Under the pieces are notes generated by a model. The model worked only from the letters and a program-made list of their open reading frames with translations. It was not told where the DNA came from and searched no databases. From a virus, in IMG/VR virus record IMGVR_UViG_3300005265_000549, positions 25,202-89,201 of that record: a DNA stretch of 64,000 bases. One strand, written 5' to 3'. Below are positions 1-64,000 of this stretch, in pieces. The number at the start of each line of letters is the position of its first letter. Positions within the stretch are counted from its first letter, which is position 1. Position numbers and translations under genes: made by a program.

Positions 1-2
1 AT

Positions 3-926
3 GCTAAAGAAAAAAATATGGAATGGCGTTGGATTAGTAAAATTAATGAAAAAAATATAATTTCAACTCTTTCAACTATTTGTCGAATTGCTTCACGTGG
101 ATGTACAATTACTGAAAAACATCAAAAATTTATTGAACAAAAATTTGAAGAATTAAAAAAAATCATTCCTGTAGAAACTTCTAAAACTGAAACAAATAAA
201 CCTAAATTTAATATTCAAGAAAGAATTTATGAACAAGCTGGTGAAGTTATGGCTGAAGTTCATGAATTTGTTGATGCTTTTGTAGAACAAGGAATTGAAA
301 ATAAAATTATTAATTCTTTAGATAAAAAAGGTTTTGGTCGTCCTCAAACAAAACATATTATTAACTTAATTGAACGTTATATTGAAGAATTTATTACTGT
401 TAAAAATGCGAAAGTTGATGATAAAGAATTATTTGAATCTTATAATTTAAGTATTCGAAAAATTAATTCAATTATAAAATATTTAGAAAGTTTAAAAGTT
501 GAATGTGAAAAATGGATTTTAGTTAAGAAAAAAATTAAAAAATTATCAGAAACAAAAATTAAGACTCCTTATGAATTATGTAAAAATGTAAAAATAAATA
601 AAAATACTGAAATTAAACCAGAAAAAGTTGTTGGAGCAATGGCAACTGTTCTTCAAAATACTCGTAATAAATCATTAATGTTTTTAGTTTATGAAGATAA
701 ATTTTTAAGCATTAAAGGAACCACTATTACTAATGTTGATTTAAATAAATCAACACGATATATAATTAAAAATAAGTTTAAAGAAAAAGCAATAAAAGAA
801 TTAAGAAAAATTAAAAATATTTCAAAGTTAAAAACATTTTTAAACAATGAAGAAAAATTCAAAAAATCAAAACAATCATGCACTGGACGATTGGGAGCTT
901 ATAGTAATATTATATTAGTGATTTAA
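3..926 (+). CDS. Hypothetical phage protein, 5' end outside the window
   Basis: I do not recognise this protein. The frame is already open at the window edge (codons A-K-E-K-N before the first ATG at 18), so the true start probably lies upstream and this is the C-terminal part. About 300 lysine-rich, mostly helical residues are visible, with a short segment (TITEKHQKFIEQKFEEL) that looks like a helical pair. No catalytic motif or membrane segment is seen. The stop codon is followed at once by the left arm of the hairpin that controls the next gene, so readthrough transcripts from this gene would carry that hairpin. Confidence 0.6.
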   Translation, partial: AKEKNMEWRWISKINEKNIISTLSTICRIASRGCTITEKHQKFIEQKFEELKKIIPVETSKTETNKPKFNIQERIYEQAGEVMAEVHEFVDAFVEQGIENKIINSLDKKGFGRPQTKHIINLIERYIEEFITVKNAKVDDKELFESYNLSIRKINSIIKYLESLKVECEKWILVKKKIKKLSETKIKTPYELCKNVKINKNTEIKPEKVVGAMATVLQNTRNKSLMFLVYEDKFLSIKGTTITNVDLNKSTRYIIKNKFKEKAIKELRKIKNISKLKTFLNNEEKFKKSKQSCTGRLGAYSNIILVI

Positions 927-997
927 TGACATAATTCTTCTCTTGATAAATATATTATATTTAATTATTATATATTTAAAGGAGAAGAATTATGTCA
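927..997 (+). promoter_or_regulatory. Late-promoter-like motif inside an RBS/start-sequestering hairpin
   Basis: Bases 927-942 and 982-997 are a perfect 16-bp inverted repeat. The right arm contains most of the Shine-Dalgarno sequence and the ATG (992-994) of the next gene. The loop holds GATAAATA at 945-952, close to the T4 late promoter TATAAATA. In T4, genes such as e, soc and 49 use this layout: readthrough mRNA folds and is not translated, while mRNA started at the late promoter lacks the left arm and is. The same logic is inferred here. Confidence 0.7.
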
Positions 998-1861
998 ACA
1001 GATAATACCAATTTAGGTACATTAGAATCAGTAACAAGTGAGTTAACAGAATTAATTAAAGCAAATAGTATTGCTTATCAAGTTTGTGGTATTCAACAAA
1101 CAACCACTTCAACTCCAGTAGTTTTTGGAATTAAAAAAACATCTGGTACAACTGGATTTCAAATTGTTAAAAAAGATACAGTTAAAAAAGCGTCAACAAA
1201 TTCTGAAGGTTTTACAGATGAATTAATGGAAGATGTTTTTTCATTATTTGGAAAAAATGCTAAAGAATATTTAAAAATTATTTCAGCAAATGATTTAATT
1301 GATTCATTAGATGATGAAATAATTTCATATATGTCTAGTATAGCAACAGTAGAAAATGCAGTAACTTATGATTTTTCTACAACTACAGATCATAGACAAA
1401 TAATCCATAATTTACTTTTAAAAATAAATAAAACAAGAGTTAGTATGGCAAACGATTTAAAACGTGGTCTTCCAAAAATTTTAATCGTTTCAAGTGCTAT
1501 AGCAGCTTTATTAATCACAAATAAAATGATTAGTGGGAATGATTCTGATTTTGTTGCAGGTGGAGCAGAAAATGTTAAATTTGTTGGTAAGATGGGTGAT
1601 ATGCTTGTTTATCAAGATTTTGATGCAGCAGCAGATTATGTTTTAATTGCTCATAAATCATATATTCCTGGAGATGCAAGTATTATTTTAATTCCTATTA
1701 ATGAACCGGTTGCGAATATTAGAAGAGATGATGAAACTGGTCAACCTAAATATCATTATAGAATGAGACATGCTTATTCTAGAAATCCTGTTGATTCAGG
1801 TTCTTCTACTGCGGATTCAGATTTTATTAGAAAATTTGCTGTTACATTAACTGATTTCTAA
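992..1861 (+). CDS. Capsid-fold protein, gp23/gp24-like C-terminal domain paralogue
   Basis: 289 residues. The second half (about 155-289) parallels the C-terminal part of the major capsid protein at the right end of this window: a basic segment (RGLPKILIVSS), then GKMGDMLVYQDFDAAADY against GTFDGMKVFVDLFPTTAEEA, then a proline-rich strand and an aromatic R-x-x-x-A/Y-x-x-NP stretch. It is much shorter than T4 gp23 (521) or gp24 (427). A head vertex, decoration or minor capsid role is inferred. The controlling hairpin and late-like promoter upstream agree with a virion protein made late. A distant relative with another virion role is possible. Confidence 0.5.
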   Translation: MSTDNTNLGTLESVTSELTELIKANSIAYQVCGIQQTTTSTPVVFGIKKTSGTTGFQIVKKDTVKKASTNSEGFTDELMEDVFSLFGKNAKEYLKIISANDLIDSLDDEIISYMSSIATVENAVTYDFSTTTDHRQIIHNLLLKINKTRVSMANDLKRGLPKILIVSSAIAALLITNKMISGNDSDFVAGGAENVKFVGKMGDMLVYQDFDAAADYVLIAHKSYIPGDASIILIPINEPVANIRRDDETGQPKYHYRMRHAYSRNPVDSGSSTADSDFIRKFAVTLTDF

Positions 1862-1868
1862 AAATAAA

Positions 1869-1921
1869 AATCATGGTTTATTCTTCAAGATAAATATAAA
1901 CAAGGAGAATAAACCATGATT
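1869..1921 (+). promoter_or_regulatory. Second late-promoter-like motif inside an RBS/start-sequestering hairpin
   Basis: Bases 1869-1884 and 1906-1921 are a perfect 16-bp inverted repeat (AATCATGGTTTATTCT and its complement). The right arm includes part of the Shine-Dalgarno AAGGAG and the whole ATG at 1916. The 21-nt loop contains GATAAATA at 1889-1896. The design matches the element at 927-997 but the arm sequence is unrelated, which argues for a selected layout rather than a copied repeat. Confidence 0.72.
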
Positions 1922-2287
1922 AAACAAACTAAAGAATTATATAAAAATATTCCCTATTGGGTAAAATTAGTTTCTTCAATTTTAGCTGTTACGATAACTT
2001 TAGGTGGAGCTGTTTTAGCAATGGAAGATCGTTATGTTTCTGAAAAAGAAGAAATTAAAACTCTTCAAATTTTTAATTCAAATATTCAACAAAATTTTAG
2101 ATTAATGAATTTAAAAATTTTTCAATTACAATATGATCATTTAACAGATTCTTATTATCAATATAAAAAATTAAGAAGAAACCAACCAAATGATATTGAA
2201 ATACAAGAAGAATTTGAAAGAATTAAAAATGAAAGAAAATTAATAAAAGAAAAAATAAATAAATTATTAGAAGAAAGAAATAAATGA
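1916..2287 (+). CDS. Small N-terminal-anchor membrane protein with coiled coil
   Basis: 123 residues. One membrane segment (about 15-36, WVKLVSSILAVTITLGGAVL) is followed by a long charged helical region rich in E, K and Q that should form a coiled coil. There is no signal-peptidase site. The layout (short cytoplasmic N-terminus, one anchor, coiled-coil outside) is like Rz-type inner-membrane spanins, but no spanin partner is seen next to it. Strict late control by the hairpin would suit a lysis or membrane-active protein. It overlaps the next gene by 4 bases (ATGA). Function is unknown; spanin-like is only a suggestion. Confidence 0.55.
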   Translation: MIKQTKELYKNIPYWVKLVSSILAVTITLGGAVLAMEDRYVSEKEEIKTLQIFNSNIQQNFRLMNLKIFQLQYDHLTDSYYQYKKLRRNQPNDIEIQEEFERIKNERKLIKEKINKLLEERNK

Positions 2288-3192
2288 AATCATTTTCTAC
2301 TGTATTTCAAGAAATGAAACAAACTAAAAGAGTTGGAATTCAACATCTAAATCAATTAAAACCATTAGATTTTATTAAATTAGTTAAATTAGTAAAAGAA
2401 GAAATGGGTGGTAAGATTTCTAAAACTAATTCTTCTGTATCCCTTAAAGTTGATGGTTTTGGATTAAGATTTGGATTAAATAACAAGGATGAATTTTTTA
2501 TTGAATCTTCTAATAGTGGCCCACAATTTAAAGTTGATGCTTTTTCAGAATACACAAAAAATAAAAAAGGTGAGGTTGATAAAATTTCAATTGCTTATGA
2601 TCAAGTATTTAAATCATTGAAATCAAATAAAAAACTTCAAAAGATTTTAAAAGAAAATAATACTGATTCAGGAATTAAAATTATTTGTGAATGTCTTTAC
2701 ACTCCAATAGGTAAAAAAGATAAAGATAAAATTAAGTTTGTTAGTATAAATTATGATCAAAAAAAATTAGGTGAAATAGCAACTTTTGTATTAATTAAAG
2801 TTATTGATGGTGATAATAATATCTTAGATCAGAACATTCTAGAATACGTCAAAGAGCTATCTAGTAAACAATTTTTATTCACAGATGCTACTGTTACTTT
2901 AGATGATATTGATTTAACTATTGAAATTGATAATGTATTAAAATTTGTTAAAAAATATCCTGATTTAGATAAGATAGTATTAAGTAGAAAAAAAGTTGAT
3001 AAAGAAATAAAAAATTTAATTAAAGATACATTGAAAAATTATCAAGAACAAATGAGTGATAAATTATTGAAATCAATAAAATCAACTAAATTTGGAGATG
3101 AATTTGAAGGAATAGTATTCAACTTATTAAAAGGAAAATCTTTTAAAGTAATTTCAAAATCTTTTAGTCAAGGTATTAAATTTAAACCATAA
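2284..3192 (+). CDS. ATP-grasp/ligase-like nucleotidyltransferase (DNA/RNA ligase fold), putatively packaged
   Basis: 302 residues. After the N-terminal motif MKSFSTVFQE, SLKVDGFG at residues 53-60 looks like ligase motif I (K-x-D-G, K55 the candidate adenylated lysine). FVLIKVI is a possible motif III, DEFEGIVF near 272-279 a motif IV, and FKVISKS near 287-293 a motif V. This order is that of the covalent nucleotidyltransferase superfamily (ATP ligases, RNA ligases, capping enzymes). The substrate cannot be told. It is translationally coupled to the upstream gene by ATGA overlap and followed by a nuclease-like gene. The N-terminus resembles a T4 capsid-targeting sequence, suggesting it travels in the head. 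Confidence 0.55.
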   Translation: MKSFSTVFQEMKQTKRVGIQHLNQLKPLDFIKLVKLVKEEMGGKISKTNSSVSLKVDGFGLRFGLNNKDEFFIESSNSGPQFKVDAFSEYTKNKKGEVDKISIAYDQVFKSLKSNKKLQKILKENNTDSGIKIICECLYTPIGKKDKDKIKFVSINYDQKKLGEIATFVLIKVIDGDNNILDQNILEYVKELSSKQFLFTDATVTLDDIDLTIEIDNVLKFVKKYPDLDKIVLSRKKVDKEIKNLIKDTLKNYQEQMSDKLLKSIKSTKFGDEFEGIVFNLLKGKSFKVISKSFSQGIKFKP

Positions 3193-3205
3193 ATAGGATT
3201 AATAA

Positions 3206-4153
3206 ATGATTAATTTTAAAACTTTTTTACTTGAAATAAAAATTGAAAAAGAAATTAATGATAAATTATTATCTATTATTAATCGACTTGGTTATAATGA
3301 TATCAAAACAAATTCAAAATTTTATTTTTCTATTTTGACAAATAAAAATCGTATAGAAGTAATGAAAGAACTTGAAAAGGAAATTCAAAAAGAAATTCCA
3401 GAAGCAAAATGGGATATTTCCAGTTCCGGTTCTTCTATAGGAAATATTGTTATAGGTAAATTTAAGTTGGGAGTCAAACCAAAATCTAGACAAGGAAAAT
3501 CATCATTTGGTTTAGAAAATGAAATGACATTATTTAATATTCTTGATGAAATATTAATTAATAAACCAATCAATATAATTTTTTCTACTGGTAAAAAAGA
3601 ATTTAAAATTGAAAATGCTGTAAGTTATAAAGATGTCGGAAATAATACAAAAAATAGAAAAAAAGCTGATATAATAATATTTGATGATAAAGGAAAAAAA
3701 TATTCTATTTCAATTAAGAAAGATAATGCTGAAAATTGGGAATCTGCTGATTCTTATTATGCTGATAAAGCAAAAAAAATAATAGATAAATTAATTTCTC
3801 AAGATAAAATTAAATTAGAGCCATATAGAAAAGGATTTAAATTAAATAAAAATATTGGAATTCTTGCAAATAAAAAAGAAATTAAAGATGTGGTTTTTGG
3901 AAGTGATATTTTAGGAAATGGTTGTGTAATTAAAAAAACATTTGATGGAAAATATGTGATAAAAGATGAAAATGTGATTATAAAAGTTTCTGAAATTATT
4001 ACAAACCTTTCTGAAATTCCAGAAAATGAAAAAGTATATTTTTTAATAAGAAATGATATCACAAGAAATAATCCTAAATTATATAAAGGAATTAGAATAT
4101 TAGCTGTTATGAAATCACGAATCAATAAATCAATTTTATTATATAAAGGATAA
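3206..4153 (+). CDS. PD-(D/E)XK-like nuclease, putatively packaged
   Basis: 315 residues beginning MINFKTFLLE, a capsid-targeting-like start. The middle has a restriction-endonuclease-like pattern: acidic helix GLENEMTLFNIL (E104/E106), then KKADIIIF (D155), a strand ending YSISIKKDN (K171/K172) and AENWESAD. This is the order expected of a PD-(D/E)XK core, with serine where the second acid is usual, so the catalytic set is not certain. The N-terminal third is charged and helical. It follows the ligase-like gene by 13 bases. An injected nuclease acting on host or competitor DNA, or a DNA-end enzyme working with the ligase-like protein, are both inferences. Confidence 0.5.
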   Translation: MINFKTFLLEIKIEKEINDKLLSIINRLGYNDIKTNSKFYFSILTNKNRIEVMKELEKEIQKEIPEAKWDISSSGSSIGNIVIGKFKLGVKPKSRQGKSSFGLENEMTLFNILDEILINKPINIIFSTGKKEFKIENAVSYKDVGNNTKNRKKADIIIFDDKGKKYSISIKKDNAENWESADSYYADKAKKIIDKLISQDKIKLEPYRKGFKLNKNIGILANKKEIKDVVFGSDILGNGCVIKKTFDGKYVIKDENVIIKVSEIITNLSEIPENEKVYFLIRNDITRNNPKLYKGIRILAVMKSRINKSILLYKG

Positions 4154-4186
4154 AAATGTTAAAAAAAACTTTTAAGGATTTTTATC

Positions 4187-4354
4187 ATGTTGAAAATCCT
4201 ACATCATTTATTAATTCAAGAATTAATTAAAATTTCATTTGAAAAAGAAAGTTATGATGTACTTTCTACTTTTTATAAGAAACATCCTTATTCGTTAATA
4301 ACTATTGATAAATATATTTCTAATATGTTAAATAAAAAAATAAGAAAAAAGTAA
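4187..4354 (+). CDS. Small hypothetical protein (55 aa)
   Basis: A 55-residue reading frame (MLKILHHLLIQELIKISFEK...) with AAGGA 8 bases before its ATG. A second short frame (24 codons, MLKKTFKDFYHVEN) starts at 4156 behind AAAGGA and overlaps it. One of the two is probably translated, or both are remnants. It is very basic at its C-terminus. A GATAAATA at 4307-4314 lies inside it and could be a late promoter for the next gene. No function can be assigned. Confidence 0.35.
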   Translation: MLKILHHLLIQELIKISFEKESYDVLSTFYKKHPYSLITIDKYISNMLNKKIRKK

Positions 4355-4404
4355 AAAAACATTTTTTAAATTTTATAAAAAACAAAAAATAAAATGGAAT
4401 GATA

Positions 4405-5532
4405 ATGGGTGGTAATATTAAATTAATAAAATTTAAATCTTTTTGTTTACAAGAAGGTGGAAATGTTCATGTGGGTGATGTATCAGCACAACAAATCACA
4501 TCTAAAGTGAATCGAACCAAATTAGTAAACGATTTAATTAAAAATCTTTTGATTTTAAATAATCAATTCCAAAAAGAATATGGATTGAAAATTTGGAAAA
4601 ATGAATCATATCTTAAATCAGGTGAAGTTTTTTCTGGTTCTTCAGAACATTTTATTAATTTAAATATTTCTGATGAAGAATATTTAAAACATAAACCAAA
4701 AACTGGTGATATTGATATACAAATAGATAAATCTTTAGAAACTAATTTACATGATTTTTTTAAAAAACATAATAAATTTGGAACTATGGAATATCTAGGT
4801 CAATCTCAAACAGCTATTGGACAAATTTCTTCTTTATTTAAAATTGATGGATATATGGAAAAATCTGAAAAGAAAAGAAGATTAGTTAAAAAGAAAATTC
4901 TGATCCAATTAGATTTTGAATTTGTAGATGTTGATGAAAAAGGTAAACCAACTGAATGGTCTAAATTTTCTAGATCATCTAATTGGAGTGATATTGAAAA
5001 TGGAATAAAAGGTGTTTTTCATAAATTTGCATTAGCAAATATCGATCATGTGTTTACTAAAAAAATTAAAATTAAAAAAGGTAAACGTAATCCAAAAATT
5101 ATAGAACAAGAAATTCATTTTTTTGCATTCTCAGTACAAAATGGATTAAGACCTAAATATCGTCCTGTTCCAAATGAAAAAGATGTATGGGAAGCAATAC
5201 CTTCTAAAGAAGGAAATTATACACAAGATATTTCACAAATTTTTGAAACTCTTTTTAGAAAAAAACCAGGAAAAACTGATCGGGATTTATTTAATTCATT
5301 TGTTGGTATTATTGAATTAGTTAAAAAATATTTTAATAAAAAACAACAACAAAAATTTGTTAATGCTTTTGTTGAGTTTATTTGGGGCAAAAATGCTCAA
5401 AAATTATATAGAGGTAACCCTCTACAAGATGCTGAAGTTAAAAATGCAGCAATGAATTATATTGAAAAAAAATTAAAAATTAAAAAGTCTAAATATGATT
5501 CTATTATAAATAATTATTATAAAAATTATTAA
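4405..5532 (+). CDS. Nucleotidyltransferase-fold (Pol beta-like) protein, putatively packaged
   Basis: Start taken at 4405 rather than 4399, because the only SD-like run (GGAA) is too close to 4399. About 375 residues. The N-terminus reads IKFKSFCLQE after a short lead, matching the capsid-targeting-like motif of its neighbours. FSGSSEHF followed about 20 residues later by TGDIDIQI resembles the G-S...D-x-D core of the Pol beta nucleotidyltransferase superfamily. A second acidic strand (ILIQLDFEFVDV) could give the third carboxylate. The C-terminal half is basic and helical. Substrate is unknown. It sits among predicted ligase and nuclease genes, which suggests a nucleic-acid task. Confidence 0.5.
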   Translation: MGGNIKLIKFKSFCLQEGGNVHVGDVSAQQITSKVNRTKLVNDLIKNLLILNNQFQKEYGLKIWKNESYLKSGEVFSGSSEHFINLNISDEEYLKHKPKTGDIDIQIDKSLETNLHDFFKKHNKFGTMEYLGQSQTAIGQISSLFKIDGYMEKSEKKRRLVKKKILIQLDFEFVDVDEKGKPTEWSKFSRSSNWSDIENGIKGVFHKFALANIDHVFTKKIKIKKGKRNPKIIEQEIHFFAFSVQNGLRPKYRPVPNEKDVWEAIPSKEGNYTQDISQIFETLFRKKPGKTDRDLFNSFVGIIELVKKYFNKKQQQKFVNAFVEFIWGKNAQKLYRGNPLQDAEVKNAAMNYIEKKLKIKKSKYDSIINNYYKNY

Positions 5533-5553
5533 GGTATGAGAGAAGGAAAAACG

Positions 5554-5889
5554 ATGGATAAATTTGAAACTTTCTTATTGGAAAAAACAATAAAATTTCC
5601 AACTGATGAATTTGATGAATATAAAAATAGAATTCCTGTTCCGGAAGATTTTAATATATTTATTAAATCTTGGTTAATAAAAAATTCAAATAGATTAAAA
5701 GATGAATTTATTATTCAAGCAATTGAAGATGTAGCTTTTAGTTTAAATAAAAAATATAGTTATATTCCAGGAATAAATTTTGAAGTTGCAGGAAAAAAAT
5801 TAAGTATTTATACTAAATCAGGTCAATTTGTTTTCACTTGTGATCAAAAAATAACGTTTAAAAAAATTAAAAAATTAATAGGAATTTAA
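5554..5889 (+). CDS. Hypothetical protein with capsid-targeting-like N-terminus
   Basis: 111 residues. The start at 5554 is chosen over an in-frame ATG at 5536 because AGAAGGA sits 6-10 bases before 5554 and because the protein then begins MDKFETFLLE, the motif shared with its neighbours. The rest (residues 12-111) is a small mixed alpha/beta domain with no recognised motif. It is directly abutted to the large ADP-ribosyltransferase-like gene and may be its partner or chaperone, but nothing in the sequence shows this. Confidence 0.5.
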   Translation: MDKFETFLLEKTIKFPTDEFDEYKNRIPVPEDFNIFIKSWLIKNSNRLKDEFIIQAIEDVAFSLNKKYSYIPGINFEVAGKKLSIYTKSGQFVFTCDQKITFKKIKKLIGI

Positions 5890-8800
5890 ATGAATAGTTT
5901 AAATAAATTATTTGAAAATAGTTTATATAGTAATGATCAAGAAAAATCTGATTTTGTTAATTCAGAAAAACTTGTTCATATTGCTTTTTGGATTGGTTTT
6001 TTAGGTCCTATTTTTCTTTATATTAATAGTGATAATCCAGTAATTAAAAAATATTTTAAAAGTGATAAAAAATTAAGAATAGATGCTATTACTGATGATA
6101 ATAATGATACTTCTTTAACTCTAAGTTTAATTAAAACATCTATACCTCCGGCTTTAGTTAATAAAATTACAAGATTTCTTGTAAGACTTAAATCTGGTCA
6201 AAAAATTGATGAAGATCTTTTTAAGAAAGAAATATTTGATCCATTATATAAAAAAACAATTAATTTAACTTTAAGTCCTCAAATTAAACGAACATTAAAA
6301 AGTTATTATAATGGTAATCTTTCAAGTTTAGATGTAGTAAAAACATTCATTATTAATGCTAGAAGATGGAAAATTTGTAATGAATTTAAATTTTTAGCTA
6401 GAAAATGTAAAATTAAAGGTGAAGTAAAAATTTCAAAAGATACTTCTAATGATTCGAATATAATTAAAAAAGATAATAAAGATGGTGCTTCTACTGATAC
6501 AACTGTGATTAAACCACCTATTCCTGCCTGGGAAAATTATCTTATTGATTTTGCTAGTAAAATTAATAATAAAGAAATTAGAGCAATTTTTGAAGAAGAT
6601 CTAATTTCTTACTTTAAAGGTGAAATGTATGGACAAACATATCGAAATATCACGTTTCGTAATATGGATGTTTTTTTTGATTTAGTTTTAAGTTTAGATA
6701 AAAATCAACTACCAGACGTTAAATTTAACATTAGATTAATGGAAATAAAATCATTTCATTTACCATTAATTTTATTATCTTTGAATCCAAAATTAACTGA
6801 TAAAATTAAACAAACATCTTTTAGTAATATTGAACATACTGGATTGGATTATTTCAATCCAATCTTTTATTTAATGTTTTTTTATAAATTTAGTTCAGCA
6901 AGAATTATAACTGAAAAATGTTTTGCTGAAATGTCTATTGATTTATATTATAATACAATAGTTAAAGAAATGGCTGCAAATTCAAAAGGAATAGAATTTT
7001 TTACAATAGATTGGATTGCTGATTTTTTCTTTAATAACTTATATAAATTGGAAGATAAAGATTATTTTGTTTCTTTAATTAAATTTTTAATTAATAATCT
7101 TACATCTAAAGAATTTATTATGCTTAAATCAAAAGTGAATGATAATTTAAAAAACCGTTTAATTAAATATGGACTCTATCATTTATTTGAAAAACTACCT
7201 ATTGATAAAATTAAAATGTATGATTTTCAACAATTTATAGAAACTATTATGTCATCATCTTATAGTATGAATAAAATTTTTGAAGATTATAGAAAAGAAT
7301 ATTTACCAGATAATTCTCTAGAAGAAATAAAAAAAATATTCTTAAATCAAGATTTTAATGATCTTGATTTCAGTCGATTGAATAATGCTTTATCTTATAT
7401 TTCTGTATATGATCCTATTTTTATTGAAAAATTATGTGAATTTTTTAATAATGAGAAAAAAATTGTAGATTTAATTGATAAAATGATTAAAAATTTTAAT
7501 AATAATGATAATTCTTTAAATCGTTTAAGATCTCATTTTATTATTTTATTTCCTAATTACTTTTCTGAAAAAGAAAGAAATGAAATTTTTGAAAAAAATA
7601 TCATTTCTTTAATAAATGTATTACAATATTGTCATGATAATAAATCATTATCAAATTTAGAAAATTGGAAATATGAATATTGTGAAAAAATAATTAATTA
7701 TTTAACAAATAATAATAAATTCGATAAGAAAGAAAATTCAATTATTTCAAATATTAATTTAAATTTATTCAAACTTTTTGGTGATGTCTGGGCTAAAAAA
7801 TTATTTTCTAAATTTAAAGATAATTTTCTAAAAAATTATTTTCTAATTTCTTCTATTTATTCTAAAAATAAATTAAAAATTGAAATTTTACGTTTTAGTA
7901 AAATTTTAGATAAAAATATTATTTTTAAAATAATTAGTGATAGTGATGATAATGATCAAAAAGAATTAACATTACAAAAAATTAATGAGTTATTTATAAC
8001 AATCGTTGATAAATTTGATAATTCAATAGATATAGAAAGTTTAGAAAAAATTATTGAAACATTAAATGAAAAATTAGAATTTTCTAGTGATATGAATCAA
8101 TATCAAAAAAAATTCATAACTATTGAATTGCTTACAAAAAATATAAAATATAAAAATAATAAAATAATTGAAAATTTTTATGTTAATTTATTTAAACAAA
8201 ATCCAGGATTTTTTTGTAAATTAAATTTAAAAAATTTAAAAGATTTAGAAGAAATAATTAAAAAACATCTTTCAAAAAAACAAATTGCAGAAATTTTTAA
8301 AAATAAAAGTACAGAAGATATTATAGGTGAAAGATTTAATATAAATAATATAAATTTTATAAATTTAATAGACGATAATGATAAAAAAATTGAATTTTTT
8401 AAAAAATATATTAATGAATATAAACGTCAAGTGAATTCTTCTTTAAAAAGAGGTGGAATTATTCCTAAAATTAATAATTTTGCTTTTGATTTATATCAAA
8501 AAGATCCAAAAATTATTGATAAATTATTTGATGAATTAGATCTTTCAACTAAAAATCAATTATTTGCTGAATTAAGAACTTTTGTTACTATAGCACCATT
8601 ATTAAGCAATATACATACTTCACCAGTTGTTCCATTAAAAAAATTAAAATCTGAAGATATTAGAAATGCTTTAAAATATAATAAATTTGAAATTGCAGAA
8701 GTTATAAAAGTTAGAAAAAGAAAAGGTGAAACATATTCTGAAACATTGAAAAGAACTATTAAAATTGCTGATGCTTCACAAAATAAAATTCCTAAACAAA

Positions 8801-9747
8801 AAGTTGAAGAAGTAGAATTAACTGAAAAAGAAATAGCTGAAAAAACTTATAATTTAAATAAAAAATATCATGCAGGAAAACATGGAAGTATTGGAATTCA
8901 ATTACTAAAAGAATTTAATGTATCATTACCTGAAGAAGAATGGAAAGCTTTTAGAGAAGAATGGAAAGATAAAGGTGATGGAATTTTATATCCTATGTTT
9001 CATGGAACAAATGGAACAGCTGCTTCAATGATTTTAAGATTTGGTTTTGCTATTTTATCTGTTAAAGAATTATCTTCAGCCGGTGGAAAATATGCTGGTA
9101 ATATGTTAGGTGCTGGTGTTTATACTGCTCCTAACATGGATAAAGTTGCTAATTATATTGGTGAACAAAATTATGGACAATTAGGTTCTATTGGATATTT
9201 ATTTGAAATTGATCAAACTTTAGGTGAAAAAAATAATCATTATCGAACAATGGGGCATGGTGGAGATAGAATTCGTTCACCTGAATATTGTTCTAAATAT
9301 CCTAGAAAACAATTAAAAATTGTAAAATGTTATAAAGCAGTAAAATCATCATTAAAACATATTTCAAAAACTGCTAGTAAAAATGGAGTAAAATTAGATG
9401 AAGCTTTTGAAAATCAAATACATAAAGGAATTTTAATGGAAAGTGATGAATTAGATATGATAATTGATGAAGGTTGGACTAATTTTATTTTTATGGATGG
9501 TTATATTCCTATTGGTAATAATGATGCTTTAAATTTCAGTTTTGTAACTTCTCAATTTTATGATGATATTCAAATTACACAAAATCAAGATGGTATAGTA
9601 TATTCAATAAAAAATGATATAGGTAATTTTGAAACTTTTAAAATTCCAGATACTTTTTTTGCTATTGAAGAAAAAGATCCTATTATATCAAAATTTTTAA
9701 ATATGACAAAAGATAAATTAATTATTGATAAAGAAGAAATAAAATGA
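5890..9747 (+). CDS. Large protein with C-terminal PARP-like ADP-ribosyltransferase domain
   Basis: 1285 residues. The first ~870 are helical, lysine/asparagine-rich and unrecognised. From about residue 1035 there is a PARP-type catalytic fold: MFHGTNGTAASMILRFGF (H1038, first NAD contact), then AGNMLGAGVYTAPNMDKVANY (G-x-Y element) and GYLFEIDQTLG. This is the H-Y arrangement of diphtheria-toxin/PARP enzymes, not the R-S-E set of T4 Alt. The third acidic residue cannot be placed with certainty. By analogy with T4 Alt, an injected enzyme that modifies host proteins (for example RNA polymerase) is plausible. MNSLNKLFENS is a weaker match to the packaging motif. The next gene, overlapping by 4 bases, is an NMNAT-like enzyme that could supply NAD+. 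Confidence 0.65.
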   Translation: MNSLNKLFENSLYSNDQEKSDFVNSEKLVHIAFWIGFLGPIFLYINSDNPVIKKYFKSDKKLRIDAITDDNNDTSLTLSLIKTSIPPALVNKITRFLVRLKSGQKIDEDLFKKEIFDPLYKKTINLTLSPQIKRTLKSYYNGNLSSLDVVKTFIINARRWKICNEFKFLARKCKIKGEVKISKDTSNDSNIIKKDNKDGASTDTTVIKPPIPAWENYLIDFASKINNKEIRAIFEEDLISYFKGEMYGQTYRNITFRNMDVFFDLVLSLDKNQLPDVKFNIRLMEIKSFHLPLILLSLNPKLTDKIKQTSFSNIEHTGLDYFNPIFYLMFFYKFSSARIITEKCFAEMSIDLYYNTIVKEMAANSKGIEFFTIDWIADFFFNNLYKLEDKDYFVSLIKFLINNLTSKEFIMLKSKVNDNLKNRLIKYGLYHLFEKLPIDKIKMYDFQQFIETIMSSSYSMNKIFEDYRKEYLPDNSLEEIKKIFLNQDFNDLDFSRLNNALSYISVYDPIFIEKLCEFFNNEKKIVDLIDKMIKNFNNNDNSLNRLRSHFIILFPNYFSEKERNEIFEKNIISLINVLQYCHDNKSLSNLENWKYEYCEKIINYLTNNNKFDKKENSIISNINLNLFKLFGDVWAKKLFSKFKDNFLKNYFLISSIYSKNKLKIEILRFSKILDKNIIFKIISDSDDNDQKELTLQKINELFITIVDKFDNSIDIESLEKIIETLNEKLEFSSDMNQYQKKFITIELLTKNIKYKNNKIIENFYVNLFKQNPGFFCKLNLKNLKDLEEIIKKHLSKKQIAEIFKNKSTEDIIGERFNINNINFINLIDDNDKKIEFFKKYINEYKRQVNSSLKRGGIIPKINNFAFDLYQKDPKIIDKLFDELDLSTKNQLFAELRTFVTIAPLLSNIHTSPVVPLKKLKSEDIRNALKYNKFEIAEVIKVRKRKGETYSETLKRTIKIADASQNKIPKQKVEEVELTEKEIAEKTYNLNKKYHAGKHGSIGIQLLKEFNVSLPEEEWKAFREEWKDKGDGILYPMFHGTNGTAASMILRFGFAILSVKELSSAGGKYAGNMLGAGVYTAPNMDKVANYIGEQNYGQLGSIGYLFEIDQTLGEKNNHYRTMGHGGDRIRSPEYCSKYPRKQLKIVKCYKAVKSSLKHISKTASKNGVKLDEAFENQIHKGILMESDELDMIIDEGWTNFIFMDGYIPIGNNDALNFSFVTSQFYDDIQITQNQDGIVYSIKNDIGNFETFKIPDTFFAIEEKDPIISKFLNMTKDKLIIDKEEIK

Positions 9748-10307
9748 TATCATTTAAAAAATATTTAGAAGAAGCACTTTCATTAGATAATGTAAATAAA
9801 ACACCTGGTAAAAATAAAGTTGTTGTAATGATGGGTCGTTTTCAACCACCGACTATCGCACATTTAGATATAATTGAAAAAGCATATAAAAAATATAAAC
9901 TTCCTGTTATTATTGCAATAGTAAAATCAAAAAATAAAAATTCACCTTTTTCAGTAGATATAATTAAAAAAATGATTAAAGAATCTATTAAAGGAAAAAT
10001 AGAATTTTTAGAACTTTCAAGTGGTTTTATTGGAGATTTTATTTCTCCATTAAGAGATAAAAATTTAGAACCAACAATTTTATTTGCTGGTTCTGATCGA
10101 ATAAAAAGTTATGAAAATCAAATTGAACGATATAAAGAATTATTTGATTTAAATTTAACAGTAGAAGAAATAAAACGAAATGATGATGATGTTTCAGCAT
10201 CAAAAGTCAGAGATGCTTTAAAGAATAATGATGAAGAAAGTTTTAAAAAATTAATGTCAAAAAATTTACATAAATATTTTAAAAAATTAAAAGGGATGAT
10301 GGTATGA
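9744..10307 (+). CDS. NadM-like nucleotidylyltransferase (NMN adenylyltransferase family)
   Basis: 187 residues. GRFQPPTIAHLDII (31-44) is the adenylyl/cytidylyltransferase signature with T-x-x-H, and DVSASKVRDAL near 160 matches the I-S-x-S/T-x-x-R motif that binds the nucleotide phosphates. Archaeal-type NadM (NMN + ATP to NAD+) is the closest family by motif; a cytidylyltransferase for another substrate is possible. It starts MISFKKYLEEA, the shared packaging-like motif, and overlaps the ADP-ribosyltransferase-like gene by ATGA, so the two are translated together. It may replenish NAD+ used by that enzyme or drained by host NAD-depleting defences; both are inferences. Confidence 0.7.
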   Translation: MISFKKYLEEALSLDNVNKTPGKNKVVVMMGRFQPPTIAHLDIIEKAYKKYKLPVIIAIVKSKNKNSPFSVDIIKKMIKESIKGKIEFLELSSGFIGDFISPLRDKNLEPTILFAGSDRIKSYENQIERYKELFDLNLTVEEIKRNDDDVSASKVRDALKNNDEESFKKLMSKNLHKYFKKLKGMMV

Positions 10308-10498
10308 AAACATATAAAGAGATTTTAAATGAAAGATTGGGAAAAGGTACTGGTAGAGAATTTGATGATGGTGAAGATACTTGTAAATGTCCTAAATGTG
10401 GATTTGAAACAGAACATAAAGCTGGAACTCCTTGTTTAGAAACAAAATGTCCTAAATGTGGAACAGCAATGAAAGGAAAAAGCAAAGTAAATGATTAA
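10304..10498 (+). CDS. Small zinc-ribbon protein, putatively packaged
   Basis: 64 residues. MKTYKEILNE at the start is the best example in this window of the T4 internal-protein targeting motif. The body carries two C-P-K-C-G knuckles (CPKCGFET and CPKCGTAM), about 22 residues apart, that should bind one zinc. No other domain is present, so it may bind nucleic acid or act as a structural add-on. It overlaps the NMNAT-like gene (ATGA) and the following gene, as part of one tight operon. Confidence 0.65.
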   Translation: MKTYKEILNERLGKGTGREFDDGEDTCKCPKCGFETEHKAGTPCLETKCPKCGTAMKGKSKVND

Positions 10499-10823
10499 TT
10501 ATAAAGAAATTCTAGAAGCAAAAAAGAAAACTGCAAGAGAATTGAAAAAAATTTTAGAAAGTTCTGATTTTGGTTATACAGAAGCTGGTGGAAATGGTCG
10601 ATGTAAAATTAAAGGTAAAAACCTTATTGTTTATAATTCTTATTGGGCAGGGAGCCAAAGACATCTTGATAATTTAATCAAATCTTGGTCTCCAAAAGGA
10701 TCAAATTATGAATATTTTAAAGAAGAAGGTTTTGATATAAAAATAATTAATTCTGGTTCTGAACCTAAAAGTAAAATTTATAAAGGTGAACCATCTGTTT
10801 GGGTTGAATTATCTGTAACTTGA
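10491..10823 (+). CDS. Hypothetical protein with capsid-targeting-like N-terminus
   Basis: 110 residues starting MINYKEILEAKK, then an alpha/beta domain (residues 20-110) with a WAGSQRHLDNLIKSW segment. I do not recognise the family. It is the last gene of the 9.7-10.8 kb overlap-linked group and ends in TGATAA. The following 160 bases hold a repeat shared with 33.6 kb and no gene. Confidence 0.5.
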   Translation: MINYKEILEAKKKTARELKKILESSDFGYTEAGGNGRCKIKGKNLIVYNSYWAGSQRHLDNLIKSWSPKGSNYEYFKEEGFDIKIINSGSEPKSKIYKGEPSVWVELSVT

Positions 10824-10879
10824 TAAAAATATCACTACTTTTTAAAAAAATCAAATGAATTACTTTTTTCTATTTTTTT

Positions 10880-10947
10880 ATTAATAAAATTAAATACTTA
10901 CAATACACTTTTTTCAAAAAAAGTAAAAACATACCAAGGTGTATGTT
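10880..10947 (-). repeat. Copy 1 of a duplicated intergenic element with promoter-like hexamers
   Basis: Bases 10880-10920 match 33617-33657 at 40 of 41 positions. A second shared block of 14 bases (CAAGGTGTATGTTA) follows at 10935-10948, after an extra 14 bases absent from the other copy. On the minus strand it contains TTGAAA (10912-10917), a 17-base spacer and TTTAAT (10889-10894). Here that promoter would point leftward, antisense to the plus-strand genes. Bases 10928-10934 and 10941-10947 also form a 7-bp hairpin. Confidence 0.55.
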
Positions 10948-10982
10948 AGATTTCTATAAATTTTAAATTAAAAGACTTTTTT

Positions 10983-11798
10983 ATGAAAAACTTTAAAGAT
11001 TACATTAGGTTACACGAATCATTAATTACTTTTGGTGGAAAGACTTTTCCAAAATTTAATAATATAGTAATTATTGCTGGTGGTCCCGCATCCGGAAAGA
11101 GTTTTATTAGAAAATATTTATTAGGTTTATCTGGAAAAATATTTGATGTTGATCAATTAAAAGATTTAACATTATTAACTATCGAATTAAAAAATAAAAT
11201 TAAAGAAAAGTTTGCTATTGATTTAGATAATTTTGATTTTAATGATGCTGAAAAAGTTTCTGAATTACATTCAATTTTGAGGGGAATGAAAATTCAAGAT
11301 AAAAAAATTAAAACTTTTCTTTTGAATACAGTAGGTAATAAAAATAAACCTAATATAATTTTTGATTTAACTTTAGATTCTTTATATTCATTAAATACTA
11401 TTACTAAATTAGTCATTCCTTATGGTTATGATAAAAAAAATATTCATATTGTTTGGGTTGTTAAAGAAATAAAAGAAGCTATTAAATTAAATAAAACAAG
11501 AGAAAGAAATATAGATCCAGATATTTTAATTAATAAACATGAAAATGTTGCTAATACATTCAAAAATATTTTATCAAATAAATCTAGATTTCAAAAATGG
11601 GTTGATGGTGATATTTGGGTTGTTTTTAATAAAACTGATGTTGATACTATTTTAAAAAATTCTGGAAATGGTGGTAGTTATATTGAAAAAGCATTAACAA
11701 TAAAAATTAAAGAACAGGGTAAAAAAATTAAAGATAGAAAAAGTATGGATAAAGATTTTTTACATAAATTATCTAAATATACTAAAAGACATTTTTAA
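10983..11798 (+). CDS. P-loop kinase-like (zeta-toxin/polynucleotide-kinase class) protein, putatively packaged
   Basis: 271 residues beginning MKNFKDYIRLHES, again the shared motif. Walker A is AGGPASGKSF (32-41), followed by FDVDQLK, a typical Asp after strand 2 in zeta-toxin and small-molecule kinases. NIIFDLT is a possible Walker B and NKTRERNIDPDIL a lid with arginines. The substrate is unknown. It stands alone between two intergenic regions, just before the 7-deazaguanine operon but behind its own leader. Kinases of this class are common in large myoviruses. Confidence 0.6.
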   Translation: MKNFKDYIRLHESLITFGGKTFPKFNNIVIIAGGPASGKSFIRKYLLGLSGKIFDVDQLKDLTLLTIELKNKIKEKFAIDLDNFDFNDAEKVSELHSILRGMKIQDKKIKTFLLNTVGNKNKPNIIFDLTLDSLYSLNTITKLVIPYGYDKKNIHIVWVVKEIKEAIKLNKTRERNIDPDILINKHENVANTFKNILSNKSRFQKWVDGDIWVVFNKTDVDTILKNSGNGGSYIEKALTIKIKEQGKKIKDRKSMDKDFLHKLSKYTKRHF

Positions 11799-11800
11799 AT

Positions 11801-11829
11801 TTTACATTTTTAATCATTTATTATATAAT
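11801..11829 (+). promoter_or_regulatory. Sigma70-like promoter for the 7-deazaguanine operon
   Basis: TTTACA at 11801-11806, exactly 17 bases, then TATAAT at 11824-11829. The same hexamers with the same spacing occur before the clamp gene (17113-17141). The ATG of the first operon gene is at 11859 with a strong GGAGG before it. This would be an early promoter read by host RNA polymerase. Confidence 0.6.
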
Positions 11830-11858
11830 TAATTAAAAACTTTTGAGGAGGAGTTTTT

Positions 11859-12365
11859 ATGATTATCAGAAAAAAGTATAAATTTGAATCCGCTCACATT
11901 GTCAGAAATTGTTCATCAATTCGTTGTTCAGAATCAATTCATGGTCACTCATATATTGTAGAAGTTTTTATAAAATCAAATCATTTAGATAATGGTCAGA
12001 TGGTCTACGATTTTGGTTTAATGACTCCAATTAAAAATTTTATTGATAGATTTGATCATTCATATGTTTTTTGGAAAGATGAAAGTTCAGATTTTAAAAA
12101 ATTTATTCGTCTTTTTTCTGATAGATGGATTGAAATGCCATTATCACCGACTGCTGAATGTTTTTCTTTAATATTTTTTAAATTTATAGATGAAATATTA
12201 AATAATACTAAATTTAAAAATGGTGAAAAACGAGTTGAACTTCATTCAGTAAGAGTACATGAAACAGCAACTGGTTATGCTGAATGTTTTAAAAATGATA
12301 TGCATCTTATTAATAAATATGAAACAGAAGATATTAAATTTAGTGAATCTATAATGAAAGGATAA
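11859..12365 (+). CDS. queD: 6-carboxy-tetrahydropterin synthase (QueD)
   Basis: 168 residues of the PTPS/QueD T-fold family. It converts dihydroneopterin triphosphate to CPH4, the second step from GTP to 7-deazaguanines. Zinc ligands are H13 (FESAHIV) and the HGH pair at 28-30; a candidate catalytic cysteine is C23 in CSESIHGH. QMVYDFGLM is the usual V-x-D-F strand, SPTAECF the T-x-E motif, and VHETATGYAE the substrate-anchoring glutamate. It is first in the operon, with the promoter 30 bases upstream, and 3 bases from queE. Confidence 0.88.
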   Translation: MIIRKKYKFESAHIVRNCSSIRCSESIHGHSYIVEVFIKSNHLDNGQMVYDFGLMTPIKNFIDRFDHSYVFWKDESSDFKKFIRLFSDRWIEMPLSPTAECFSLIFFKFIDEILNNTKFKNGEKRVELHSVRVHETATGYAECFKNDMHLINKYETEDIKFSESIMKG

Positions 12366-12368
12366 AAA

Positions 12369-13145
12369 ATGTTTGTTGATGAAATTTTTTATGGTTTACA
12401 AGGAGAAGGAAATCGTATGGGTTTCCCATCTGTTTTTATTAGAATAGGAGGATGTAATTTATGTTGCAAAGGATTTGGTTGTAAAACCATTTCACCAAAA
12501 ACAGGCGAAATATTATATGGTTGTGACACAATTCATGCAGCAAATACTGAACATTTTATTAGAACTTGGACAGATTATAAAAAATCTTTTGATATAATTA
12601 ATATTGTTTTAAATCAAGTTCCTAAAAATCGTCCTTATAATGAAGAAAGAGTTGATATTATTTTTACTGGTGGAGAACCATTTTTATTCCATAAAAATAA
12701 AATAATGATTGAAGTTGTTGAATATTTTATATCAAGAGGACATAAAGTTTATTTTGAAACTAATGGAACAATTAATATTGATTTTAATGAATTTGATATT
12801 TATAAAAAAGTTTCAATGAGTATAAGTGTAAAAATGAGCAATAGTGGTGAAGAAAAACGTAAAAGATGGAGACCAGAAGTCGTTAATAATTATCTAAAAC
12901 ATACTAAAGATTCTTATTTTAAATTTGTTATGAGTAAAGATAATTTAGAAAATGAAAGTGATGAAATTTTTGAATTTCTTAGTTTAGTTCCTACTTATGG
13001 AACAGTTTATTGTATGCCTAAAGGTGAAACTCAAAAAGAATTAAAAGAAAATAGTAAAGCAATTTATGAATTTGTTTCTAAACAAGGTTTTCGTTATTCA
13101 GATAGATTACATATTAGAATTTTTAGTGATAAAAGAGGAGTTTAA
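12369..13145 (+). CDS. queE: 7-carboxy-7-deazaguanine synthase (QueE), radical SAM
   Basis: 258 residues. QueE rearranges CPH4 to 7-carboxy-7-deazaguanine using SAM and a 4Fe-4S cluster. YGLQGEGNRMG is the QueE N-terminal signature. The cluster cysteines lie in GGCNLCCKGFGC (C29, C33, C38, plus C32), followed by YGCDT; FTGGEP is the SAM-binding GGE motif. The cysteine spacing and the GCDT segment look like the Campylobacterota-type enzyme rather than the Escherichia coli one, which hints at host range. It lies between QueD and a T-fold protein in one operon. Confidence 0.85.
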   Translation: MFVDEIFYGLQGEGNRMGFPSVFIRIGGCNLCCKGFGCKTISPKTGEILYGCDTIHAANTEHFIRTWTDYKKSFDIINIVLNQVPKNRPYNEERVDIIFTGGEPFLFHKNKIMIEVVEYFISRGHKVYFETNGTINIDFNEFDIYKKVSMSISVKMSNSGEEKRKRWRPEVVNNYLKHTKDSYFKFVMSKDNLENESDEIFEFLSLVPTYGTVYCMPKGETQKELKENSKAIYEFVSKQGFRYSDRLHIRIFSDKRGV

Positions 13146-13147
13146 AT

Positions 13148-13528
13148 ATGAATAAAAAACAATTTATTTTTACGACATTTCAACGTGAAGGATATCATTA
13201 TTATCCTGGAGCTAATATTAATTCAAAAACAGCAACAAATGATCGTTTTGATGTATCACATCTTGCTAATCTTCATATGCATTATTTTAATTTCAAAGTT
13301 TGGATTGAAGTCAAAGATACAAATAGAGAAATTGAATTTATTCAATTACGTCGATGGATTGAAGATTTATATACAAATGATACTTTAAAATTAGATTATA
13401 AATCTTGTGAAATGATTTCAGATGATTTATATTATGAATTAAGTAAAAAATATTCTAATTTAGAAATTAGAATTGAAATTAGTGAAGAAGGTATTAATGG
13501 AAGTTTTACTGAATATAAGGTTAATTAA
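13148..13528 (+). CDS. T-fold protein, QueD/PTPS-like
   Basis: 126 residues. The pattern follows the PTPS fold: an N-terminal strand ending in a histidine (REGYHYYPGA), DVSHLANLHMHYFNFKVWIEV in place of HGHNY-x-V-x-V, REIEFIQLRRWIEDLY in place of the V-x-D-F helix, SCEMISDDLYYEL in place of PTAEN, and EISEEGING near the end. The zinc histidines and the order are suggestive, but the protein is shorter than QueD. It may be a second pterin enzyme or a partner subunit. Its place in the operon, 2 bases after queE and 2 before the glycosyltransferase, ties it to base modification. Confidence 0.5.
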   Translation: MNKKQFIFTTFQREGYHYYPGANINSKTATNDRFDVSHLANLHMHYFNFKVWIEVKDTNREIEFIQLRRWIEDLYTNDTLKLDYKSCEMISDDLYYELSKKYSNLEIRIEISEEGINGSFTEYKVN

Positions 13529-13530
13529 TA

Positions 13531-14586
13531 ATGAAACAATTTATAATTTTTTCATTAGAACAATTAGAATCTAGATATACAAAAGAATGGTTTGATCATC
13601 TACCTTTATTATTTAATGATAAATTAGGTGATAAATTTGAAATTATTCAAATTAATGGTGAAACCACATCTAATGTTCCAACTCCTGGAGCATTTCTAGA
13701 TTTTGCCGCAACTAATTTATGGAAAAATGAACAAATAAATAAATTTTTTCATATGTTAGAAAATATAAAAAATGATGCTTTTATTTTATTTACTGATGCT
13801 TGGAATCCAACTATATTAGAAATAAAATATATTAAAGATTTATTGAAAAAAAATTGGACTATTATGTCTTTTTGGCATGCTGGATCTTATATTAATTCTG
13901 ATCCCTTAGGACAATTAATTTCAGATAAAAATTGGTCTTATTCAGCAGAATTATCATTTTTTCATGCTTGTGATTATAATATTTTTGCCACAAATGATCA
14001 TATAAAACAATTTAAAAAAGTATTAAATATAGGAGAAAATTTTAATCATAAAATAATTCGATCAGGATTTCCAATGGAATATATTCAAAAAATTCCTTTT
14101 CTTAATATTGGGAAAAAAAATACGATTGTTTTTGCTGCAAGAAATTCTCCTGAAAAACAACCTGAGATTTTTGATATAATTTCAAAAAAATGTCCAGAAT
14201 ATAAATGGGTTAATTGTCAACAAGAAAATTTTACAAAAAGTCAATATCATAATATTCTAGCAGAATCTAAAATATGTATTTCTTTTGCTTTATTAGAAAC
14301 TTTAGGAATTATTCAACATGAAGCCTTACAAGCTAGATCAATTCCTTTAGTTCCTAATCATTTATGTTATCCAGAAGAATATCTTCCTAATTGTAATTTT
14401 TTGTATGATGCTGATATCATAAAAGGTGAAATAAATTATTATAAAATTATTGAAATGATTCATAATTTCATAAATAATTATAATAAATATCAAAATGAAT
14501 TAGAAGAAAATTTAATATATCAAAGAAAAAATTATTTTTCATGTGATATTTTAATTCAAAAAATTAAAGGAGTTTATTATGAATGA
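13531..14586 (+). CDS. Glycosyltransferase (GT-B type)
   Basis: 351 residues. FILFTDAWNPTILEIKYI and SFWHAGSYINSDPLG belong to a phage/bacterial glycosyltransferase family. The second half has a GT-B nucleotide-sugar site: NTIVFAARNSPEKQPEIFDI, then SKICISFALLETLGIIQHEALQARSIPLVP, with the E-x(7)-E pattern (ETLGIIQHEAL). The acceptor is not shown by sequence. Because the gene lies inside the 7-deazaguanine operon, overlapping folE by 8 bases, glycosylation of the modified base in DNA is a reasonable inference; a protein or cell-surface target is the alternative. Confidence 0.65.
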   Translation: MKQFIIFSLEQLESRYTKEWFDHLPLLFNDKLGDKFEIIQINGETTSNVPTPGAFLDFAATNLWKNEQINKFFHMLENIKNDAFILFTDAWNPTILEIKYIKDLLKKNWTIMSFWHAGSYINSDPLGQLISDKNWSYSAELSFFHACDYNIFATNDHIKQFKKVLNIGENFNHKIIRSGFPMEYIQKIPFLNIGKKNTIVFAARNSPEKQPEIFDIISKKCPEYKWVNCQQENFTKSQYHNILAESKICISFALLETLGIIQHEALQARSIPLVPNHLCYPEEYLPNCNFLYDADIIKGEINYYKIIEMIHNFINNYNKYQNELEENLIYQRKNYFSCDILIQKIKGVYYE

Positions 14587-15343
14587 AAATTTTGAATCAA
14601 TAGATTTAAAAGAGTTTTTATTAAAACATTGGTATGAAAAATATCATAATTATGAAAACTTTGAAAAAACAATGAATAATTATAAAAATTTACCAATCTT
14701 TAAAGCTAATGAAAATGTTTTTGAAATGGGTTATAAATTTGATGATGAAACTCATTTTCTTATGCGAATGATAACACAATATTTTATTACACAAGCTTTT
14801 AAAGCTATGAAAATTGATATGAATGATGATAATATAGCTGAAAATTTTAATGAAGAAAACATTGGAACACCTGGGAGAATTGCAAAAATTTGGTGTGGTA
14901 AAAATACTGAAGATGATTCAGAATTAGGTAGTGGTAGATGGTGTAAACCACCAAGATTAGCAAAATTTAAAAATGTAAACGATCAACATTTTGTGATTGA
15001 AAAAACAATCGAATTGACTTCAAGTTGTTCACATCATTTTCTTCCTTTTAGTACATTATTTAATGATAGATCTTTTTGTACTATTAAATATATTCCTAAA
15101 GATTATGTTATTGGAATCAGTAAATTAAAAAGATTTATTAATGATTTTATTGCTAAAAGATTTTATTTGCAAGAAGATTTAACAAAAAATATTGGTGATG
15201 CTTTACAATATATTACACAATCTGATGATGTTTATGTTAAATTATATAAACTTCAACATAGTTGTGAAAAATTTCGTGGCGCTAAAGATTCTCAAGGTGC
15301 AATGACAACAGAATATAAAACAGGAAAATTTTTAAATGAATAA
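14579..15343 (+). CDS. folE: GTP cyclohydrolase I (FolE)
   Basis: 254 residues. The enzyme opens GTP to dihydroneopterin triphosphate, the first step toward 7-deazaguanine. Family motifs: GTPGRIAKIW, the zinc/catalytic ELTSSCSHHFLPF, YVIGISKLKRFINDFIAKRFYLQEDLT, and SCEKFRG near the end, supplying the last cysteine. It is a little longer than the usual ~220 residues because of an N-terminal extension and a GKNTEDDSELGSGRWCKPPR insert. It overlaps the glycosyltransferase and the DpdA-like gene by 8 bases each, so translation is coupled. Confidence 0.87.
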   Translation: MNENFESIDLKEFLLKHWYEKYHNYENFEKTMNNYKNLPIFKANENVFEMGYKFDDETHFLMRMITQYFITQAFKAMKIDMNDDNIAENFNEENIGTPGRIAKIWCGKNTEDDSELGSGRWCKPPRLAKFKNVNDQHFVIEKTIELTSSCSHHFLPFSTLFNDRSFCTIKYIPKDYVIGISKLKRFINDFIAKRFYLQEDLTKNIGDALQYITQSDDVYVKLYKLQHSCEKFRGAKDSQGAMTTEYKTGKFLNE

Positions 15344-16598
15344 ATGCTCTTTCGAATATATTGCTTCAGGATGTAGTCATATTAGAATTGTTTTTAAAGA
15401 AGCTTATGAAAATAAAAATTGTTTAGCTTATTTAAAAAAATCTTTTAATTATCTTAATACTTTTTCTAAACATCATAAATTTTCTCTTTTGGCTAATGCT
15501 TGGACTGAACCTAATTTTGGTGAAATTTTCCAAAATTATAAACCAAGTATTAATCAAGTTATGTTAGATTCTGGTGGACTTCAAATTGTGACCCAAGGAA
15601 TGTTTATTACTGATAAAATTAAAGAAAAAATTTATTCTATTCAAAGTAAATGGTCTGATTCTGCTATGTGCTTTGATGAAATACCTCTTTCATTTAATGG
15701 TGATACATCTTCCAGAACTGATATTTCAAATAGATGGTTTGATAAAGATAAATTTAAAAATTGTGCTAAAATAACTGGAAAAAATGTTACTAGACAAATT
15801 GAAATATTTTTAGATGAAAAAAGTCAAACAAAACCATTTGTTATTGTTCAAGGAAATTGTTTAGAAACATATTGTGAATGGATTGAATTAGTTCTAAAAG
15901 AAATTCCATTATCATATCATAAATATATTCAAGGTGTTGCTATGGGTGCTGCATCTTTAGGATATGGAGTTCTAGAAGACATTAAAAAAGCTTTCTATTT
16001 TACACAATTACCAATAGAATGTAATAATCTACATATTTTAGGAGTTGGATCAATATCTAGATTACTTCCATTTATAATTTTTTCACAATCAGGATTATAT
16101 AAAAATATCCACATTTCATATGATTCTTCTACACACACTTCAGGAATAAATATGGGTAGATATTTTATTAATGGTAAAAACTTTAATTTTCCTAAAGTTT
16201 TAGATCATAAAATTTGGAATATTATGTATGAAGATGTTAAGAAAAACGGATTTTCTAATAATGAATCCATCAAACATTTTTTTATTCCTTTTTCTATACC
16301 AAGTATGGAATTTAAAGAAAAATATGGTTCTAGAGTTCCTTTTATAAAAATTATTAATTCAGTTTTTTGCTCAATAATAAAAAATTTTATAACAGAAGTT
16401 GATAAATGTTTTGATGAAAAATCTTATTTGATAAATAAATATACAAATGTGAAAACAAAAAATAGTTTTCTTTCATTGTATAACATTAAAAATAAAGAAG
16501 ATTTTAAAAGTTGGGAGAAAAATATTAGTCGATTTATTAATTCAAAATTTATCGCTTCACACAAAAGAAAAGAAACAGATTTAGATAATTTATTTTAG
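15336..16598 (+). CDS. dpdA: DpdA-like DNA guanine transglycosylase (TGT family)
   Basis: 420 residues. TGT-family enzymes exchange guanine for a 7-deazaguanine; DpdA does this in DNA. Signatures: NQVMLDSGGLQIVTQG (D78, the substrate-binding Asp), KPFVIVQGN, QGVAMGAASLGYGVLEDI, LHILGVGSISRLLPF, and SYDSSTHTSGINMGRYF with the candidate nucleophile Asp. The C-terminus is basic (SHKRKE) and ends TDLDNLF, like the hydrophobic/acidic tails by which T4 proteins bind the sliding clamp. It is the last enzyme of the operon. QueC (nitrile formation) is not in the window, so the base inserted could be carboxy-deazaguanine or preQ0 made by a host QueC. Confidence 0.78.
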   Translation: MNKCSFEYIASGCSHIRIVFKEAYENKNCLAYLKKSFNYLNTFSKHHKFSLLANAWTEPNFGEIFQNYKPSINQVMLDSGGLQIVTQGMFITDKIKEKIYSIQSKWSDSAMCFDEIPLSFNGDTSSRTDISNRWFDKDKFKNCAKITGKNVTRQIEIFLDEKSQTKPFVIVQGNCLETYCEWIELVLKEIPLSYHKYIQGVAMGAASLGYGVLEDIKKAFYFTQLPIECNNLHILGVGSISRLLPFIIFSQSGLYKNIHISYDSSTHTSGINMGRYFINGKNFNFPKVLDHKIWNIMYEDVKKNGFSNNESIKHFFIPFSIPSMEFKEKYGSRVPFIKIINSVFCSIIKNFITEVDKCFDEKSYLINKYTNVKTKNSFLSLYNIKNKEDFKSWEKNISRFINSKFIASHKRKETDLDNLF

Positions 16599-16607
16599 GG
16601 AGAAAAA

Positions 16608-17051
16608 ATGAAAACGTATAAAGAACAAATGGAAGCTGAAATATTAGAACAAGAAAATGTTGATGATGAACTTTATGATAAAATTTTAGATTTTTTAATT
16701 AGTTTAGATCCTGATGTTTTACCAGAAGATCAGGCTGATCTTCTTCATGAAATCTTAGATGAATTATTTGATGATTTTGATGATCTTTATGATGATGATG
16801 ATGTTGGCGATGGCGATGAAATTGAAGGTGAAACTATTACAACTGAAGCTTTTGCTGCAAAGAAAAAAAGAATTTCACCCGCTGAAAAAAATAAACGTAA
16901 AAGATTATATCGTAAAAATAAATCAAAAATTAAGATGAAAGCTAAAAAACGTAGAAAGACAGCTTCTTTCAAACGTTATAAAAAGAAAGCAAAAAGAATG
17001 GCTAAAAAAGGTAAGACTGCTTCAGGTAAACGTCGTACTAAATTTATCTAA
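16608..17051 (+). CDS. Prohead-core-like protein, acidic then basic
   Basis: 147 residues in two halves: residues 1-80 very acidic (DDFDDLYDDDDVGDGDE), residues 85-147 very basic (KRKRLYRKNKSKIKMKAKKR, then KRRTKFI). T4-like scaffold core and internal proteins show this charge split. It starts MKTYKEQMEAE, the packaging-like motif, and has ITTEAFAAKKK at the switch between halves, where a head protease could cut after Glu. It follows the DpdA-like gene by 9 bases and precedes the replication promoter. DNA condensation or prohead assembly is inferred. Confidence 0.5.
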   Translation: MKTYKEQMEAEILEQENVDDELYDKILDFLISLDPDVLPEDQADLLHEILDELFDDFDDLYDDDDVGDGDEIEGETITTEAFAAKKKRISPAEKNKRKRLYRKNKSKIKMKAKKRRKTASFKRYKKKAKRMAKKGKTASGKRRTKFI

Positions 17052-17112
17052 TTGTTACTTATAATATATATTTAAGCTGTTTTGTTTAGAATAGTTAACA
17101 CTTTTAATATAA

Positions 17113-17141
17113 TTTACAAAAAGTGATTTATCATATATAAT
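17113..17141 (+). promoter_or_regulatory. Sigma70-like promoter for the clamp/clamp-loader operon
   Basis: TTTACA (17113-17118), 17 bases, TATAAT (17136-17141). It overlaps an imperfect hairpin (CACTTTT at 17099-17105 with AAAAGTG at 17119-17125) that may end the previous operon. The clamp gene starts at 17181 behind GAGGAG. The hexamers and spacing are identical to the promoter at 11801-11829. The rest of 17052-17180 is AT-rich with no gene seen. Confidence 0.6.
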
Positions 17142-17180
17142 ATATTTTTAACTTTTAATATGAATGAGGAGATTTAAAAT

Positions 17181-17846
17181 ATGAATTTATCAAACCAAAC
17201 TATCAATTTCTTAAAAAACTTTGCTTTAATTAATAATTCAATACATATTGATGAAGAGGGTTATTTAAAAACAAAAACACCCAATGCTTCAAATATTATT
17301 GGTATTGCTAAAATTGATGAAAAATTACCAACACTTTCAATATATTCTTTAGATGAATTATTAGGTTCAATGTCATTATTTGAACAATCAAATATTGAAT
17401 ATACTATTAATGATGATTATATTATCATGACAGATGGTAAAATGAAAATTAATTATCGTTTATCTGACCCCGAACATATTTTAACAAAATGTAAAGCTGC
17501 TAAACAATATGAAGAATATGATGATTTTGATTGTTCTTTTAAATTAACTGAAGAACAATTAATTTCTATTCAAAAAGCATCTAGAATTTTAAAAGCTGAT
17601 GCTTTTTGTATTGATATGAAAAATGGTCAAGGTAAAATCAGTTTAATTAATTCTGAATTACCGATGACAAATAGTTTTGAGTTAGAAGTAAAAGGTAAAG
17701 GTGAAAGTTCAGTAAAAATCTGGGTTGATAATCTTTTAATTATGAATTCTGATTATACTGTAAATGTTTCCAATAATAAAGTTGTAAAATTTTCAAGTGA
17801 TTCATTACCGGTTTTTTATATGTTAGCTACTGCAATTCTTAATTAA
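17181..17846 (+). CDS. 45: DNA polymerase sliding clamp (gp45-like)
   Basis: 221 residues, near the 228 of T4 gp45. MNLSNQTINFLKNFALINNSI matches the family start (L-x-x-T-x-x-x-L-K-N-F-A-x-I-N). The strand FDCSFKLTEEQLISIQKASRIL is the start of the second clamp domain. The trimeric ring tethers the polymerase and, in T4, the late-transcription proteins to DNA. It is followed by 44, 62 and regA in the T4 order, which makes the call firm despite low identity. Other proteins here end in LDNLF-like tails that may bind it. Confidence 0.88.
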   Translation: MNLSNQTINFLKNFALINNSIHIDEEGYLKTKTPNASNIIGIAKIDEKLPTLSIYSLDELLGSMSLFEQSNIEYTINDDYIIMTDGKMKINYRLSDPEHILTKCKAAKQYEEYDDFDCSFKLTEEQLISIQKASRILKADAFCIDMKNGQGKISLINSELPMTNSFELEVKGKGESSVKIWVDNLLIMNSDYTVNVSNNKVVKFSSDSLPVFYMLATAILN

Positions 17847-17860
17847 TTGAAAGGAATAAG

Positions 17861-18826
17861 ATGACAGAAACTTTACATGGAAGATTATTTGATGATTTCA
17901 TCTGGGGATTAAAATATAGACCAAGATTTATTGATGATTTAGTATTACCAAAAAGAATTAAAATTTATATTAAAAATATTATTGATAGTGAAAGAATTCC
18001 TAATATGTTATTATCTGGTCCTGCTGGTACTGGAAAAACTTCAGCAGCTATTGTTATGTGTTGCGCATTAGATTTAGAATATCTTTATATTAATGCTAGT
18101 GAACAAACAGGAATTGATGTCTTAAGAACAAATGTTAGACAATTTATTACTAATAAATCTTGGGATGATAATGGAAAAATTGTTATTTTAGATGAATTTG
18201 ATCGAGCTAGTCCTCAATTTCAAGATGCATTAAAATCAACTTTAGAACAATTTTCTAAATCATGTAATTTTATTTTTATATCAAATCATAAAAATAAGAT
18301 TATTGCACCACTTCAATCAAGATTACAAACTATTGAATTTAAATTTTCTTTAGAAGAAACAAATAAATTAAAAAAAGAATTCTTTAAAAAATGTATTGAA
18401 ATTTTAAAGAAAGAAAAAGTAAAATATTCAGATAAAATTGTTGCACAAATAGTTAATAATATTTTCCCAGATATGAGAAAAATATTAAATGAATTACAAA
18501 AATTATCTCAACAAGATCAATTAGATAATTTTGATGCTATTAACAATATTATTACAGATGTTGATGATTATTATAAAATAATAAAATCAAGAAAATATAA
18601 AGATCTTTTAAAATATATTGCTCAATTACCAGGAGATCCTCAAGGATTTTATGCTAATCTTTATGATTCAGCATTAAAATATATTACTTCAGAATCTGTT
18701 CCAGATTTTATTATTTTATTAGGAAAATATTCATATGAATCAGCTTTCGTTGTAGACTCAAGAATTAATATTGCTTCATTTTCAACTGAAGTAATGACTA
18801 ATTGTAAGATAAAAGAAGAACTTTAA
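17861..18826 (+). CDS. 44: Clamp loader ATPase subunit (gp44-like)
   Basis: 321 residues (T4: 319). AAA+ ATPase with Walker A GPAGTGKTSAA (53-63), Walker B VILDEFDRA, a sensor 1 region NFIFISNHKNKI and an SRLQ arginine-finger segment. With gp62 it opens and loads the clamp at primer ends. SD AAAGGAA precedes the ATG; the clamp gene ends 14 bases upstream and gp62 begins 1 base after the stop. Confidence 0.92.
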   Translation: MTETLHGRLFDDFIWGLKYRPRFIDDLVLPKRIKIYIKNIIDSERIPNMLLSGPAGTGKTSAAIVMCCALDLEYLYINASEQTGIDVLRTNVRQFITNKSWDDNGKIVILDEFDRASPQFQDALKSTLEQFSKSCNFIFISNHKNKIIAPLQSRLQTIEFKFSLEETNKLKKEFFKKCIEILKKEKVKYSDKIVAQIVNNIFPDMRKILNELQKLSQQDQLDNFDAINNIITDVDDYYKIIKSRKYKDLLKYIAQLPGDPQGFYANLYDSALKYITSESVPDFIILLGKYSYESAFVVDSRINIASFSTEVMTNCKIKEEL

Positions 18827-18827
18827 T

Positions 18828-19247
18828 ATGAAAATAATGGAAAAAGATAATGTAAATTTGTTTGATTTTTTAAAATCTATTTCTGAAACAAAAGAAGAAT
18901 TATTTGAATTAGAAGATTTTGAGAAAAAATATCCTTCATTCATGGTTAATAGATTTTTATGTGCTTTACAAGAAACTTTATTTTTTTCAAATATAATGTC
19001 ACAAATGTCACATTTACCAAAAATATTACAATACGCTTTTTATTTTTATGGAATAGAAAAAAAGCGTAGATATTTTCATTATGAAGGAAAAGGAAAAGGA
19101 AATAAAACTGAAGATATAAACAGTATTGTTAAATATTATCAATGTAATAGAGAACAAGCTATTGAATATCAAAACATTTTAACTAAAGAACAAATTGAAT
19201 TAATAAAAAATATTTATTCAAAAAGAATAGAAAGGGATAGAAGATGA
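18828..19247 (+). CDS. 62: Clamp loader small subunit (gp62-like)
   Basis: 139 residues (T4: 187). It has the T4-like features FDFLKSISETKEEL, KYPSFMVNRFLCALQETLFFSN and a final helix VKYYQCNREQAIEYQNILTKEQ. This subunit has no ATPase and bridges gp44 to the clamp. An alternative start at 18837 cannot be excluded. It overlaps regA by ATGA. Identification rests on these segments and on its place between 44 and regA. Confidence 0.82.
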   Translation: MKIMEKDNVNLFDFLKSISETKEELFELEDFEKKYPSFMVNRFLCALQETLFFSNIMSQMSHLPKILQYAFYFYGIEKKRRYFHYEGKGKGNKTEDINSIVKYYQCNREQAIEYQNILTKEQIELIKNIYSKRIERDRR

Positions 19248-19618
19248 ATAAAATTCCAGGAATTGAAATTTCATTAAAAGAACATTTTTCTATTGTAAGA
19301 GAATCACTTGATAGAATTGGAATTGCTAATAAAGAGAAAAAAATTTTAAATCCAAGTTGTTATTTATTACATAAACGAGGAAAATATTACATTATTCATT
19401 TTAAAAATCTTTTACAATTAGATGGAAAACGAACTAATTATTCAGAAGAAGATGATATCAGACAATCATCTATTGCTAGATTATTAGAAAATTGGGGGTT
19501 AATTTCTATTAAAAATAAAGAAGAATTAAATGAAAAAAATACTTTTGTTTTTGTATTACCATATTCAATGAAAAAGAATTGGACAATTATTCATAAATAT
19601 TCAATTGGTAAAAAATAA
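19244..19618 (+). CDS. regA: RegA-like translational repressor
   Basis: 124 residues (T4 RegA: 122). RegA binds mRNA start regions of early genes and blocks translation, including its own. The sequence matches by length, position (directly after 62) and segments such as FSIVRESLDRIGIAN, CYLLHKRGKYYIIHFK and SIARLLENWGLI. In T4 the regA target is AU-rich around the AUG, typical of nearly every start here, so targets cannot be picked out by eye. Confidence 0.82.
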   Translation: MNKIPGIEISLKEHFSIVRESLDRIGIANKEKKILNPSCYLLHKRGKYYIIHFKNLLQLDGKRTNYSEEDDIRQSSIARLLENWGLISIKNKEELNEKNTFVFVLPYSMKKNWTIIHKYSIGKK

Positions 19619-19620
19619 GT

Positions 19621-20196
19621 ATGAGTCAAATTTGGTTTTCTTCTGATTTTCATTTTTATCATTTTAATATTTTAAAATATTGTAATAGACCTTTTAAAAA
19701 TTTAGAAGAAATGCATATTACTATTTTAAATAATATAAATTCAACTGTGAATGAAAATGATATTTTTTTCATTGTTGGTGATATGACAATAAAACGTGGA
19801 AGTAAACATAAACCTTATCTTTCAAAATTATTTGGAGAATTACCAGGACAAAAACATTTGATTGTTGGAAATCATGATTATTACACAAGAAAATTTTATA
19901 TTGAACAATGTGGTTTTTTAAGTGTTAATAGAAAAATCACAACTAAACAATATATAATTACTCATGATCCAAAAGATTTTGGTGGAGAATGTATTTTTGA
20001 AAATAAAATTTTAATCCATGGACATACTCATACACATCATCCAGTTTTATTATTTAATGAATTATCAATGTTAAATGGAGAAGCAACCTATGATGTTGGT
20101 GTTGATGCAAATAATTTCAAACCAGTTTCTTTAAAATATATCAAAGAATATTTTAAAAAACCTTACGAAAGAAAACCAAAATATTCTACAAATTAA
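19621..20196 (+). CDS. Calcineurin-like metallophosphoesterase
   Basis: 191 residues with the full metallophosphatase set: WFSSDFHFYH (D-x-H), FFIVGDMT (G-D), LIVGNHDYY (G-N-H-D), ILIHGHTHTH (G-H-x-H). The family cleaves phosphomonoesters or diesters with two metal ions; the substrate is not shown. Similar small phosphoesterases are common in T4-like phages. It is 2 bases after regA and followed by a DHH phosphoesterase. Confidence 0.82.
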   Translation: MSQIWFSSDFHFYHFNILKYCNRPFKNLEEMHITILNNINSTVNENDIFFIVGDMTIKRGSKHKPYLSKLFGELPGQKHLIVGNHDYYTRKFYIEQCGFLSVNRKITTKQYIITHDPKDFGGECIFENKILIHGHTHTHHPVLLFNELSMLNGEATYDVGVDANNFKPVSLKYIKEYFKKPYERKPKYSTN

Positions 20197-20213
20197 TATT
20201 TTTTTGTTATAAT
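20185..20213 (+). promoter_or_regulatory. Possible sigma70-like promoter before the DHH gene
   Basis: TATAAT at 20208-20213 with a 17-base spacer to TCTACA (20185-20190, four of six consensus bases). The -35 hexamer lies inside the end of the previous gene. It is weaker than the promoters at 11.8 and 17.1 kb. The next ATG is at 20234. Confidence 0.35.
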
Positions 20214-20233
20214 GTAAATAAAAAGGATAAAAG

Positions 20234-21157
20234 ATGTCAAAAATATTTAACGGTGAGCCTTTTGTTTTATTAACCCATTATGATTTAGATGGAGTTGGTT
20301 GTGCATTACTTTTAGAAAAAGTAGCACAAGATCAAATTTTAAATATGACTCCAACTGGTTATAATTCAATTGAAAAAAATGTTAAAAAATTCAATAATAA
20401 TAAAAATTTAATAATTACTGATTTTTCTCCTCATCAAAATATAATTGATATTTTAAATGAAAAATTTGAAAATGTTATTATTATTGATCATCATTTAAGT
20501 TCTTTAGAAGTAGATTTTCCCAAACATTGGAAAACATATATTAACATGAAAGCTTCCGGAACTAAATTATTATATCTTTATCTTAAAAAATTAGGTTATA
20601 ATTTAGAAGGAACAAAACAATTCGTTGAATGTGTTAATGATTATGATTATGTGATGTGGGAAAATATAGATCATTTTAATGATGAAAAACAAAGATGGAT
20701 GAATGCGATATATTTAAATAATATATTTTGGAATTTAAAATTCTTTCCATTTAATCAAAAATTTAAAAACTTTTCATGGACTCCAAATTTATGGAAAAAA
20801 GCTAAAGATCTACAAAATATTAAAGAGCGTGAAATTTCAGAATTTGATAATTATTTAATTGATGATTTTCTACGAATTGTTATGGCGAAAAATTATATAA
20901 GTGATATTTCTTTATTTTACACAAATGAAAAACATTTTGTTATAATGAGGAATAAAAATGAAATGAGTTTTAGATCTAAATTTAATCTAAAATCGTTTTA
21001 TACACAATTAAATGATATAGGTATTCCTGCTGGGGGACATAAAAATGCTGGTGGTGTAAATTTAAAAAATACTGATTATGCTGGTAAAGAGATGGAAGTG
21101 ATTGAATTATTTTATAATTTTTTAAAGGAGAATATGAATGGACAAGCAAACAAATAA
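20234..21157 (+). CDS. DHH/DHHA1 family phosphoesterase
   Basis: 307 residues. LLTHYDLDGVGCALLL (D-x-D-G), IITDFSPH, VIIIDHHLSS (the DHH triad) and near the end PAGGHKNAGGVNL (GGH-x-x-AGG of DHHA1). The family includes NrnA oligoribonucleases, cyclic-dinucleotide phosphodiesterases and RecJ. Length and layout fit NrnA-like enzymes that clear short oligonucleotides; in a phage it may recycle nucleotides or degrade signalling nucleotides. It occupies roughly the place of rnh (RNase H) upstream of the 33-59-32 group of T4. Confidence 0.8.
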   Translation: MSKIFNGEPFVLLTHYDLDGVGCALLLEKVAQDQILNMTPTGYNSIEKNVKKFNNNKNLIITDFSPHQNIIDILNEKFENVIIIDHHLSSLEVDFPKHWKTYINMKASGTKLLYLYLKKLGYNLEGTKQFVECVNDYDYVMWENIDHFNDEKQRWMNAIYLNNIFWNLKFFPFNQKFKNFSWTPNLWKKAKDLQNIKEREISEFDNYLIDDFLRIVMAKNYISDISLFYTNEKHFVIMRNKNEMSFRSKFNLKSFYTQLNDIGIPAGGHKNAGGVNLKNTDYAGKEMEVIELFYNFLKENMNGQANK

Positions 21158-21287
21158 AGAATATATGAAAAATGATCAATTCATTAAAGATTGTAAAAAA
21201 GTTGGTATTGAACCAACTAGTCGTCAAGCATCAAAATATAAAATGAAAAAAGGAAAAGTATATAAAACATTAAATAAATTATTTTAA
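21138..21287 (+). CDS. Small basic protein (49 aa), possibly dsbA-like
   Basis: Too short for most gene callers. ATG at 21138 with GGAG 8 bases upstream; overlaps the DHH gene by 20 bases in another frame. 49 residues, strongly basic (KYKMKKGKVYKTLNKLF). In T4 the small DNA-binding protein dsbA lies just before gene 33, so position and charge fit a DNA-binding protein, but there is no sequence proof. It ends in LNKLF, comparable with the LDNLF tails of two other proteins here. Confidence 0.55.
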   Translation: MDKQTNKEYMKNDQFIKDCKKVGIEPTSRQASKYKMKKGKVYKTLNKLF

Positions 21288-21298
21288 AAAGGAAATAT

Positions 21299-21532
21299 AT
21301 GAATTCAAAAGTATTTATTAAAAAGGTATATAACAGTTTTAAAATTGATAAAATGAATATTTTTGAAACTATTTTAGCAATTCAAGAAAAATATAATTTA
21401 ACAGTTGAAGAAATAGTTGAAATATTAAAAGAAGAAAAAACTTTATTAAAAGATTTAGAATCACATTGTTTAAAGAATGGTTTATTAAAGAATAATAATA
21501 AAATATTTAATATTGATAATTTATTTTTATGA
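21299..21532 (+). CDS. 33: gp33-like late transcription co-activator (tentative)
   Basis: 77 residues, between the small basic protein and 59, the position of T4 gene 33. FETILAIQEKYNLTVEEIVEIL is a helix-turn-helix-like pair. The protein ends FNIDNLFL, a hydrophobic/acidic tail like the sliding-clamp-binding ends known for T4 gp33, gp55 and gp43. gp33 links RNA polymerase to the clamp at late promoters. T4 gp33 is 112 residues, so this one is short and the call leans on order and tail. Confidence 0.5.
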   Translation: MNSKVFIKKVYNSFKIDKMNIFETILAIQEKYNLTVEEIVEILKEEKTLLKDLESHCLKNGLLKNNNKIFNIDNLFL

Positions 21533-22161
21533 AAATAACTGGTTTCAATGCTTATGTAATTTATATTGCTATTAAAAATATTCATTTTTCAAATAGTAAA
21601 TTTGACATCACAAAACATAAAGAAATTCCTTTTAAAGATAAATTAATAAATAACTGGAATAAAACTCGAAGATTAAAAGATGGTAATAAATTTTATGAAA
21701 TAGAAAAAAAATTCAATACATTAAACAGTTTAACTTTCTTATATAGTTCTTATTATATTCATAATTCAAATTTTTATATTCAAGAAATTTTAGAAGATAA
21801 TTTTAATAAAGTTAAGAAAAATTTAGCTGAATTAAAAAATATTAAAGACATTTACACAAATGATTTTTATGATGTTATAATATATTGTAAAGAAAATAAT
21901 TTAAAAGCAAAAGATCTATTTTTTAATGAAGGACGAATTCCTCCAATATTTAATTTAGATATATCGATAAATAGTTTAATAATTTTAAATGAATTATTTG
22001 ATATTGTTAAATTAAATGAAAAAAATAAAATTAATGATCTTGAGAAAGAGAGGTGGTTATCTTTTAAAATAATATTGAATAAATACAAACTTATAATTAA
22101 CAATTTTATTACTCAAGAAAATTGGAAAAAAATAACTAATAATATAATAAAAAAAAATTAG
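21529..22161 (+). CDS. 59: DNA helicase loader (gp59-like)
   Basis: 210 residues (T4: 217). GFNAYVIYIAIKNIHF, KDKLINNWNKTRRLKDGNKFYEIEKKF and FLYSSYYIHNSNFYIQEIL follow the all-helical gp59 pattern (early Y-x-x-Y-L-x-x-K region, N-W mid-domain, L-x-F-x-x-S-x-x-x-x-N). gp59 loads the replicative helicase on forks coated with gp32. It overlaps the 33-like gene by ATGA and precedes gene 32, the T4 order. Confidence 0.7.
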   Translation: MKITGFNAYVIYIAIKNIHFSNSKFDITKHKEIPFKDKLINNWNKTRRLKDGNKFYEIEKKFNTLNSLTFLYSSYYIHNSNFYIQEILEDNFNKVKKNLAELKNIKDIYTNDFYDVIIYCKENNLKAKDLFFNEGRIPPIFNLDISINSLIILNELFDIVKLNEKNKINDLEKERWLSFKIILNKYKLIINNFITQENWKKITNNIIKKN

Positions 22162-22201
22162 TCATGCCGTAAGGTGGACGAAAAATTAAAAGGAAATAAA
22201 A
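22162..22201 (+). promoter_or_regulatory. Structured leader of the gene 32 mRNA
   Basis: The 40 bases between gene 59 and gene 32 begin with an unusually G/C-rich stretch (GTCATGCCGTAAGGTGGAC, 22161-22179) that can fold with GTC/GAC outer and CC/GG inner pairs around GUAA, then run into an unpaired A-rich stretch with the SD AAAAGGA and ATG. In T4, gp32 represses its own mRNA by binding an A/U-rich leader nucleated at a 5' pseudoknot. The layout here is similar; the exact fold is not certain. Confidence 0.4.
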
Positions 22202-23053
22202 ATGAATTTCAAAGATTTTAAAAAACAGCAACAAGAATTTACTGAATCAGTAAAAAAATTAATTCAACCTGCAAAAAATAATTACAAAGATGACCGCTTT
22301 TGGAAATTTACAAAAGATGCTGCAGGTAATGCAAATGCAATAATTAGATTTCTCCCACAAAAAGATTTATCAAAATCTCCTGTTCAATTAATTTATAAAC
22401 ATGGTAGTCAAATTAAAGGACGTTGGTTAATTGATGAATGTCCCGTAACTATTGGAAAAAAATGTCCTATTTGTGAATATGCTGGAGAAATCTGGGATTC
22501 AAATGAAGACCTTGCTAGAAAATTATATCGAAGTAAAAGATATGTTGCTAATATTCTAGTTATTGATGATCCTTCTGAACCAGAAAATAATGGCAAAATA
22601 TTTTTATTTTCATTTGGAAAGAAAATTTATGATAAAATTTTAGAAATTATTGCACCAGAAGACGAAGACGAAGAAAGTTTTAATATTTTTGATTTTGATG
22701 AAGGTGTTAATTTCAAACTTAAAATAACTCAAGTTGGTGGTCATAATAACTATGATAAATCTAAATTTTTATTAACCAAGAAATCTATTGGTGACGATAA
22801 AAAACAAGAAGAAGTATTTAATTCTTTATATGATCTTGATAAATTTTTAGATCCAGAATTATTTAAAACATATGAAACTTTACAACAAAAATTGAATAGT
22901 ATTTTAAATAATACTAATGTTACAACTAAAAATATTCAAGAAGAAATTAAAAAGGAAACTAAATTAGAACCTGTAGAAGAAGTTTCTGAGGAAAATGTAG
23001 AAGAAGTTGATGAAGAAGATATTGATTTTGACGCTTTATTAGCTGACGATTAA
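22202..23053 (+). CDS. 32: Single-stranded DNA-binding protein (gp32-like)
   Basis: 283 residues (T4: 301). N-terminal basic FKDFKKQQQEF is the cooperative-binding B domain. The zinc site is H67, C80, C88, C91 in IYKHGSQIKGRWLIDECPVTIGKKCPIC, matching H-x(12)-C-x(n)-C-x2-C of gp32. The C-terminus is acidic (VEEVSEENVEEVDEEDIDFDALLADD region), the tail that recruits other replication proteins. A strong terminator follows 22 bases after the stop. Confidence 0.92.
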   Translation: MNFKDFKKQQQEFTESVKKLIQPAKNNYKDDRFWKFTKDAAGNANAIIRFLPQKDLSKSPVQLIYKHGSQIKGRWLIDECPVTIGKKCPICEYAGEIWDSNEDLARKLYRSKRYVANILVIDDPSEPENNGKIFLFSFGKKIYDKILEIIAPEDEDEESFNIFDFDEGVNFKLKITQVGGHNNYDKSKFLLTKKSIGDDKKQEEVFNSLYDLDKFLDPELFKTYETLQQKLNSILNNTNVTTKNIQEEIKKETKLEPVEEVSEENVEEVDEEDIDFDALLADD

Positions 23054-23074
23054 TTTTTTATAATTACTTATATT

Positions 23075-23130
23075 ATAGAGGAAGAAGATTTAATTTGTTC
23101 CAGTTTTTAAATCTTCTTCCTCTATTTTTT
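23075..23130 (+). terminator. Hairpin terminator between convergent gene 32 and gene 16
   Basis: Bases 23075-23093 and 23107-23125 are a perfect 19-bp inverted repeat with a 13-base loop, followed by a T run (23125-23130) on the plus strand. It ends the plus-strand replication operon. The left arm contains the stop codon of the minus-strand small terminase gene (23090-23092), so the same hairpin can end leftward transcription, though with a weaker T run on that side. Confidence 0.85.
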
Positions 23131-23521
23131 TGATTAATTCAGAAAGAGTTGAACGAATAATTTTTTTATCAATATTTTCATTATTTTCATTATTTTCTAA
23201 TTTTTCAGAATTATTTTTATCTATATCTCTAATTTTTTCATGTAAATCTAATAAACTTTTTGATGAATCTGTTAATACTTTTACTGCATTAGCTGCTGCT
23301 TCAACAGCTCTAGGAGAAGGAGAAGTTTTTGCTTCTTGAACAGAAGTATCAATTAATTCTGATCCTCTAACAATAGAACGAATTAAATTTTCACGAACAA
23401 AATTATAATCATCTAATATATCTTCAACAGTTCCTTTTGATTCGACTTCAACAGCATCTAATTCAGCAGGTTCTCTTAAATTTTCATCTTCTTCAAATAT
23501 ATCATTTATATTTCTAGACAT
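23090..23521 (-). CDS. 16: Small terminase subunit (gp16-like)
   Basis: 143 residues (T4: 164). An acidic start (INDIFEEDENLREPAELDAVE) leads into a helical core DYNFVRENLIRSIVRGSELIDTSVQEAKTSPSPRAVEAAANAVKVL..., the long helix pair of gp16 that forms rings and recognises DNA for packaging. Unlike T4, where 16 and 17 overlap, it is at the far end of the leftward operon, about 8.5 kb from the large subunit gene. It begins 1 base after the gp15-like gene. Confidence 0.78.
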   Translation of the reverse strand: MSRNINDIFEEDENLREPAELDAVEVESKGTVEDILDDYNFVRENLIRSIVRGSELIDTSVQEAKTSPSPRAVEAAANAVKVLTDSSKSLLDLHEKIRDIDKNNSEKLENNENNENIDKKIIRSTLSELIKKIEEEDLKTGTN

Positions 23522-23522
23522 T

Positions 23523-24224
23523 TTAATTCTCCGTAATAGTAGTCACAATATTTGGATCATGCCAATCATGACTAATATTTGCTATAATTTTATCTTGTTC
23601 ATTTTGAAAATTAACATCAATATGTTCAATTAATGATTCAGGTAAATCTGAAGGATAAATAAATCCTTTTAAAGTCAAACTTAATGTTGCTTGAAAATTT
23701 CTAAAAGATTCTTCTTCTCTTGTTAATTCCAATTCATTTTCTAAAGAAACATCATTTAAAACTATATTAACATCTCTAATAAAATTTAAATAAGGTAATT
23801 CTTTTACATCAAAATTTAAATCAGGTTTAAAAAAATATAAAATTTGTTCTAAAATTTGCCAAAAATCATTTTGATATTTTGTTCTTACTGTTACTTCAAA
23901 ATTAAAATTATATGGTATTCCTTCAAACATATATTTTCCATCTTCAACATTAATAGTATTTAAACTATTCATTTTTCTTACTGGATCATATTGAAGTCCA
24001 GTAATGATAAATCCAATGACTGGTAATATTAAAGAACTAGCACCAACATCATCTTTTTGTGTAAGCATATAACTAATTTTATTTTTTGATGCATATATTA
24101 AAGGTACTTTAATATTTTTAATTTCATTATCATCATCATCTAATCGTTTAACATTTATATCTGAAAATATTTTTGAAATAACAATAATATATGTTCTAAC
24201 TATATTGTGGTACCAATATGCCAT
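23523..24224 (-). CDS. 15: Tail sheath stabiliser/completion protein (gp15-like)
   Basis: 233 residues (T4: 272). AYWYHNIVRTYIIVISKIFSDINVKR, then VPLIYASKNKISYML, FNFEVTVRTKYQNDFWQILEQIL and a late LSLTLKGFIYPSD follow the T4 gp15 pattern closely (Y-x-N-x-x-R-x-Y, V-P-I-x-Y-A-S-K, T-R-Y-x-D-x-x-Q-I-x-E-Q-I-L). gp15 caps the sheath and joins tail to neck. It is 1 base from the tape measure gene. Confidence 0.85.
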   Translation of the reverse strand: MAYWYHNIVRTYIIVISKIFSDINVKRLDDDDNEIKNIKVPLIYASKNKISYMLTQKDDVGASSLILPVIGFIITGLQYDPVRKMNSLNTINVEDGKYMFEGIPYNFNFEVTVRTKYQNDFWQILEQILYFFKPDLNFDVKELPYLNFIRDVNIVLNDVSLENELELTREEESFRNFQATLSLTLKGFIYPSDLPESLIEHIDVNFQNEQDKIIANISHDWHDPNIVTTITEN

Positions 24225-25916
24225 TTAAATTGCTCCCATAATTAAAGATAAAGTATCATCATCCGAAGAAACTTTCATGTCTGGTGGTTGAATAATATTA
24301 TTTGTATTTAATAAATTATTTGTATTTTGAACATTTTCTGTTCTAATTATTTTTTCTTCATTTACTAAATTAGATATTTGTTTAGTTTTTTGTTTTAATC
24401 TTTCATCTTTCTTAAGTTGTAATTCTTTTTTAGGTATTTCTTGACTATAACCAAATTCATCAATTTGTGAAATTTCTTTTGGTTGTGTTTCATTATCTGA
24501 AGTAAACCAACTAAACAATCTATCTTTTATTTTCAATACAAAACTTCGAATTAATTTCATTAAATCTAAATCAGGAATTTTAATATTATCAAGACTAAAT
24601 TTTTCTTTTAAAGAAATAAATATTTCTTTTATATATTCATATAAACTTTCAAATGGTGAAAATATAATATCACTTAAATTATTAAATAATGCTGCTGCTG
24701 ATGATTTTACTAAATCTAAATTACCTGTGAATATTCCTTTAATTAAATCAATAAAACTTCTAATAGAAGATGTAACATTTTCTAAAAATACATTAACAGA
24801 TGTAGTTATTTTAGTAGCTAAATCAGAAAAACCAAGAAAATTCAATATCCATGAAGCAGCTCCTGTTAACATTTTAATTAAACCACCAATTAAAGAATCA
24901 AATATTCCAATTAAACCTTCTTTTATTCCACCAATAATACCATCTTTTTTAAATCCTTTCATAAAACCTTTTACAAAAGAATAAGCACTCATAATCACTG
25001 TTAAAGGTAAAGTGATTTTTCCTAAGATTTCACCAAAACTTTTAGAAAATTTTAATACTTTTCCTATTATTCCTCCTACTTTTTTAGAATCTTTTGCTAA
25101 TTTAAATGTCCATTTAAAAAAATTTATAATAGGATCAATAATTTTTCTAATTACTTTAATAAAACCCTTTACAAAACCACCCATTTTTTTAATAATTTTT
25201 ATTTCACTAACAGCTTTTTTTACATCTAAAAATAAATCAACTAATGGTTTAAATAATTTAAATAATTTTCCACCAGTTATTTTATTTAAATACTTAAAAC
25301 TTTTTGTTAAACCTTCAAGATATCCTTTGACAACCATAAAAGGTACAACTAATGCTGCAACAATAATTCCTATCGTTGTCAATATTCCTTTAACAAAATT
25401 ATTTTCAATTTTTGGTTTTTCTTTACCTTGATCTACTAAATCTTCTAATAATTCATTAGTTTTTTCTGAAGTTCTTATTTGTTCTTCTTGTTTTTGTTCA
25501 GCAAAAAAATCATTTTTAGGAGTAGTATTTTTAATAATATTATCTAATTTTTCATTTGTATCTTCTGAATTATCATTTAATTCTTCTTGATTTTCTTCAC
25601 TTTCATTTAAATCATCATTAGCATCTGTTTTTTCAAATTTTAATAAATCATTTATTTTATCACCAAGTAAGGCTAACATAGGTGAGCCTGTTGATAAACC
25701 AATTCCTTTCAATAAAGATCCTGGTCTTAACAGACTTTTAAAAGAAGTAAGCTGTTTTGCGGCATTTTGAGCGAGTTGTGTGCGATAACCTTCAGAACTT
25801 TTTTCTGATGCTTTTTGAGTCTTAACAATTTTTTCACCAACTTCTTTAATTGTTTTTTCAGAAGCTGGTTGATTTTCTTTATTTATTTTACTTTTAACTT
25901 CTTTACTATTTTCCAC
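24225..25916 (-). CDS. 29: Tail tape measure protein (gp29-like)
   Basis: 563 residues (T4 gp29: 590), so a tail of about T4 length is expected. The N-terminus is helical and charged; the middle has several hydrophobic Gly-rich stretches (FVKGILTTIGIIVAALVVPF, LPLTVIMSAYSFVKGFM, IGGLIKMLTG) typical of tape measures that insert in the host membrane; the C-terminus is polar. It overlaps the upstream chaperone gene by 11 bases. Confidence 0.8.
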   Translation of the reverse strand: MENSKEVKSKINKENQPASEKTIKEVGEKIVKTQKASEKSSEGYRTQLAQNAAKQLTSFKSLLRPGSLLKGIGLSTGSPMLALLGDKINDLLKFEKTDANDDLNESEENQEELNDNSEDTNEKLDNIIKNTTPKNDFFAEQKQEEQIRTSEKTNELLEDLVDQGKEKPKIENNFVKGILTTIGIIVAALVVPFMVVKGYLEGLTKSFKYLNKITGGKLFKLFKPLVDLFLDVKKAVSEIKIIKKMGGFVKGFIKVIRKIIDPIINFFKWTFKLAKDSKKVGGIIGKVLKFSKSFGEILGKITLPLTVIMSAYSFVKGFMKGFKKDGIIGGIKEGLIGIFDSLIGGLIKMLTGAASWILNFLGFSDLATKITTSVNVFLENVTSSIRSFIDLIKGIFTGNLDLVKSSAAALFNNLSDIIFSPFESLYEYIKEIFISLKEKFSLDNIKIPDLDLMKLIRSFVLKIKDRLFSWFTSDNETQPKEISQIDEFGYSQEIPKKELQLKKDERLKQKTKQISNLVNEEKIIRTENVQNTNNLLNTNNIIQPPDMKVSSDDDTLSLIMGAI

Positions 25917-26112
25917 TATTTTTTGCTCTCTTTTTTTCTTCTTTTAGTTGTTTTAATAATATAGAAGAATAAATTTCCATTTCATAAGGAATCATATTTT
26001 CAACTTCAGTTAATGAATAATCTGAATATCTAACAAAATCAGCAATACTTTCATATAAATCTACTAAAGATTTACTTTTATATAATTCTATAATAAATTC
26101 AAAAAATGACAT
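25906..26112 (-). CDS. Small tail/baseplate hub assembly protein before the tape measure
   Basis: 68 residues: a helical protein with LTEVENMIPYEMEIYSSILLKQLKEEKKR. The pattern L-x-E-x-x-x-M-P-x-E-x-E-x-x-x-x-x-L is common in tail assembly chaperones coded just before tape measures. It starts on the stop of the gp26-like gene (TAATG) and overlaps the tape measure start. A gp51-type hub assembly role is possible. No clear slippery sequence for a frameshift fusion is seen at the join. Confidence 0.5.
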   Translation of the reverse strand: MSFFEFIIELYKSKSLVDLYESIADFVRYSDYSLTEVENMIPYEMEIYSSILLKQLKEEKKRAKNSGK

Positions 26113-26801
26113 TAGAAAAAATCTATAATTTCTTCAGTTTCAAATTCGTTTTCTTTACCACAATTAGTACAAATAAATTTAAAAGCTATTTTAATTTTAG
26201 GTAATCTTTCTAAACCATCAGATATTTTTTTAATTTCTTGGTTTGTTAAATTAAAAAGAATATTTTCTTTAAATTCTTTAATAGTAAAATCATTATAAAC
26301 TATTTCCTCATAAACAATTGATTTTATTGAAGAACATATTAAATCAATTACTTCAAGTTTATCATTTTCAAAAAGAAGATTAATATTGGGTAAAATCATC
26401 TGAACAACTAATTTATCATTCACAGAAACTGTTTCTATTTCTTTATTAATATTTTCAAATTTTAAAGATTCTTCTAAATTAACAGCGAACAAAGTATTTT
26501 TTTTACAATATTTACATTTTAAACTACCTTCAATTTCTTCACCAGTTGATTTCATTCTAATACTTAAAATTAGATAAAAGAAATCAACCATATTTAATTC
26601 TTTTATATTAAAATCTTTAGTAACTACACAATTTTCAATTAGAATATTGAATATTTTTAATATTTCTTCTTTATTTTCTGTATTGATTGATGTTAATAAA
26701 GATTTTTCTTCTTTAATAACAAAAGGTTTTATTTCAATAATTTTTTTTGAAACTGGTAACGTTATTGAATGTATTGGAACTTGTAAAATAGGTAATGCCA
26801 T
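26112..26801 (-). CDS. 26: Baseplate hub protein (gp26-like)
   Basis: 229 residues. The start ALPILQVPIHSITLPVSKKIIEIKPFVIKEEKSLL is the conserved opening of the T4-like gp26/hub-assembly family (P-x-Y/H-x-x-x-L-P-S/V...K-x-x-P-F-L-V-K-E-E-K-x-L). Two cysteine pairs (CKYCKK near 96 and CTNCGK near 217) suggest a zinc-bound fold. It forms a coupled unit with the small chaperone and the tape measure. Confidence 0.7.
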   Translation of the reverse strand: MALPILQVPIHSITLPVSKKIIEIKPFVIKEEKSLLTSINTENKEEILKIFNILIENCVVTKDFNIKELNMVDFFYLILSIRMKSTGEEIEGSLKCKYCKKNTLFAVNLEESLKFENINKEIETVSVNDKLVVQMILPNINLLFENDKLEVIDLICSSIKSIVYEEIVYNDFTIKEFKENILFNLTNQEIKKISDGLERLPKIKIAFKFICTNCGKENEFETEEIIDFF

Positions 26802-26819
26802 AATCTATCTCCTCGATAA

Positions 26820-27677
26820 TCATTTAAAAAAAGTTTTTGCTTTTTCAATCATACCCTTAGTAAAAGATTGTTTCTTTTCTTCTAATACTGGTGGAATATA
26901 TTTTTTAACTTCAGTTGCTGCATGTTTTACATCTTCAGGAATTAAATTATTTATATGTGATGGAATATTTTTAATATTCTCTGGTATAGGAATTTGTTTT
27001 GTAATAGATAATGGATCATGTGAAACTTCTTCCGGAATCCATTTTTCTATTTCAAGTGGTAATTTAGGAATTTCAAATGGTAATTTAAGAATCTTAAACG
27101 TTGATTTATTTGTATCTTCTTCATGATGCAAAGGACTTTTAGCAGCAACTGAATGATTAACTTCTATATTTTCATATTCTAATTTAAGAAAATTAAATGA
27201 TATTGAATATTCTAATAAAGTATCTGAATTTTCCCATGCTAAATCTAAAGCTGAAATATTTGTTGGATATGCTTCAATTATTTTTACCTTATGAATAACA
27301 TTACCAATTCTATCTAATAAATCAATATCAATATTACAACTATATGATTCTTTGAAACCATATTTACCTTCACTAAAAATATAAGCTGACCATTGAGTAA
27401 ATAATTTGGTGATAAAACCATCACCATCAATAAAAAAATTTATAGTAATAGGATCATAATCAGCTCCACTAACAAACTTTCTATAATAACCATCAACTAA
27501 AAATTTAGATTCATTAAATGTAACTCCAGGGATTTGAATATTTTTACAAGCAAAAGATAATAATTCAGAATGTGGTAATTCTGGAAGATTAAAAAAATTC
27601 ACTCTAAATAAATTAGATCTCGCAAAACCTGAAGAAAATTTTTGAACAAAATCATTTATAGAAAGATTATTTGCCAT
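26820..27677 (-). CDS. Tail tube paralogue with proline-rich C-terminal extension
   Basis: 285 residues. Residues 1-175 share the tail tube layout seen in the neighbouring gp19-like protein: SINDFVQKFSSGFARSNLFRVNFF, CKNIQIPGVTF, DPITINFFIDGDGF, then IIEAYPTNISALDLAWENSDTLLEYSISFNF. Residues 185-285 are an added proline/lysine-rich tail (LPFEIPKLPLEIEKWIPEE...). A tube-end or tail-terminator role is possible. It lies between the hub gene and a small gene of unknown function. Confidence 0.7.
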   Translation of the reverse strand: MANNLSINDFVQKFSSGFARSNLFRVNFFNLPELPHSELLSFACKNIQIPGVTFNESKFLVDGYYRKFVSGADYDPITINFFIDGDGFITKLFTQWSAYIFSEGKYGFKESYSCNIDIDLLDRIGNVIHKVKIIEAYPTNISALDLAWENSDTLLEYSISFNFLKLEYENIEVNHSVAAKSPLHHEEDTNKSTFKILKLPFEIPKLPLEIEKWIPEEVSHDPLSITKQIPIPENIKNIPSHINNLIPEDVKHAATEVKKYIPPVLEEKKQSFTKGMIEKAKTFFK

Positions 27678-27920
27678 TTATAATGATTCTTTCAAACCTT
27701 TATTTAATGTTCTCAATAGTTCTTTAACCATTTTTTTATTTTCTAATAATTTTTTAGAAAACATCAATGGATAAAAACCTTTACCATCTAATTTATATGT
27801 GACAGTGATATAATCATTTTTATCTGGTTTTGACATTCCAGTATATTCTAAAATTTCACCAGATTGAGTTGTTGTTGTTTCTTCATTTAATTCATTGAAT
27901 ATTTCATTAAAAGATTTCAT
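27678..27920 (-). CDS. Small hypothetical protein with capsid-targeting-like N-terminus
   Basis: 80 residues. It begins MKSFNEIFNELNEE, the same motif found in the 2-11 kb plus-strand proteins, here in the middle of the tail genes. The rest is a short mixed fold (residues 25-80) without known motifs. It abuts the tube paralogue. No function is assigned. Confidence 0.55.
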   Translation of the reverse strand: MKSFNEIFNELNEETTTTQSGEILEYTGMSKPDKNDYITVTYKLDGKGFYPLMFSKKLLENKKMVKELLRTLNKGLKESL

Positions 27921-27938
27921 TTAATATTTTCCTTTTTA

Positions 27939-28436
27939 TCAAGATCTTTCCCAATGACTAAAACTAAATGTTACACCATATTCTAAAATAGTATCAGCAT
28001 TTTCAAAACCTAAGTCCATAGGATCAATAGTTGTAGGCCAACAATTAATTAATTTATATTTTCCATTATCTGATTCAGAACCATCACGATTTAATTGAAT
28101 AACTTGAGCGGTTCTAAAATATTCTGATAATTGACCTGCACCTTTAGCTTCACCATTAGCAATAATATCAGTTTGCCATTTATCTAATTGAGTTCTAATT
28201 AAATAATCTTCATCATTTAGAATTGTTATAGTCCAATCATCAAATGTAATATCTCCACCAATTTTTATTGTGTTATTAAGATATTTCACTTCTATTGGAT
28301 TTATTGTTTTACCTGGAATTTGAGCAGCTTTACAAGTGAATTCAAGTTTTTGGCTTAAACCATCAATAAAAACTTTATATAAATTTGCTCTTGCTCCAAT
28401 AGTAAAATTTGAAACAAAATCATTAACTGTACTCAT
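27939..28436 (-). CDS. 19: Tail tube protein (gp19-like)
   Basis: 165 residues (T4: 163). TVNDFVSNFTIGARANLYKVFIDG, CKAAQIPGKTINPIEV, DDWTITILNDEDYLIRTQLDKW, and INCWPTTIDPMDLGFENADTILEYGVTFSFSHWE are the conserved tube motifs, including the P-x-x-I-x-x-M-D-L signature. It forms the inner tube of the contractile tail. In T4, gene 19 follows 18 directly; here a homing endonuclease gene is inserted between them. Confidence 0.9.
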   Translation of the reverse strand: MSTVNDFVSNFTIGARANLYKVFIDGLSQKLEFTCKAAQIPGKTINPIEVKYLNNTIKIGGDITFDDWTITILNDEDYLIRTQLDKWQTDIIANGEAKGAGQLSEYFRTAQVIQLNRDGSESDNGKYKLINCWPTTIDPMDLGFENADTILEYGVTFSFSHWERS

Positions 28437-28449
28437 TTAATTTTCTCCT

Positions 28450-30174
28450 TTATGAATTATATTTAAATATAAAATTTCCACAATCCCATATTCTATCATA
28501 TCCATTTTGTTGCATATTTTCCCATTCAGTTAAATTTACATCAAAATTTTCTGATTTATTTTTCAATTTATGTTTCATATAATTAGCTCTATGTTCTAAT
28601 TCTATATAATTTTTAGTATACCAATAATTAGGAAGACTTTCATGTGAATATTTAAATCCTAATTTATAATACAATTTTCCTATGCTAAATCTTTTATCTG
28701 CATAGGTAATAATTTCTTGATTTTTCCAGAAATTATTTAAAAAATGTTTAAACAATCTAGAAGCAGAACCTATTACATTAGTATTTATCAAATTACAAAA
28801 TCTTATTAATTCAAAAGAAGTTTTTCCTGTAATTCGTCTACTACCAAAAGTCATCAAAGAAACTAATTTATTATCATAATATAAACCTAGTCTAATACTA
28901 GAATTATCTTTTCCTTGAAGATGATTATTATTTAGAAAATCATTTTTTTCTTTTCTTTTTACTTCTTTAATAATACATTTTCTTGCATAAATTTTATTAG
29001 GTGTTTTTCCTAATTTATTTTTAATAATAGATTTAATTATATCTTGTTTATTATTCCATTCAGAATCAAAGATATGAATTAAATCTATTCCTAATTGTTC
29101 TTTTGCTTGTTCAGTTTTCCATAGGTGGTAATTTCTATCTTTACTACCTGATAATTCTGTGTGATAATAAATACCATCACACTCAATTCCTAAATTATAA
29201 GAAGGAATTAATATATCTATTTCTAAATTACCTTTATTTCCAGATTGTGTGAAATCTTTAATAGGTTTTGTATTATTAATTGTTTCTATATTTAATGAAT
29301 GAATAAAAAAACAAACTTCTTCTTCAAAATTAGATTTAGTAAAACATTTTGGACATGAAAAATTTTTTCTATTACTTATATAATTTAATCTAAATATATT
29401 ACCACATTTATTATGTTTTATATTAAAATATCCTGTATTAACATATTCTTCTTTATTTGTTAATACTTTAAATATTTTTTTTTCTTCTATATCATTTTTA
29501 TAATTTTTATAATTATTATTTCTATCTTTAATTCGTTTTATATTTTCTTTATTAATTGTACCACATGATTTAGAACAAACACCCGAATATCCATTTTTTA
29601 ATCCATTAAAATTTTGATTTTTAATTCCACAGACTTTACATTTAGGTATTTCTTTCAAATCATTTATTATAATATAACACTTTTCAATTAATGTATTTCC
29701 TGGATATTCATAAATTGCTCTTAAAAGATTTGGATTTTTTTTAAATAAAGAATATTTTAAATTAGGAATATCTAAAAGTAGTAAAATTTCTTGAACTTTC
29801 AATTTTATATTTTTAATTTCTGAGTATTTTATTTCAAATATTTCTTTATCTGATACTACATTATTGGGCTTATGACCTTTTATTCTAAATCCTTTATATT
29901 TATTATCTTTACCAGTGCATTTTCTTGAACAATAAATAGCATATCCAAGTCTTTTATTTCCACCAAAAGAAACTTTTTTTCTACAAACTTTACATCTTGG
30001 AATTTCAGTAATATTAAAAAAATAATTATAACATTGTTGACTTATAGAAATATCACCAAAATTATATTGTGTATTATATAATTTAATCTTTTCATATATT
30101 TTTAAAGAACGAATTATTTTTGAAAATTGTCTTGGTTTTTCAAATCTTAATTTTAAATATTCTTGTTTTGTCAT
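28450..30174 (-). CDS. Homing endonuclease, Vsr-like (EDxHD) type with zinc fingers
   Basis: 574 residues. The N-terminal half has at least three cysteine pairs (CKVCRKKV...YCSRKC, CKVCGIKN...VCSKSC, KCGN...CPKC) that read as zinc-finger DNA-binding modules. The centre has a Vsr/PD-(D/E)XK nuclease: SNFEEEVCFFIHSL, LEIDILIPSYNLGIECDGIYYH and LIHIFDSEWNNKQDIIKS. The C-terminus is a further domain (NDFLNNNHLQG...SFELIRFCN) found in such phage endonucleases. Free-standing homing endonucleases spread by cutting phages that lack them. It sits alone between 18 and 19 with its own regulatory RNA upstream, as a mobile insertion would. Confidence 0.75.
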   Translation of the reverse strand: MTKQEYLKLRFEKPRQFSKIIRSLKIYEKIKLYNTQYNFGDISISQQCYNYFFNITEIPRCKVCRKKVSFGGNKRLGYAIYCSRKCTGKDNKYKGFRIKGHKPNNVVSDKEIFEIKYSEIKNIKLKVQEILLLLDIPNLKYSLFKKNPNLLRAIYEYPGNTLIEKCYIIINDLKEIPKCKVCGIKNQNFNGLKNGYSGVCSKSCGTINKENIKRIKDRNNNYKNYKNDIEEKKIFKVLTNKEEYVNTGYFNIKHNKCGNIFRLNYISNRKNFSCPKCFTKSNFEEEVCFFIHSLNIETINNTKPIKDFTQSGNKGNLEIDILIPSYNLGIECDGIYYHTELSGSKDRNYHLWKTEQAKEQLGIDLIHIFDSEWNNKQDIIKSIIKNKLGKTPNKIYARKCIIKEVKRKEKNDFLNNNHLQGKDNSSIRLGLYYDNKLVSLMTFGSRRITGKTSFELIRFCNLINTNVIGSASRLFKHFLNNFWKNQEIITYADKRFSIGKLYYKLGFKYSHESLPNYWYTKNYIELEHRANYMKHKLKNKSENFDVNLTEWENMQQNGYDRIWDCGNFIFKYNS

Positions 30175-30177
30175 AAG

Positions 30178-30256
30178 ATTGGTCCTTAAAATAAAAAAGT
30201 GAGTAAGACAATAAGACCAATTTATTGTCGGGATAGCTAATCCTTGTCCTCACTTT
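30178..30256 (-). terminator. Structured RNA: sheath-gene terminator with a branched fold and RBS-pairing loop
   Basis: On the minus strand, an 8-bp outer stem (30249-30256 with 30196-30203) is followed by a T run and encloses two hairpins: a 4-bp stem (240-243/231-234 of the 30 kb line) and a perfect 8-bp stem (30222-30229/30207-30214) with the 7-base loop ATTGGTC. That loop is complementary to GACCAAT (30184-30178), which overlaps the AAGGA Shine-Dalgarno of the endonuclease gene. The fold could both end sheath transcription and hide the endonuclease RBS. Confidence 0.6.
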
Positions 30257-30278
30257 CAATTTATTTTTTTTTTAATAT

Positions 30279-31931
30279 TTAGAATGATTTACCAATAAAT
30301 TCAGCAAAATCAACACCTGTACGAGTGGCGATAAAATTTAATGAAATAAATTCTGCGGTTCTAGTAGGTTGAATAAAAATATCACATACTAATTCATTAG
30401 CATCAATTACTGCTGGAGTATTATTAGTATCATCACAAACTACTAAGAATTCATTGATTCCTTCTCTACCTTGAACTCTTCTTAAAAATGGTTCGATCAT
30501 ACCTATAATTTGTCTACGAGTAAAAGCTGTATTTTTCTCAAAAATAAAATATTTTGAAGCTGTACTTATTGCTTTTTCAAGAATAATAAATAATCGTCTT
30601 ACATCAATTCTATCAAAAGCTGAAGGTTTATTTTGCATTGTTTTTTGTCCAAAAACTGTTGCACCATCACCAGCAAAAATTGTAATAGGATTAACTTGTT
30701 TTTTATATAAAGTATCTCTTTGAGCTCTATTTGGACTAAAAGCTAATTTAATAACATTTTTAATAATTCCACGATTTAAACCAGCTGGGGCAAACCAAGG
30801 ATCTCTAGTATTATCAGTATATGCAAAAATACCAGCTACATCACCAGTGATTGGAACCCAACGATATTTATCATTGAATTTATCATATTGATATTTCCAA
30901 TTTCCATATAATGCAGCATATGATGATGAAGTTAAAATAGTATCTCTATAATCTGTACAATTTGTTGTAGCTGTTCCTGCCGGAATATTTACGACATCAA
31001 TTTTTGGAACACCTAATATTCCCATACAATCTTTTCTAGAAGATGCTATTGAAATAATTTCTGCTTGAACTGTAATATTAGTAGATGCTGCATCTAAAAT
31101 TAAATTAATATCAAATTCTTCTGGATTAGCAAATAAATCTAATCCAAGAATAATATCATCATTTCCAGGTGCACCTTCAACTCCACCAGCTAATGCAGTT
31201 GCTTCAAATGCTAAAATTTCATCATCATCATCATCATTAGCATAAGCAAGTAAATATGAAGAATATCTATTAACATAATCTTCAACATAAATTGAAGTTC
31301 CTTCAAAATTTGTATCTGTTTCATTAAAAGAAACAATCATTTGTTCTAAAATTTGATCATCAGAATCTAAAACTACGATAGCAAATTGATCAGTAGTTTC
31401 TGGACCAAATTCAAATTCATCGGCAAATTTAGTTGTTCCAACAATATTAGCTGAAGCAAATTCAGCATAATTTGCTATTGCTACTTTATATGTATTTCCT
31501 TTGATACCAGGATATTTTGCGACTAATAATAATTTTTGATCTTCATCGGCCGCTGTATAAGTATAAACATCCGCTGCATCACTATTTGGAATATATACTG
31601 GTTTTGTTGCTGGCACACCAGCACCTGTAGTATCTTCACATTCCAATCCAGCATTAAGAGCTGAGCTATCATCAACTGCTCTTACAATATAAAGTGTATT
31701 TCCATATTGTAAAAAATTCCAAGCTGTAAACCAATCTTGATAATTAGCATCAGTTGGATATCCAAAAATGGTTAAAAGATCTTTTTCGCTTGTTACAAGT
31801 TTTTTGTCAAATGCTGGTCCCCATTCAAATTGACCAGACATTCCAGCTATTGAAGTTGAAACTGCTGGAATAGAAGTTGTTAAATCAATTTCTTTTACAT
31901 TGACAGATGGTGAAAGATTGAAGCCCATCAT
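30279..31931 (-). CDS. 18: Tail sheath protein (gp18-like)
   Basis: 550 residues (T4: 659). It starts GFNLSPSVNVKEIDLTTSIPAVSTSIAGMSGQFEWGP, the conserved sheath opening (P-x-V-x-x-x-E-x-D-x-T). The C-terminal part has DPWFAPAGLNRG, the P-W-x-A-P-A-G-x-x-R-G motif, then NPITIFAGDGATVFGQKTM and RRLFIILEKAISTASKYFIFEKN. The sheath contracts to drive the tube into the cell. Its RBS (AAAGGAG) lies 50 bases after a GATAAATA motif. Confidence 0.92.
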   Translation of the reverse strand: MMGFNLSPSVNVKEIDLTTSIPAVSTSIAGMSGQFEWGPAFDKKLVTSEKDLLTIFGYPTDANYQDWFTAWNFLQYGNTLYIVRAVDDSSALNAGLECEDTTGAGVPATKPVYIPNSDAADVYTYTAADEDQKLLLVAKYPGIKGNTYKVAIANYAEFASANIVGTTKFADEFEFGPETTDQFAIVVLDSDDQILEQMIVSFNETDTNFEGTSIYVEDYVNRYSSYLLAYANDDDDDEILAFEATALAGGVEGAPGNDDIILGLDLFANPEEFDINLILDAASTNITVQAEIISIASSRKDCMGILGVPKIDVVNIPAGTATTNCTDYRDTILTSSSYAALYGNWKYQYDKFNDKYRWVPITGDVAGIFAYTDNTRDPWFAPAGLNRGIIKNVIKLAFSPNRAQRDTLYKKQVNPITIFAGDGATVFGQKTMQNKPSAFDRIDVRRLFIILEKAISTASKYFIFEKNTAFTRRQIIGMIEPFLRRVQGREGINEFLVVCDDTNNTPAVIDANELVCDIFIQPTRTAEFISLNFIATRTGVDFAEFIGKSF

Positions 31932-31980
31932 ATTCTCCTTTAATCTATATTGTTAATTTTCTTCAAATAATTAATATAAT

Positions 31981-31988
31981 TATTTATC
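31981..31988 (-). promoter_or_regulatory. Late-promoter-like GATAAATA before the sheath gene
   Basis: GATAAATA on the minus strand, just after the stop of the terminase gene and 50 bases before the sheath ATG. It equals the motif in the loops of the two RBS hairpins at 0.95 and 1.9 kb and is one base from the T4 late promoter. By itself an 8-mer this AT-rich is expected by chance in such DNA; its intergenic position is the support. Confidence 0.45.
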
Positions 31989-31990
31989 TT

Positions 31991-33553
31991 TTAAAAAAAA
32001 TATTCTAATGGTATTGAATTATCTTCTTTTTTCATTGAATCTGGAAAAAAGCCTACTGGTAATAAATTATTTTCTATTTCCTCCATTGCTTTAGAATAAA
32101 TTTTTCCCAAAATATTTTCTTGTTCTAACCAAATATCAACTAATTGTTCATTTGACATAAAATATGAAAATAAAATTAATGGAGTAATTAAATCATCATG
32201 TTTTGTTTTAGCAGCAGAAAACGTTCCATTTTTCTGCTTCTCAAAATAACTAAATTGTTCGATTGTTTCAAAATTTAATATATTTAATTTATTTAATTCT
32301 ATAAATGTTTTAAGATGTGAACAACCTAATCGTTTTGAACCTCTAGTCATCCTAATTCCAAATTTTTTATTATAAAAAAATAAATTTTCATATTCATAAT
32401 CATAATTCAAAGAATTTAAAACTGATTCACCAATAGAATTATTTTCAACAATTACTAATGAATTATTATAAGCTTTTCCTATATTATTTATCACATTAGA
32501 AAATAAATTAGTTTTAATCAAATTATCATTAAATACTGCTACTTGCTTCCATGGAATCGTTGTGACATCAATAATTTGAATTGTAGAATAATCACCACCA
32601 ACACCTTCAGCTACATCACAAACAGAAATATAACTATGATTTTTAATTGGATTTTCATAAATTTTTAAGTTATCATTATTTATTGAAATTGGGTCTTCAA
32701 ATACCATATTTCTTATTGTATTTACATCAATTAAAGTATTAGATGATCCTAAAAATTCAGATTCAAATTCTTGTCGGAATCTTTCAATTCCTATTTCAGA
32801 AATCATTTTTTCACGCCAAGCTTCATCTCGACCAGGAACTTCATTCCATTTTATACTAAAATATTTATAACCATTTATTCCTTTTTCTGCTTCAATCCAA
32901 AATTTATAAAAGTGATTTAATCCCCAAGGAGTAGAAACCATTAAAATTTTAGCTTCTTTTGATGTTGAAATAGTTGGATAAACAGATTGAATGAAGTCTT
33001 CAAAAACACCATGATGAATAAATGCAAATTCATCAAGTGCTAAAAAATTTATTGCCATACCACGAATGGCTGATGAACTTGTTGCTGCTGTAACTATTCT
33101 AGAACCATTATCAAATTCAACAGTTCCTTTATTCCATTCAACAACTCCAGGTTTTAACCATTTTGGAAGATTTTCAAACATTATTTTTATTCTATATAAT
33201 ATTTCTCTAGCTGTCTTATCTTTATTACCTAAAATTGCTGCAGTTTTATTTTCATTGAATATTATATAATGACACATATAAGCTGCAAAAGATGCAGTCT
33301 TTCCTGATTGTCTTCCAAGCTTTGCTATAATTCTTTTATTATTATGTATTAAATTAATAAATTTAGTTTGATAATCATATAAATCAAATTTAATTAATCC
33401 ATCATCCAAATTTACAATATAAATATAATTTTTTATAAAATAAATTGGATCAAATTTACAACGAATTATTTCTCTAATTTGTTCTTTAGTATAATTTTCT
33501 TTGAAACCTTTAGGGTTTAGATTTATATTACCTTGATAAGATACTTTATTCAT
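31991..33553 (-). CDS. 17: Large terminase subunit (gp17-like)
   Basis: 520 residues (T4: 610). N-terminal ATPase: AKLGRQSGKTASFAAY (Walker A, about 78-93), FLALDEFAFIHHGVFEDF (Walker B with catalytic Glu) and ILMVSTPWGLNHF (coupling motif). C-terminal RNase-H-like nuclease: SYISVCDVAEGVGGDYSTI (first Asp), IVENNSIGESVL, and a late KHDDLITPLILFSY with the last Asp. It pumps and cuts DNA during head filling. Gene 16 is not adjacent. Confidence 0.93.
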   Translation of the reverse strand: MNKVSYQGNINLNPKGFKENYTKEQIREIIRCKFDPIYFIKNYIYIVNLDDGLIKFDLYDYQTKFINLIHNNKRIIAKLGRQSGKTASFAAYMCHYIIFNENKTAAILGNKDKTAREILYRIKIMFENLPKWLKPGVVEWNKGTVEFDNGSRIVTAATSSSAIRGMAINFLALDEFAFIHHGVFEDFIQSVYPTISTSKEAKILMVSTPWGLNHFYKFWIEAEKGINGYKYFSIKWNEVPGRDEAWREKMISEIGIERFRQEFESEFLGSSNTLIDVNTIRNMVFEDPISINNDNLKIYENPIKNHSYISVCDVAEGVGGDYSTIQIIDVTTIPWKQVAVFNDNLIKTNLFSNVINNIGKAYNNSLVIVENNSIGESVLNSLNYDYEYENLFFYNKKFGIRMTRGSKRLGCSHLKTFIELNKLNILNFETIEQFSYFEKQKNGTFSAAKTKHDDLITPLILFSYFMSNEQLVDIWLEQENILGKIYSKAMEEIENNLLPVGFFPDSMKKEDNSIPLEYFF

Positions 33554-33616
33554 AAAAATTCTCCATAGTCTATAAATTTTAAAAAAAATCGTTTAATCGT
33601 CATTTTCTGTTTTTTC

Positions 33617-33671
33617 ATTAATAAAATTAAATACTTACAATACGCTTTTTTCAAAAACAAGGTGTATGTTA
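33617..33671 (-). repeat. Copy 2 of the duplicated intergenic element; candidate terminase promoter
   Basis: Bases 33617-33657 match 10880-10920 (one mismatch), followed by the shared CAAGGTGTATGTTA at 33658-33671. On the minus strand it reads TTGAAA (33649-33654), 17 bases, TTTAAT (33626-33631), a good sigma70-like promoter 73 bases before the terminase ATG, with the conserved TAACATACACCTTG just upstream as a possible operator or UP element. Confidence 0.55.
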
Positions 33672-33740
33672 AAAATAAGTAAAATTTTATTTATTTGATT
33701 TTTTTATAAAACTTTAATAATTTCATTAACTTACATAAAT

Positions 33741-33776
33741 AAAAATTGGGATTTTCCCTCACAAAGAAAATCCCAA
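33741..33776 (-). terminator. Intrinsic terminator after the neck gene 14
   Basis: On the minus strand, an 11-bp perfect stem (33766-33776 with 33746-33756, TTGGGATTTTC arms), a 9-base loop and then five T (33745-33741). It lies 34 bases after the stop of the gp14-like gene and isolates the terminase-sheath group, which has its own promoter candidate. Confidence 0.85.
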
Positions 33777-33809
33777 CGAGGAGGACACATATTTCATCTT
33801 CAATAACTT

Positions 33810-34403
33810 TTAAAATCCATCGTTAAATGGATCAGTTTCATTAAATTCTAATATATCTGTAAAAGTTTGAATTGAATCATCTTTAGCTGATATTTTATCT
33901 TCTAATATATCAATATTAATATCACCTGTATCAAGAATTTCTCCTGAATAATTCCATTTTTTAGCTGAAAAAGTAAATAAAGTTTGTCCTCCAGCTAAAT
34001 AAAATATTTCTTCATCTTCTACAAATGATATTTCAAAAATCACTTTATTAAATTTAAATTGAATTAAATCTCCAATCTCTGGTAATTCACCACCTAATAA
34101 TTCAATCATATAATTTTGTTGAATTTTTAATTTTAATGTATCATCAATTTCTAAACCAAATTTAGAAAAGAAATCTTGTTGACCACCAAAAGCTGTATAA
34201 TCATCTAATAACATCTTACATTCAATTTTTTCATCAAATGTTGATAAATCATCTTCACCAAATAAATCATCTTGAGCTATAGATGTTCTTGGTAAATAAA
34301 TTACAGGAATACCATATTGTTCAATATATTCTAAAGTATTATCATTATATAAAGCATATTCATTTGAAGAATTTTCTTCAAAAAAATTAAAATAACCCAT
34401 CAT
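33810..34403 (-). CDS. 14: Neck protein (gp14-like)
   Basis: 197 residues (T4: 256). GIPVIYLPRTSIAQDDLFGEDDLSTFDEKIECKMLLDDYTAFGGQQDFFSKFGLEI carries the family segments (G-x-x-V-x-Y-L-P-R, L-F-G-E-D, and a D-x-F-G-G-x-x-x-x-x-S-K-F-G-L run). gp14 and gp13 join head and tail. The C-terminus is shorter than in T4. It ends before a strong terminator and follows gp13 by 36 bases. Confidence 0.82.
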   Translation of the reverse strand: MMGYFNFFEENSSNEYALYNDNTLEYIEQYGIPVIYLPRTSIAQDDLFGEDDLSTFDEKIECKMLLDDYTAFGGQQDFFSKFGLEIDDTLKLKIQQNYMIELLGGELPEIGDLIQFKFNKVIFEISFVEDEEIFYLAGGQTLFTFSAKKWNYSGEILDTGDINIDILEDKISAKDDSIQTFTDILEFNETDPFNDGF

Positions 34404-34439
34404 TTTATCCTATTAAATAAATCTTCATAAATTTTTATT

Positions 34440-35138
34440 TTAACCCCACATAAAGTCAATTGGTTCTTGATAACGATTATATAATTCTTCTTCTAATAAT
34501 TCTTTTTCTGTTTTACCTTCTTCTAAAATAGATCCATAATTTAATGAAACTCCACCTGGTAAAGTGGCTCCTTCATATTTTCCAATATTACCAGCCCAGA
34601 TAATTTTACTTAAAGCTGCAGCGTATTTTTTTACCCAAAGATTTTCATATAATAATGTTTCATCTACTGGTGAAGAATATACTTGTAGAGCAACTTTTTC
34701 ATCTGAAGTTATTTTAAAAAATTTAATTAAATGAGTTGTTGAATTAAAATCAAATGATTTTTGTCTTTTAAGATAATTTTCGGTATTTGAAATATTTTGA
34801 TAAAACATTTCCAAATCTAAAACACTAGAAGAATAAGTCGGAGTCATATTATTAATTAAATAAGGATTAATTAATAAAGGTTCATCAGTAATTAAAGAAT
34901 CAGTAATTGATAAAACTCGTAAAACTGTTTTTATATTAATAGGTAAATTATATTCTAAAGTATCTTTTATTAAATTTAAAAAAACAAAACCTTCATCTAA
35001 ACCATCATAATGAACTTCAACAAATTTATCAATCGTATCTTGGATTGCGATATCTAACTGTTCATCAGCAATTTCAATATTAATAACTGGTGATCCTAGA
35101 CGTTGCATTATATGCTGTTTGAATTCTACTTTTGTCAT
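34440..35138 (-). CDS. 13: Neck protein (gp13-like)
   Basis: 232 residues (T4: 309). QRLGSPVINIEIADEQLDIAIQDTIDKFVEVHYDGLDEGF is the conserved opening (L-G-x-P-V-x-x-I-E-I-x-D-x-Q-I). Later KKYAAALSKIIWAGNIGKYEGATLPGG and LNYGSILEEGKTEKELLEEEL are also family-typical. It works with gp14 at the head-tail joint and overlaps the upstream gene by 4 bases. Confidence 0.85.
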   Translation of the reverse strand: MTKVEFKQHIMQRLGSPVINIEIADEQLDIAIQDTIDKFVEVHYDGLDEGFVFLNLIKDTLEYNLPINIKTVLRVLSITDSLITDEPLLINPYLINNMTPTYSSSVLDLEMFYQNISNTENYLKRQKSFDFNSTTHLIKFFKITSDEKVALQVYSSPVDETLLYENLWVKKYAAALSKIIWAGNIGKYEGATLPGGVSLNYGSILEEGKTEKELLEEELYNRYQEPIDFMWG

Positions 35139-35449
35139 ACTAATTTTACCTTAAAAGAAGGCATCCATTGTATTCCAGCAGGTGCCGTAGGTTTATATAT
35201 TGTAACTGATGCGTCATATGTGCCTTCTTGTAAATCTGGAACATTTAAAATTTTAATTGTAATAGTTCCATTATTAGCTGACCAATCAAAAGCATCAGTT
35301 ATTATATCTGAATCAATAACAACTTCACCCAATTCCATCACAACTCTTGTGACAGTTGATAAATCCGCCGGGGCAAAAACCCCGGTAGAATTATCACTTA
35401 ATTTTATTTTTTGAACATTTTCTTTACCAATTGCAAATGTTAAAGTCAT
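35135..35449 (-). CDS. Small beta-rich virion protein (BppU/Ig-like)
   Basis: 104 residues, almost all beta strand: FAIGKENVQKIKLSDNSTG, TVTRVVMELGEVVIDSD and QEGTYDASVTIYKP. The pattern is like short tail or baseplate upper domains (BppU-type) that start with K-x-D-x-x-x-I-x-L. It is placed between the fibre-associated gene and the neck genes and overlaps gp13 (ATGA). Virion function is inferred from shape and context only. Confidence 0.5.
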   Translation of the reverse strand: MTLTFAIGKENVQKIKLSDNSTGVFAPADLSTVTRVVMELGEVVIDSDIITDAFDWSANNGTITIKILNVPDLQEGTYDASVTIYKPTAPAGIQWMPSFKVKLV

Positions 35450-35462
35450 TTAATTTAACCTA

Positions 35463-36254
35463 TTAATTTAGTGATGTTACAAATTGTCCAGCTAAAAATT
35501 TAACATCATCATTTAATCCTACAGCTTGATCGACTACATTCGTATTATCATACATCAACATATTACCGGCATTTAAATCATCACATAATGCTGTTGCAAC
35601 AATAGTTCCCCAAGAACCAGAAGGTGTATTAAATTGAATGTTTGTATTATTATTCAATGTTCCAGTTGTTGCAGTTGACCAATCTGAAAAAGCTTTTCTA
35701 GCATAGTTATTTCCAGCAGGATCTGAAACTGTTGATCCTGTATCTGAATCTGAAACAGTAGCGGTAACCAATGCAACATAAATTGATGGTTGTGCATAAG
35801 ATGTATTTTTGAACATAAATTCTAATAATGCATTTGCTAAATAATCTGACATTCCTGTTCCAGAACCAGCATTTACACTAATAACAACTTCACCAGATGC
35901 AATTGATGGGGTACTATTAACAACGACATTAATATCATTATTTAATGAACCATAAGCTAACATATTACCACCTGAAGAAGCATCAAATATAGCATAATAA
36001 CCATATGTTTCATCTCCAGAAGTAGATTTTGGAAAAGTAACTGTTCCAGATTGTGTTATTGCTCTTGATGCTGCTGCGCCAAATGTAATAGCTTTTCTTG
36101 TATAAGAACCATACGTTGCTTCAGTCCATCCTGAAGCATCTTCACCAGCATCTGTAGAACTTAATGCAACATAAACAGTAGAAACTTGTGAATAAGAAGT
36201 ATTCCCAAAAATATGATTTAAGATTGCATTTTCTGCATAATTTGTTAAACTCAT
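35463..36254 (-). CDS. Tail fibre-associated protein with internal duplication
   Basis: 263 residues in two related halves: 1-125 (SLTNYAENAILNHIFGNTSYSQVSTVYVALSS...) and 133-263 (MSDYLANALLEFMFKNTSYAQPSIYVALVT...). Each has the helix L-x-x-x-F-x-N-T-S-Y and then YVAL, followed by ARKA/TRKA and a GNMLAYG / GNMLMYD turn. This is a phage tail-protein family often found once per gene. The SD GAGG overlaps the stop of the giant fibre gene, 8 bases upstream, so the two are co-transcribed. Confidence 0.6.
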   Translation of the reverse strand: MSLTNYAENAILNHIFGNTSYSQVSTVYVALSSTDAGEDASGWTEATYGSYTRKAITFGAAASRAITQSGTVTFPKSTSGDETYGYYAIFDASSGGNMLAYGSLNNDINVVVNSTPSIASGEVVISVNAGSGTGMSDYLANALLEFMFKNTSYAQPSIYVALVTATVSDSDTGSTVSDPAGNNYARKAFSDWSTATTGTLNNNTNIQFNTPSGSWGTIVATALCDDLNAGNMLMYDNTNVVDQAVGLNDDVKFLAGQFVTSLN

Positions 36255-36262
36255 TTTTTACC

Positions 36263-38965
36263 TCATTTTTGAATATTGATTACTATTAGTGGGAAATCTT
36301 TTTCCTCACTTACATTTTCAATTTTTTGTTTATAATCAATTAATTTTTCTAATTTAAAATTAATACTCTCATTATTTATCAAACTAAAATATTCTTTATT
36401 TATTTTTCGTTTTTCACTAACATTTTCTAATTTTCTAAAAATAGTTTTATTTATTTTTTGTTTATCAAGAACTTCATAATAATTTTTCTCTAGAGGAATT
36501 CTTAATAATTTTGTGAATATACTATTATTATTTATATGTCTGAAAATTGAAACATTTTCAATTTTTGAAAAATCAGAAATATTTTTAATTCTTGTTTTAA
36601 GTATTTCACCTAAATAATCCCATAATAAAATAATATCATTATTAATAAATTCTAATTCATTAATATTAGATAAAAATTCTCTATAACAAAAAATATCAAT
36701 ATTTGAAAAATCAAAATTAACATTAATACTATTTTCAAATGTTTTTGTAATTATCGCATTGATTACATCAATGACAATATTATTATTTATATTATTTAGT
36801 AATTCAGAAATTTTAAATATTTGAATATCTGAAATATTTAAACTATTTAATTTATTAAATTCTAATAATCTTTCAATCGAAATAACAATATTATCATTAA
36901 TATTAAATTCAATATCATTAACACTATTAAATTCTCTATCTATATTAATTAATAATGATGATACATTAATATTATTATTAATATTTGAATTTATTGCCCA
37001 ATAATTATATAAATTAAAAGTATTTAAATTAAATTGTAATTCTAATTGACTTAATAAATTTCTTTCAATTGAAACAATAATAATATTATTATTATTAAAT
37101 TCATTTTCAATATTAGAAATTATTTCTCTATCAACAGTAATATCAACATTTGTAATATCTAAAATTGAAGTTGCTTCACAAGAAAATTTATGAAGATTTT
37201 TAACTTCAATATCTTTTGAAGTAACAATATTATCTATTGTTGAAATTAATAATCTTTCATTTGAAACAATACTATTTGAAAGACTAATTATATTTTCAAC
37301 TTCAAATTTTCTTCTACTATGTTTTATTTCCCGTAAAACAACTGCTGCTGCATCTGAAGTAACAAAATATCCTAATGCTGGTTGAAGAAGAAGTTCTCTA
37401 TTATTAAGATATCTTATAACAAATGCATCAACAATATTTGTTTCTGTATTGATTTGAATATTTGCATTGAAAAATCTATCAGTAACTTCAATTGCATTAA
37501 CAATATTTGTTTCTGTATTGATTTGAATATTTGCATTTAATTCAATATTTCTAGAAACTATTACAATACTATTTGATAATGAAGTTTCTATTGAAATATT
37601 TGAATTAAAAAATCTTTCAGTAACTGAAATTGCTTCAATATCTGATGCATCAATATTATTTTCAATGAATGCTACAAGTGGAATACCTGTAATTTCTGAT
37701 GCTTTAATATCATTAACATTAAATTCTATTTGAATATTAGAAGTTAATGCTTTTTCTTGTGCAATATAAATTTCTGAACATATAAATGAAGAATTTATTT
37801 CACAACTATAAGTTGAAGCAATATTAACATCACTACAAATAAATAATTCTTCGTGTCCTGGATAAAATACTTCATTTGGAAAAATTCTTTCACCAGGATA
37901 TTTACTTTTTAATATATCTGCTTTTAAGAAAACATCTTTAACACTTTTAGCATCAATATCTGTAACTGTTATTTCATTATTAATTGTTGCTGATAATGAA
38001 TTTTCTAATGAAACATCTATATTATTATTAATAACAGTATGTCTAATTGTTGAACGTAAATTTATATCAGTAACTTCAATTGCATTAATTTTAGAACAAA
38101 CAAATTGATCTTGTAAACCAGGATAAAAACCATTATTAGGATAACTATTATTTGTTGGATAATCTTGTCTAAAAATATTAGCTTTAAATTGTCTAATATT
38201 TGTTAATGAAATATCAGTTATAGAATAACAATTTTCAATAAATGCTACAAGTGGAATACCTGTTATTTCAACTGCTTCAATATTTGAAAGATTTATTACT
38301 GATTGAATATTTGTATTAAAATCAGTAATAAAATAAAATTCAATATTTGAATTTATAAAATTAGTAAGAATATTAGTTCTTAAACTTGTTTCTGTGACTT
38401 CTTGAACATCTAAATTAGAAGTTATAAAATCATTGACAATATTTGAAATAAAATAATAATTATTTCTACAAAGTACTAGTGATATATCAAAATCATTTTT
38501 GATATCAGCAATTAATGGAATTATATTTTCAGCTATTGGAACTGATAATTTAACTGTATGTCTGATTATTGAACGTAAAGTTCTTTCAGTAGATTCAATT
38601 GCTTTAGCTGATGAACAAACAAATTGATCTCTTAAACCAGGATAAAAATCATTATTAGGTAAATTTGATACTTTTGGATAAGTTTGTTTATGAATATCAG
38701 CAGCTAATAATCTTTCAACTGAAATACTAATTTCAGAATTATCAATAGTATTTTCAATAAATGAATTAAATAATATTCCTTGTTCTACTTCTACTTTTAT
38801 TTCATTATTATCAATAACACTTTCAATATTTGCTTCATAATAAAAATGTTTAATTAAATCAATATTAGAACAAGTTGTATTAATATCTAAATTAGTTCTA
38901 AAGGCTGAAATACCAACTATTTGTGGTTCAACGTCTGAAGTTTGTGTATTAACAGGAATATTTGC
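36263..38965 (-). CDS. C-terminal 900 codons of the giant tail fibre, out of frame and lacking a start
   Basis: Reading the minus strand from 38965 gives 900 open codons ending in TGA (36265-36263). I translated it line by line and found no stop and no ATG, so it cannot be called as a gene by itself. It continues the repeat family of the upstream ORF (ANIPVNTQTSDVEPQIVGIS, three YPG...DQFVCS modules, then a repeat-free helical end KIENVSEEKDFPLIVINIQK). It is one frame off the upstream ORF; removing 5 bases around 38966-38970 restores E-F-T-A-N-I-P-V-N-T. The last ~350 residues have short N-x-I/E-F units. Confidence 0.7.
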   Translation of the reverse strand, partial: ANIPVNTQTSDVEPQIVGISAFRTNLDINTTCSNIDLIKHFYYEANIESVIDNNEIKVEVEQGILFNSFIENTIDNSEISISVERLLAADIHKQTYPKVSNLPNNDFYPGLRDQFVCSSAKAIESTERTLRSIIRHTVKLSVPIAENIIPLIADIKNDFDISLVLCRNNYYFISNIVNDFITSNLDVQEVTETSLRTNILTNFINSNIEFYFITDFNTNIQSVINLSNIEAVEITGIPLVAFIENCYSITDISLTNIRQFKANIFRQDYPTNNSYPNNGFYPGLQDQFVCSKINAIEVTDINLRSTIRHTVINNNIDVSLENSLSATINNEITVTDIDAKSVKDVFLKADILKSKYPGERIFPNEVFYPGHEELFICSDVNIASTYSCEINSSFICSEIYIAQEKALTSNIQIEFNVNDIKASEITGIPLVAFIENNIDASDIEAISVTERFFNSNISIETSLSNSIVIVSRNIELNANIQINTETNIVNAIEVTDRFFNANIQINTETNIVDAFVIRYLNNRELLLQPALGYFVTSDAAAVVLREIKHSRRKFEVENIISLSNSIVSNERLLISTIDNIVTSKDIEVKNLHKFSCEATSILDITNVDITVDREIISNIENEFNNNNIIIVSIERNLLSQLELQFNLNTFNLYNYWAINSNINNNINVSSLLINIDREFNSVNDIEFNINDNIVISIERLLEFNKLNSLNISDIQIFKISELLNNINNNIVIDVINAIITKTFENSINVNFDFSNIDIFCYREFLSNINELEFINNDIILLWDYLGEILKTRIKNISDFSKIENVSIFRHINNNSIFTKLLRIPLEKNYYEVLDKQKINKTIFRKLENVSEKRKINKEYFSLINNESINFKLEKLIDYKQKIENVSEEKDFPLIVINIQK

Positions 38966-41900
38966 TTAGCAGTAAATTCTCTTTCAACTTTAAAATTTAT
39001 TATTGAATTATAAACAGTATGTCTAATTATTGAAATAATTTCATGATCAATATCAACAAACATATCAATTTTAGATGTTATGTATTGATCAGCAATTCCT
39101 GGATAAATTAAATTTCCTGGATAATAATCATTTTCTGGATATACTTGTTTAAAAATATCAGCTACAAAAGGAATAACTTTATAACAAATTACATTTGTGA
39201 TTTCTGTAGTAACAGGAATATTTGTAACTAATTCAATTTTATGAAATGAAGTTGCTATCGCATCTGATAAACTAAAATCTAAAGAAATATCAGAAACTAT
39301 TTCAATTGCTCCAGCTCCAGTAACATCAATATCTGTAATTTCTGTATTAACAGGAATATTTGCAATTAAATCTTTATGAATTATTGCATCAATATCTGTA
39401 ATTTCTGTATTAACAGGAATATTTGCAACTAAATCTCTAGAAATTATTCGTTCAACATCAATATCTGTAATTTCTGTATTAACAGGAATATTTGTAATTA
39501 AATCTCTTTCATTATCAACAGTAATTAATTCTATATCAGAAATTATTGAAATGTTTGCTGATAAACCAATTCCTGTAATTTCAAAAACAGTAATATCTGA
39601 ACAAACAAATTGATCTGGAAAACCAGGATAAAATGTATCTGAAGGATATATTATTGTTCCAGGATATAATTGTTTAAAAATATTTGATCTAAATTCACGT
39701 TTGACAGCAAATATTGTATCTGATAAATTAAAATTATTATTAATTGAAGATGAAAATTCTCTAGCTACTGAACAATCTAAATCTCCTAAATAAAATGTTC
39801 CAAGAGAATTAGCTGTAAAAGTCAATGATGTAGTTTCTGTAGCTTCGATTTCTGAAACATCAAATTCAATACTAATATCAGTTTCTAATTCTCTATCAAC
39901 TTCAATATCAACATTAGAAGTTTTTGAAGTATGAATAACTTCTGAACTTAATGGTCTATCAGTAACTTCTATAGCATTAATATCTGAAGTTTGTGTAGTA
40001 AATGAAATATTTGTTGATAAATTATGTTCAACATTAGAAATAGGATTATTTAAACTAAATTCTAGTTGTATATTTGCATTTAATGTTTTTTCAGTAACTT
40101 CAATAGCATCAATTTTAGATAATACAAATTGATCTGAAATACCAGGATAAAAAGTTATTCCAGGATAACTACTATCATTTGGAAAAAGTTGTCTAAATAT
40201 ATCTGCTCTGAAATCACGTTCATTATAAAAAATTGCGTTTGATAGTGAAAAATTACATAAATTATTTTCACTTAAATCACGTTCGACACTAGAAATAAAA
40301 TTATTTAAATTAAATTCTGATTGAATATTTGCACTAAATTCTCTATCATTATCAACTATTGGATTGGCTAAAGAAAATACAATAGGAATATTAGAGGTAA
40401 TATCTCTTTGAAATAAAATTTCATCAATATTTGAAGTTTGTGTAGTAAATGAAATATTTGCTTCAAATTCATGATTTAAACCTAAATAAAAATTTTCAAC
40501 ATTAAAATCAATTGAAATTTGTGCAGTAAGACTAATTCCAGTAGTTTCTAAAGCTGTAACATTTGAACAAACAAATTGATCAGCTATTCCAGGAAATACT
40601 TGTTCACCTGGATAATAATCATTTTCTGGATATACTTGTCTAAATATATCTGCTTTTAAATCTCTTTCAACTATTCCTTGAATATCTGTAGAATCAATAT
40701 TAATAGGAATAGAAGTATTAAATTCTCTATCTATATCAACTATTGGATCAGTTAAATTAATAACATTTTGAATATTAGAACTAAATTCTCTATCTATATC
40801 AACGATTGGATCAGTTAAATTAATAACATTTTCAATTGATGTTGATAATTCTCTAATTATATCTAAATCAACATTTGTAATTTCTGTATTAACAGGAATA
40901 TTTGCAACTAAATCTCTATGTACTAATGACTCAATATTTGTAATTTGAGAAGTAAATGGTTGATTAGCTAATAATTCACGGACTCCATAAAATATTGTGT
41001 CATTAGTTGAAAAAGAAATATTAATATTTGAAGATAATTCTCTGATAGTAATTTCAACAATATCAATTTTAGATAATACAAATTGATCTGAAATGCCAGG
41101 ATAAACCCCATTTCCAGGATAAAATGTAGTATTTGGATATAATTGTCTAAATATATCTGCTCTGAAATTTCTTTCAATAATTAATTCAATATCAGAAATT
41201 TCAGAAATATTTATAATTGAAGCAGATAATTCTCTATCTATATCAACTATTGGATTAGTGAAATCAATATCATTAGAAATTGTAGCAGATAATTCTCTTA
41301 AAACAGTAGAGTCAACATTTGTAATTTCTGTATTAACAGGAATGTTTGATTCTAATTCTCTTAAAACAGTAGAGTCAACATTTGTAATTTCTGTATTAAC
41401 AGGAATGTTTGATTCTAATTCTCTTAAAACGGTAGAGTCAATATCTGTTATAGAAGAAATAACAGGAATGTTTGATTCTAAAGATCTAACAATATAAAAA
41501 ATTGAATTATTAGTTAAAGTTGAATTACTTATATTACTAGATAATTCTCTATCTATATCAACTATTGGATTAGTTAAATTAATAACATTTTGAATATTTG
41601 AAATTAAATCACGTTCAACAGTAGAATCAACATTAGTAATTTGATAAGTCGTAGATATATTATTATCTAATGATCTTACAACATGAAAAATTGCATCATT
41701 AGTTAGAGTTGAAGCACTAATATCAGCTTCAAAAGTAATAACAGTAATTTCAATAATATCAATTTTAGATAATACAAATTGATCAGATATACCAGGGTGG
41801 ACACCATCTCCTGGATAAAAATTTGAGGAAGGATAGAGTTGACGATAAATATCAGCTCTTAAATCACGTTCATTATAAAAAATTGCATCTGAAATTGATA

Positions 41901-44900
41901 GATTAACTGATAAAGTAGCTAATAAATCTCTTTCAGCTTTAACATTAATATCATTTGTTTGAGAAATTAAACTTATATTTGTTGATAATTCTCTTACTGA
42001 TGACAAATCAATAACTGAATTAGAATATACAATTGAAATTGAAGATACTAAATCTCTTTGAACTTTAGAATCAATATCAGTTAATGAAGAAACAAATGGT
42101 AAATTTGTTTCTAAATCTCTTTGAACTTTAGAATCAATATCAGTTAATGAAGAAACAAATGGTAAATTTGAACTTAATTCACGTTCAGCTTTTATATTAA
42201 TAATATTTAAAGAATCTGGTAATCTATTTGATGAATGAAATTTATTAGATATTATATTATCAGTAGGACAAATATTTGAATAATAAAGCTCGTCGAAAAG
42301 AAGGGAGTTTCCATAAGATTTACGACGTGCCATTTCTAACTTACCATCACCAGCATAAGTGAAATAATTATCTCCCAAAGATGAGCCGTCGAATTCCAAT
42401 ACACCATTAACATACATTTTAGGATTACCGCCATTTTTCCAGGTAATATCTATTGTATATTCAGTATTGGCAGAATAATTAATAAAACCACCCACATAAG
42501 ATCCATTTGCTGCTAAAGCCATACCAATATCCCGCATCACAGCGTGTAATTGTAAGGTTGTCCCCTGACAAATCGTACATAATGTTCCATTCGTATACCC
42601 ATCATGGTCTGTCATTTCCTTTTCAGAATTAACCACAAAATGTACATGACCATCTTTGGTTAGATCAAGATCAGTCTGGTAATTCAACTTCCCAGCAGAC
42701 CGTGAACCATCGACAAAGGAAGTTGAGAAGGATTTTTTTTCGAGTTGAACCCCGTCAACATATATAATAGCGCTTTTAGCACAAGGTATGCTTCCACGAA
42801 GCCTTAAAGCAAACTCAATATTTGTTTCATTTGAGGTTGTAAAAATAGTTTCCAGTCTTTCAAATTTTGAATTGTCTCCACTAGAATAAGCACTCCAATG
42901 AGTTATGTACCCTCCGTCATAATATTCAATAATTTCAAGTTTAACATTCTCGGATGTTTTTACATAAGCAGTAAAAGCATAAGTTGTGTCAACAGTGGCG
43001 GAAATTTTACTGGCTGGGGAAGCAATCGTCGCAAAAAAGTTATCAGCTTCCGAAGCATCAGTCGTAATCTTAACTGAATAATCTCCAAATTTACTTGTTT
43101 CATTTGTCCGAACTATTGAGCAACGATAACTTCCCTCCCAATCATCTAAATTAATTTCTACAGAAGGATTTGATGCCAAATTCTCTGTCGCTTCCTCAAC
43201 CGCTACCGCACCACCAAACTTACCCTCATCAGGACGCATGGTAACAAGATATCCAGGCTCTGGAGTTATTGTTTTATCTACAGAAGTTAAACTATTTTTT
43301 TTATTTAATTCTTCATCATATTCATAAAATTGAAAATCATCAAAATATATTGTATTAGTTCCTGTTCCATAATTAGGAAGAGTCATAAATACAATATATT
43401 CAGTTCCTCTACGAAATTTATTATATACTGGTTGTTGATTATATAAATTAACACCTTCAATAATTCCAGAATAATTAGTCCATTCTATTGGAGCAATCAT
43501 ATTAGAAGCTAAATTATAATTATAAGATGCACCTGATGAAGAATTTCCAATTTCAGTACCTTTAGAAAATGATGCTCCAACAGTATATCCACTATATAAA
43601 GTAATTTTCCAAATATCTTTTGATGAAGTTGTTGTTTTAGTATAAGGATATAATGTTGAACCTTCAGTTACTTGTTGACCCCAAAGATATAATCCAGAAG
43701 AACCATCACCTTGATAAGAATTTGAACCACTTACTCTTATATGATTATGAAGATTTAAAATTGTTGCATCAGATCCAGTTGTTATTGGAACAGAACATCT
43801 ATACCAACCACTACCAACAGATTCAATTGCTACTCCAGAACTACCTGTACAGGTTCCATTCGTTAAATCAAAATAACCATTAACAGATACTCTTGTTGAA
43901 TTATTATCATAATAATAAAAAGCTAAAGTATCTCTTTCTCCTTTTTTAGCATATACTGACATATTATAAGTAGTGCTTGAAGAAATACTAATATCGGTTT
44001 GATAAGTATAATGATAATTGTCATCAGAATTTTCAACTAATTTATCTGCAGTAGTCGTTCCATCTGGTGCAGTTATCGCATTTGCAGAAATTGAAGCATA
44101 ACCACAATGATTTGGAGAAGTATCAAAAGCTTCACTTTGTAAAGCAATATTTGTTATAGTTTCTATTGAATCAGAATCTGAAGAAATTCTTAAAGTTTTA
44201 TCTGGTAATTCATGATCATCTTCAGTAGGATTAAATTGAATAAATGAATTTGAAACAGCAAACCAATTTTCACTTGCTGGTTCAACATAAACAATATTAT
44301 CACTAGAAGTAACATCAGCAGCTAAAGTTGTATCTTTATCAGGATCTCTCCAACATGCAGCATAAGAAATAGTATTTTTATTTTTATCTAAACATTTAAA
44401 ACCTAAATAAATTTTAGCACTATCGCTAATAGATTTTATAGCTACTTCTTCTTTATATTTTTTTTCTATACAAACATTTATTGGAATATCAGAAAAATTA
44501 CTATTTGTAGATGTAACTTTAACACAACCTAATTCTTTAAAACCTTCAGTTCCATCATATACAAAACTAGAAAAATTTGTATTATTTTTATATTCTAAAT
44601 TTCCATTATAAAATAAATTATCTTTATCAAATCTAAATAATTTTTCTTTAATAGAAGAAATATTAATTTCATTAATAAGTTTTCTTATTAAATTAGCTTG
44701 AATATCTTTACCAGTTGGTATATCTAATCTTGAAGGGCCAGCAAATATTTCTTTTATTTTATTATCTGTTGGACAATAAATACTATAATAAAGCTCATCG
44801 AAAAGGACAGAATTAACACATTGACCAACATATCTACCCATTTCTAACTTACCATCACCAGCATAGGTAAAATAATCATCACCTAAAGAACTACCATCAT

Positions 44901-45462
44901 ATTTTAATTCACCATCAACATATAATTTAGGATTACCACCATTTTTCCAAGTGACATCTATTGTGTAATCAATACTTTTTGTAAAAGATTGAATATAATG
45001 ACTTGAACCTTTTACTATTAAATATAAACCACTTTGATACATCCAAATATCTAACTGACGTGTGGTTCCCCGTCCGATAGTACACAAAGCACCACTATAA
45101 TAACTAATATGATCTGTTGGATTTTTATGAGAATTAACCACAAAATGCACATGACCATCTTCAGTCAAATCAAGATCAGTCTGGTAATCCAATGCTCCGG
45201 GAGCAGTAACTTCTACAACTTCAATATTATCGTAATAAACAGTATTATCAACTGAACTAACTGTTGAATATAAATAAACTCTTGCTTGAGTCGTTCCAGC
45301 AGGCATAGTCACGATAATTTCTAATTCTTGCCACGATCCATTACCTTCTCTAGAAATTGTATGACTTGATGGTGTTGTCTGGTCTCTAAGATTTATATAA
45401 GCATAATTTCCAGATTCTGCAAAAAAATTAACTTTAAGTCTATAAGTTTTATTTTCACTCAC
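38917..45462 (-). CDS. Giant tail fibre, central part (2181 aa)
   Basis: The listed start is a GTG at 45462 with no SD; in the same frame it continues the fragment upstream across a single TGA, so this is more likely the middle of one protein. N to C: end of a carbohydrate-binding-like module, a LamG-like domain (QTDLDLTEDGHVHFVVNS ... TYAGDGKLEMGR), more jellyroll modules, a second LamG copy, then about 1090 residues of repeats V-x-R-D/E-L-x-A/S-N-I-P-V-N-T-E-I-T-D-I-D with six YPG/DQF modules. The last ~15 residues (KQIFLLIHKLQTLNHK) are out of frame after the 5-nt insertion. A long receptor-binding fibre is the likely role. Confidence 0.65.
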   Translation of the reverse strand: MSENKTYRLKVNFFAESGNYAYINLRDQTTPSSHTISREGNGSWQELEIIVTMPAGTTQARVYLYSTVSSVDNTVYYDNIEVVEVTAPGALDYQTDLDLTEDGHVHFVVNSHKNPTDHISYYSGALCTIGRGTTRQLDIWMYQSGLYLIVKGSSHYIQSFTKSIDYTIDVTWKNGGNPKLYVDGELKYDGSSLGDDYFTYAGDGKLEMGRYVGQCVNSVLFDELYYSIYCPTDNKIKEIFAGPSRLDIPTGKDIQANLIRKLINEINISSIKEKLFRFDKDNLFYNGNLEYKNNTNFSSFVYDGTEGFKELGCVKVTSTNSNFSDIPINVCIEKKYKEEVAIKSISDSAKIYLGFKCLDKNKNTISYAACWRDPDKDTTLAADVTSSDNIVYVEPASENWFAVSNSFIQFNPTEDDHELPDKTLRISSDSDSIETITNIALQSEAFDTSPNHCGYASISANAITAPDGTTTADKLVENSDDNYHYTYQTDISISSSTTYNMSVYAKKGERDTLAFYYYDNNSTRVSVNGYFDLTNGTCTGSSGVAIESVGSGWYRCSVPITTGSDATILNLHNHIRVSGSNSYQGDGSSGLYLWGQQVTEGSTLYPYTKTTTSSKDIWKITLYSGYTVGASFSKGTEIGNSSSGASYNYNLASNMIAPIEWTNYSGIIEGVNLYNQQPVYNKFRRGTEYIVFMTLPNYGTGTNTIYFDDFQFYEYDEELNKKNSLTSVDKTITPEPGYLVTMRPDEGKFGGAVAVEEATENLASNPSVEINLDDWEGSYRCSIVRTNETSKFGDYSVKITTDASEADNFFATIASPASKISATVDTTYAFTAYVKTSENVKLEIIEYYDGGYITHWSAYSSGDNSKFERLETIFTTSNETNIEFALRLRGSIPCAKSAIIYVDGVQLEKKSFSTSFVDGSRSAGKLNYQTDLDLTKDGHVHFVVNSEKEMTDHDGYTNGTLCTICQGTTLQLHAVMRDIGMALAANGSYVGGFINYSANTEYTIDITWKNGGNPKMYVNGVLEFDGSSLGDNYFTYAGDGKLEMARRKSYGNSLLFDELYYSNICPTDNIISNKFHSSNRLPDSLNIINIKAERELSSNLPFVSSLTDIDSKVQRDLETNLPFVSSLTDIDSKVQRDLVSSISIVYSNSVIDLSSVRELSTNISLISQTNDINVKAERDLLATLSVNLSISDAIFYNERDLRADIYRQLYPSSNFYPGDGVHPGISDQFVLSKIDIIEITVITFEADISASTLTNDAIFHVVRSLDNNISTTYQITNVDSTVERDLISNIQNVINLTNPIVDIDRELSSNISNSTLTNNSIFYIVRSLESNIPVISSITDIDSTVLRELESNIPVNTEITNVDSTVLRELESNIPVNTEITNVDSTVLRELSATISNDIDFTNPIVDIDRELSASIINISEISDIELIIERNFRADIFRQLYPNTTFYPGNGVYPGISDQFVLSKIDIVEITIRELSSNINISFSTNDTIFYGVRELLANQPFTSQITNIESLVHRDLVANIPVNTEITNVDLDIIRELSTSIENVINLTDPIVDIDREFSSNIQNVINLTDPIVDIDREFNTSIPINIDSTDIQGIVERDLKADIFRQVYPENDYYPGEQVFPGIADQFVCSNVTALETTGISLTAQISIDFNVENFYLGLNHEFEANISFTTQTSNIDEILFQRDITSNIPIVFSLANPIVDNDREFSANIQSEFNLNNFISSVERDLSENNLCNFSLSNAIFYNERDFRADIFRQLFPNDSSYPGITFYPGISDQFVLSKIDAIEVTEKTLNANIQLEFSLNNPISNVEHNLSTNISFTTQTSDINAIEVTDRPLSSEVIHTSKTSNVDIEVDRELETDISIEFDVSEIEATETTSLTFTANSLGTFYLGDLDCSVAREFSSSINNNFNLSDTIFAVKREFRSNIFKQLYPGTIIYPSDTFYPGFPDQFVCSDITVFEITGIGLSANISIISDIELITVDNERDLITNIPVNTEITDIDVERIISRDLVANIPVNTEITDIDAIIHKDLIANIPVNTEITDIDVTGAGAIEIVSDISLDFSLSDAIATSFHKIELVTNIPVTTEITNVICYKVIPFVADIFKQVYPENDYYPGNLIYPGIADQYITSKIDMFVDIDHEIISIIRHTVYNSIINFKVEREFTAKQIFLLIHKLQTLNHK
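39000..42200 (-). repeat. Degenerate coding repeats of the giant fibre
   Basis: The strongest unit is 63 bases (21 residues, NIPVNTEITNVDSTVLRELES), nearly exact in tandem at about 41290-41470. A larger module of about 40 residues, A-D-I-F-R-Q-L-Y-P...Y-P-G...Y-P-G-I-S-D-Q-F-V, recurs nine times in the reconstructed gene, near 41.8, 41.1, 40.6, 40.15, 39.6, 39.1, 38.65, 38.1 and 37.9 kb. Units vary, so the array is old with some recent duplication. Confidence 0.75.
42250..43260 (-). repeat. LamG/carbohydrate-module copy 2, less AT-rich than its surroundings
   Basis: This stretch encodes GKFGGAVAVEE, a carbohydrate-binding-like module and a LamG-like domain, all of which recur about 2-3 kb upstream (44763-46230). 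Protein similarity is high (TWKNGGNPKMYVNG against TWKNGGNPKLYVDG; TYAGDGKLEM in both), but this copy is visibly richer in G and C at third positions. It looks like a later arrival by transfer, or the donor of the other copy. Confidence 0.6.
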
Positions 45463-45480
45463 GGTGAAAGTTTGGGTAAG

Positions 45481-46368
45481 TCAACCAGCGCCTGAATTCA
45501 CACCATCTTGAACCATTTTATGCGAATATGTTCCATATTTTGATTTATCGGATACTACTGAATGAGTTGCATATGTAGAATTACAATTCCAACTCCATCC
45601 GGTTTCATCACCATCCTCAAATCCTGGATTTGTTGCTACTTTATTATCACTTCCAATAGTAGTAAATGAATTTGACCATTTACATTTTTCTAATTGCCAT
45701 TCTGAAATTGTTATTGAACCAGTAGCATCAGTAGCATCATTAAAATAAGCAAGTAAAGCAATACTTACTGTGTCATCATATACATTGAAACTATTATATT
45801 CAAATCTTTCTAAATAATCTTCAGAAGCATCTGCTTTTAAAATTGATTTTGTTAAATATCCTGCTGAAGATCCTTCAGAGTTAATAAATCTAATTGCAAA
45901 AGTAATTTTAGTAGCATCAGCAGGCCAACTATTAACTTTATATTTTCCAGAAAATGAAATTAATTCACCTGGTACTAATTCATTAGATAAATATCCAGAA
46001 ACTGATGTTGATAAATAATACCAATCATCAATAGAAGAAAAAGTTGCTGAACCATCACCATTTAAGGTAATATAATTAGAACGCCAACCAGTACCTGCTG
46101 AAAAATCAACTGAAAAATCAGCAACTAATTTATTACAATGTGATTCTTCAACTGCTACCGCTCCACCAAATTTTCCATCATCTCTAAGAGTAGTCACAGA
46201 ACCAGAAAGTGGTTCTGTTAAACCATCAGTTGATTTTAAATCAACATCAAATCTAAATAATTTAGGTTGTACTGTATCTGATTTTATATTTGCTGAAAAC
46301 AAATATGTTGCTACATCAGGATATTGACCATTATCTGGATATAAAGAATTTTTTGGATATAGACTCAT
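45481..46368 (-). CDS. Giant tail fibre, N-terminal part ending at an in-frame TGA
   Basis: 295 residues from an ATG at 46368. It opens with YPKNSLYPDNGQYPD, related to the YPG modules farther on, then DGKFGGAVAVEES and a carbohydrate-binding-like beta module; a second module (NPGFEDGDETGWSWNCNSTY) is cut at VNSGAG by TGA (45483-45481). The frame goes on without shift as LTQTFTVSENKTYRLKV, completing that module. The stop is followed by C (UGA-C), a context known to favour readthrough. It is not clear whether it is a readthrough site, a recent mutation or an error in the sequence. Confidence 0.65.
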   Translation of the reverse strand: MSLYPKNSLYPDNGQYPDVATYLFSANIKSDTVQPKLFRFDVDLKSTDGLTEPLSGSVTTLRDDGKFGGAVAVEESHCNKLVADFSVDFSAGTGWRSNYITLNGDGSATFSSIDDWYYLSTSVSGYLSNELVPGELISFSGKYKVNSWPADATKITFAIRFINSEGSSAGYLTKSILKADASEDYLERFEYNSFNVYDDTVSIALLAYFNDATDATGSITISEWQLEKCKWSNSFTTIGSDNKVATNPGFEDGDETGWSWNCNSTYATHSVVSDKSKYGTYSHKMVQDGVNSGAG

Positions 46369-46404
46369 ATATTGATTTTAATACCTGTATTTAAATTTAT
46401 AAAG

Positions 46405-46412
46405 TATTTATC
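46405..46412 (-). promoter_or_regulatory. Late-promoter-like GATAAATA before the giant fibre
   Basis: GATAAATA on the minus strand, 37 bases before the ATG at 46368, in the 54-base gap after the 46423 gene. Same motif as at 945, 1889, 31981, 53755 and 63377. SD is weak (AGG in ACAGGTATT). Confidence 0.4.
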
Positions 46413-46422
46413 GATATATTAT

Positions 46423-46818
46423 TTAATTTAATCTAAACCATTGAAGATTTTTATTTATAATAAAAATTGTTATATCATATTTATTTGCTACAGACATCAA
46501 TAAATTAATAAAATGATAATCTTTCTCAAAATCTTCTATTATCAATAAAACTGCTGGTTTTTTTCCTGTGTTAATAGCGTAACTTAATGATTGACCAATT
46601 GATTCAGCCCATTTACTTGCAAAATCAACTTCAACAGCATATTGTTCAGTTAAACAATCAACTCTTGTTCTATTTGATAATACATATTCACATTGACCAT
46701 TATTTTGATCACACCACGCCTTTTGATAATATTTTTCAAGATGTAAATGTTTAGCTTCAACATTAATACTAAAAAATAAAATAAATAAAATTGTTATTAA
46801 AATAAAAATTTTTTTCAT
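46423..46818 (-). CDS. Exported protein with nuclease-like (PD-(D/E)XK-type) core
   Basis: 131 residues. The N-terminus is a clear signal peptide (MKKIFILITILFILFFSINVEA, cut probably after VEA). The mature part has RVDCLTEQYAVEVDFASKWAESIGQSLSYA and KKPAVLLIIED: D-x-x-x...E-V-D-F-A-x-K-W-x-E-x-I-G-Q-S is the arrangement of restriction-like folds with a conserved helix, and is widespread in bacterial and phage secreted proteins of unknown function. Cysteines in the short N-terminal region (WCDQNNGQCEY) may form a disulfide. An enzyme acting in the periplasm is suggested. Confidence 0.55.
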   Translation of the reverse strand: MKKIFILITILFILFFSINVEAKHLHLEKYYQKAWCDQNNGQCEYVLSNRTRVDCLTEQYAVEVDFASKWAESIGQSLSYAINTGKKPAVLLIIEDFEKDYHFINLLMSVANKYDITIFIINKNLQWFRLN

Positions 46819-47070
46819 TTATAAATCAGTTTCTTCATCATTATCATTATTAAAAATATCAACTTTTGATTTTGATATTTCTTGAATTAATTTTTTTCCA
46901 TTAACCATACCTTTATCATCCATCATATTAACAATAATTAAAATTATTTCTAATTTTCTTTTATCATCATTTTGAATAGTTTTAAAAATTTCTTGAAAAG
47001 GTGCATTATCTTTTTCATTAGTAAATAAAGGTAATAATTGTAAAATACTTGCTACTGGAATTGTTGACAT
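46819..47070 (-). CDS. Small hypothetical protein
   Basis: 83 residues with a hydrophobic helix (KLEIILIIVNMM, too short to be sure of membrane insertion) and an acidic end (NNDNDEETDL). It directly follows the hydrolase-like gene and abuts the exported protein. I do not recognise it. Confidence 0.4.
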   Translation of the reverse strand: MSTIPVASILQLLPLFTNEKDNAPFQEIFKTIQNDDKRKLEIILIIVNMMDDKGMVNGKKLIQEISKSKVDIFNNDNDEETDL

Positions 47071-47071
47071 A

Positions 47072-47587
47072 TTATATTTCCTCCATTAATTTATTAAATT
47101 CATCCATATTTTTAATAATTCTTAAAGGTTTTAACCAAGAAGAAGAGACACAATAACTTGGATCAATTTTATATGTTTTGACTGTATTATTAAATAATTG
47201 ATAATTTTTATTTAAATTACAATCATCAGTAACTTGATGTGAACAAAACCATTTTTTAGGATCATCTTTCCAAAGAAATCTTGTCATAAAATTAAATCCA
47301 GCTAAAGCACGCCAATCATATTTACAACCTACTTTTTCTTCAGCTCTTCTCCAAACTTGTCTATGATATTCTTGAGGATATTGTAAAGATAATAATAAAA
47401 CTTCTGTACCTTTTTTATGATCATCCCATAGAGTTTTAAAAAATTGAACTCCTCCTTTTAATCTAGATTCAATTGAATGACCCTTTTCATTTATTAAAGC
47501 AACATGAGAAAACTTTCCCCAAGTTTCTAATTTAATCGCTTTTGAAGTCCATTTTTTTCCTTTATAAGCACCAACAAAAATTTTCAT
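47072..47587 (-). CDS. Permuted NlpC/P60 (YiiX-like) hydrolase
   Basis: 171 residues. GKFSHVALI (H28) then ESRLKGGVQF and much later KVGCKYDW and KKWFCSHQV (C115) follow the circularly permuted papain-like order, His first and Cys later, as in YiiX/LRAT-type proteins. Such enzymes cleave peptide or ester bonds and are frequent in phage cell-wall-active cassettes. No signal sequence. It overlaps the small membrane protein by 4 bases, which with the M23 peptidase suggests a lysis group. Confidence 0.65.
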   Translation of the reverse strand: MKIFVGAYKGKKWTSKAIKLETWGKFSHVALINEKGHSIESRLKGGVQFFKTLWDDHKKGTEVLLLSLQYPQEYHRQVWRRAEEKVGCKYDWRALAGFNFMTRFLWKDDPKKWFCSHQVTDDCNLNKNYQLFNNTVKTYKIDPSYCVSSSWLKPLRIIKNMDEFNKLMEEI

Positions 47588-47772
47588 TTTTTAAGTCCTG
47601 TTTTTAAATAAGTTGCAAAAGATGATAACCAAGCAGTTCCTCCATATGGAACCCATTTTAAAATATCATTATTTTTACCAAAATAACCAAGAAGACCAAC
47701 TCCAACAATTAATATCAAAGCTAATGCAAACAATGCTAATTCGTCCCCACTTCCTTCTGAAAAAAATTTCAT
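47584..47772 (-). CDS. Small membrane protein, holin-like candidate
   Basis: 62 residues with one strong membrane span (about 12-31, LALFALALILIVGVGLLGYF) and a weaker amphipathic C-terminal segment (WLSSFATYLKTGLKK). Acidic N-terminus, basic C-terminus, as for single-span holins or pinholins. It lies between two predicted cell-wall hydrolases; that context is the main support for a lysis role. Confidence 0.5.
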   Translation of the reverse strand: MKFFSEGSGDELALFALALILIVGVGLLGYFGKNNDILKWVPYGGTAWLSSFATYLKTGLKK

Positions 47773-47790
47773 TATTAACTCCTCCTTTTT

Positions 47791-48186
47791 TTATAATTTT
47801 CCAACCAATAAACTTAAATCAAATGAATCCATTTCTGTATGTATATGATTAGTCATATTTTTACCATATTTTTTTGTTATATCTTGAGCATAACCTATAA
47901 TATCACCAGCTTTTAAAAATTTACCTATAATATTTTCAAGTGGTGATATATAAAAAATTTTTATTCTCATATATTTATTTCCAATTAAAAGACCTTTATA
48001 ATAAAGATCTCCTACATAAGGATATGCTAATCTAATTATTTTACAATCAATAGGAGTATAAATTTCTTCATAAGGACGTGCTTCCCAATCAACACCTTGA
48101 TGGATATGATTTCCTCTTGGTGCTAAATAATGTCCATCACCCATTGAATCACTTCTAATTTTTGGATTTTTAGTAAATGTAAGCAT
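47791..48186 (-). CDS. M23-type metallopeptidase (LytM-like)
   Basis: 131 residues: a compact M23 domain. GNHIHQGVDWEA gives H29-x3-D33, the first two zinc ligands. GDIIGYAQDITKKYG is the typical strand, and NHIHTEM gives the H-x-H pair (H114, H116). These enzymes cut peptidoglycan cross-bridges. There is no signal peptide, so release would need a holin, or it may be a virion tail-tip part. It is next to the holin-like gene. Confidence 0.75.
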   Translation of the reverse strand: MLTFTKNPKIRSDSMGDGHYLAPRGNHIHQGVDWEARPYEEIYTPIDCKIIRLAYPYVGDLYYKGLLIGNKYMRIKIFYISPLENIIGKFLKAGDIIGYAQDITKKYGKNMTNHIHTEMDSFDLSLLVGKL

Positions 48187-48187
48187 A

Positions 48188-48547
48188 TTAATCTAATCCT
48201 GATATTTTTTTAATAAATTTAGCAAATAATAGAAACCATTTTGGACATTTATTCGAATGAATAAAATCTGATAATTCATCAATTTCTTTTTTAAGAATTT
48301 TAGGACTATGATCACCTTCCCAACAACTCTTATGATCTTTCATTAAAATATTTAAATTTTTTGCATTTTCTTTTAATTTAATTACTTCAGGACATAACAC
48401 ATCTTTTAATGAAGTTTGTATTTTTTTTAATTCTTCATTTTGTAAAAGAATTTCTTTTTTTAATTCTGTTATATGATTATTATTTTCATCCCTGGTTGTT
48501 TTAATTAATTCTTTAATAACTAAAAATAAATCAGAAAATTCACTCAT
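48188..48547 (-). CDS. Hypothetical coiled-coil protein
   Basis: 119 residues, helical and charged (KTTRDENNNHITELKKEILLQNEELKKIQTSL is heptad-like), then a short C-terminal KCPKWFLLFAKFIKKISG amphipathic end. It overlaps the cupin gene by 4 bases. A membrane-associated partner of the lysis group is possible; nothing specific is seen. Confidence 0.45.
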   Translation of the reverse strand: MSEFSDLFLVIKELIKTTRDENNNHITELKKEILLQNEELKKIQTSLKDVLCPEVIKLKENAKNLNILMKDHKSCWEGDHSPKILKKEIDELSDFIHSNKCPKWFLLFAKFIKKISGLD

Positions 48548-48942
48548 GAAACATAGGCCTTATCTGATGGAATTGTTACACTAATATATCGACATTGTTC
48601 ATCATTTCTAATTAAATGTTCAACATTAGCATTAATATAATACATATCACCTTCTTTTAATAGTTTATCTGGTTCGTTCTTAATTGAAAGAGTTAATGAA
48701 CCTTCAAAAACAATTAATAATTCTTTTGTTTTATGTTTATGATTTTTTAAAACTGAATTTTCTGCATGATAACAAGACATTATACCTATTTGTTTACTTT
48801 TAAATAAACCACGACAATAACTATGACCTTCAATAGTTTCTAATTCAGCAAAATTACCACCATTTTCTTTAATAATTTTTGAAAAATCTAATGATTGAGT
48901 TAAAGCATCATATTTTGCTAAAATCTTTTCAAAATCACTCAT
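48544..48942 (-). CDS. Cupin-domain protein
   Basis: 132 residues. Residues 45-130 are a single cupin barrel: KNHKHKTKELLIVFEGSL (G-x5-H-x-H-x3-E-like), GDMYYINANVEHLIRNDEQ (second motif with His). A metal site with two or three histidines is likely. Cupins bind or convert small molecules or sugars; an auxiliary metabolic or fibre-associated role cannot be chosen. It sits between virion and lysis genes. Confidence 0.7.
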   Translation of the reverse strand: MSDFEKILAKYDALTQSLDFSKIIKENGGNFAELETIEGHSYCRGLFKSKQIGIMSCYHAENSVLKNHKHKTKELLIVFEGSLTLSIKNEPDKLLKEGDMYYINANVEHLIRNDEQCRYISVTIPSDKAYVS

Positions 48943-48953
48943 TTTATTCCTTT

Positions 48954-49373
48954 TTAATTTTTATACCACATATTGATTAAATGACTACTTGTAGCTGTCA
49001 AAGCAATTCCTAAAAAATCACCAGTTAAAACATTTGTAACTTTTCCAGGTTCATTTTCTGAAAGATAAATACTATCACCTATAGAAACTGTTACTGCATT
49101 TTCAACTTGAACATCTTTTATATATCCACTACCTATAGCTTTTCCAGGATTAGCAGATTCTATAACAAAACAATTAGAATAAGTTAATGAAGATGAAGCA
49201 TCAGCTGGTTGAACTGTTCCAGAACTATCAATATATCCAAACATTCCAACAGAAGTAGAGTGAGTATCAACTTCTAAGAAAGCATGTATTTTATTAATTT
49301 CATTAATAACTTCATTTTGTTTGTTAAACCAATCTTGAAATGAATCATCTGGAATGATAATTGTTAAAGCCAT
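48954..49373 (-). CDS. Beta-rich virion protein
   Basis: 139 residues. A short helix (DSFQDWFNKQNEVINEINKIHAFLE) leads to a beta domain in which GMFGYIDSSGTVQPADAS, GSGYIKDVQVENAVTVSIGDSIYLSENEPGKVTN and GDFLGIALTATSS resemble capsid/fibre decoration domains. The helix plus beta-barrel layout is common in fibre tips and head fibres. Context with baseplate/fibre genes supports a virion role. Confidence 0.5.
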   Translation of the reverse strand: MALTIIIPDDSFQDWFNKQNEVINEINKIHAFLEVDTHSTSVGMFGYIDSSGTVQPADASSSLTYSNCFVIESANPGKAIGSGYIKDVQVENAVTVSIGDSIYLSENEPGKVTNVLTGDFLGIALTATSSHLINMWYKN

Positions 49374-49376
49374 TAA

Positions 49377-49550
49377 TTATTCCTTTATTAAACTTTTAAC
49401 CAAAGTTTCTAATTTTTTAATTTTTTTATCTAAATACTTATTTTTCTTTTCTAAATCTAAAATCTTTTTAGATTCTTCTTGTTTTTGTAAATCTTCTTTT
49501 GAAGGAAAGAATAATAAAGCACCAGAATTTAAACATCTTTTTTCTATCAT
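49377..49550 (-). CDS. Small coiled-coil protein (57 aa)
   Basis: Reading frame below usual length cut-offs: ATG at 49550 with AAAAGGA 8 bases upstream, stop at 49379-49377. The sequence starts MIEKRCLNSGALLFFPSKED and ends in a lysine/leucine coiled coil (KKILDLEKKNKYLDKKIKKL). It fills the gap between the large DUF4815 protein and the next gene, with tight spacing both sides, so it is likely real. Confidence 0.55.
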   Translation of the reverse strand: MIEKRCLNSGALLFFPSKEDLQKQEESKKILDLEKKNKYLDKKIKKLETLVKSLIKE

Positions 49551-49564
49551 TATTATATATCCTT

Positions 49565-52500
49565 TTAAACAGTTTTCATTATAAATCTAAGTTTTTCAAT
49601 AACTGGTGAACTTAAAGCTGAAGTATTATTTAAATGAATTTTTCCAGTAAATTGTGTTCCAGTTGAATAAGCTGTATCACCAGTTCCACCCGTAGTAATT
49701 GTAGCACCTGATGAATCACCTGTAAAAGTCAAACTAGTTAATGTTCCAGATTTATCTGAAAATAAACAATTTGATGAAGTATGATCAAGATATGTAAAAG
49801 AATTTCCACCATTAGTAAATGTTTCACCTTCTTCTGGAGTTCCGGTTGTTCCAGTAATTCCAATCGTACTAAAATCAGTGATATCAGTTGTATAAATGTA
49901 ATTATATACATCTGTTTCAATTTCAGAAGTTTCATCTTGATCACCAATTCTATTCAAAGGAAAGAACAATAAACCATCCAATGAACCATAAAATGTAGCA
50001 GCTGTTCCTGATGGTAAATTCATATCAAAAGAAGTTTTTACTGTATTATAAGCAGGAACATTATCAACTTGTTTTGTTTGATAATAATTATCACCATCAG
50101 TATTAAAAGCTGAAGTAATAACATTTAAAGTATTAAAATCAATTGATGGAGTAAGTTTTCCATTACCTGTAAATTCAATTTTTATTTTTGCTGAAGTATT
50201 TAATGTATCTAATGTATTAAATTCATCATGTAAAATAGATTCCCAAGTAACTCCATTATCATTAGAATAAAAATATTTAAGATCAGTTTCTGGAGGTAAA
50301 ATATTATCAATTTGTGGATTAATATAAGCAATATTTAATCCAGTTTTATTTTCTGTTATAATATTACCTGATGTTTTAAAAGTAGGTTCATATAATTTAA
50401 ATGATAAATCTTTCGTTTGTAATGGAGTCCAAGTATCATTATTTGAAGAAGCAAATAATATTCCAGTTAAATATGAATTTTTACTGACTATTTCATCGGT
50501 AATAATATCTTTTTTACCCATTTCTGAAATAAATAATGAATATTCATTACTTTCAGAACCAACACTAATAAAAAATGTTTTACCTGCTGGGATAAAAATT
50601 GGAGCAGTAAATTCAATATTTGTTGCAACAGAACCATCAGTTGAAACTGTTATATCTTCTGGTAATATTTCTTGATAATGAAATATTGAAGAACTTGAAG
50701 GAAATCCATTTTCAATATATCCAATTTGTAAAAATGCTTTTGTATCACTAGAGCCTTTAGTTTTAAAATAAAGATCAATAGAACTAAACATTTTATTATC
50801 TTCAAAATTAAAAGATTGTGCAAGAGGATCAATGAACCAATGACGATGGTGACCATTCCAATTCCACCATCTAGTTCTTCTTGACCATCTCCATCCTCTA
50901 ATAATTTCATGTCGTTTAGTAACAACTTTTCTTTTCTTAATAATTTTATTAACACCATTACTTGTAAAAGTAGCTGATGAAATTAAATTAGCATCAATAT
51001 CAATAAAATCAACCTTATGAGTACCGGTTTTTGTATTAGAAGGAACAACAAAAGTTCCAGTAAATCCACCACCAGATTGAACAATTAAATAATCATCTCC
51101 ATCTACAGTACCTGTTGCTGGAATAATTCTAGTATCATCAAAATTTATTTGAATTCTATTTCCAACTGTCCAATCTTGACCAGTAAAAGTAATTATTGAT
51201 TCTTGAGCAATTTGTGCAATTTTTTCTTCAATTTTTTCAGTATTTTTTATAGAAGTATCTAAATATTTTTTAGTTTTTCTAAAATGAACATATCTTCTTG
51301 AAGACCACCACCATAACCAAGGGCGATGAATTGTTCTATATGATCTAACATTAACATTTTTTGTTTTAACAATATTTTTAACTTCTTCATGAACCCAATT
51401 ATCAACAGCTGGATCAATAACAACAGTACCAGCTGCAGGAATAAAACCATAAGGATTTAAATTTAATGTTCCAGTTTTATTTTCTATTTCTAAAGCAACC
51501 GTTTCAGCTGTTCTTTCTAAAGTAATATCAATATGACCACCATCATTTTTAATATCAACATCAGTTTCAGTATTATTTAAATAATCAAAACTTATATTAT
51601 CATAATCAATTGCTGCAGTTAATTCATTATCAATTAAATTTAAAGCACATTTCCAATCACCAGCTGTTATATTTGATTTATCAAAATCACTAAAATTATC
51701 AACTAATATTCCTCTTAAAGATGTTGGTAATTCAGAACTTTTTGCTTGATTTTCTAATGCTAATTCTGCTTGATTTAATTCCAAATCATCTACTCTAACA
51801 AGTAAATTATAAAGATCTCGCATTGTTACTCTAGAATATTTATATTCATAAATTAGAGATTCATCATAATCTCTATTAGGCATCAATTTAATTGTACCTA
51901 TTGGAAGGTTTTGTTCTGAAGCGCTAGGAATTTGATCCTCTGTATAAAAAACAGGATTTCCAGTGGTAACAATTATTTTTCCATCTTTATTAATTGAAAC
52001 TAAATCAGTTCTTGCTAAATAATAATTATAATCAATTAACATTTCAGAAGCATCAACAGGAGTATCCCCACCTGAAATATGAACATCTGAATATTTAGAA
52101 TCTTCAGAATTTGATACTAAAGTATAATCTGTATTAAGAACTAAATCTTTAACATAAATAAAATCAACCCAATATGAACTTCCACCTGATGGTTCACTTC
52201 CACCTGGAGACCAATCAACAGTATCACCAGTCAAAATATAATCAGTTGATGGAGTATAATCTGCACCACCACCATCAGTATCAGAAATTTTTGTAATTGA
52301 ATAAATTGAAGAATAACCTGGAATTGAATCAGCAGTATTTGAAACTGCTCCCCTGATAATTTCAACAGAAGCTACTGCAACATGAGCAGATAAATGCTCA
52401 ACTTCTTTTACATAAGGAACATTTAATTTATAATTTGTTGTTCCACTAGAAAAAGTTTTAGGTTCATTTAATCTTTCATCAAAAGTTTGTGATAAATCAA

Positions 52501-53206
52501 CTTCTATTTTTTGAGGAACTATAAAATTGACTTCATATCCTTGAACATAAGCCTTACCAGCATCGATAGCAAAATTCATTTTATTTGCATTAATACTTGC
52601 TTCTGTATATAATTCCATTCCTTCAACAAGATAATTACCTGATTCATCATATGTTCTTTTTGCTAAAGTATCCATAATAATACTATAATCAGGTTTTTTA
52701 GCTGCATCAGTAATGACACCATCTGTTATAGTATAAAATGTAATCATATCTTCATCATCTTTAGCAATTGTCCATATTTGTTTTAAACGATCAGCACCAG
52801 GTAAATTATAATTATTATATCCAGCTGCAGGATCAAATAATGTTGAATCATCATCAGAATCAATAATTGTTTCGACTATTTTTAATCCGATATTTTCTAT
52901 TCCAGATTTAGTTATTGAGATAGTTTGATCTTCAACTACATATACTCTTCCATCAAAATATAATAACCCTGAAGATAAATAAGCTGTATCTTCAGTTGAA
53001 GAAATAGACAAATCACAACCTTCAATCAATGTACCATTTTTATATAGAGTATTAAAATTTTCTTGTAATTGATCTATTAATAAAGATTGATTTTGTGTTA
53101 ATTCTCTAGCTTGAAGAGGTCGACCAGGATTATAAAGTAATTGTTTATAACCCTTTTCATATTGAGATTGATGGTCATCGTAATAAGGATATTGATTCAA
53201 ATCCAT
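49565..53206 (-). CDS. Large baseplate/tail-fibre protein, DUF4815 family
   Basis: 1213 residues. The start DLNQYPYYDDHQSQYEKGYKQLLYNPGRPLQARELTQNQSLL is the hallmark of DUF4815 phage structural proteins (Y-Y-D-D...L-x-x-P-G-R-x-L-Q-A-R-E-L-x-Q). Later TFDERLNEPKTFSSGT and DPLAQSFNF are shared with large baseplate/fibre proteins of big myoviruses. Two short, very Trp/Arg-rich stretches (RPWLWWWSSRRY near nt 51.3 kb and RGWRWSRRTRWWNWNG near 50.86 kb) stand out. The end is beta-rich. It probably forms part of the baseplate or a fibre base. Confidence 0.65.
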   Translation of the reverse strand: MDLNQYPYYDDHQSQYEKGYKQLLYNPGRPLQARELTQNQSLLIDQLQENFNTLYKNGTLIEGCDLSISSTEDTAYLSSGLLYFDGRVYVVEDQTISITKSGIENIGLKIVETIIDSDDDSTLFDPAAGYNNYNLPGADRLKQIWTIAKDDEDMITFYTITDGVITDAAKKPDYSIIMDTLAKRTYDESGNYLVEGMELYTEASINANKMNFAIDAGKAYVQGYEVNFIVPQKIEVDLSQTFDERLNEPKTFSSGTTNYKLNVPYVKEVEHLSAHVAVASVEIIRGAVSNTADSIPGYSSIYSITKISDTDGGGADYTPSTDYILTGDTVDWSPGGSEPSGGSSYWVDFIYVKDLVLNTDYTLVSNSEDSKYSDVHISGGDTPVDASEMLIDYNYYLARTDLVSINKDGKIIVTTGNPVFYTEDQIPSASEQNLPIGTIKLMPNRDYDESLIYEYKYSRVTMRDLYNLLVRVDDLELNQAELALENQAKSSELPTSLRGILVDNFSDFDKSNITAGDWKCALNLIDNELTAAIDYDNISFDYLNNTETDVDIKNDGGHIDITLERTAETVALEIENKTGTLNLNPYGFIPAAGTVVIDPAVDNWVHEEVKNIVKTKNVNVRSYRTIHRPWLWWWSSRRYVHFRKTKKYLDTSIKNTEKIEEKIAQIAQESIITFTGQDWTVGNRIQINFDDTRIIPATGTVDGDDYLIVQSGGGFTGTFVVPSNTKTGTHKVDFIDIDANLISSATFTSNGVNKIIKKRKVVTKRHEIIRGWRWSRRTRWWNWNGHHRHWFIDPLAQSFNFEDNKMFSSIDLYFKTKGSSDTKAFLQIGYIENGFPSSSSIFHYQEILPEDITVSTDGSVATNIEFTAPIFIPAGKTFFISVGSESNEYSLFISEMGKKDIITDEIVSKNSYLTGILFASSNNDTWTPLQTKDLSFKLYEPTFKTSGNIITENKTGLNIAYINPQIDNILPPETDLKYFYSNDNGVTWESILHDEFNTLDTLNTSAKIKIEFTGNGKLTPSIDFNTLNVITSAFNTDGDNYYQTKQVDNVPAYNTVKTSFDMNLPSGTAATFYGSLDGLLFFPLNRIGDQDETSEIETDVYNYIYTTDITDFSTIGITGTTGTPEEGETFTNGGNSFTYLDHTSSNCLFSDKSGTLTSLTFTGDSSGATITTGGTGDTAYSTGTQFTGKIHLNNTSALSSPVIEKLRFIMKTV

Positions 53207-53221
53207 TTATATAATTCCTTT

Positions 53222-53734
53222 TTAAAATTCTAAGATTATTGATACTTTTTCTTTTTGACTGATACTTCTGTGTGTAACTAATCTATTATCTATATAATGT
53301 AAAACACCTTGACTATGAAGATCACCAACATCATATTCTTGTTCTGTACAATCAGTTTCTATATCAACATTCATCCAAGTTGGATTTTCTAAAAGCCCTA
53401 TAGCTCTAAATGAAATCAAAGGATAATTATCATAATCTAAAAGAACATCTAAATATAAATTGATAATATTTTCTGTAAAAATATTTTCTTCAGCAACTTC
53501 TAACCAATTTGTATCTCTATAAACAATAGAACCACCAGGATCAGGTTTTACATATTTGATGTTTTCAACTCTAGCAATAAAATTTAATTCATCTAATAAA
53601 GTATCAGAAGGATCTGGTGCATCAGGAATATTTTCATTTGACCAAGCAGATGTTTGTCCAAAACCAATATAAAGATTTTTTTGTGCTAAATCATATGTTC
53701 TTTGTGTTCTACTGTTTAAAGTAATAACAGCCAT
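53222..53734 (-). CDS. Baseplate-associated structural protein
   Basis: 170 residues. NLYIGFGQTSAWSNENIPDAPDPSDTLLDEL has the Y-I-G-x-G-x-T-x-x-W-x-x-E-N-x-P-x-x-P motif that occurs in baseplate wedge proteins of marine T4-like phages. The C-terminal part is beta strands (LISFRAIGLLENPTWM; SIILEF). A GATAAATA lies 21-28 bases before the ATG. Function is inferred from this motif and from the neighbouring DUF4815 gene. Confidence 0.5.
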   Translation of the reverse strand: MAVITLNSRTQRTYDLAQKNLYIGFGQTSAWSNENIPDAPDPSDTLLDELNFIARVENIKYVKPDPGGSIVYRDTNWLEVAEENIFTENIINLYLDVLLDYDNYPLISFRAIGLLENPTWMNVDIETDCTEQEYDVGDLHSQGVLHYIDNRLVTHRSISQKEKVSIILEF

Positions 53735-53754
53735 TTAATATTTCTCCTTTAGTT

Positions 53755-53762
53755 TATTTATC
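53755..53762 (-). promoter_or_regulatory. Late-promoter-like GATAAATA before the 53.2 kb gene
   Basis: GATAAATA on the minus strand overlapping the stop codon of the previous gene, 21 bases before the next ATG, which leaves room for a very short leader containing AAAGGAG. The same arrangement (motif within 20-50 bases of a start) is seen at four other late genes. Confidence 0.42.
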
Positions 53763-54291
53763 AAGACCAATCAACATCAATTACATCTTGAATAGATGTT
53801 GCTGAATCTACGGATGCTTCCATTATATCTGATTCATCTCTAATTGCTTTTATTTGAGCCCAAATCGCTAATATAGCATCAGAAGTCGCTTCTTCTTCAG
53901 CAGACCAATTTGAAGGACCTATATGTTGCAAATTTAATCCAGTAGCTAATAAATTTCTTTGTTTTATTTCATCAGCAATTTCAAGAATTTTTTCATTAGC
54001 TTCTTTCTTAATTATTTCTTTTTTTCTTGTTTTAACTACATCAATATCTGAATATTTATCAACAATTTTCCATTTCATATAATACTTACCATCAGTATAA
54101 GTAGCACCATCTAATTCAGCATTATGAAAATCATCAACTACTGGCGCAGTTGTTTTATTCAGTATATACCAACCAGTAAAACTAATTTTTTCATCAGTAA
54201 TTTCTGCTGGTAAAGTAGAAGGGTATAATTTTTCTTTTAATTCTTCTACATCATTTAATATTTCTTGAGTTGTTGGGTTATAAAAAACCAT
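53761..54291 (-). CDS. Tail fibre assembly-type protein
   Basis: 176 residues. GKYYMKWKIVDKYSDIDVVKTRKKEIIKKEANEKILE is close to phage tail-fibre assembly proteins (DUF4376-like) where a W-x-I/V-x-x-x precedes a long helix; the end (IWAQIKAIRDESDIMEASVDSATSIQDVIDVDW) is the helix-plus-W-P/W-S end typical of them. Such proteins help fold or attach the adjacent fibre. It lies just downstream of the fibre gene at 54.3 kb, as expected. Confidence 0.5.
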   Translation of the reverse strand: MVFYNPTTQEILNDVEELKEKLYPSTLPAEITDEKISFTGWYILNKTTAPVVDDFHNAELDGATYTDGKYYMKWKIVDKYSDIDVVKTRKKEIIKKEANEKILEIADEIKQRNLLATGLNLQHIGPSNWSAEEEATSDAILAIWAQIKAIRDESDIMEASVDSATSIQDVIDVDWS

Positions 54292-54311
54292 TTTTTTCTC
54301 CTATTTATTTT

Positions 54312-55316
54312 TTAAGCAAATGCAAAATATATGTAATCAGCCCCATTATAATTACCATGACTATTCCCTTTAACAGTAATTCCAGAAGCATAGTAATCTA
54401 CAAAATCACTTCCGGTTGTCTCATCAGTATTATTATCTAAATCCATATATCCTTCATTTCCTGAACCTATTCCTAAACTTTTACACCACAAATGCCATCC
54501 ACCAGTTGCAGAAATAGACTTTGAAACAAACATACTTGCACCAGTCGCAAATCCCATGTCAATATTCTGTGATGTACCATTTCCAGTATAAGCACCAGTT
54601 TTAAATATACCAGGATAATCAGCAAAAGTATACATGGTAAAATCTTGATTATTTTCATTTACACTTTGACCATATCCTAAAGTCACATAAGTATCATTGA
54701 GAGCTGTATCATTCCAATTATTTGTTTCTACTCTTTCATCTGTTAGATTTAATTTTAATTTATATTCTTCTGGAGCAGTTGCATGTAAGTGTTTATGATA
54801 AACCGCCCAATCACGATCATCGTGATCATTTTTTATCCAGATCATTGTGGGAGTGGTTCCCATCAAATGATTAACTGTTTTTCCAGCCGTTCCATTTCCC
54901 GTATAAGTTTTGACTCTAAAAATTCTATTAGAACTTAAAGAACTAGCTCGAATTGAAAATCCTACATAATGAACACCATTTGTATTAATATAATTACTAG
55001 TACCTAAAGTAAATCCAGTCGTCCCAAAAGCTGTGATTTTATCAGTTGCTGTAAAATATTCATCCGAATTATCAGGATTTAATTGTACATTAACACCATT
55101 TACAGTATCTGAACATTGCCATCGACCATCAGTACCATCTCTATTTTTAACAACAGCTAATCCTCGATTATTAACTAAATCAAGATCAGTTGTAATTGTT
55201 TTAGCTAAATCAAGATCAGTTGTAATTGTTTTAGCTGCACCCGTTCCGGTATAAATAAATTGATCAAATATTTTAGGAAGCCCACCAACAATTTTTAATT
55301 TATCTGCTAATAACAT
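54312..55316 (-). CDS. Tail fibre/receptor-binding protein (YTGNGT family)
   Basis: 334 residues. Two copies of Y-T-G-N-G-T (KTYTGNGTAGKTVNHLMGTTPTMIWIKN, GAYTGNGTSQNIDMGF) begin jellyroll-like repeats with MIWIKN...DWAVYHKHL and GWHLWCKSL, typical of distal fibre proteins of marine myoviruses. It ends ADYIYFAFA, a common fibre end. A tandem duplication of 30 bases encodes AKTITTDLDL twice near residue 29. Likely host-binding. Confidence 0.7.
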   Translation of the reverse strand: MLLADKLKIVGGLPKIFDQFIYTGTGAAKTITTDLDLAKTITTDLDLVNNRGLAVVKNRDGTDGRWQCSDTVNGVNVQLNPDNSDEYFTATDKITAFGTTGFTLGTSNYINTNGVHYVGFSIRASSLSSNRIFRVKTYTGNGTAGKTVNHLMGTTPTMIWIKNDHDDRDWAVYHKHLHATAPEEYKLKLNLTDERVETNNWNDTALNDTYVTLGYGQSVNENNQDFTMYTFADYPGIFKTGAYTGNGTSQNIDMGFATGASMFVSKSISATGGWHLWCKSLGIGSGNEGYMDLDNNTDETTGSDFVDYYASGITVKGNSHGNYNGADYIYFAFA

Positions 55317-56159
55317 CTATTTAATATCCTTTCCAGCAAGAAAACCATACCAAGTTGTACCAGCATCAATAGTCGTAAAAACTAATATATCTATACCAGA
55401 AGCAGTTAATGTAGGAGCTGTTCCACCTTCCCAATCTACAGAAGTAGGCCAAGTTATCGTAGAAGCTGCACCATTAGTTAAAATTAAAGTGAAAGAACCT
55501 TCAGAACCACTTGCTGGAGGATTACTGAATGTAAATGTTGGTGCTGTTGTTGAAACTGTTGCAGTAATAACATTACCATCTTCTAAATCTACATCTGGAG
55601 AAGCTCCAACAGTACCTAAAGCATTTACTGTTTCTGAATAATCTATTAATTTAGGTCTTTGAAAAGTATTATCAGCCATATTAATACTTGCTGATCTTGT
55701 TTCTGAAGCATTTTTATATGAAACATAAGCACTATAAGCTAAAACATCTGTTCCAATAACCAAACCTAAATTACTTCTTGCTCCAGATGCGTTTGATACA
55801 CCAGATAAATCATCAACTAAAGCATTTACTTCTGATGTTGAATAAACGCCTAAATTACTTCTTGCTCCAGATGCGTTTGATACACCAGATAAATCATCAA
55901 CTAAAGCATTTACTTCTGATGTTGAATAAACGCCTAAATTACTTCTTGCAGTTGACGCATCTGTAACTCCTGATAAATCATCAACCGCTGCACCAATTTC
56001 TGTAGTAATTTCTGATCCTGTTTTAAAATTTGTAACTTGACCTTCTAAAGTAGTTGTTCTAGAATCAACATCAGCTATTCCATCTTCTATGTTATTTAAA
56101 TTTGTTGCATTAATAGCTGGAGCTTGATCATTTACCCACGTTGTTTTTGTATAAGACAT
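55317..56159 (-). CDS. Tail fibre protein with 28-residue repeats
   Basis: 280 residues. It opens TKTTWVNDQAPAINATNLNNIEDGI, a frequent start of phage fibre proteins, then a coiled coil. Residues 65-140 are three repeats of VYSTSEVNALVDDLSGVSNA...; the last third is a beta domain (GSFTLILTNGAASTITWP). It lies 1 base upstream of the other fibre gene and downstream of the wedge genes. Confidence 0.68.
   Translation of the reverse strand: MSYTKTTWVNDQAPAINATNLNNIEDGIADVDSRTTTLEGQVTNFKTGSEITTEIGAAVDDLSGVTDASTARSNLGVYSTSEVNALVDDLSGVSNASGARSNLGVYSTSEVNALVDDLSGVSNASGARSNLGLVIGTDVLAYSAYVSYKNASETRSASINMADNTFQRPKLIDYSETVNALGTVGASPDVDLEDGNVITATVSTTAPTFTFSNPPASGSEGSFTLILTNGAASTITWPTSVDWEGGTAPTLTASGIDILVFTTIDAGTTWYGFLAGKDIK
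55755..55945 (-). repeat. 84-bp tandem repeats in a fibre gene
   Basis: Two essentially identical 84-bp units (28 codons) starting with CCTAAATTACTTCTTGC on the plus strand, followed by a third, diverged unit. Exact nucleotide identity, including third positions, points to recent duplication and to possible length variation by recombination. Confidence 0.8.
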
Positions 56160-56170
56160 CTATTTCTCCA

Positions 56171-57166
56171 TTAACTTGTGATATCTAAATTAGCACTTCT
56201 TTGAACATTAATTGTATCTACATCATTATTTGTTAAAGAAAGTGGTTTTAAATTATTTGTTGGTTCTAAATCATTCTTTGGATATATACCATCAAAAAAT
56301 AATTTAGTATCAAAATCATAAAAATCTTTTATTTTATAACTAAATAAATCTTCTATTTTTGTTAAATAATAATCATATGTTCTTACTGAACTTACTAAAG
56401 TTCCAGTAAAAAGTTCATCTATCCAGAACATTAAAGCTATTGTTCCCGATAAAATTATATAATTATTTATCACACCAGGACTAGAAGAATAGACTAATTG
56501 AATATCTCTATTATCCAAAACACCAGTTCTTGAATTTGTATTAAAATGATTTTGTTCCTCAATATAAAATTCTTCATTATTATGAGGAATTATCATTTCC
56601 ATATTTCCAATATCTGGAAATTCAATTATTTTATTAGCAAAAACTTTTACACCGATTGGATGCATAGTGTTTTTAACTAAATCTTCATAAATACCAATAT
56701 CTAAATCAGTTTCAACTTCATATGTATAATAAGCATAATAAAAATTATCATGTAAATATTTACTATTATCTAATTCACTTTGATTTAAAATAAAAATACT
56801 TTCAGCAGGATATTTTATTTTAATTTTTTTATTTAATAAATTAAAAATAAATTTTAATGATTCTTCATTACCTTTATTTGAATAAAAAACTTTTGCATTT
56901 TTAATAAATTCTTTTACATTTAAATCATTTAATAGAGTTGCTGGAAATGAACTAATATATTGTTTTATATAATAAATTAATGAATCATCATTAACAGAAT
57001 TAATATCAATATATTCAGGTAAAGAATATAAAACTCCAACTGGTCCAGATTCAGATTCAATTGCTTCCAAATATTTTTTAATAAAAGCAATATAATTAGG
57101 ATATTCATCTTTAATATATTGTGGAATAATTGCATCAACTAAATAAGAATAAGGTCTTTCTTTCAT
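56171..57166 (-). CDS. Baseplate wedge-associated structural protein
   Basis: 331 residues. IIPQYIKDEYPNYIAFIKKYLEAIE (P-x-F/Y-x-x-x-x-Y-P-x-F-I-x-F-x-K-x-Y-Y-E-x-x-E) and VKEFIKNAKVFYSNKGNEESLKFIFNLLN (F-Y-x-x-K-G-T/N-x-x-S-x-x-F-x-F) are hallmarks of a wedge-associated protein of marine T4-like phages that follows gp6. The C-terminal half is beta-rich. It starts 1 base after the gp6 gene and probably links the wedge to fibres. Confidence 0.65.
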   Translation of the reverse strand: MKERPYSYLVDAIIPQYIKDEYPNYIAFIKKYLEAIESESGPVGVLYSLPEYIDINSVNDDSLIYYIKQYISSFPATLLNDLNVKEFIKNAKVFYSNKGNEESLKFIFNLLNKKIKIKYPAESIFILNQSELDNSKYLHDNFYYAYYTYEVETDLDIGIYEDLVKNTMHPIGVKVFANKIIEFPDIGNMEMIIPHNNEEFYIEEQNHFNTNSRTGVLDNRDIQLVYSSSPGVINNYIILSGTIALMFWIDELFTGTLVSSVRTYDYYLTKIEDLFSYKIKDFYDFDTKLFFDGIYPKNDLEPTNNLKPLSLTNNDVDTINVQRSANLDITS

Positions 57167-58810
57167 TTATACACCAATAAAAGTAAAATTTGTTGTTCCT
57201 AAAATAGGTAAATTATTTCTAATAAAAACAATATCATCAATAGCAGTTTTAAAATATAATAAATTATCTGTTTCATCCATATCATCTCTTGCAAAACTAA
57301 TTCTTCCACTTGTATAATCAACTGAACCAATAATTTCTAAAGTTGATTTATCAACAATATTTCCTAAACTATCATCTCTCAAATATGTATTATCAATTGA
57401 ACCTGGTAATAAAGCATTTCTTGTTTCAAAAGAATAAGCAAAACTTGAAAGAGTTGTTTTATTAAATTTTATATTTAAAATAAGATCAGTTAAATTATTT
57501 GATACTTCTGGTAATTCATCAATTAAATGAATTAAATTTGAATATTTTAATTTAGTATCATAAACTAATAATTGATTTTTAAAATAATCAGAAATATTTG
57601 ATTGAATTTCTGAACTAATAGTTGAAGTTGATTTATTATAATTTAAATAATAATATATTTTTGATGATATATTTACATAAATATAAATTGGATCAATAAT
57701 TTTTAGAACGATTGAAAGTGGCATATATGGTCTAATAAAAGAATATATTTCATCTTTTTGTGTATCTGATAAATTTGAAATCGTATCAACTGGTTTGAAT
57801 GTAGAAAAAATTGTTCCATAAGTTGGAGGACTTTCATCAGCACCATTCCAAACATTCAATATTTCAACAAATGAAATATCTTTTAATAATGCTTGATAAT
57901 CTTGCCTAGTAACCGCTCTATTTTGTGCTTCATAAAATTTTGGAGCATTAGTTTTAATTGAATTTAAACTCTCTTCATTTAATCCTCCATTAGAAACTTC
58001 AGAAGTAATTAAAAAATCACTATTATCAAAAGCGGTAACATTTGAATAAACAGTTTGATCTAATGTAGCATCTGTTAAAGAATTTCCTAAAACTCCTTCA
58101 GTAACACCATAAGTAACTTTTATTTCAACACCATTTAATGGTTTTTTACCAATAATATTATCACCAAAAGTAATTACTAATTTATCATCTAAATTTAAAT
58201 CAACAAAATATATTTCAGAATCACTTGTTCCAGAAATATTATTTCTATATTCTGTCCATAAAACTCCATCAACTGTAACTGAAAGAAAATTATCATCAAT
58301 ATCATAACCATATAATAATTCAATATCACTTCCATCAAAAGTAAATGTTTCTTCATACAATTCTCTTTGATATAAAGAAATTTCAGTTTCAGAAATTTTA
58401 TCTAAAATAGTATATGAAGCTTCTGTTATAAACTTTTTTCCACCAACACTAAACAAACAATTTTGTGGAATTAATATTCCATAATCTTCTTCAATTTCTT
58501 TTTCTAAAGTAACACATTTCATTTTTATTTTTAAACTTGATGAAATTTTTCTATGAGGAATATAGTTTAATGATTTTGCTATCACTACCGCATTTTTATA
58601 AAGTGTTGCAGTATCCAAATATAATTCTTGAGTCGTCATATTTAAATAATAATTTTGTTGAAGTGTAATATAAGTCAACAAATTTGCAATACTATTTAAA
58701 GCAGAACCATCAAAAGAATAATCTTGAAATTCATCAGAATCTTTTATATAATTTATTATATTTTCTTTTAGATCATCAAAATCTAATTTATCAAATAAAT
58801 AATCAGCCAT
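57167..58810 (-). CDS. 6: Baseplate wedge protein (gp6-like)
   Basis: 547 residues (T4: 660). LDFDDLKENIINYIKDSDEFQDYSFDGSALNSIANLLTYITLQQNYYLNMT is the gp6/gpJ opening (D-F-x-G-S-x-x-N-x-x-x-x-x-L). Further YIPHRKISSS, DNSDFLITSEVSNGGLNEESL and NRAVTRQDYQALLK are family segments. gp6 dimers make the ring of the baseplate wedges. It abuts gp25 directly. Confidence 0.88.
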   Translation of the reverse strand: MADYLFDKLDFDDLKENIINYIKDSDEFQDYSFDGSALNSIANLLTYITLQQNYYLNMTTQELYLDTATLYKNAVVIAKSLNYIPHRKISSSLKIKMKCVTLEKEIEEDYGILIPQNCLFSVGGKKFITEASYTILDKISETEISLYQRELYEETFTFDGSDIELLYGYDIDDNFLSVTVDGVLWTEYRNNISGTSDSEIYFVDLNLDDKLVITFGDNIIGKKPLNGVEIKVTYGVTEGVLGNSLTDATLDQTVYSNVTAFDNSDFLITSEVSNGGLNEESLNSIKTNAPKFYEAQNRAVTRQDYQALLKDISFVEILNVWNGADESPPTYGTIFSTFKPVDTISNLSDTQKDEIYSFIRPYMPLSIVLKIIDPIYIYVNISSKIYYYLNYNKSTSTISSEIQSNISDYFKNQLLVYDTKLKYSNLIHLIDELPEVSNNLTDLILNIKFNKTTLSSFAYSFETRNALLPGSIDNTYLRDDSLGNIVDKSTLEIIGSVDYTSGRISFARDDMDETDNLLYFKTAIDDIVFIRNNLPILGTTNFTFIGV

Positions 58811-59191
58811 TTAAAGTCCTTGTAATTGTAAGGTAATTTGAACATTTCCTATTGAATTTAATTTAATAATGATATATTCTATATCAATATAATATTGTAA
58901 ATTTTCATTATCTGCTTGTATATCTATATTATTTATCTGAATCCTAGGTTCATGATTTTCAAGTGCAAAATTTATTTCATTTCTAATTAATAATTCTGTA
59001 ACTAATGACATTTTTTCAAATAAAATATTATTTAACCCAGAACCAAATAGAGGATCAAAAGGAACTTCTCCTCTATTAGTAAATAAAATATTTTTAATTG
59101 ATTGATTAATTGATTTATAATCTTCTAATGTTTCAATATCATTAGTAATAATTTTATCAAATTCAAAATTAAAATCTGAATAAATTGACAT
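58811..59191 (-). CDS. 25: Baseplate wedge protein (gp25-like)
   Basis: 126 residues (T4: 132). Start taken at 59191, because GGAG lies 7 bases before it and the protein then begins MSIYSDFNFEFD; an upstream ATG at 59245 would overlap the PAAR gene. SINQSIKNILFTNRGEVPFDPLFGSGLNNILFE is the gp25 signature (N-L-L-x-T-x-x-G-E-R-x-x-x-P-x-F-G-x-x-L). gp25 is a conserved core piece of contractile systems. Confidence 0.9.
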   Translation of the reverse strand: MSIYSDFNFEFDKIITNDIETLEDYKSINQSIKNILFTNRGEVPFDPLFGSGLNNILFEKMSLVTELLIRNEINFALENHEPRIQINNIDIQADNENLQYYIDIEYIIIKLNSIGNVQITLQLQGL

Positions 59192-59193
59192 TT

Positions 59194-59493
59194 TTACTCC
59201 GCAAATGTTTTTAATGATGATGTTATAATTGTACCAACAGGACAAGCAGAAACTACATCACCTAATCTTGCTGCTTGTTGATTTTCAGCATATACTGACT
59301 TTGCTGAAGTAACTATTATTGTTATATGTCCACAATCACATAAAGCAATATCACCTAGACGTGCTACTTGTTGATTTTCAGCATATACTGATTTAGCACC
59401 TGTAATAATTGTTCCTATTGTATGTCTACAACCACTATGACAACAACAAACACATGAAACCAAATCTCCAACTCTTGACATTAAATTATTCAT
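59194..59493 (-). CDS. PAAR-type spike tip protein
   Basis: 99 residues. Two PAAR repeats: SRVGDLVSCVCCCHSGCRHTIGTIITGAKSV and ARLGDIALCDCGHITIIVTSAKSV, with ARLGD...CPVGTIITSS a third. Cys and His (CDCGH; CCCHSGC) can hold the tip metal. It caps the spike protein, as T4 gp5.4 does. It starts inside the stop of the 59.5 kb gene (ATGA). Confidence 0.88.
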   Translation of the reverse strand: MNNLMSRVGDLVSCVCCCHSGCRHTIGTIITGAKSVYAENQQVARLGDIALCDCGHITIIVTSAKSVYAENQQAARLGDVVSACPVGTIITSSLKTFAE

Positions 59494-60149
59494 GATATTT
59501 CATATAACATAGAAAATAAAAGTGGATATTTTTCTATTGAATTTAATAATGAATATTTTTTAATATAATTCATTGCATCATCATAACCATTGTTATCTGC
59601 ATCAACTTTATTTTCTAATGTTACTGTAATTAAATTTAAATTTGTTTTATAATATGTTAATTCTAAATCTAATTCAATTAATTCTGATAAAGAATAATCA
59701 CCTGGCATTGAAGATAAAAATGTATTAAAATTTTTATAATCATTTTTAATAGTTGAAAGATAAGATGATTCCAATGATGAAAGATTATCTATAACAATCT
59801 TATGAACTCCATAAGTATCATCAATTTCTAATGGATCTAAATTATCTTCACTTAAAATATTTGATTTTAAATTTGCCATTGATATTAAAACAATTAATTT
59901 TTGTTCAAAAAATTCATGTCTTTCATCATTTAATTCTTCTAAATAATCTTTGAAATTATTAACAATAGTTTGTAAATCACCTATTAAACCATCAAAAATT
60001 GCTTTTTCATCAGTATCAGAACAAGTAACATCTGTTGTCATTGTACTTAATTTTAAAATTGATGATGATACATAATTAATGATTGAAGAGTAAGGATTCT
60101 TCAATGATGATCCATTAATAAGATTATTTATTTTATTAGTAATAGTCAT
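59490..60149 (-). CDS. Hypothetical helical structural protein
   Basis: 219 residues, mostly alpha-helical (DEKAIFDGLIGDLQTIVNNFKDYLEELNDERHEFF), with no known motif. It lies directly between the spike gene and the PAAR gene, inside a strict baseplate order, so a hub or spike accessory role is likely. I cannot name it. Confidence 0.45.
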   Translation of the reverse strand: MTITNKINNLINGSSLKNPYSSIINYVSSSILKLSTMTTDVTCSDTDEKAIFDGLIGDLQTIVNNFKDYLEELNDERHEFFEQKLIVLISMANLKSNILSEDNLDPLEIDDTYGVHKIVIDNLSSLESSYLSTIKNDYKNFNTFLSSMPGDYSLSELIELDLELTYYKTNLNLITVTLENKVDADNNGYDDAMNYIKKYSLLNSIEKYPLLFSMLYEIS

Positions 60150-61022
60150 TTAATTTAACTCTATTTTTGAACCAGTGATAACAACTTTTCCACTTGATTT
60201 TATATTTGTTTGCCCACCAGTTGTTATATTTGAATCACCACCAACATCGATATTTAATGTTTCATTTATTTTTTCATTTTTACTTTTATTAATTAAAATA
60301 TTTTTTGCTCCATCTATATGAACATTTTTATTTCCTTCAATAAGAATATTATCATCAGAAATAATAATTGTTGTTTGTTTATTTTTAATATTATTTACTA
60401 CTTGTCCATCTGGAAAATATTCTTGAAAACTACCTGATTTATGATATATATGAATTCTTTCTTTTCCATTTGTATCATCTATTTCAATAATATGTCCTGA
60501 TTTAGTTTCAATAACTCTATTATCTGGATATTTTGAATCATATTCTGTTTTTGGTTCATCAAAAGAAGTTCCATTACAATTTATACCAGTTTTAACATTA
60601 TTTTTTTTATCTTGAATAATAGTTTTTTCTATTTTTTCATTTCTTGCAAGTCTAGAAATTGGAGATTCATTTTTATATTCTTTATTAGGATGTTTTCCAG
60701 CTGGATCAGAAAAACCTAAAGTAAAATCAGGTTGTTGTTGTAAAATTTTTGGAATTGTTCCAAAATAAATAGGATGTTGAAATTCTGAATCTAAAAATAA
60801 AATTAAAACATAAGAACCTTGTTCTGGAACTTTAAAATCACTAATACCATCAATTGAATTTGTAAAACATGGAACTGCCCAAGGTAGATCATCAACATTT
60901 AAAAATTTATTATCTATTTCATTATTTTTATTTTCAGTATGAATTCCAATAATTCTAACTTTTATTCTTCCTAATTTTAAAGGATCTGAAGAATTATCTT
61001 CACAAACTCCGACAAAAATCAT
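60150..61022 (-). CDS. 5: Baseplate central spike (gp5-like, lacking lysozyme)
   Basis: 290 residues (T4: 575). The N-terminal OB-fold shows MIFVGVCEDNSSDPLKLGRIKVRIIGIH and VPEQGSYVLILFLDSEFQHPIYFG. The C-terminal part (about 170-290) is a beta-helix-like run of ETKSGHIIEIDD, ERIHIYHKSG, VVNNIKNKQTTIIISDDNILIEG and regular I-x-I-x-G units. The T4 lysozyme domain between them is absent. It overlaps gp27 by 4 bases, as expected for the (gp27-gp5)3 hub. Confidence 0.85.
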   Translation of the reverse strand: MIFVGVCEDNSSDPLKLGRIKVRIIGIHTENKNNEIDNKFLNVDDLPWAVPCFTNSIDGISDFKVPEQGSYVLILFLDSEFQHPIYFGTIPKILQQQPDFTLGFSDPAGKHPNKEYKNESPISRLARNEKIEKTIIQDKKNNVKTGINCNGTSFDEPKTEYDSKYPDNRVIETKSGHIIEIDDTNGKERIHIYHKSGSFQEYFPDGQVVNNIKNKQTTIIISDDNILIEGNKNVHIDGAKNILINKSKNEKINETLNIDVGGDSNITTGGQTNIKSSGKVVITGSKIELN

Positions 61023-62215
61023 ATATTTTTTCTCCCTTTTATTTTTTCAAATTCTTTAAAATTAAAAAATGAATTTTTAATTAATTTTACATTTTGTTCA
61101 AAATAACCTGTTCTATAAATAATATGATTTATATTAGTAACAAACCAATTTCCATATAATAAAGTATTTATATCATTATCATCTTTTATTTGTCTTCTAA
61201 TATCAAGATTAAAAACTTGTCCAACTGTTTTTGTTGAATCACCATTTAATTTTACAATCATATGATACTTAGATAAAGCTTTTAATAATAAACTTCTATA
61301 AGAAAGATGTTCACCAGAATTTTTATAAGTTATATTAATATTATTGTAATTTGATAATTCTTTTCTATTTTGAACATTTTTACCTAAAAATGTTCCTTTT
61401 TCAGTTGCTGAAATAAAATCATTATTAAAGACATTAAAACCATAAATATTATCTAAAATTTGATAATATGTATTTCCAAAACTTCCTAATTTAAGAAGTT
61501 CTAAATCATTAAAATATTTTGAAATTGTTTTACTTTTTATTATATTATATTTATATAAAGATTCATTAGTATCTTTAAAAAATAATTCATGAGTTGGTTT
61601 TTTACTCATTAATTCACTTAATGATGTAAAATTAAAACCATTTATATTTTCAAAAAACAAAAAATCATGATATTTATTTTTTGAATATTTTGTTAAATAA
61701 TTAAATATTTCTGATGGTTTCCAAAAATTACTTATAAATTCAATTTTTTCAATATTTGATTCAAAATTAATATTTTTCTTTGATTTAAAAATATCAGTAA
61801 ATATTTTTTGAATTATGTTATTTGGAGTATCATTAAATTTTTTACTAAATTTAAATTGTTCATTTAAAATAAATTCTTTTGAAGCAAAATAAATAACGAC
61901 TAATGATGCATCTTTTATTTTTGATTGAACATTTAAATCTTTTTCTATTTTATAAATATAATATGTTTGAATATTATTTTTATTAAAATCATTATTAGTA
62001 TTAAAAAATATTGTTATTTCTTCACCACCAACAATAGGAAAAGTTTCAATTATATTATTTGTATCTTCTAAAATTAATTTACCTGTTTTAAAATTTGAAA
62101 AAATATCTTCAAAAATATTAACTGAAACAAATACATTTTTTAATGAAACTTCTTTTTCATCATTTTTTAAATTTAATTTATATAAATTAGCATTAGATAT
62201 TATTTCATTAATCAT
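61019..62215 (-). CDS. 27: Baseplate hub protein (gp27-like)
   Basis: 398 residues (T4: 391). NANLYKLNLKNDEKEVSLKNVFVSVNIFEDIFSNFKTGKLILEDTNNIIETFPIVGGEEITI has the gp27 opening (D-I-F-x-x-x-x-x-G-x-L-x-L-x-D...P-I-x-G-x-E). Later LRSKNKYHDFLFFENINGFNFTSL-like mid segments and GNWFVTNINHIIY near the end agree. The trimer adapts the tube to the spike. It precedes the spike gene. Confidence 0.8.
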   Translation of the reverse strand: MINEIISNANLYKLNLKNDEKEVSLKNVFVSVNIFEDIFSNFKTGKLILEDTNNIIETFPIVGGEEITIFFNTNNDFNKNNIQTYYIYKIEKDLNVQSKIKDASLVVIYFASKEFILNEQFKFSKKFNDTPNNIIQKIFTDIFKSKKNINFESNIEKIEFISNFWKPSEIFNYLTKYSKNKYHDFLFFENINGFNFTSLSELMSKKPTHELFFKDTNESLYKYNIIKSKTISKYFNDLELLKLGSFGNTYYQILDNIYGFNVFNNDFISATEKGTFLGKNVQNRKELSNYNNINITYKNSGEHLSYRSLLLKALSKYHMIVKLNGDSTKTVGQVFNLDIRRQIKDDNDINTLLYGNWFVTNINHIIYRTGYFEQNVKLIKNSFFNFKEFEKIKGRKNI

Positions 62216-62674
62216 TTAAATACTCTTTATTACTTCTGATAATACTGTTCCAATATATAAAGGATTAATTACTTTAATAATTCTTTTATTATCATTTTCT
62301 AAAATTAATATTTCTACTTGAGATATATAATAATTCATAGCTTCTGTATTAGTATTTAAATTAACATCATCACCATAAATTTTCTTTGTTCTATCTTTTG
62401 CTATTAAATATAAAATTTCTTCAGATATTGGAAGATCAAAAATAATATCATCTATTTTATTTAATAATGCTAAAATCCACCAATAATCAGTTTTATTATA
62501 TAATTCAAATGATATTGTATCTAATCGTTTTATTCCATCAATTCTATAGATATCAATAAATTCATTATCATCTAAAATTATATTAAGATGGAAAAATATA
62601 TTTTTCATCTTAGCAGTGGATGAAATACTAGAAATTGTATATTCTAAAGTTGGTAAATTTGAAAAATATTGCAA
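62216..62674 (-). CDS. 53: Baseplate wedge protein (gp53-like, LysM-type)
   Basis: 152 residues (T4: 196). IYRIDGIKRLDTISFELYNKTDYWWILALLNKIDD is the gp53 LysM-like motif (R-P-D-x-I-S-x-x-L-Y-x-x-x-x-Y-W-W-x-x-L-L-x-N-x-I), and EEILYLIAKDR follows as in the family. The first ~40 residues are the N-terminal arm. It abuts gp27. Confidence 0.87.
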   Translation of the reverse strand: MQYFSNLPTLEYTISSISSTAKMKNIFFHLNIILDDNEFIDIYRIDGIKRLDTISFELYNKTDYWWILALLNKIDDIIFDLPISEEILYLIAKDRTKKIYGDDVNLNTNTEAMNYYISQVEILILENDNKRIIKVINPLYIGTVLSEVIKSI

Positions 62675-62692
62675 AATTAAATCCTTTTTTAT

Positions 62693-63355
62693 TTATGATG
62701 GAACATCACTTTGACTAGCTCGATATAATTCTTTAAAATCTATTGACATTTTTACAGAAAGAGGATGTCCTGTTTTATACATTCTTAGAACACCATCTGG
62801 AGTATAATTAACAGTAAAATTTGTAATCACACAATCTTGAATATAAATTCCCATTGGATTTTGACTAACAGGAAATAAATTCCACATGGCTGGATAATGA
62901 ATTAATTGTCCTGTGTATGTGGGTAAAGATTCTTTTCTAATTTTAGAAATAATCTTTGATAATATAGTTGCTTCTTCTTCACTAGATGGTATTAAATCCC
63001 AAGAAAAAGAATAAGTTCTAAAATTAGATCCATTATATGATAATGAAGCATAATCATTAATAAATTCTCCTTTTATTAAATGTTTTAGTGGTGTACCACC
63101 ACTTTCAATCATTTTTTTACCAAATCCAGCTTTTGCACCTTCTTTGAAAGATATTAAACCTTCAGTTTCATCCCAATTAGAACCTTCAGTTAGATTTAAC
63201 CCTTCTGAAGGAGTCGGAAGAATTATTTTTACTGAATCTGGAATTTTATTAATTTTTTGATAAAATCTATGTGATTTTAATGTAATTCTATAACTAATAG
63301 GAATCATCAAAAAAGAATCACCTTTGTTTGAAATATCTTTTGGAAATTGTAACAT
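62693..63355 (-). CDS. Baseplate tail-tube cap/initiator protein (gp48/gp54 family)
   Basis: 220 residues. FPKDISNKGDSFLMIPISYRI start; LSYNGSNFRTYSFSWDLIPSSEEEATILSKIISKIRKESLPTYTG is the conserved run of gp54/gp48 proteins (Y-x-G-x-x-F-R-x-F/Y-x-F-x-x-x-x-x-P-x-S-x-x-E-A); IYIQDCVITNFTVNYTPDGVLRMYKTGHPLSVKMSIDFKEL is a tube-like end. T4 has two such proteins; only one is seen here. It is the first gene after the capsid gene and terminator. Confidence 0.75.
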   Translation of the reverse strand: MLQFPKDISNKGDSFLMIPISYRITLKSHRFYQKINKIPDSVKIILPTPSEGLNLTEGSNWDETEGLISFKEGAKAGFGKKMIESGGTPLKHLIKGEFINDYASLSYNGSNFRTYSFSWDLIPSSEEEATILSKIISKIRKESLPTYTGQLIHYPAMWNLFPVSQNPMGIYIQDCVITNFTVNYTPDGVLRMYKTGHPLSVKMSIDFKELYRASQSDVPS

Positions 63356-63376
63356 TTATACCTCACTTATTTATTT

Positions 63377-63384
63377 TATTTATC
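63377..63384 (-). promoter_or_regulatory. Late-promoter-like GATAAATA before the tail cap gene
   Basis: GATAAATA on the minus strand between the gene 23 terminator (63391-63424) and the tail cap ATG at 63355. The terminator just upstream makes an internal promoter necessary for the long baseplate operon, which raises confidence in this copy of the motif. Confidence 0.55.
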
Positions 63385-63390
63385 AGATAG

Positions 63391-63424
63391 AAAAAGCGAC
63401 GATTCAATTAAGGATCGTCGCTTT
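63391..63424 (-). terminator. Intrinsic terminator after the major capsid gene
   Basis: On the minus strand, an 11-bp perfect stem (63414-63424 with 63393-63403, AAAGCGACGAT arms), a 10-base loop and a run of five T (63395-63391). It lies 26 bases after the capsid stop and is the most G/C-rich hairpin in this part of the window. Confidence 0.9.
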
Positions 63425-63449
63425 AATATATTTAAATTAAGTTAATAAT

Positions 63450-64000
63450 CTAATTAGGTAAACTATTAACTGTAATTTTTTGATAATAATTCTTAGCACC
63501 GAAAGGATTTTCAGTTAAACCATATCTTGTGCTGAAGAATAAACGTGGAATATTATCTTCTTCACCATAACCTTTATTTACACGAAGTGGAATATAAGGA
63601 CAGTAATAAAGACCAGCATCAATTTCTGAACCACCTTTATAACCTAAGTAAACAGCTTCTTCTGCAGTAGTTGGGAATAAATCAACAAAAACTTTCATTC
63701 CATCAAAAGTACCAACAAAAGCATTACTTAAAGGATCGCCATTTGATTTAAATCTTCCAGTTGCTTCTAATGCTGTTAAAACTCCAGAAGTAACAATCAT
63801 AAAAGTTGCTTGACCACGACGATTAGCAACAGCTAATTTACGACGTTGTCGAGAAATAATATTAATTAATGAAGTTAAAGCAGCATAAGCTTTGATTTGA
63901 TCAATAAATTCTCTATTCATTTCACGAACAATTTCATCACCAGCTACGCCAGAAAGTAATTGTTCTGCATTTAAACCATGAACAGCTCTTAAATCGTCTT
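63450..64000 (-). CDS. 23: Major capsid protein (gp23-like), 3' part
   Basis: The frame is open to the window edge: before the first ATG visible inside (63920) it continues as DDLRAVHGLNAEQLLSGVAG and DEIVREMNREFID, so the gene extends to the right. About 183 residues are seen. RGQATFMIVTSGVLTALE, VGTFDGMKVFVDLFPTTAEEAVYLGYKGGSEIDAGLYYCPYIPL and LFFSTRYGLTENPFG are the gp23 C-terminal signatures (G-Y-K-G-x-x-x-x-D-A-G-x-x-Y-x-P-Y...T-R-Y-G-x-x-x-N-P-F). It forms the head hexamers. Confidence 0.93.
   Translation of the reverse strand, partial: DDLRAVHGLNAEQLLSGVAGDEIVREMNREFIDQIKAYAALTSLINIISRQRRKLAVANRRGQATFMIVTSGVLTALEATGRFKSNGDPLSNAFVGTFDGMKVFVDLFPTTAEEAVYLGYKGGSEIDAGLYYCPYIPLRVNKGYGEEDNIPRLFFSTRYGLTENPFGAKNYYQKITVNSLPN

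Follow-up and report, generated by a model that had tools for sequence, protein, structure and literature searches.

A 900-codon frame without ATG as the likely end of a giant fibre-like phage gene cut in its record

The locus considered here raises the question of how a very long coding stretch can exist with no evident way to begin translation. The window, by which we mean the whole 64,000-nucleotide stretch that was analyzed, is part of a virus record that is 89,201 bases long. On its minus strand, a stop-to-stop frame listing shows exactly 900 open codons from 38965 down to 36263, and ORF callers leave the interval of 36.3–38.9 kb empty. We asked whether this is a gene of its own or a piece of a larger one, and how it came to be separated.

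An open frame without a start codon

A count of the possible start codons in the 36263–38965 frame finds only one, a TTG at codon 861, and no ATG, GTG or CTG; the terminal stop is TGA. The frame listing and the count agree with the preliminary description, in which 900 open minus-strand codons lacking ATG had been read from 38965. The frame is certainly coding and not a chance opening, since the GC content of the window is 24%, and random codons would be stops at a rate of roughly 9%, or about 1 in 11. It overlaps by 49 nt the end of an upstream minus-strand frame at 38917–45480, and it carries on the repeat vocabulary of that frame.

The lack of ATG is due to the composition of the repeats and not to a regulatory device. 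At the ATG rate of the window's other genes (1.62%), finding none in 900 codons has a probability of about 4e-7; with the ATG rate of the repeats upstream, the probability rises to about 0.44. Over the whole repeat part, methionine occurs once in about 2004 codons, and tryptophan is equally rare. It had been proposed that the absence of ATG lets any upstream break silence the end of the gene; the evidence points to repeat composition, with no special silencing device. ORF callers leave the interval empty because the methionine-free repeat offers no start once the frame is broken. In the phage, the 900-codon stretch would be translated within a long protein, and a start codon of its own would be unneeded.

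An independent gene, beginning at a rare start codon or with its product processed from elsewhere, is very improbable. The frame does contain ATT and ATA codons, three of them near Shine-Dalgarno-like matches of 5–6 nt, but the spacing is poor, and of the start codons counted above only the late TTG occurs; no start codon with a ribosome-binding site was found. It also has to be reconciled with the related contig described below, where 36263–38965 is continuous with the upstream frame. Still less probable is programmed −1 (or +2) ribosomal frameshifting within the 49-nt overlap, by which a long protein would be made from the two frames. A −1 shift there would indeed link them, but no in-phase X XXY YYZ slippery heptamer was seen when the overlap was read by eye, and the related contig reads in one frame with no shift at all.

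The 64 nucleotides absent at the join

A single contig, IMGVR_UViG_3300013103_000019 (L001), emerged when relatives were sought; it is 99.7–99.9% identical to the window. In this sister, a single open frame of 3093 codons (L001:3947-13228) runs across the join, so the comparison with this contig bears out the earlier claim that 36263–38965 belongs to the giant gene as its downstream end. We therefore read it not as a separate gene but as the real C-terminal end of a giant repetitive phage protein. Identity to the sister is 99.86% upstream of the join and 99.95% downstream. The sister carries 64 extra nt (L001:10462-10525) precisely at the boundary of window positions 38966 and 38965; they encode NIPSNLFVSTINAKEVTDRFFT, a repeat unit. 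The frame is broken in the record because these 64 bases are missing. The join near 38.966 kb had thus been correctly placed.

The regularity of the repeats indicates which contig has changed. A YPG-DQF super-module motif is present on both sides of the join with a spacing of 173–175 aa. When the 64 nt are restored, the spacing across the join is 175 aa, and the neighbouring spacings are 173, 175 and 173. Since the 64 nt keep this spacing regular, the window has lost sequence, rather than the sister having gained it. The preliminary description had explained the break by a plain insertion of 5 nt at 38966–38970. Its removal can bring the local repeat similarity (REFTANIPVNT) into register, but the gain is local only: the protein would still lack one unit of 23 residues, and its super-module would be shorter by that amount than the neighbouring ones. 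The sister has 64 nt more at this point and not 5 fewer, and the insertion can be regarded as very improbable. The accompanying estimate of about 3366 codons for the intact gene is also superseded. Counted from the first ATG at 46368, the length is 3389 codons, a figure that includes an in-frame TGA at 45481–45483, over which the earlier estimate had passed silently; after that TGA, the length is 3093 codons.

What removed the 64 nt can be addressed from the edges of the join. The right edge is the first base of a 21-nt exact repeat, GCAAATATTCCTGTTAATACA, which occupies 38945–38965 and occurs in four copies in the gene, the other minus-strand copies starting at 39363, 39426 and 40905. In the sister, the repeat at the join extends over 22 nt, of which the window junction omits the first, as expected of a graph edge that starts at a k=21 vertex. 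The join-edge repeat in the sister is a branching vertex at k=21 and at no other k tested, and such k=21 vertices occupy only 59 positions in the gene (sister sequence). This coincidence has a chance of about 0.6% per position and was found post hoc, and it concerns the right edge alone; on the left of the join there is no repeat vertex. The junction sequence of the window was not found in other viral contigs. Local assembly errors are documented in metagenome assemblies, with propagation into gene sequences (PMC7111523). A short-read assembler would have dropped the 64 bases at 38966/38965 by joining across the k=21 repeat. From the two contigs, we infer that the loss is quite likely a local misassembly, artefactual and not biological.

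The main competitor is a genuine deletion of 64 nt in a variant of the phage, produced by slippage during replication or by illegitimate recombination between repeats, which would truncate the fibre. The region is repeat-rich, and such repeats could mediate deletions; near-direct repeats, TTTACTGC(T/A)AATATTCC, lie 69 nt apart and span the lost segment. Length variation does occur between the two contigs, as in an in-frame 30-nt tandem copy at 55175–55204. However, loss mediated by those near-direct repeats would take out 69 nt and leave the reading frame unchanged, whereas the actual loss is of 64 nt, and there is no microhomology at the 38966/38965 join. A natural event would also have to match the k=21 vertex by its breakpoint, and it would cost 900 codons of a virion protein, though the rest of the 25 kb compared is intact. 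Over that distance, the 64-nt loss is the sole gene-breaking difference; the contigs otherwise differ by substitutions, by the 30-nt tandem copy and by two indels of one base each, the first lying just past gene 33810–34403 and the second between the endolysin- and holin-like genes. We consider a natural deletion unlikely, though it deserves to be kept in mind. Taken as a whole, the reading that 36263–38965 is the end of one giant fibre-like protein, broken by a 64-nt loss in assembly, is likely.

The case shows how public viral records can chop a giant repetitive fibre gene so that its end is lost, and a form uninterrupted across this join exists in the sister contig. As a finding, the cut-off gene end is fairly ordinary. 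What merits keeping is the giant protein of orphan repeats, together with the TGA within its carbohydrate-binding domain.

The in-frame TGA near the front of the gene

The in-frame TGA at 45481–45483 (minus strand), which splits a CBM_4_9 domain, is a more interesting lead than the 64-nt break. It is present in both contigs and cuts off the N-terminal part at 45481–46368, which comprises 295 codons from the ATG and is in frame with 38917–45480. When the TGA is read through, Pfam CBM_4_9 scores 25.9–30 bits across it, of which the value of 30 bits exceeds the cut-off. The halves taken alone give 18 bits and nothing, neither being above the cut-off. There is no good restart codon after the TGA; the next start, GTG at 45462, has no Shine-Dalgarno match.

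An alternative code in which TGA is a sense codon was ruled out. TGA is an ordinary stop in eight other genes among those counted, twice within an ATGA overlap with the following start, and it also ends the giant gene itself; none of the six tRNAs detected outside the window is a suppressor. RNA folding around the TGA shows nothing unusual (z = 0.49). The TGA may be a nonsense change in this population, it may be bypassed by an inefficient internal start, or it may be read through. If it were read through at some frequency, this would be programmed readthrough controlling the number of fibres, which we consider improbable. Because the contigs are so alike, the TGA they have in common says little about selection for it. 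Were readthrough to be true, an orphan repeat fibre of ~3389 codons would occur in the virion in two forms, or as a minority form anchored by its N terminus.

Architecture, neighbourhood and related systems

The upstream frame at 38917–45480 (minus strand, 2187 codons stop to stop) contains CBM/LamG-like modules, then a jelly-roll domain and then 21-aa repeats. The modules at the front of the gene are duplicated CBM- and LamG-like copies, 44% identical to each other, where our own reading of the sequence suggests the LamG likeness. The frame matches the tail protein family phrog_5939 (8e-24) and phrog_34853, and its residues 442–616 match PDB 6tb9, the head spike fibre Rcc01080, at 3e-26. The following approximately 2000 codons consist of degenerate repeats that recur every 21 residues. 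At the sensitivity used, searches of phages, viral_contigs and genome_contigs gave no relatives of these repeats beyond the sister, and among these databases the repeat part is otherwise an apparent orphan. One contig (L012) raised as a possible repeat-motif relative was rejected as a chance match, having no tblastn support and being unrelated. AlphaFold models were not good enough to support a fold search, both for one repeat module (beta-rich, pLDDT 36.5) and for the N-terminal read-through (pLDDT 42.7).

The gene order is a DUF4815 protein, small genes, the giant gene, a Gp80-type protein, neck proteins, TerL and the tail sheath. The small genes appear to include endolysin- and holin-like ones, as named from reading their translations. 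The next gene downstream of the giant gene, at 35463–36254 (minus strand), encodes two Gp80-type fibre/head-protein domains (Pfam PF23140, 2.7e-55; phrog_240). The giant protein has both jelly-roll homology, confined to one domain, and a virion gene neighbourhood. From that one domain match and the gene neighbourhood, we infer that it would be a tail or host-contact fibre whose shaft is formed by the repeats. The 900-codon end is plausible as the receptor-proximal part of the putative fibre.

Elsewhere in the window, the 30-nt tandem copy at 55175–55204 (minus strand), missing from the sister, lies in frame in gene 54312–55316. At 47706–47815 (minus strand), a cluster of substitutions and one indel relative to the sister falls at the boundary of the endolysin- and holin-like genes and resembles a recombination patch. 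By coordinates, the first ~9.6 kb of the sister should run past the end of the window's record, and they may carry genes absent from it.

In comparison with known systems, TerL is closest to T4-superfamily phages, e.g., Methylophilales phage Melnitz at 43% identity, and the giant gene is evidently that of a T4-superfamily phage. The likeness to those members of the group that infect aquatic bacteria (Melnitz and the cyanomyoviruses) extends to the sheath, neck and DUF4815 genes. In contrast, no counterpart of the repeat gene was seen near TerL in those of the relatives found through TerL whose contigs covered the region. Unlike the Pfam CBM_4_9 family, the domain here is split by a TGA and scores as a whole only on read-through. 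The RcapMu tail fibre and the GTA head spike fibre Rcc01080 share with the giant protein the phrog_5939/phrog_34853 jelly-roll module, but the match is confined to that one domain, and the long run of 21-aa repeats that follows it is particular to this phage and its sister among the sequences searched.
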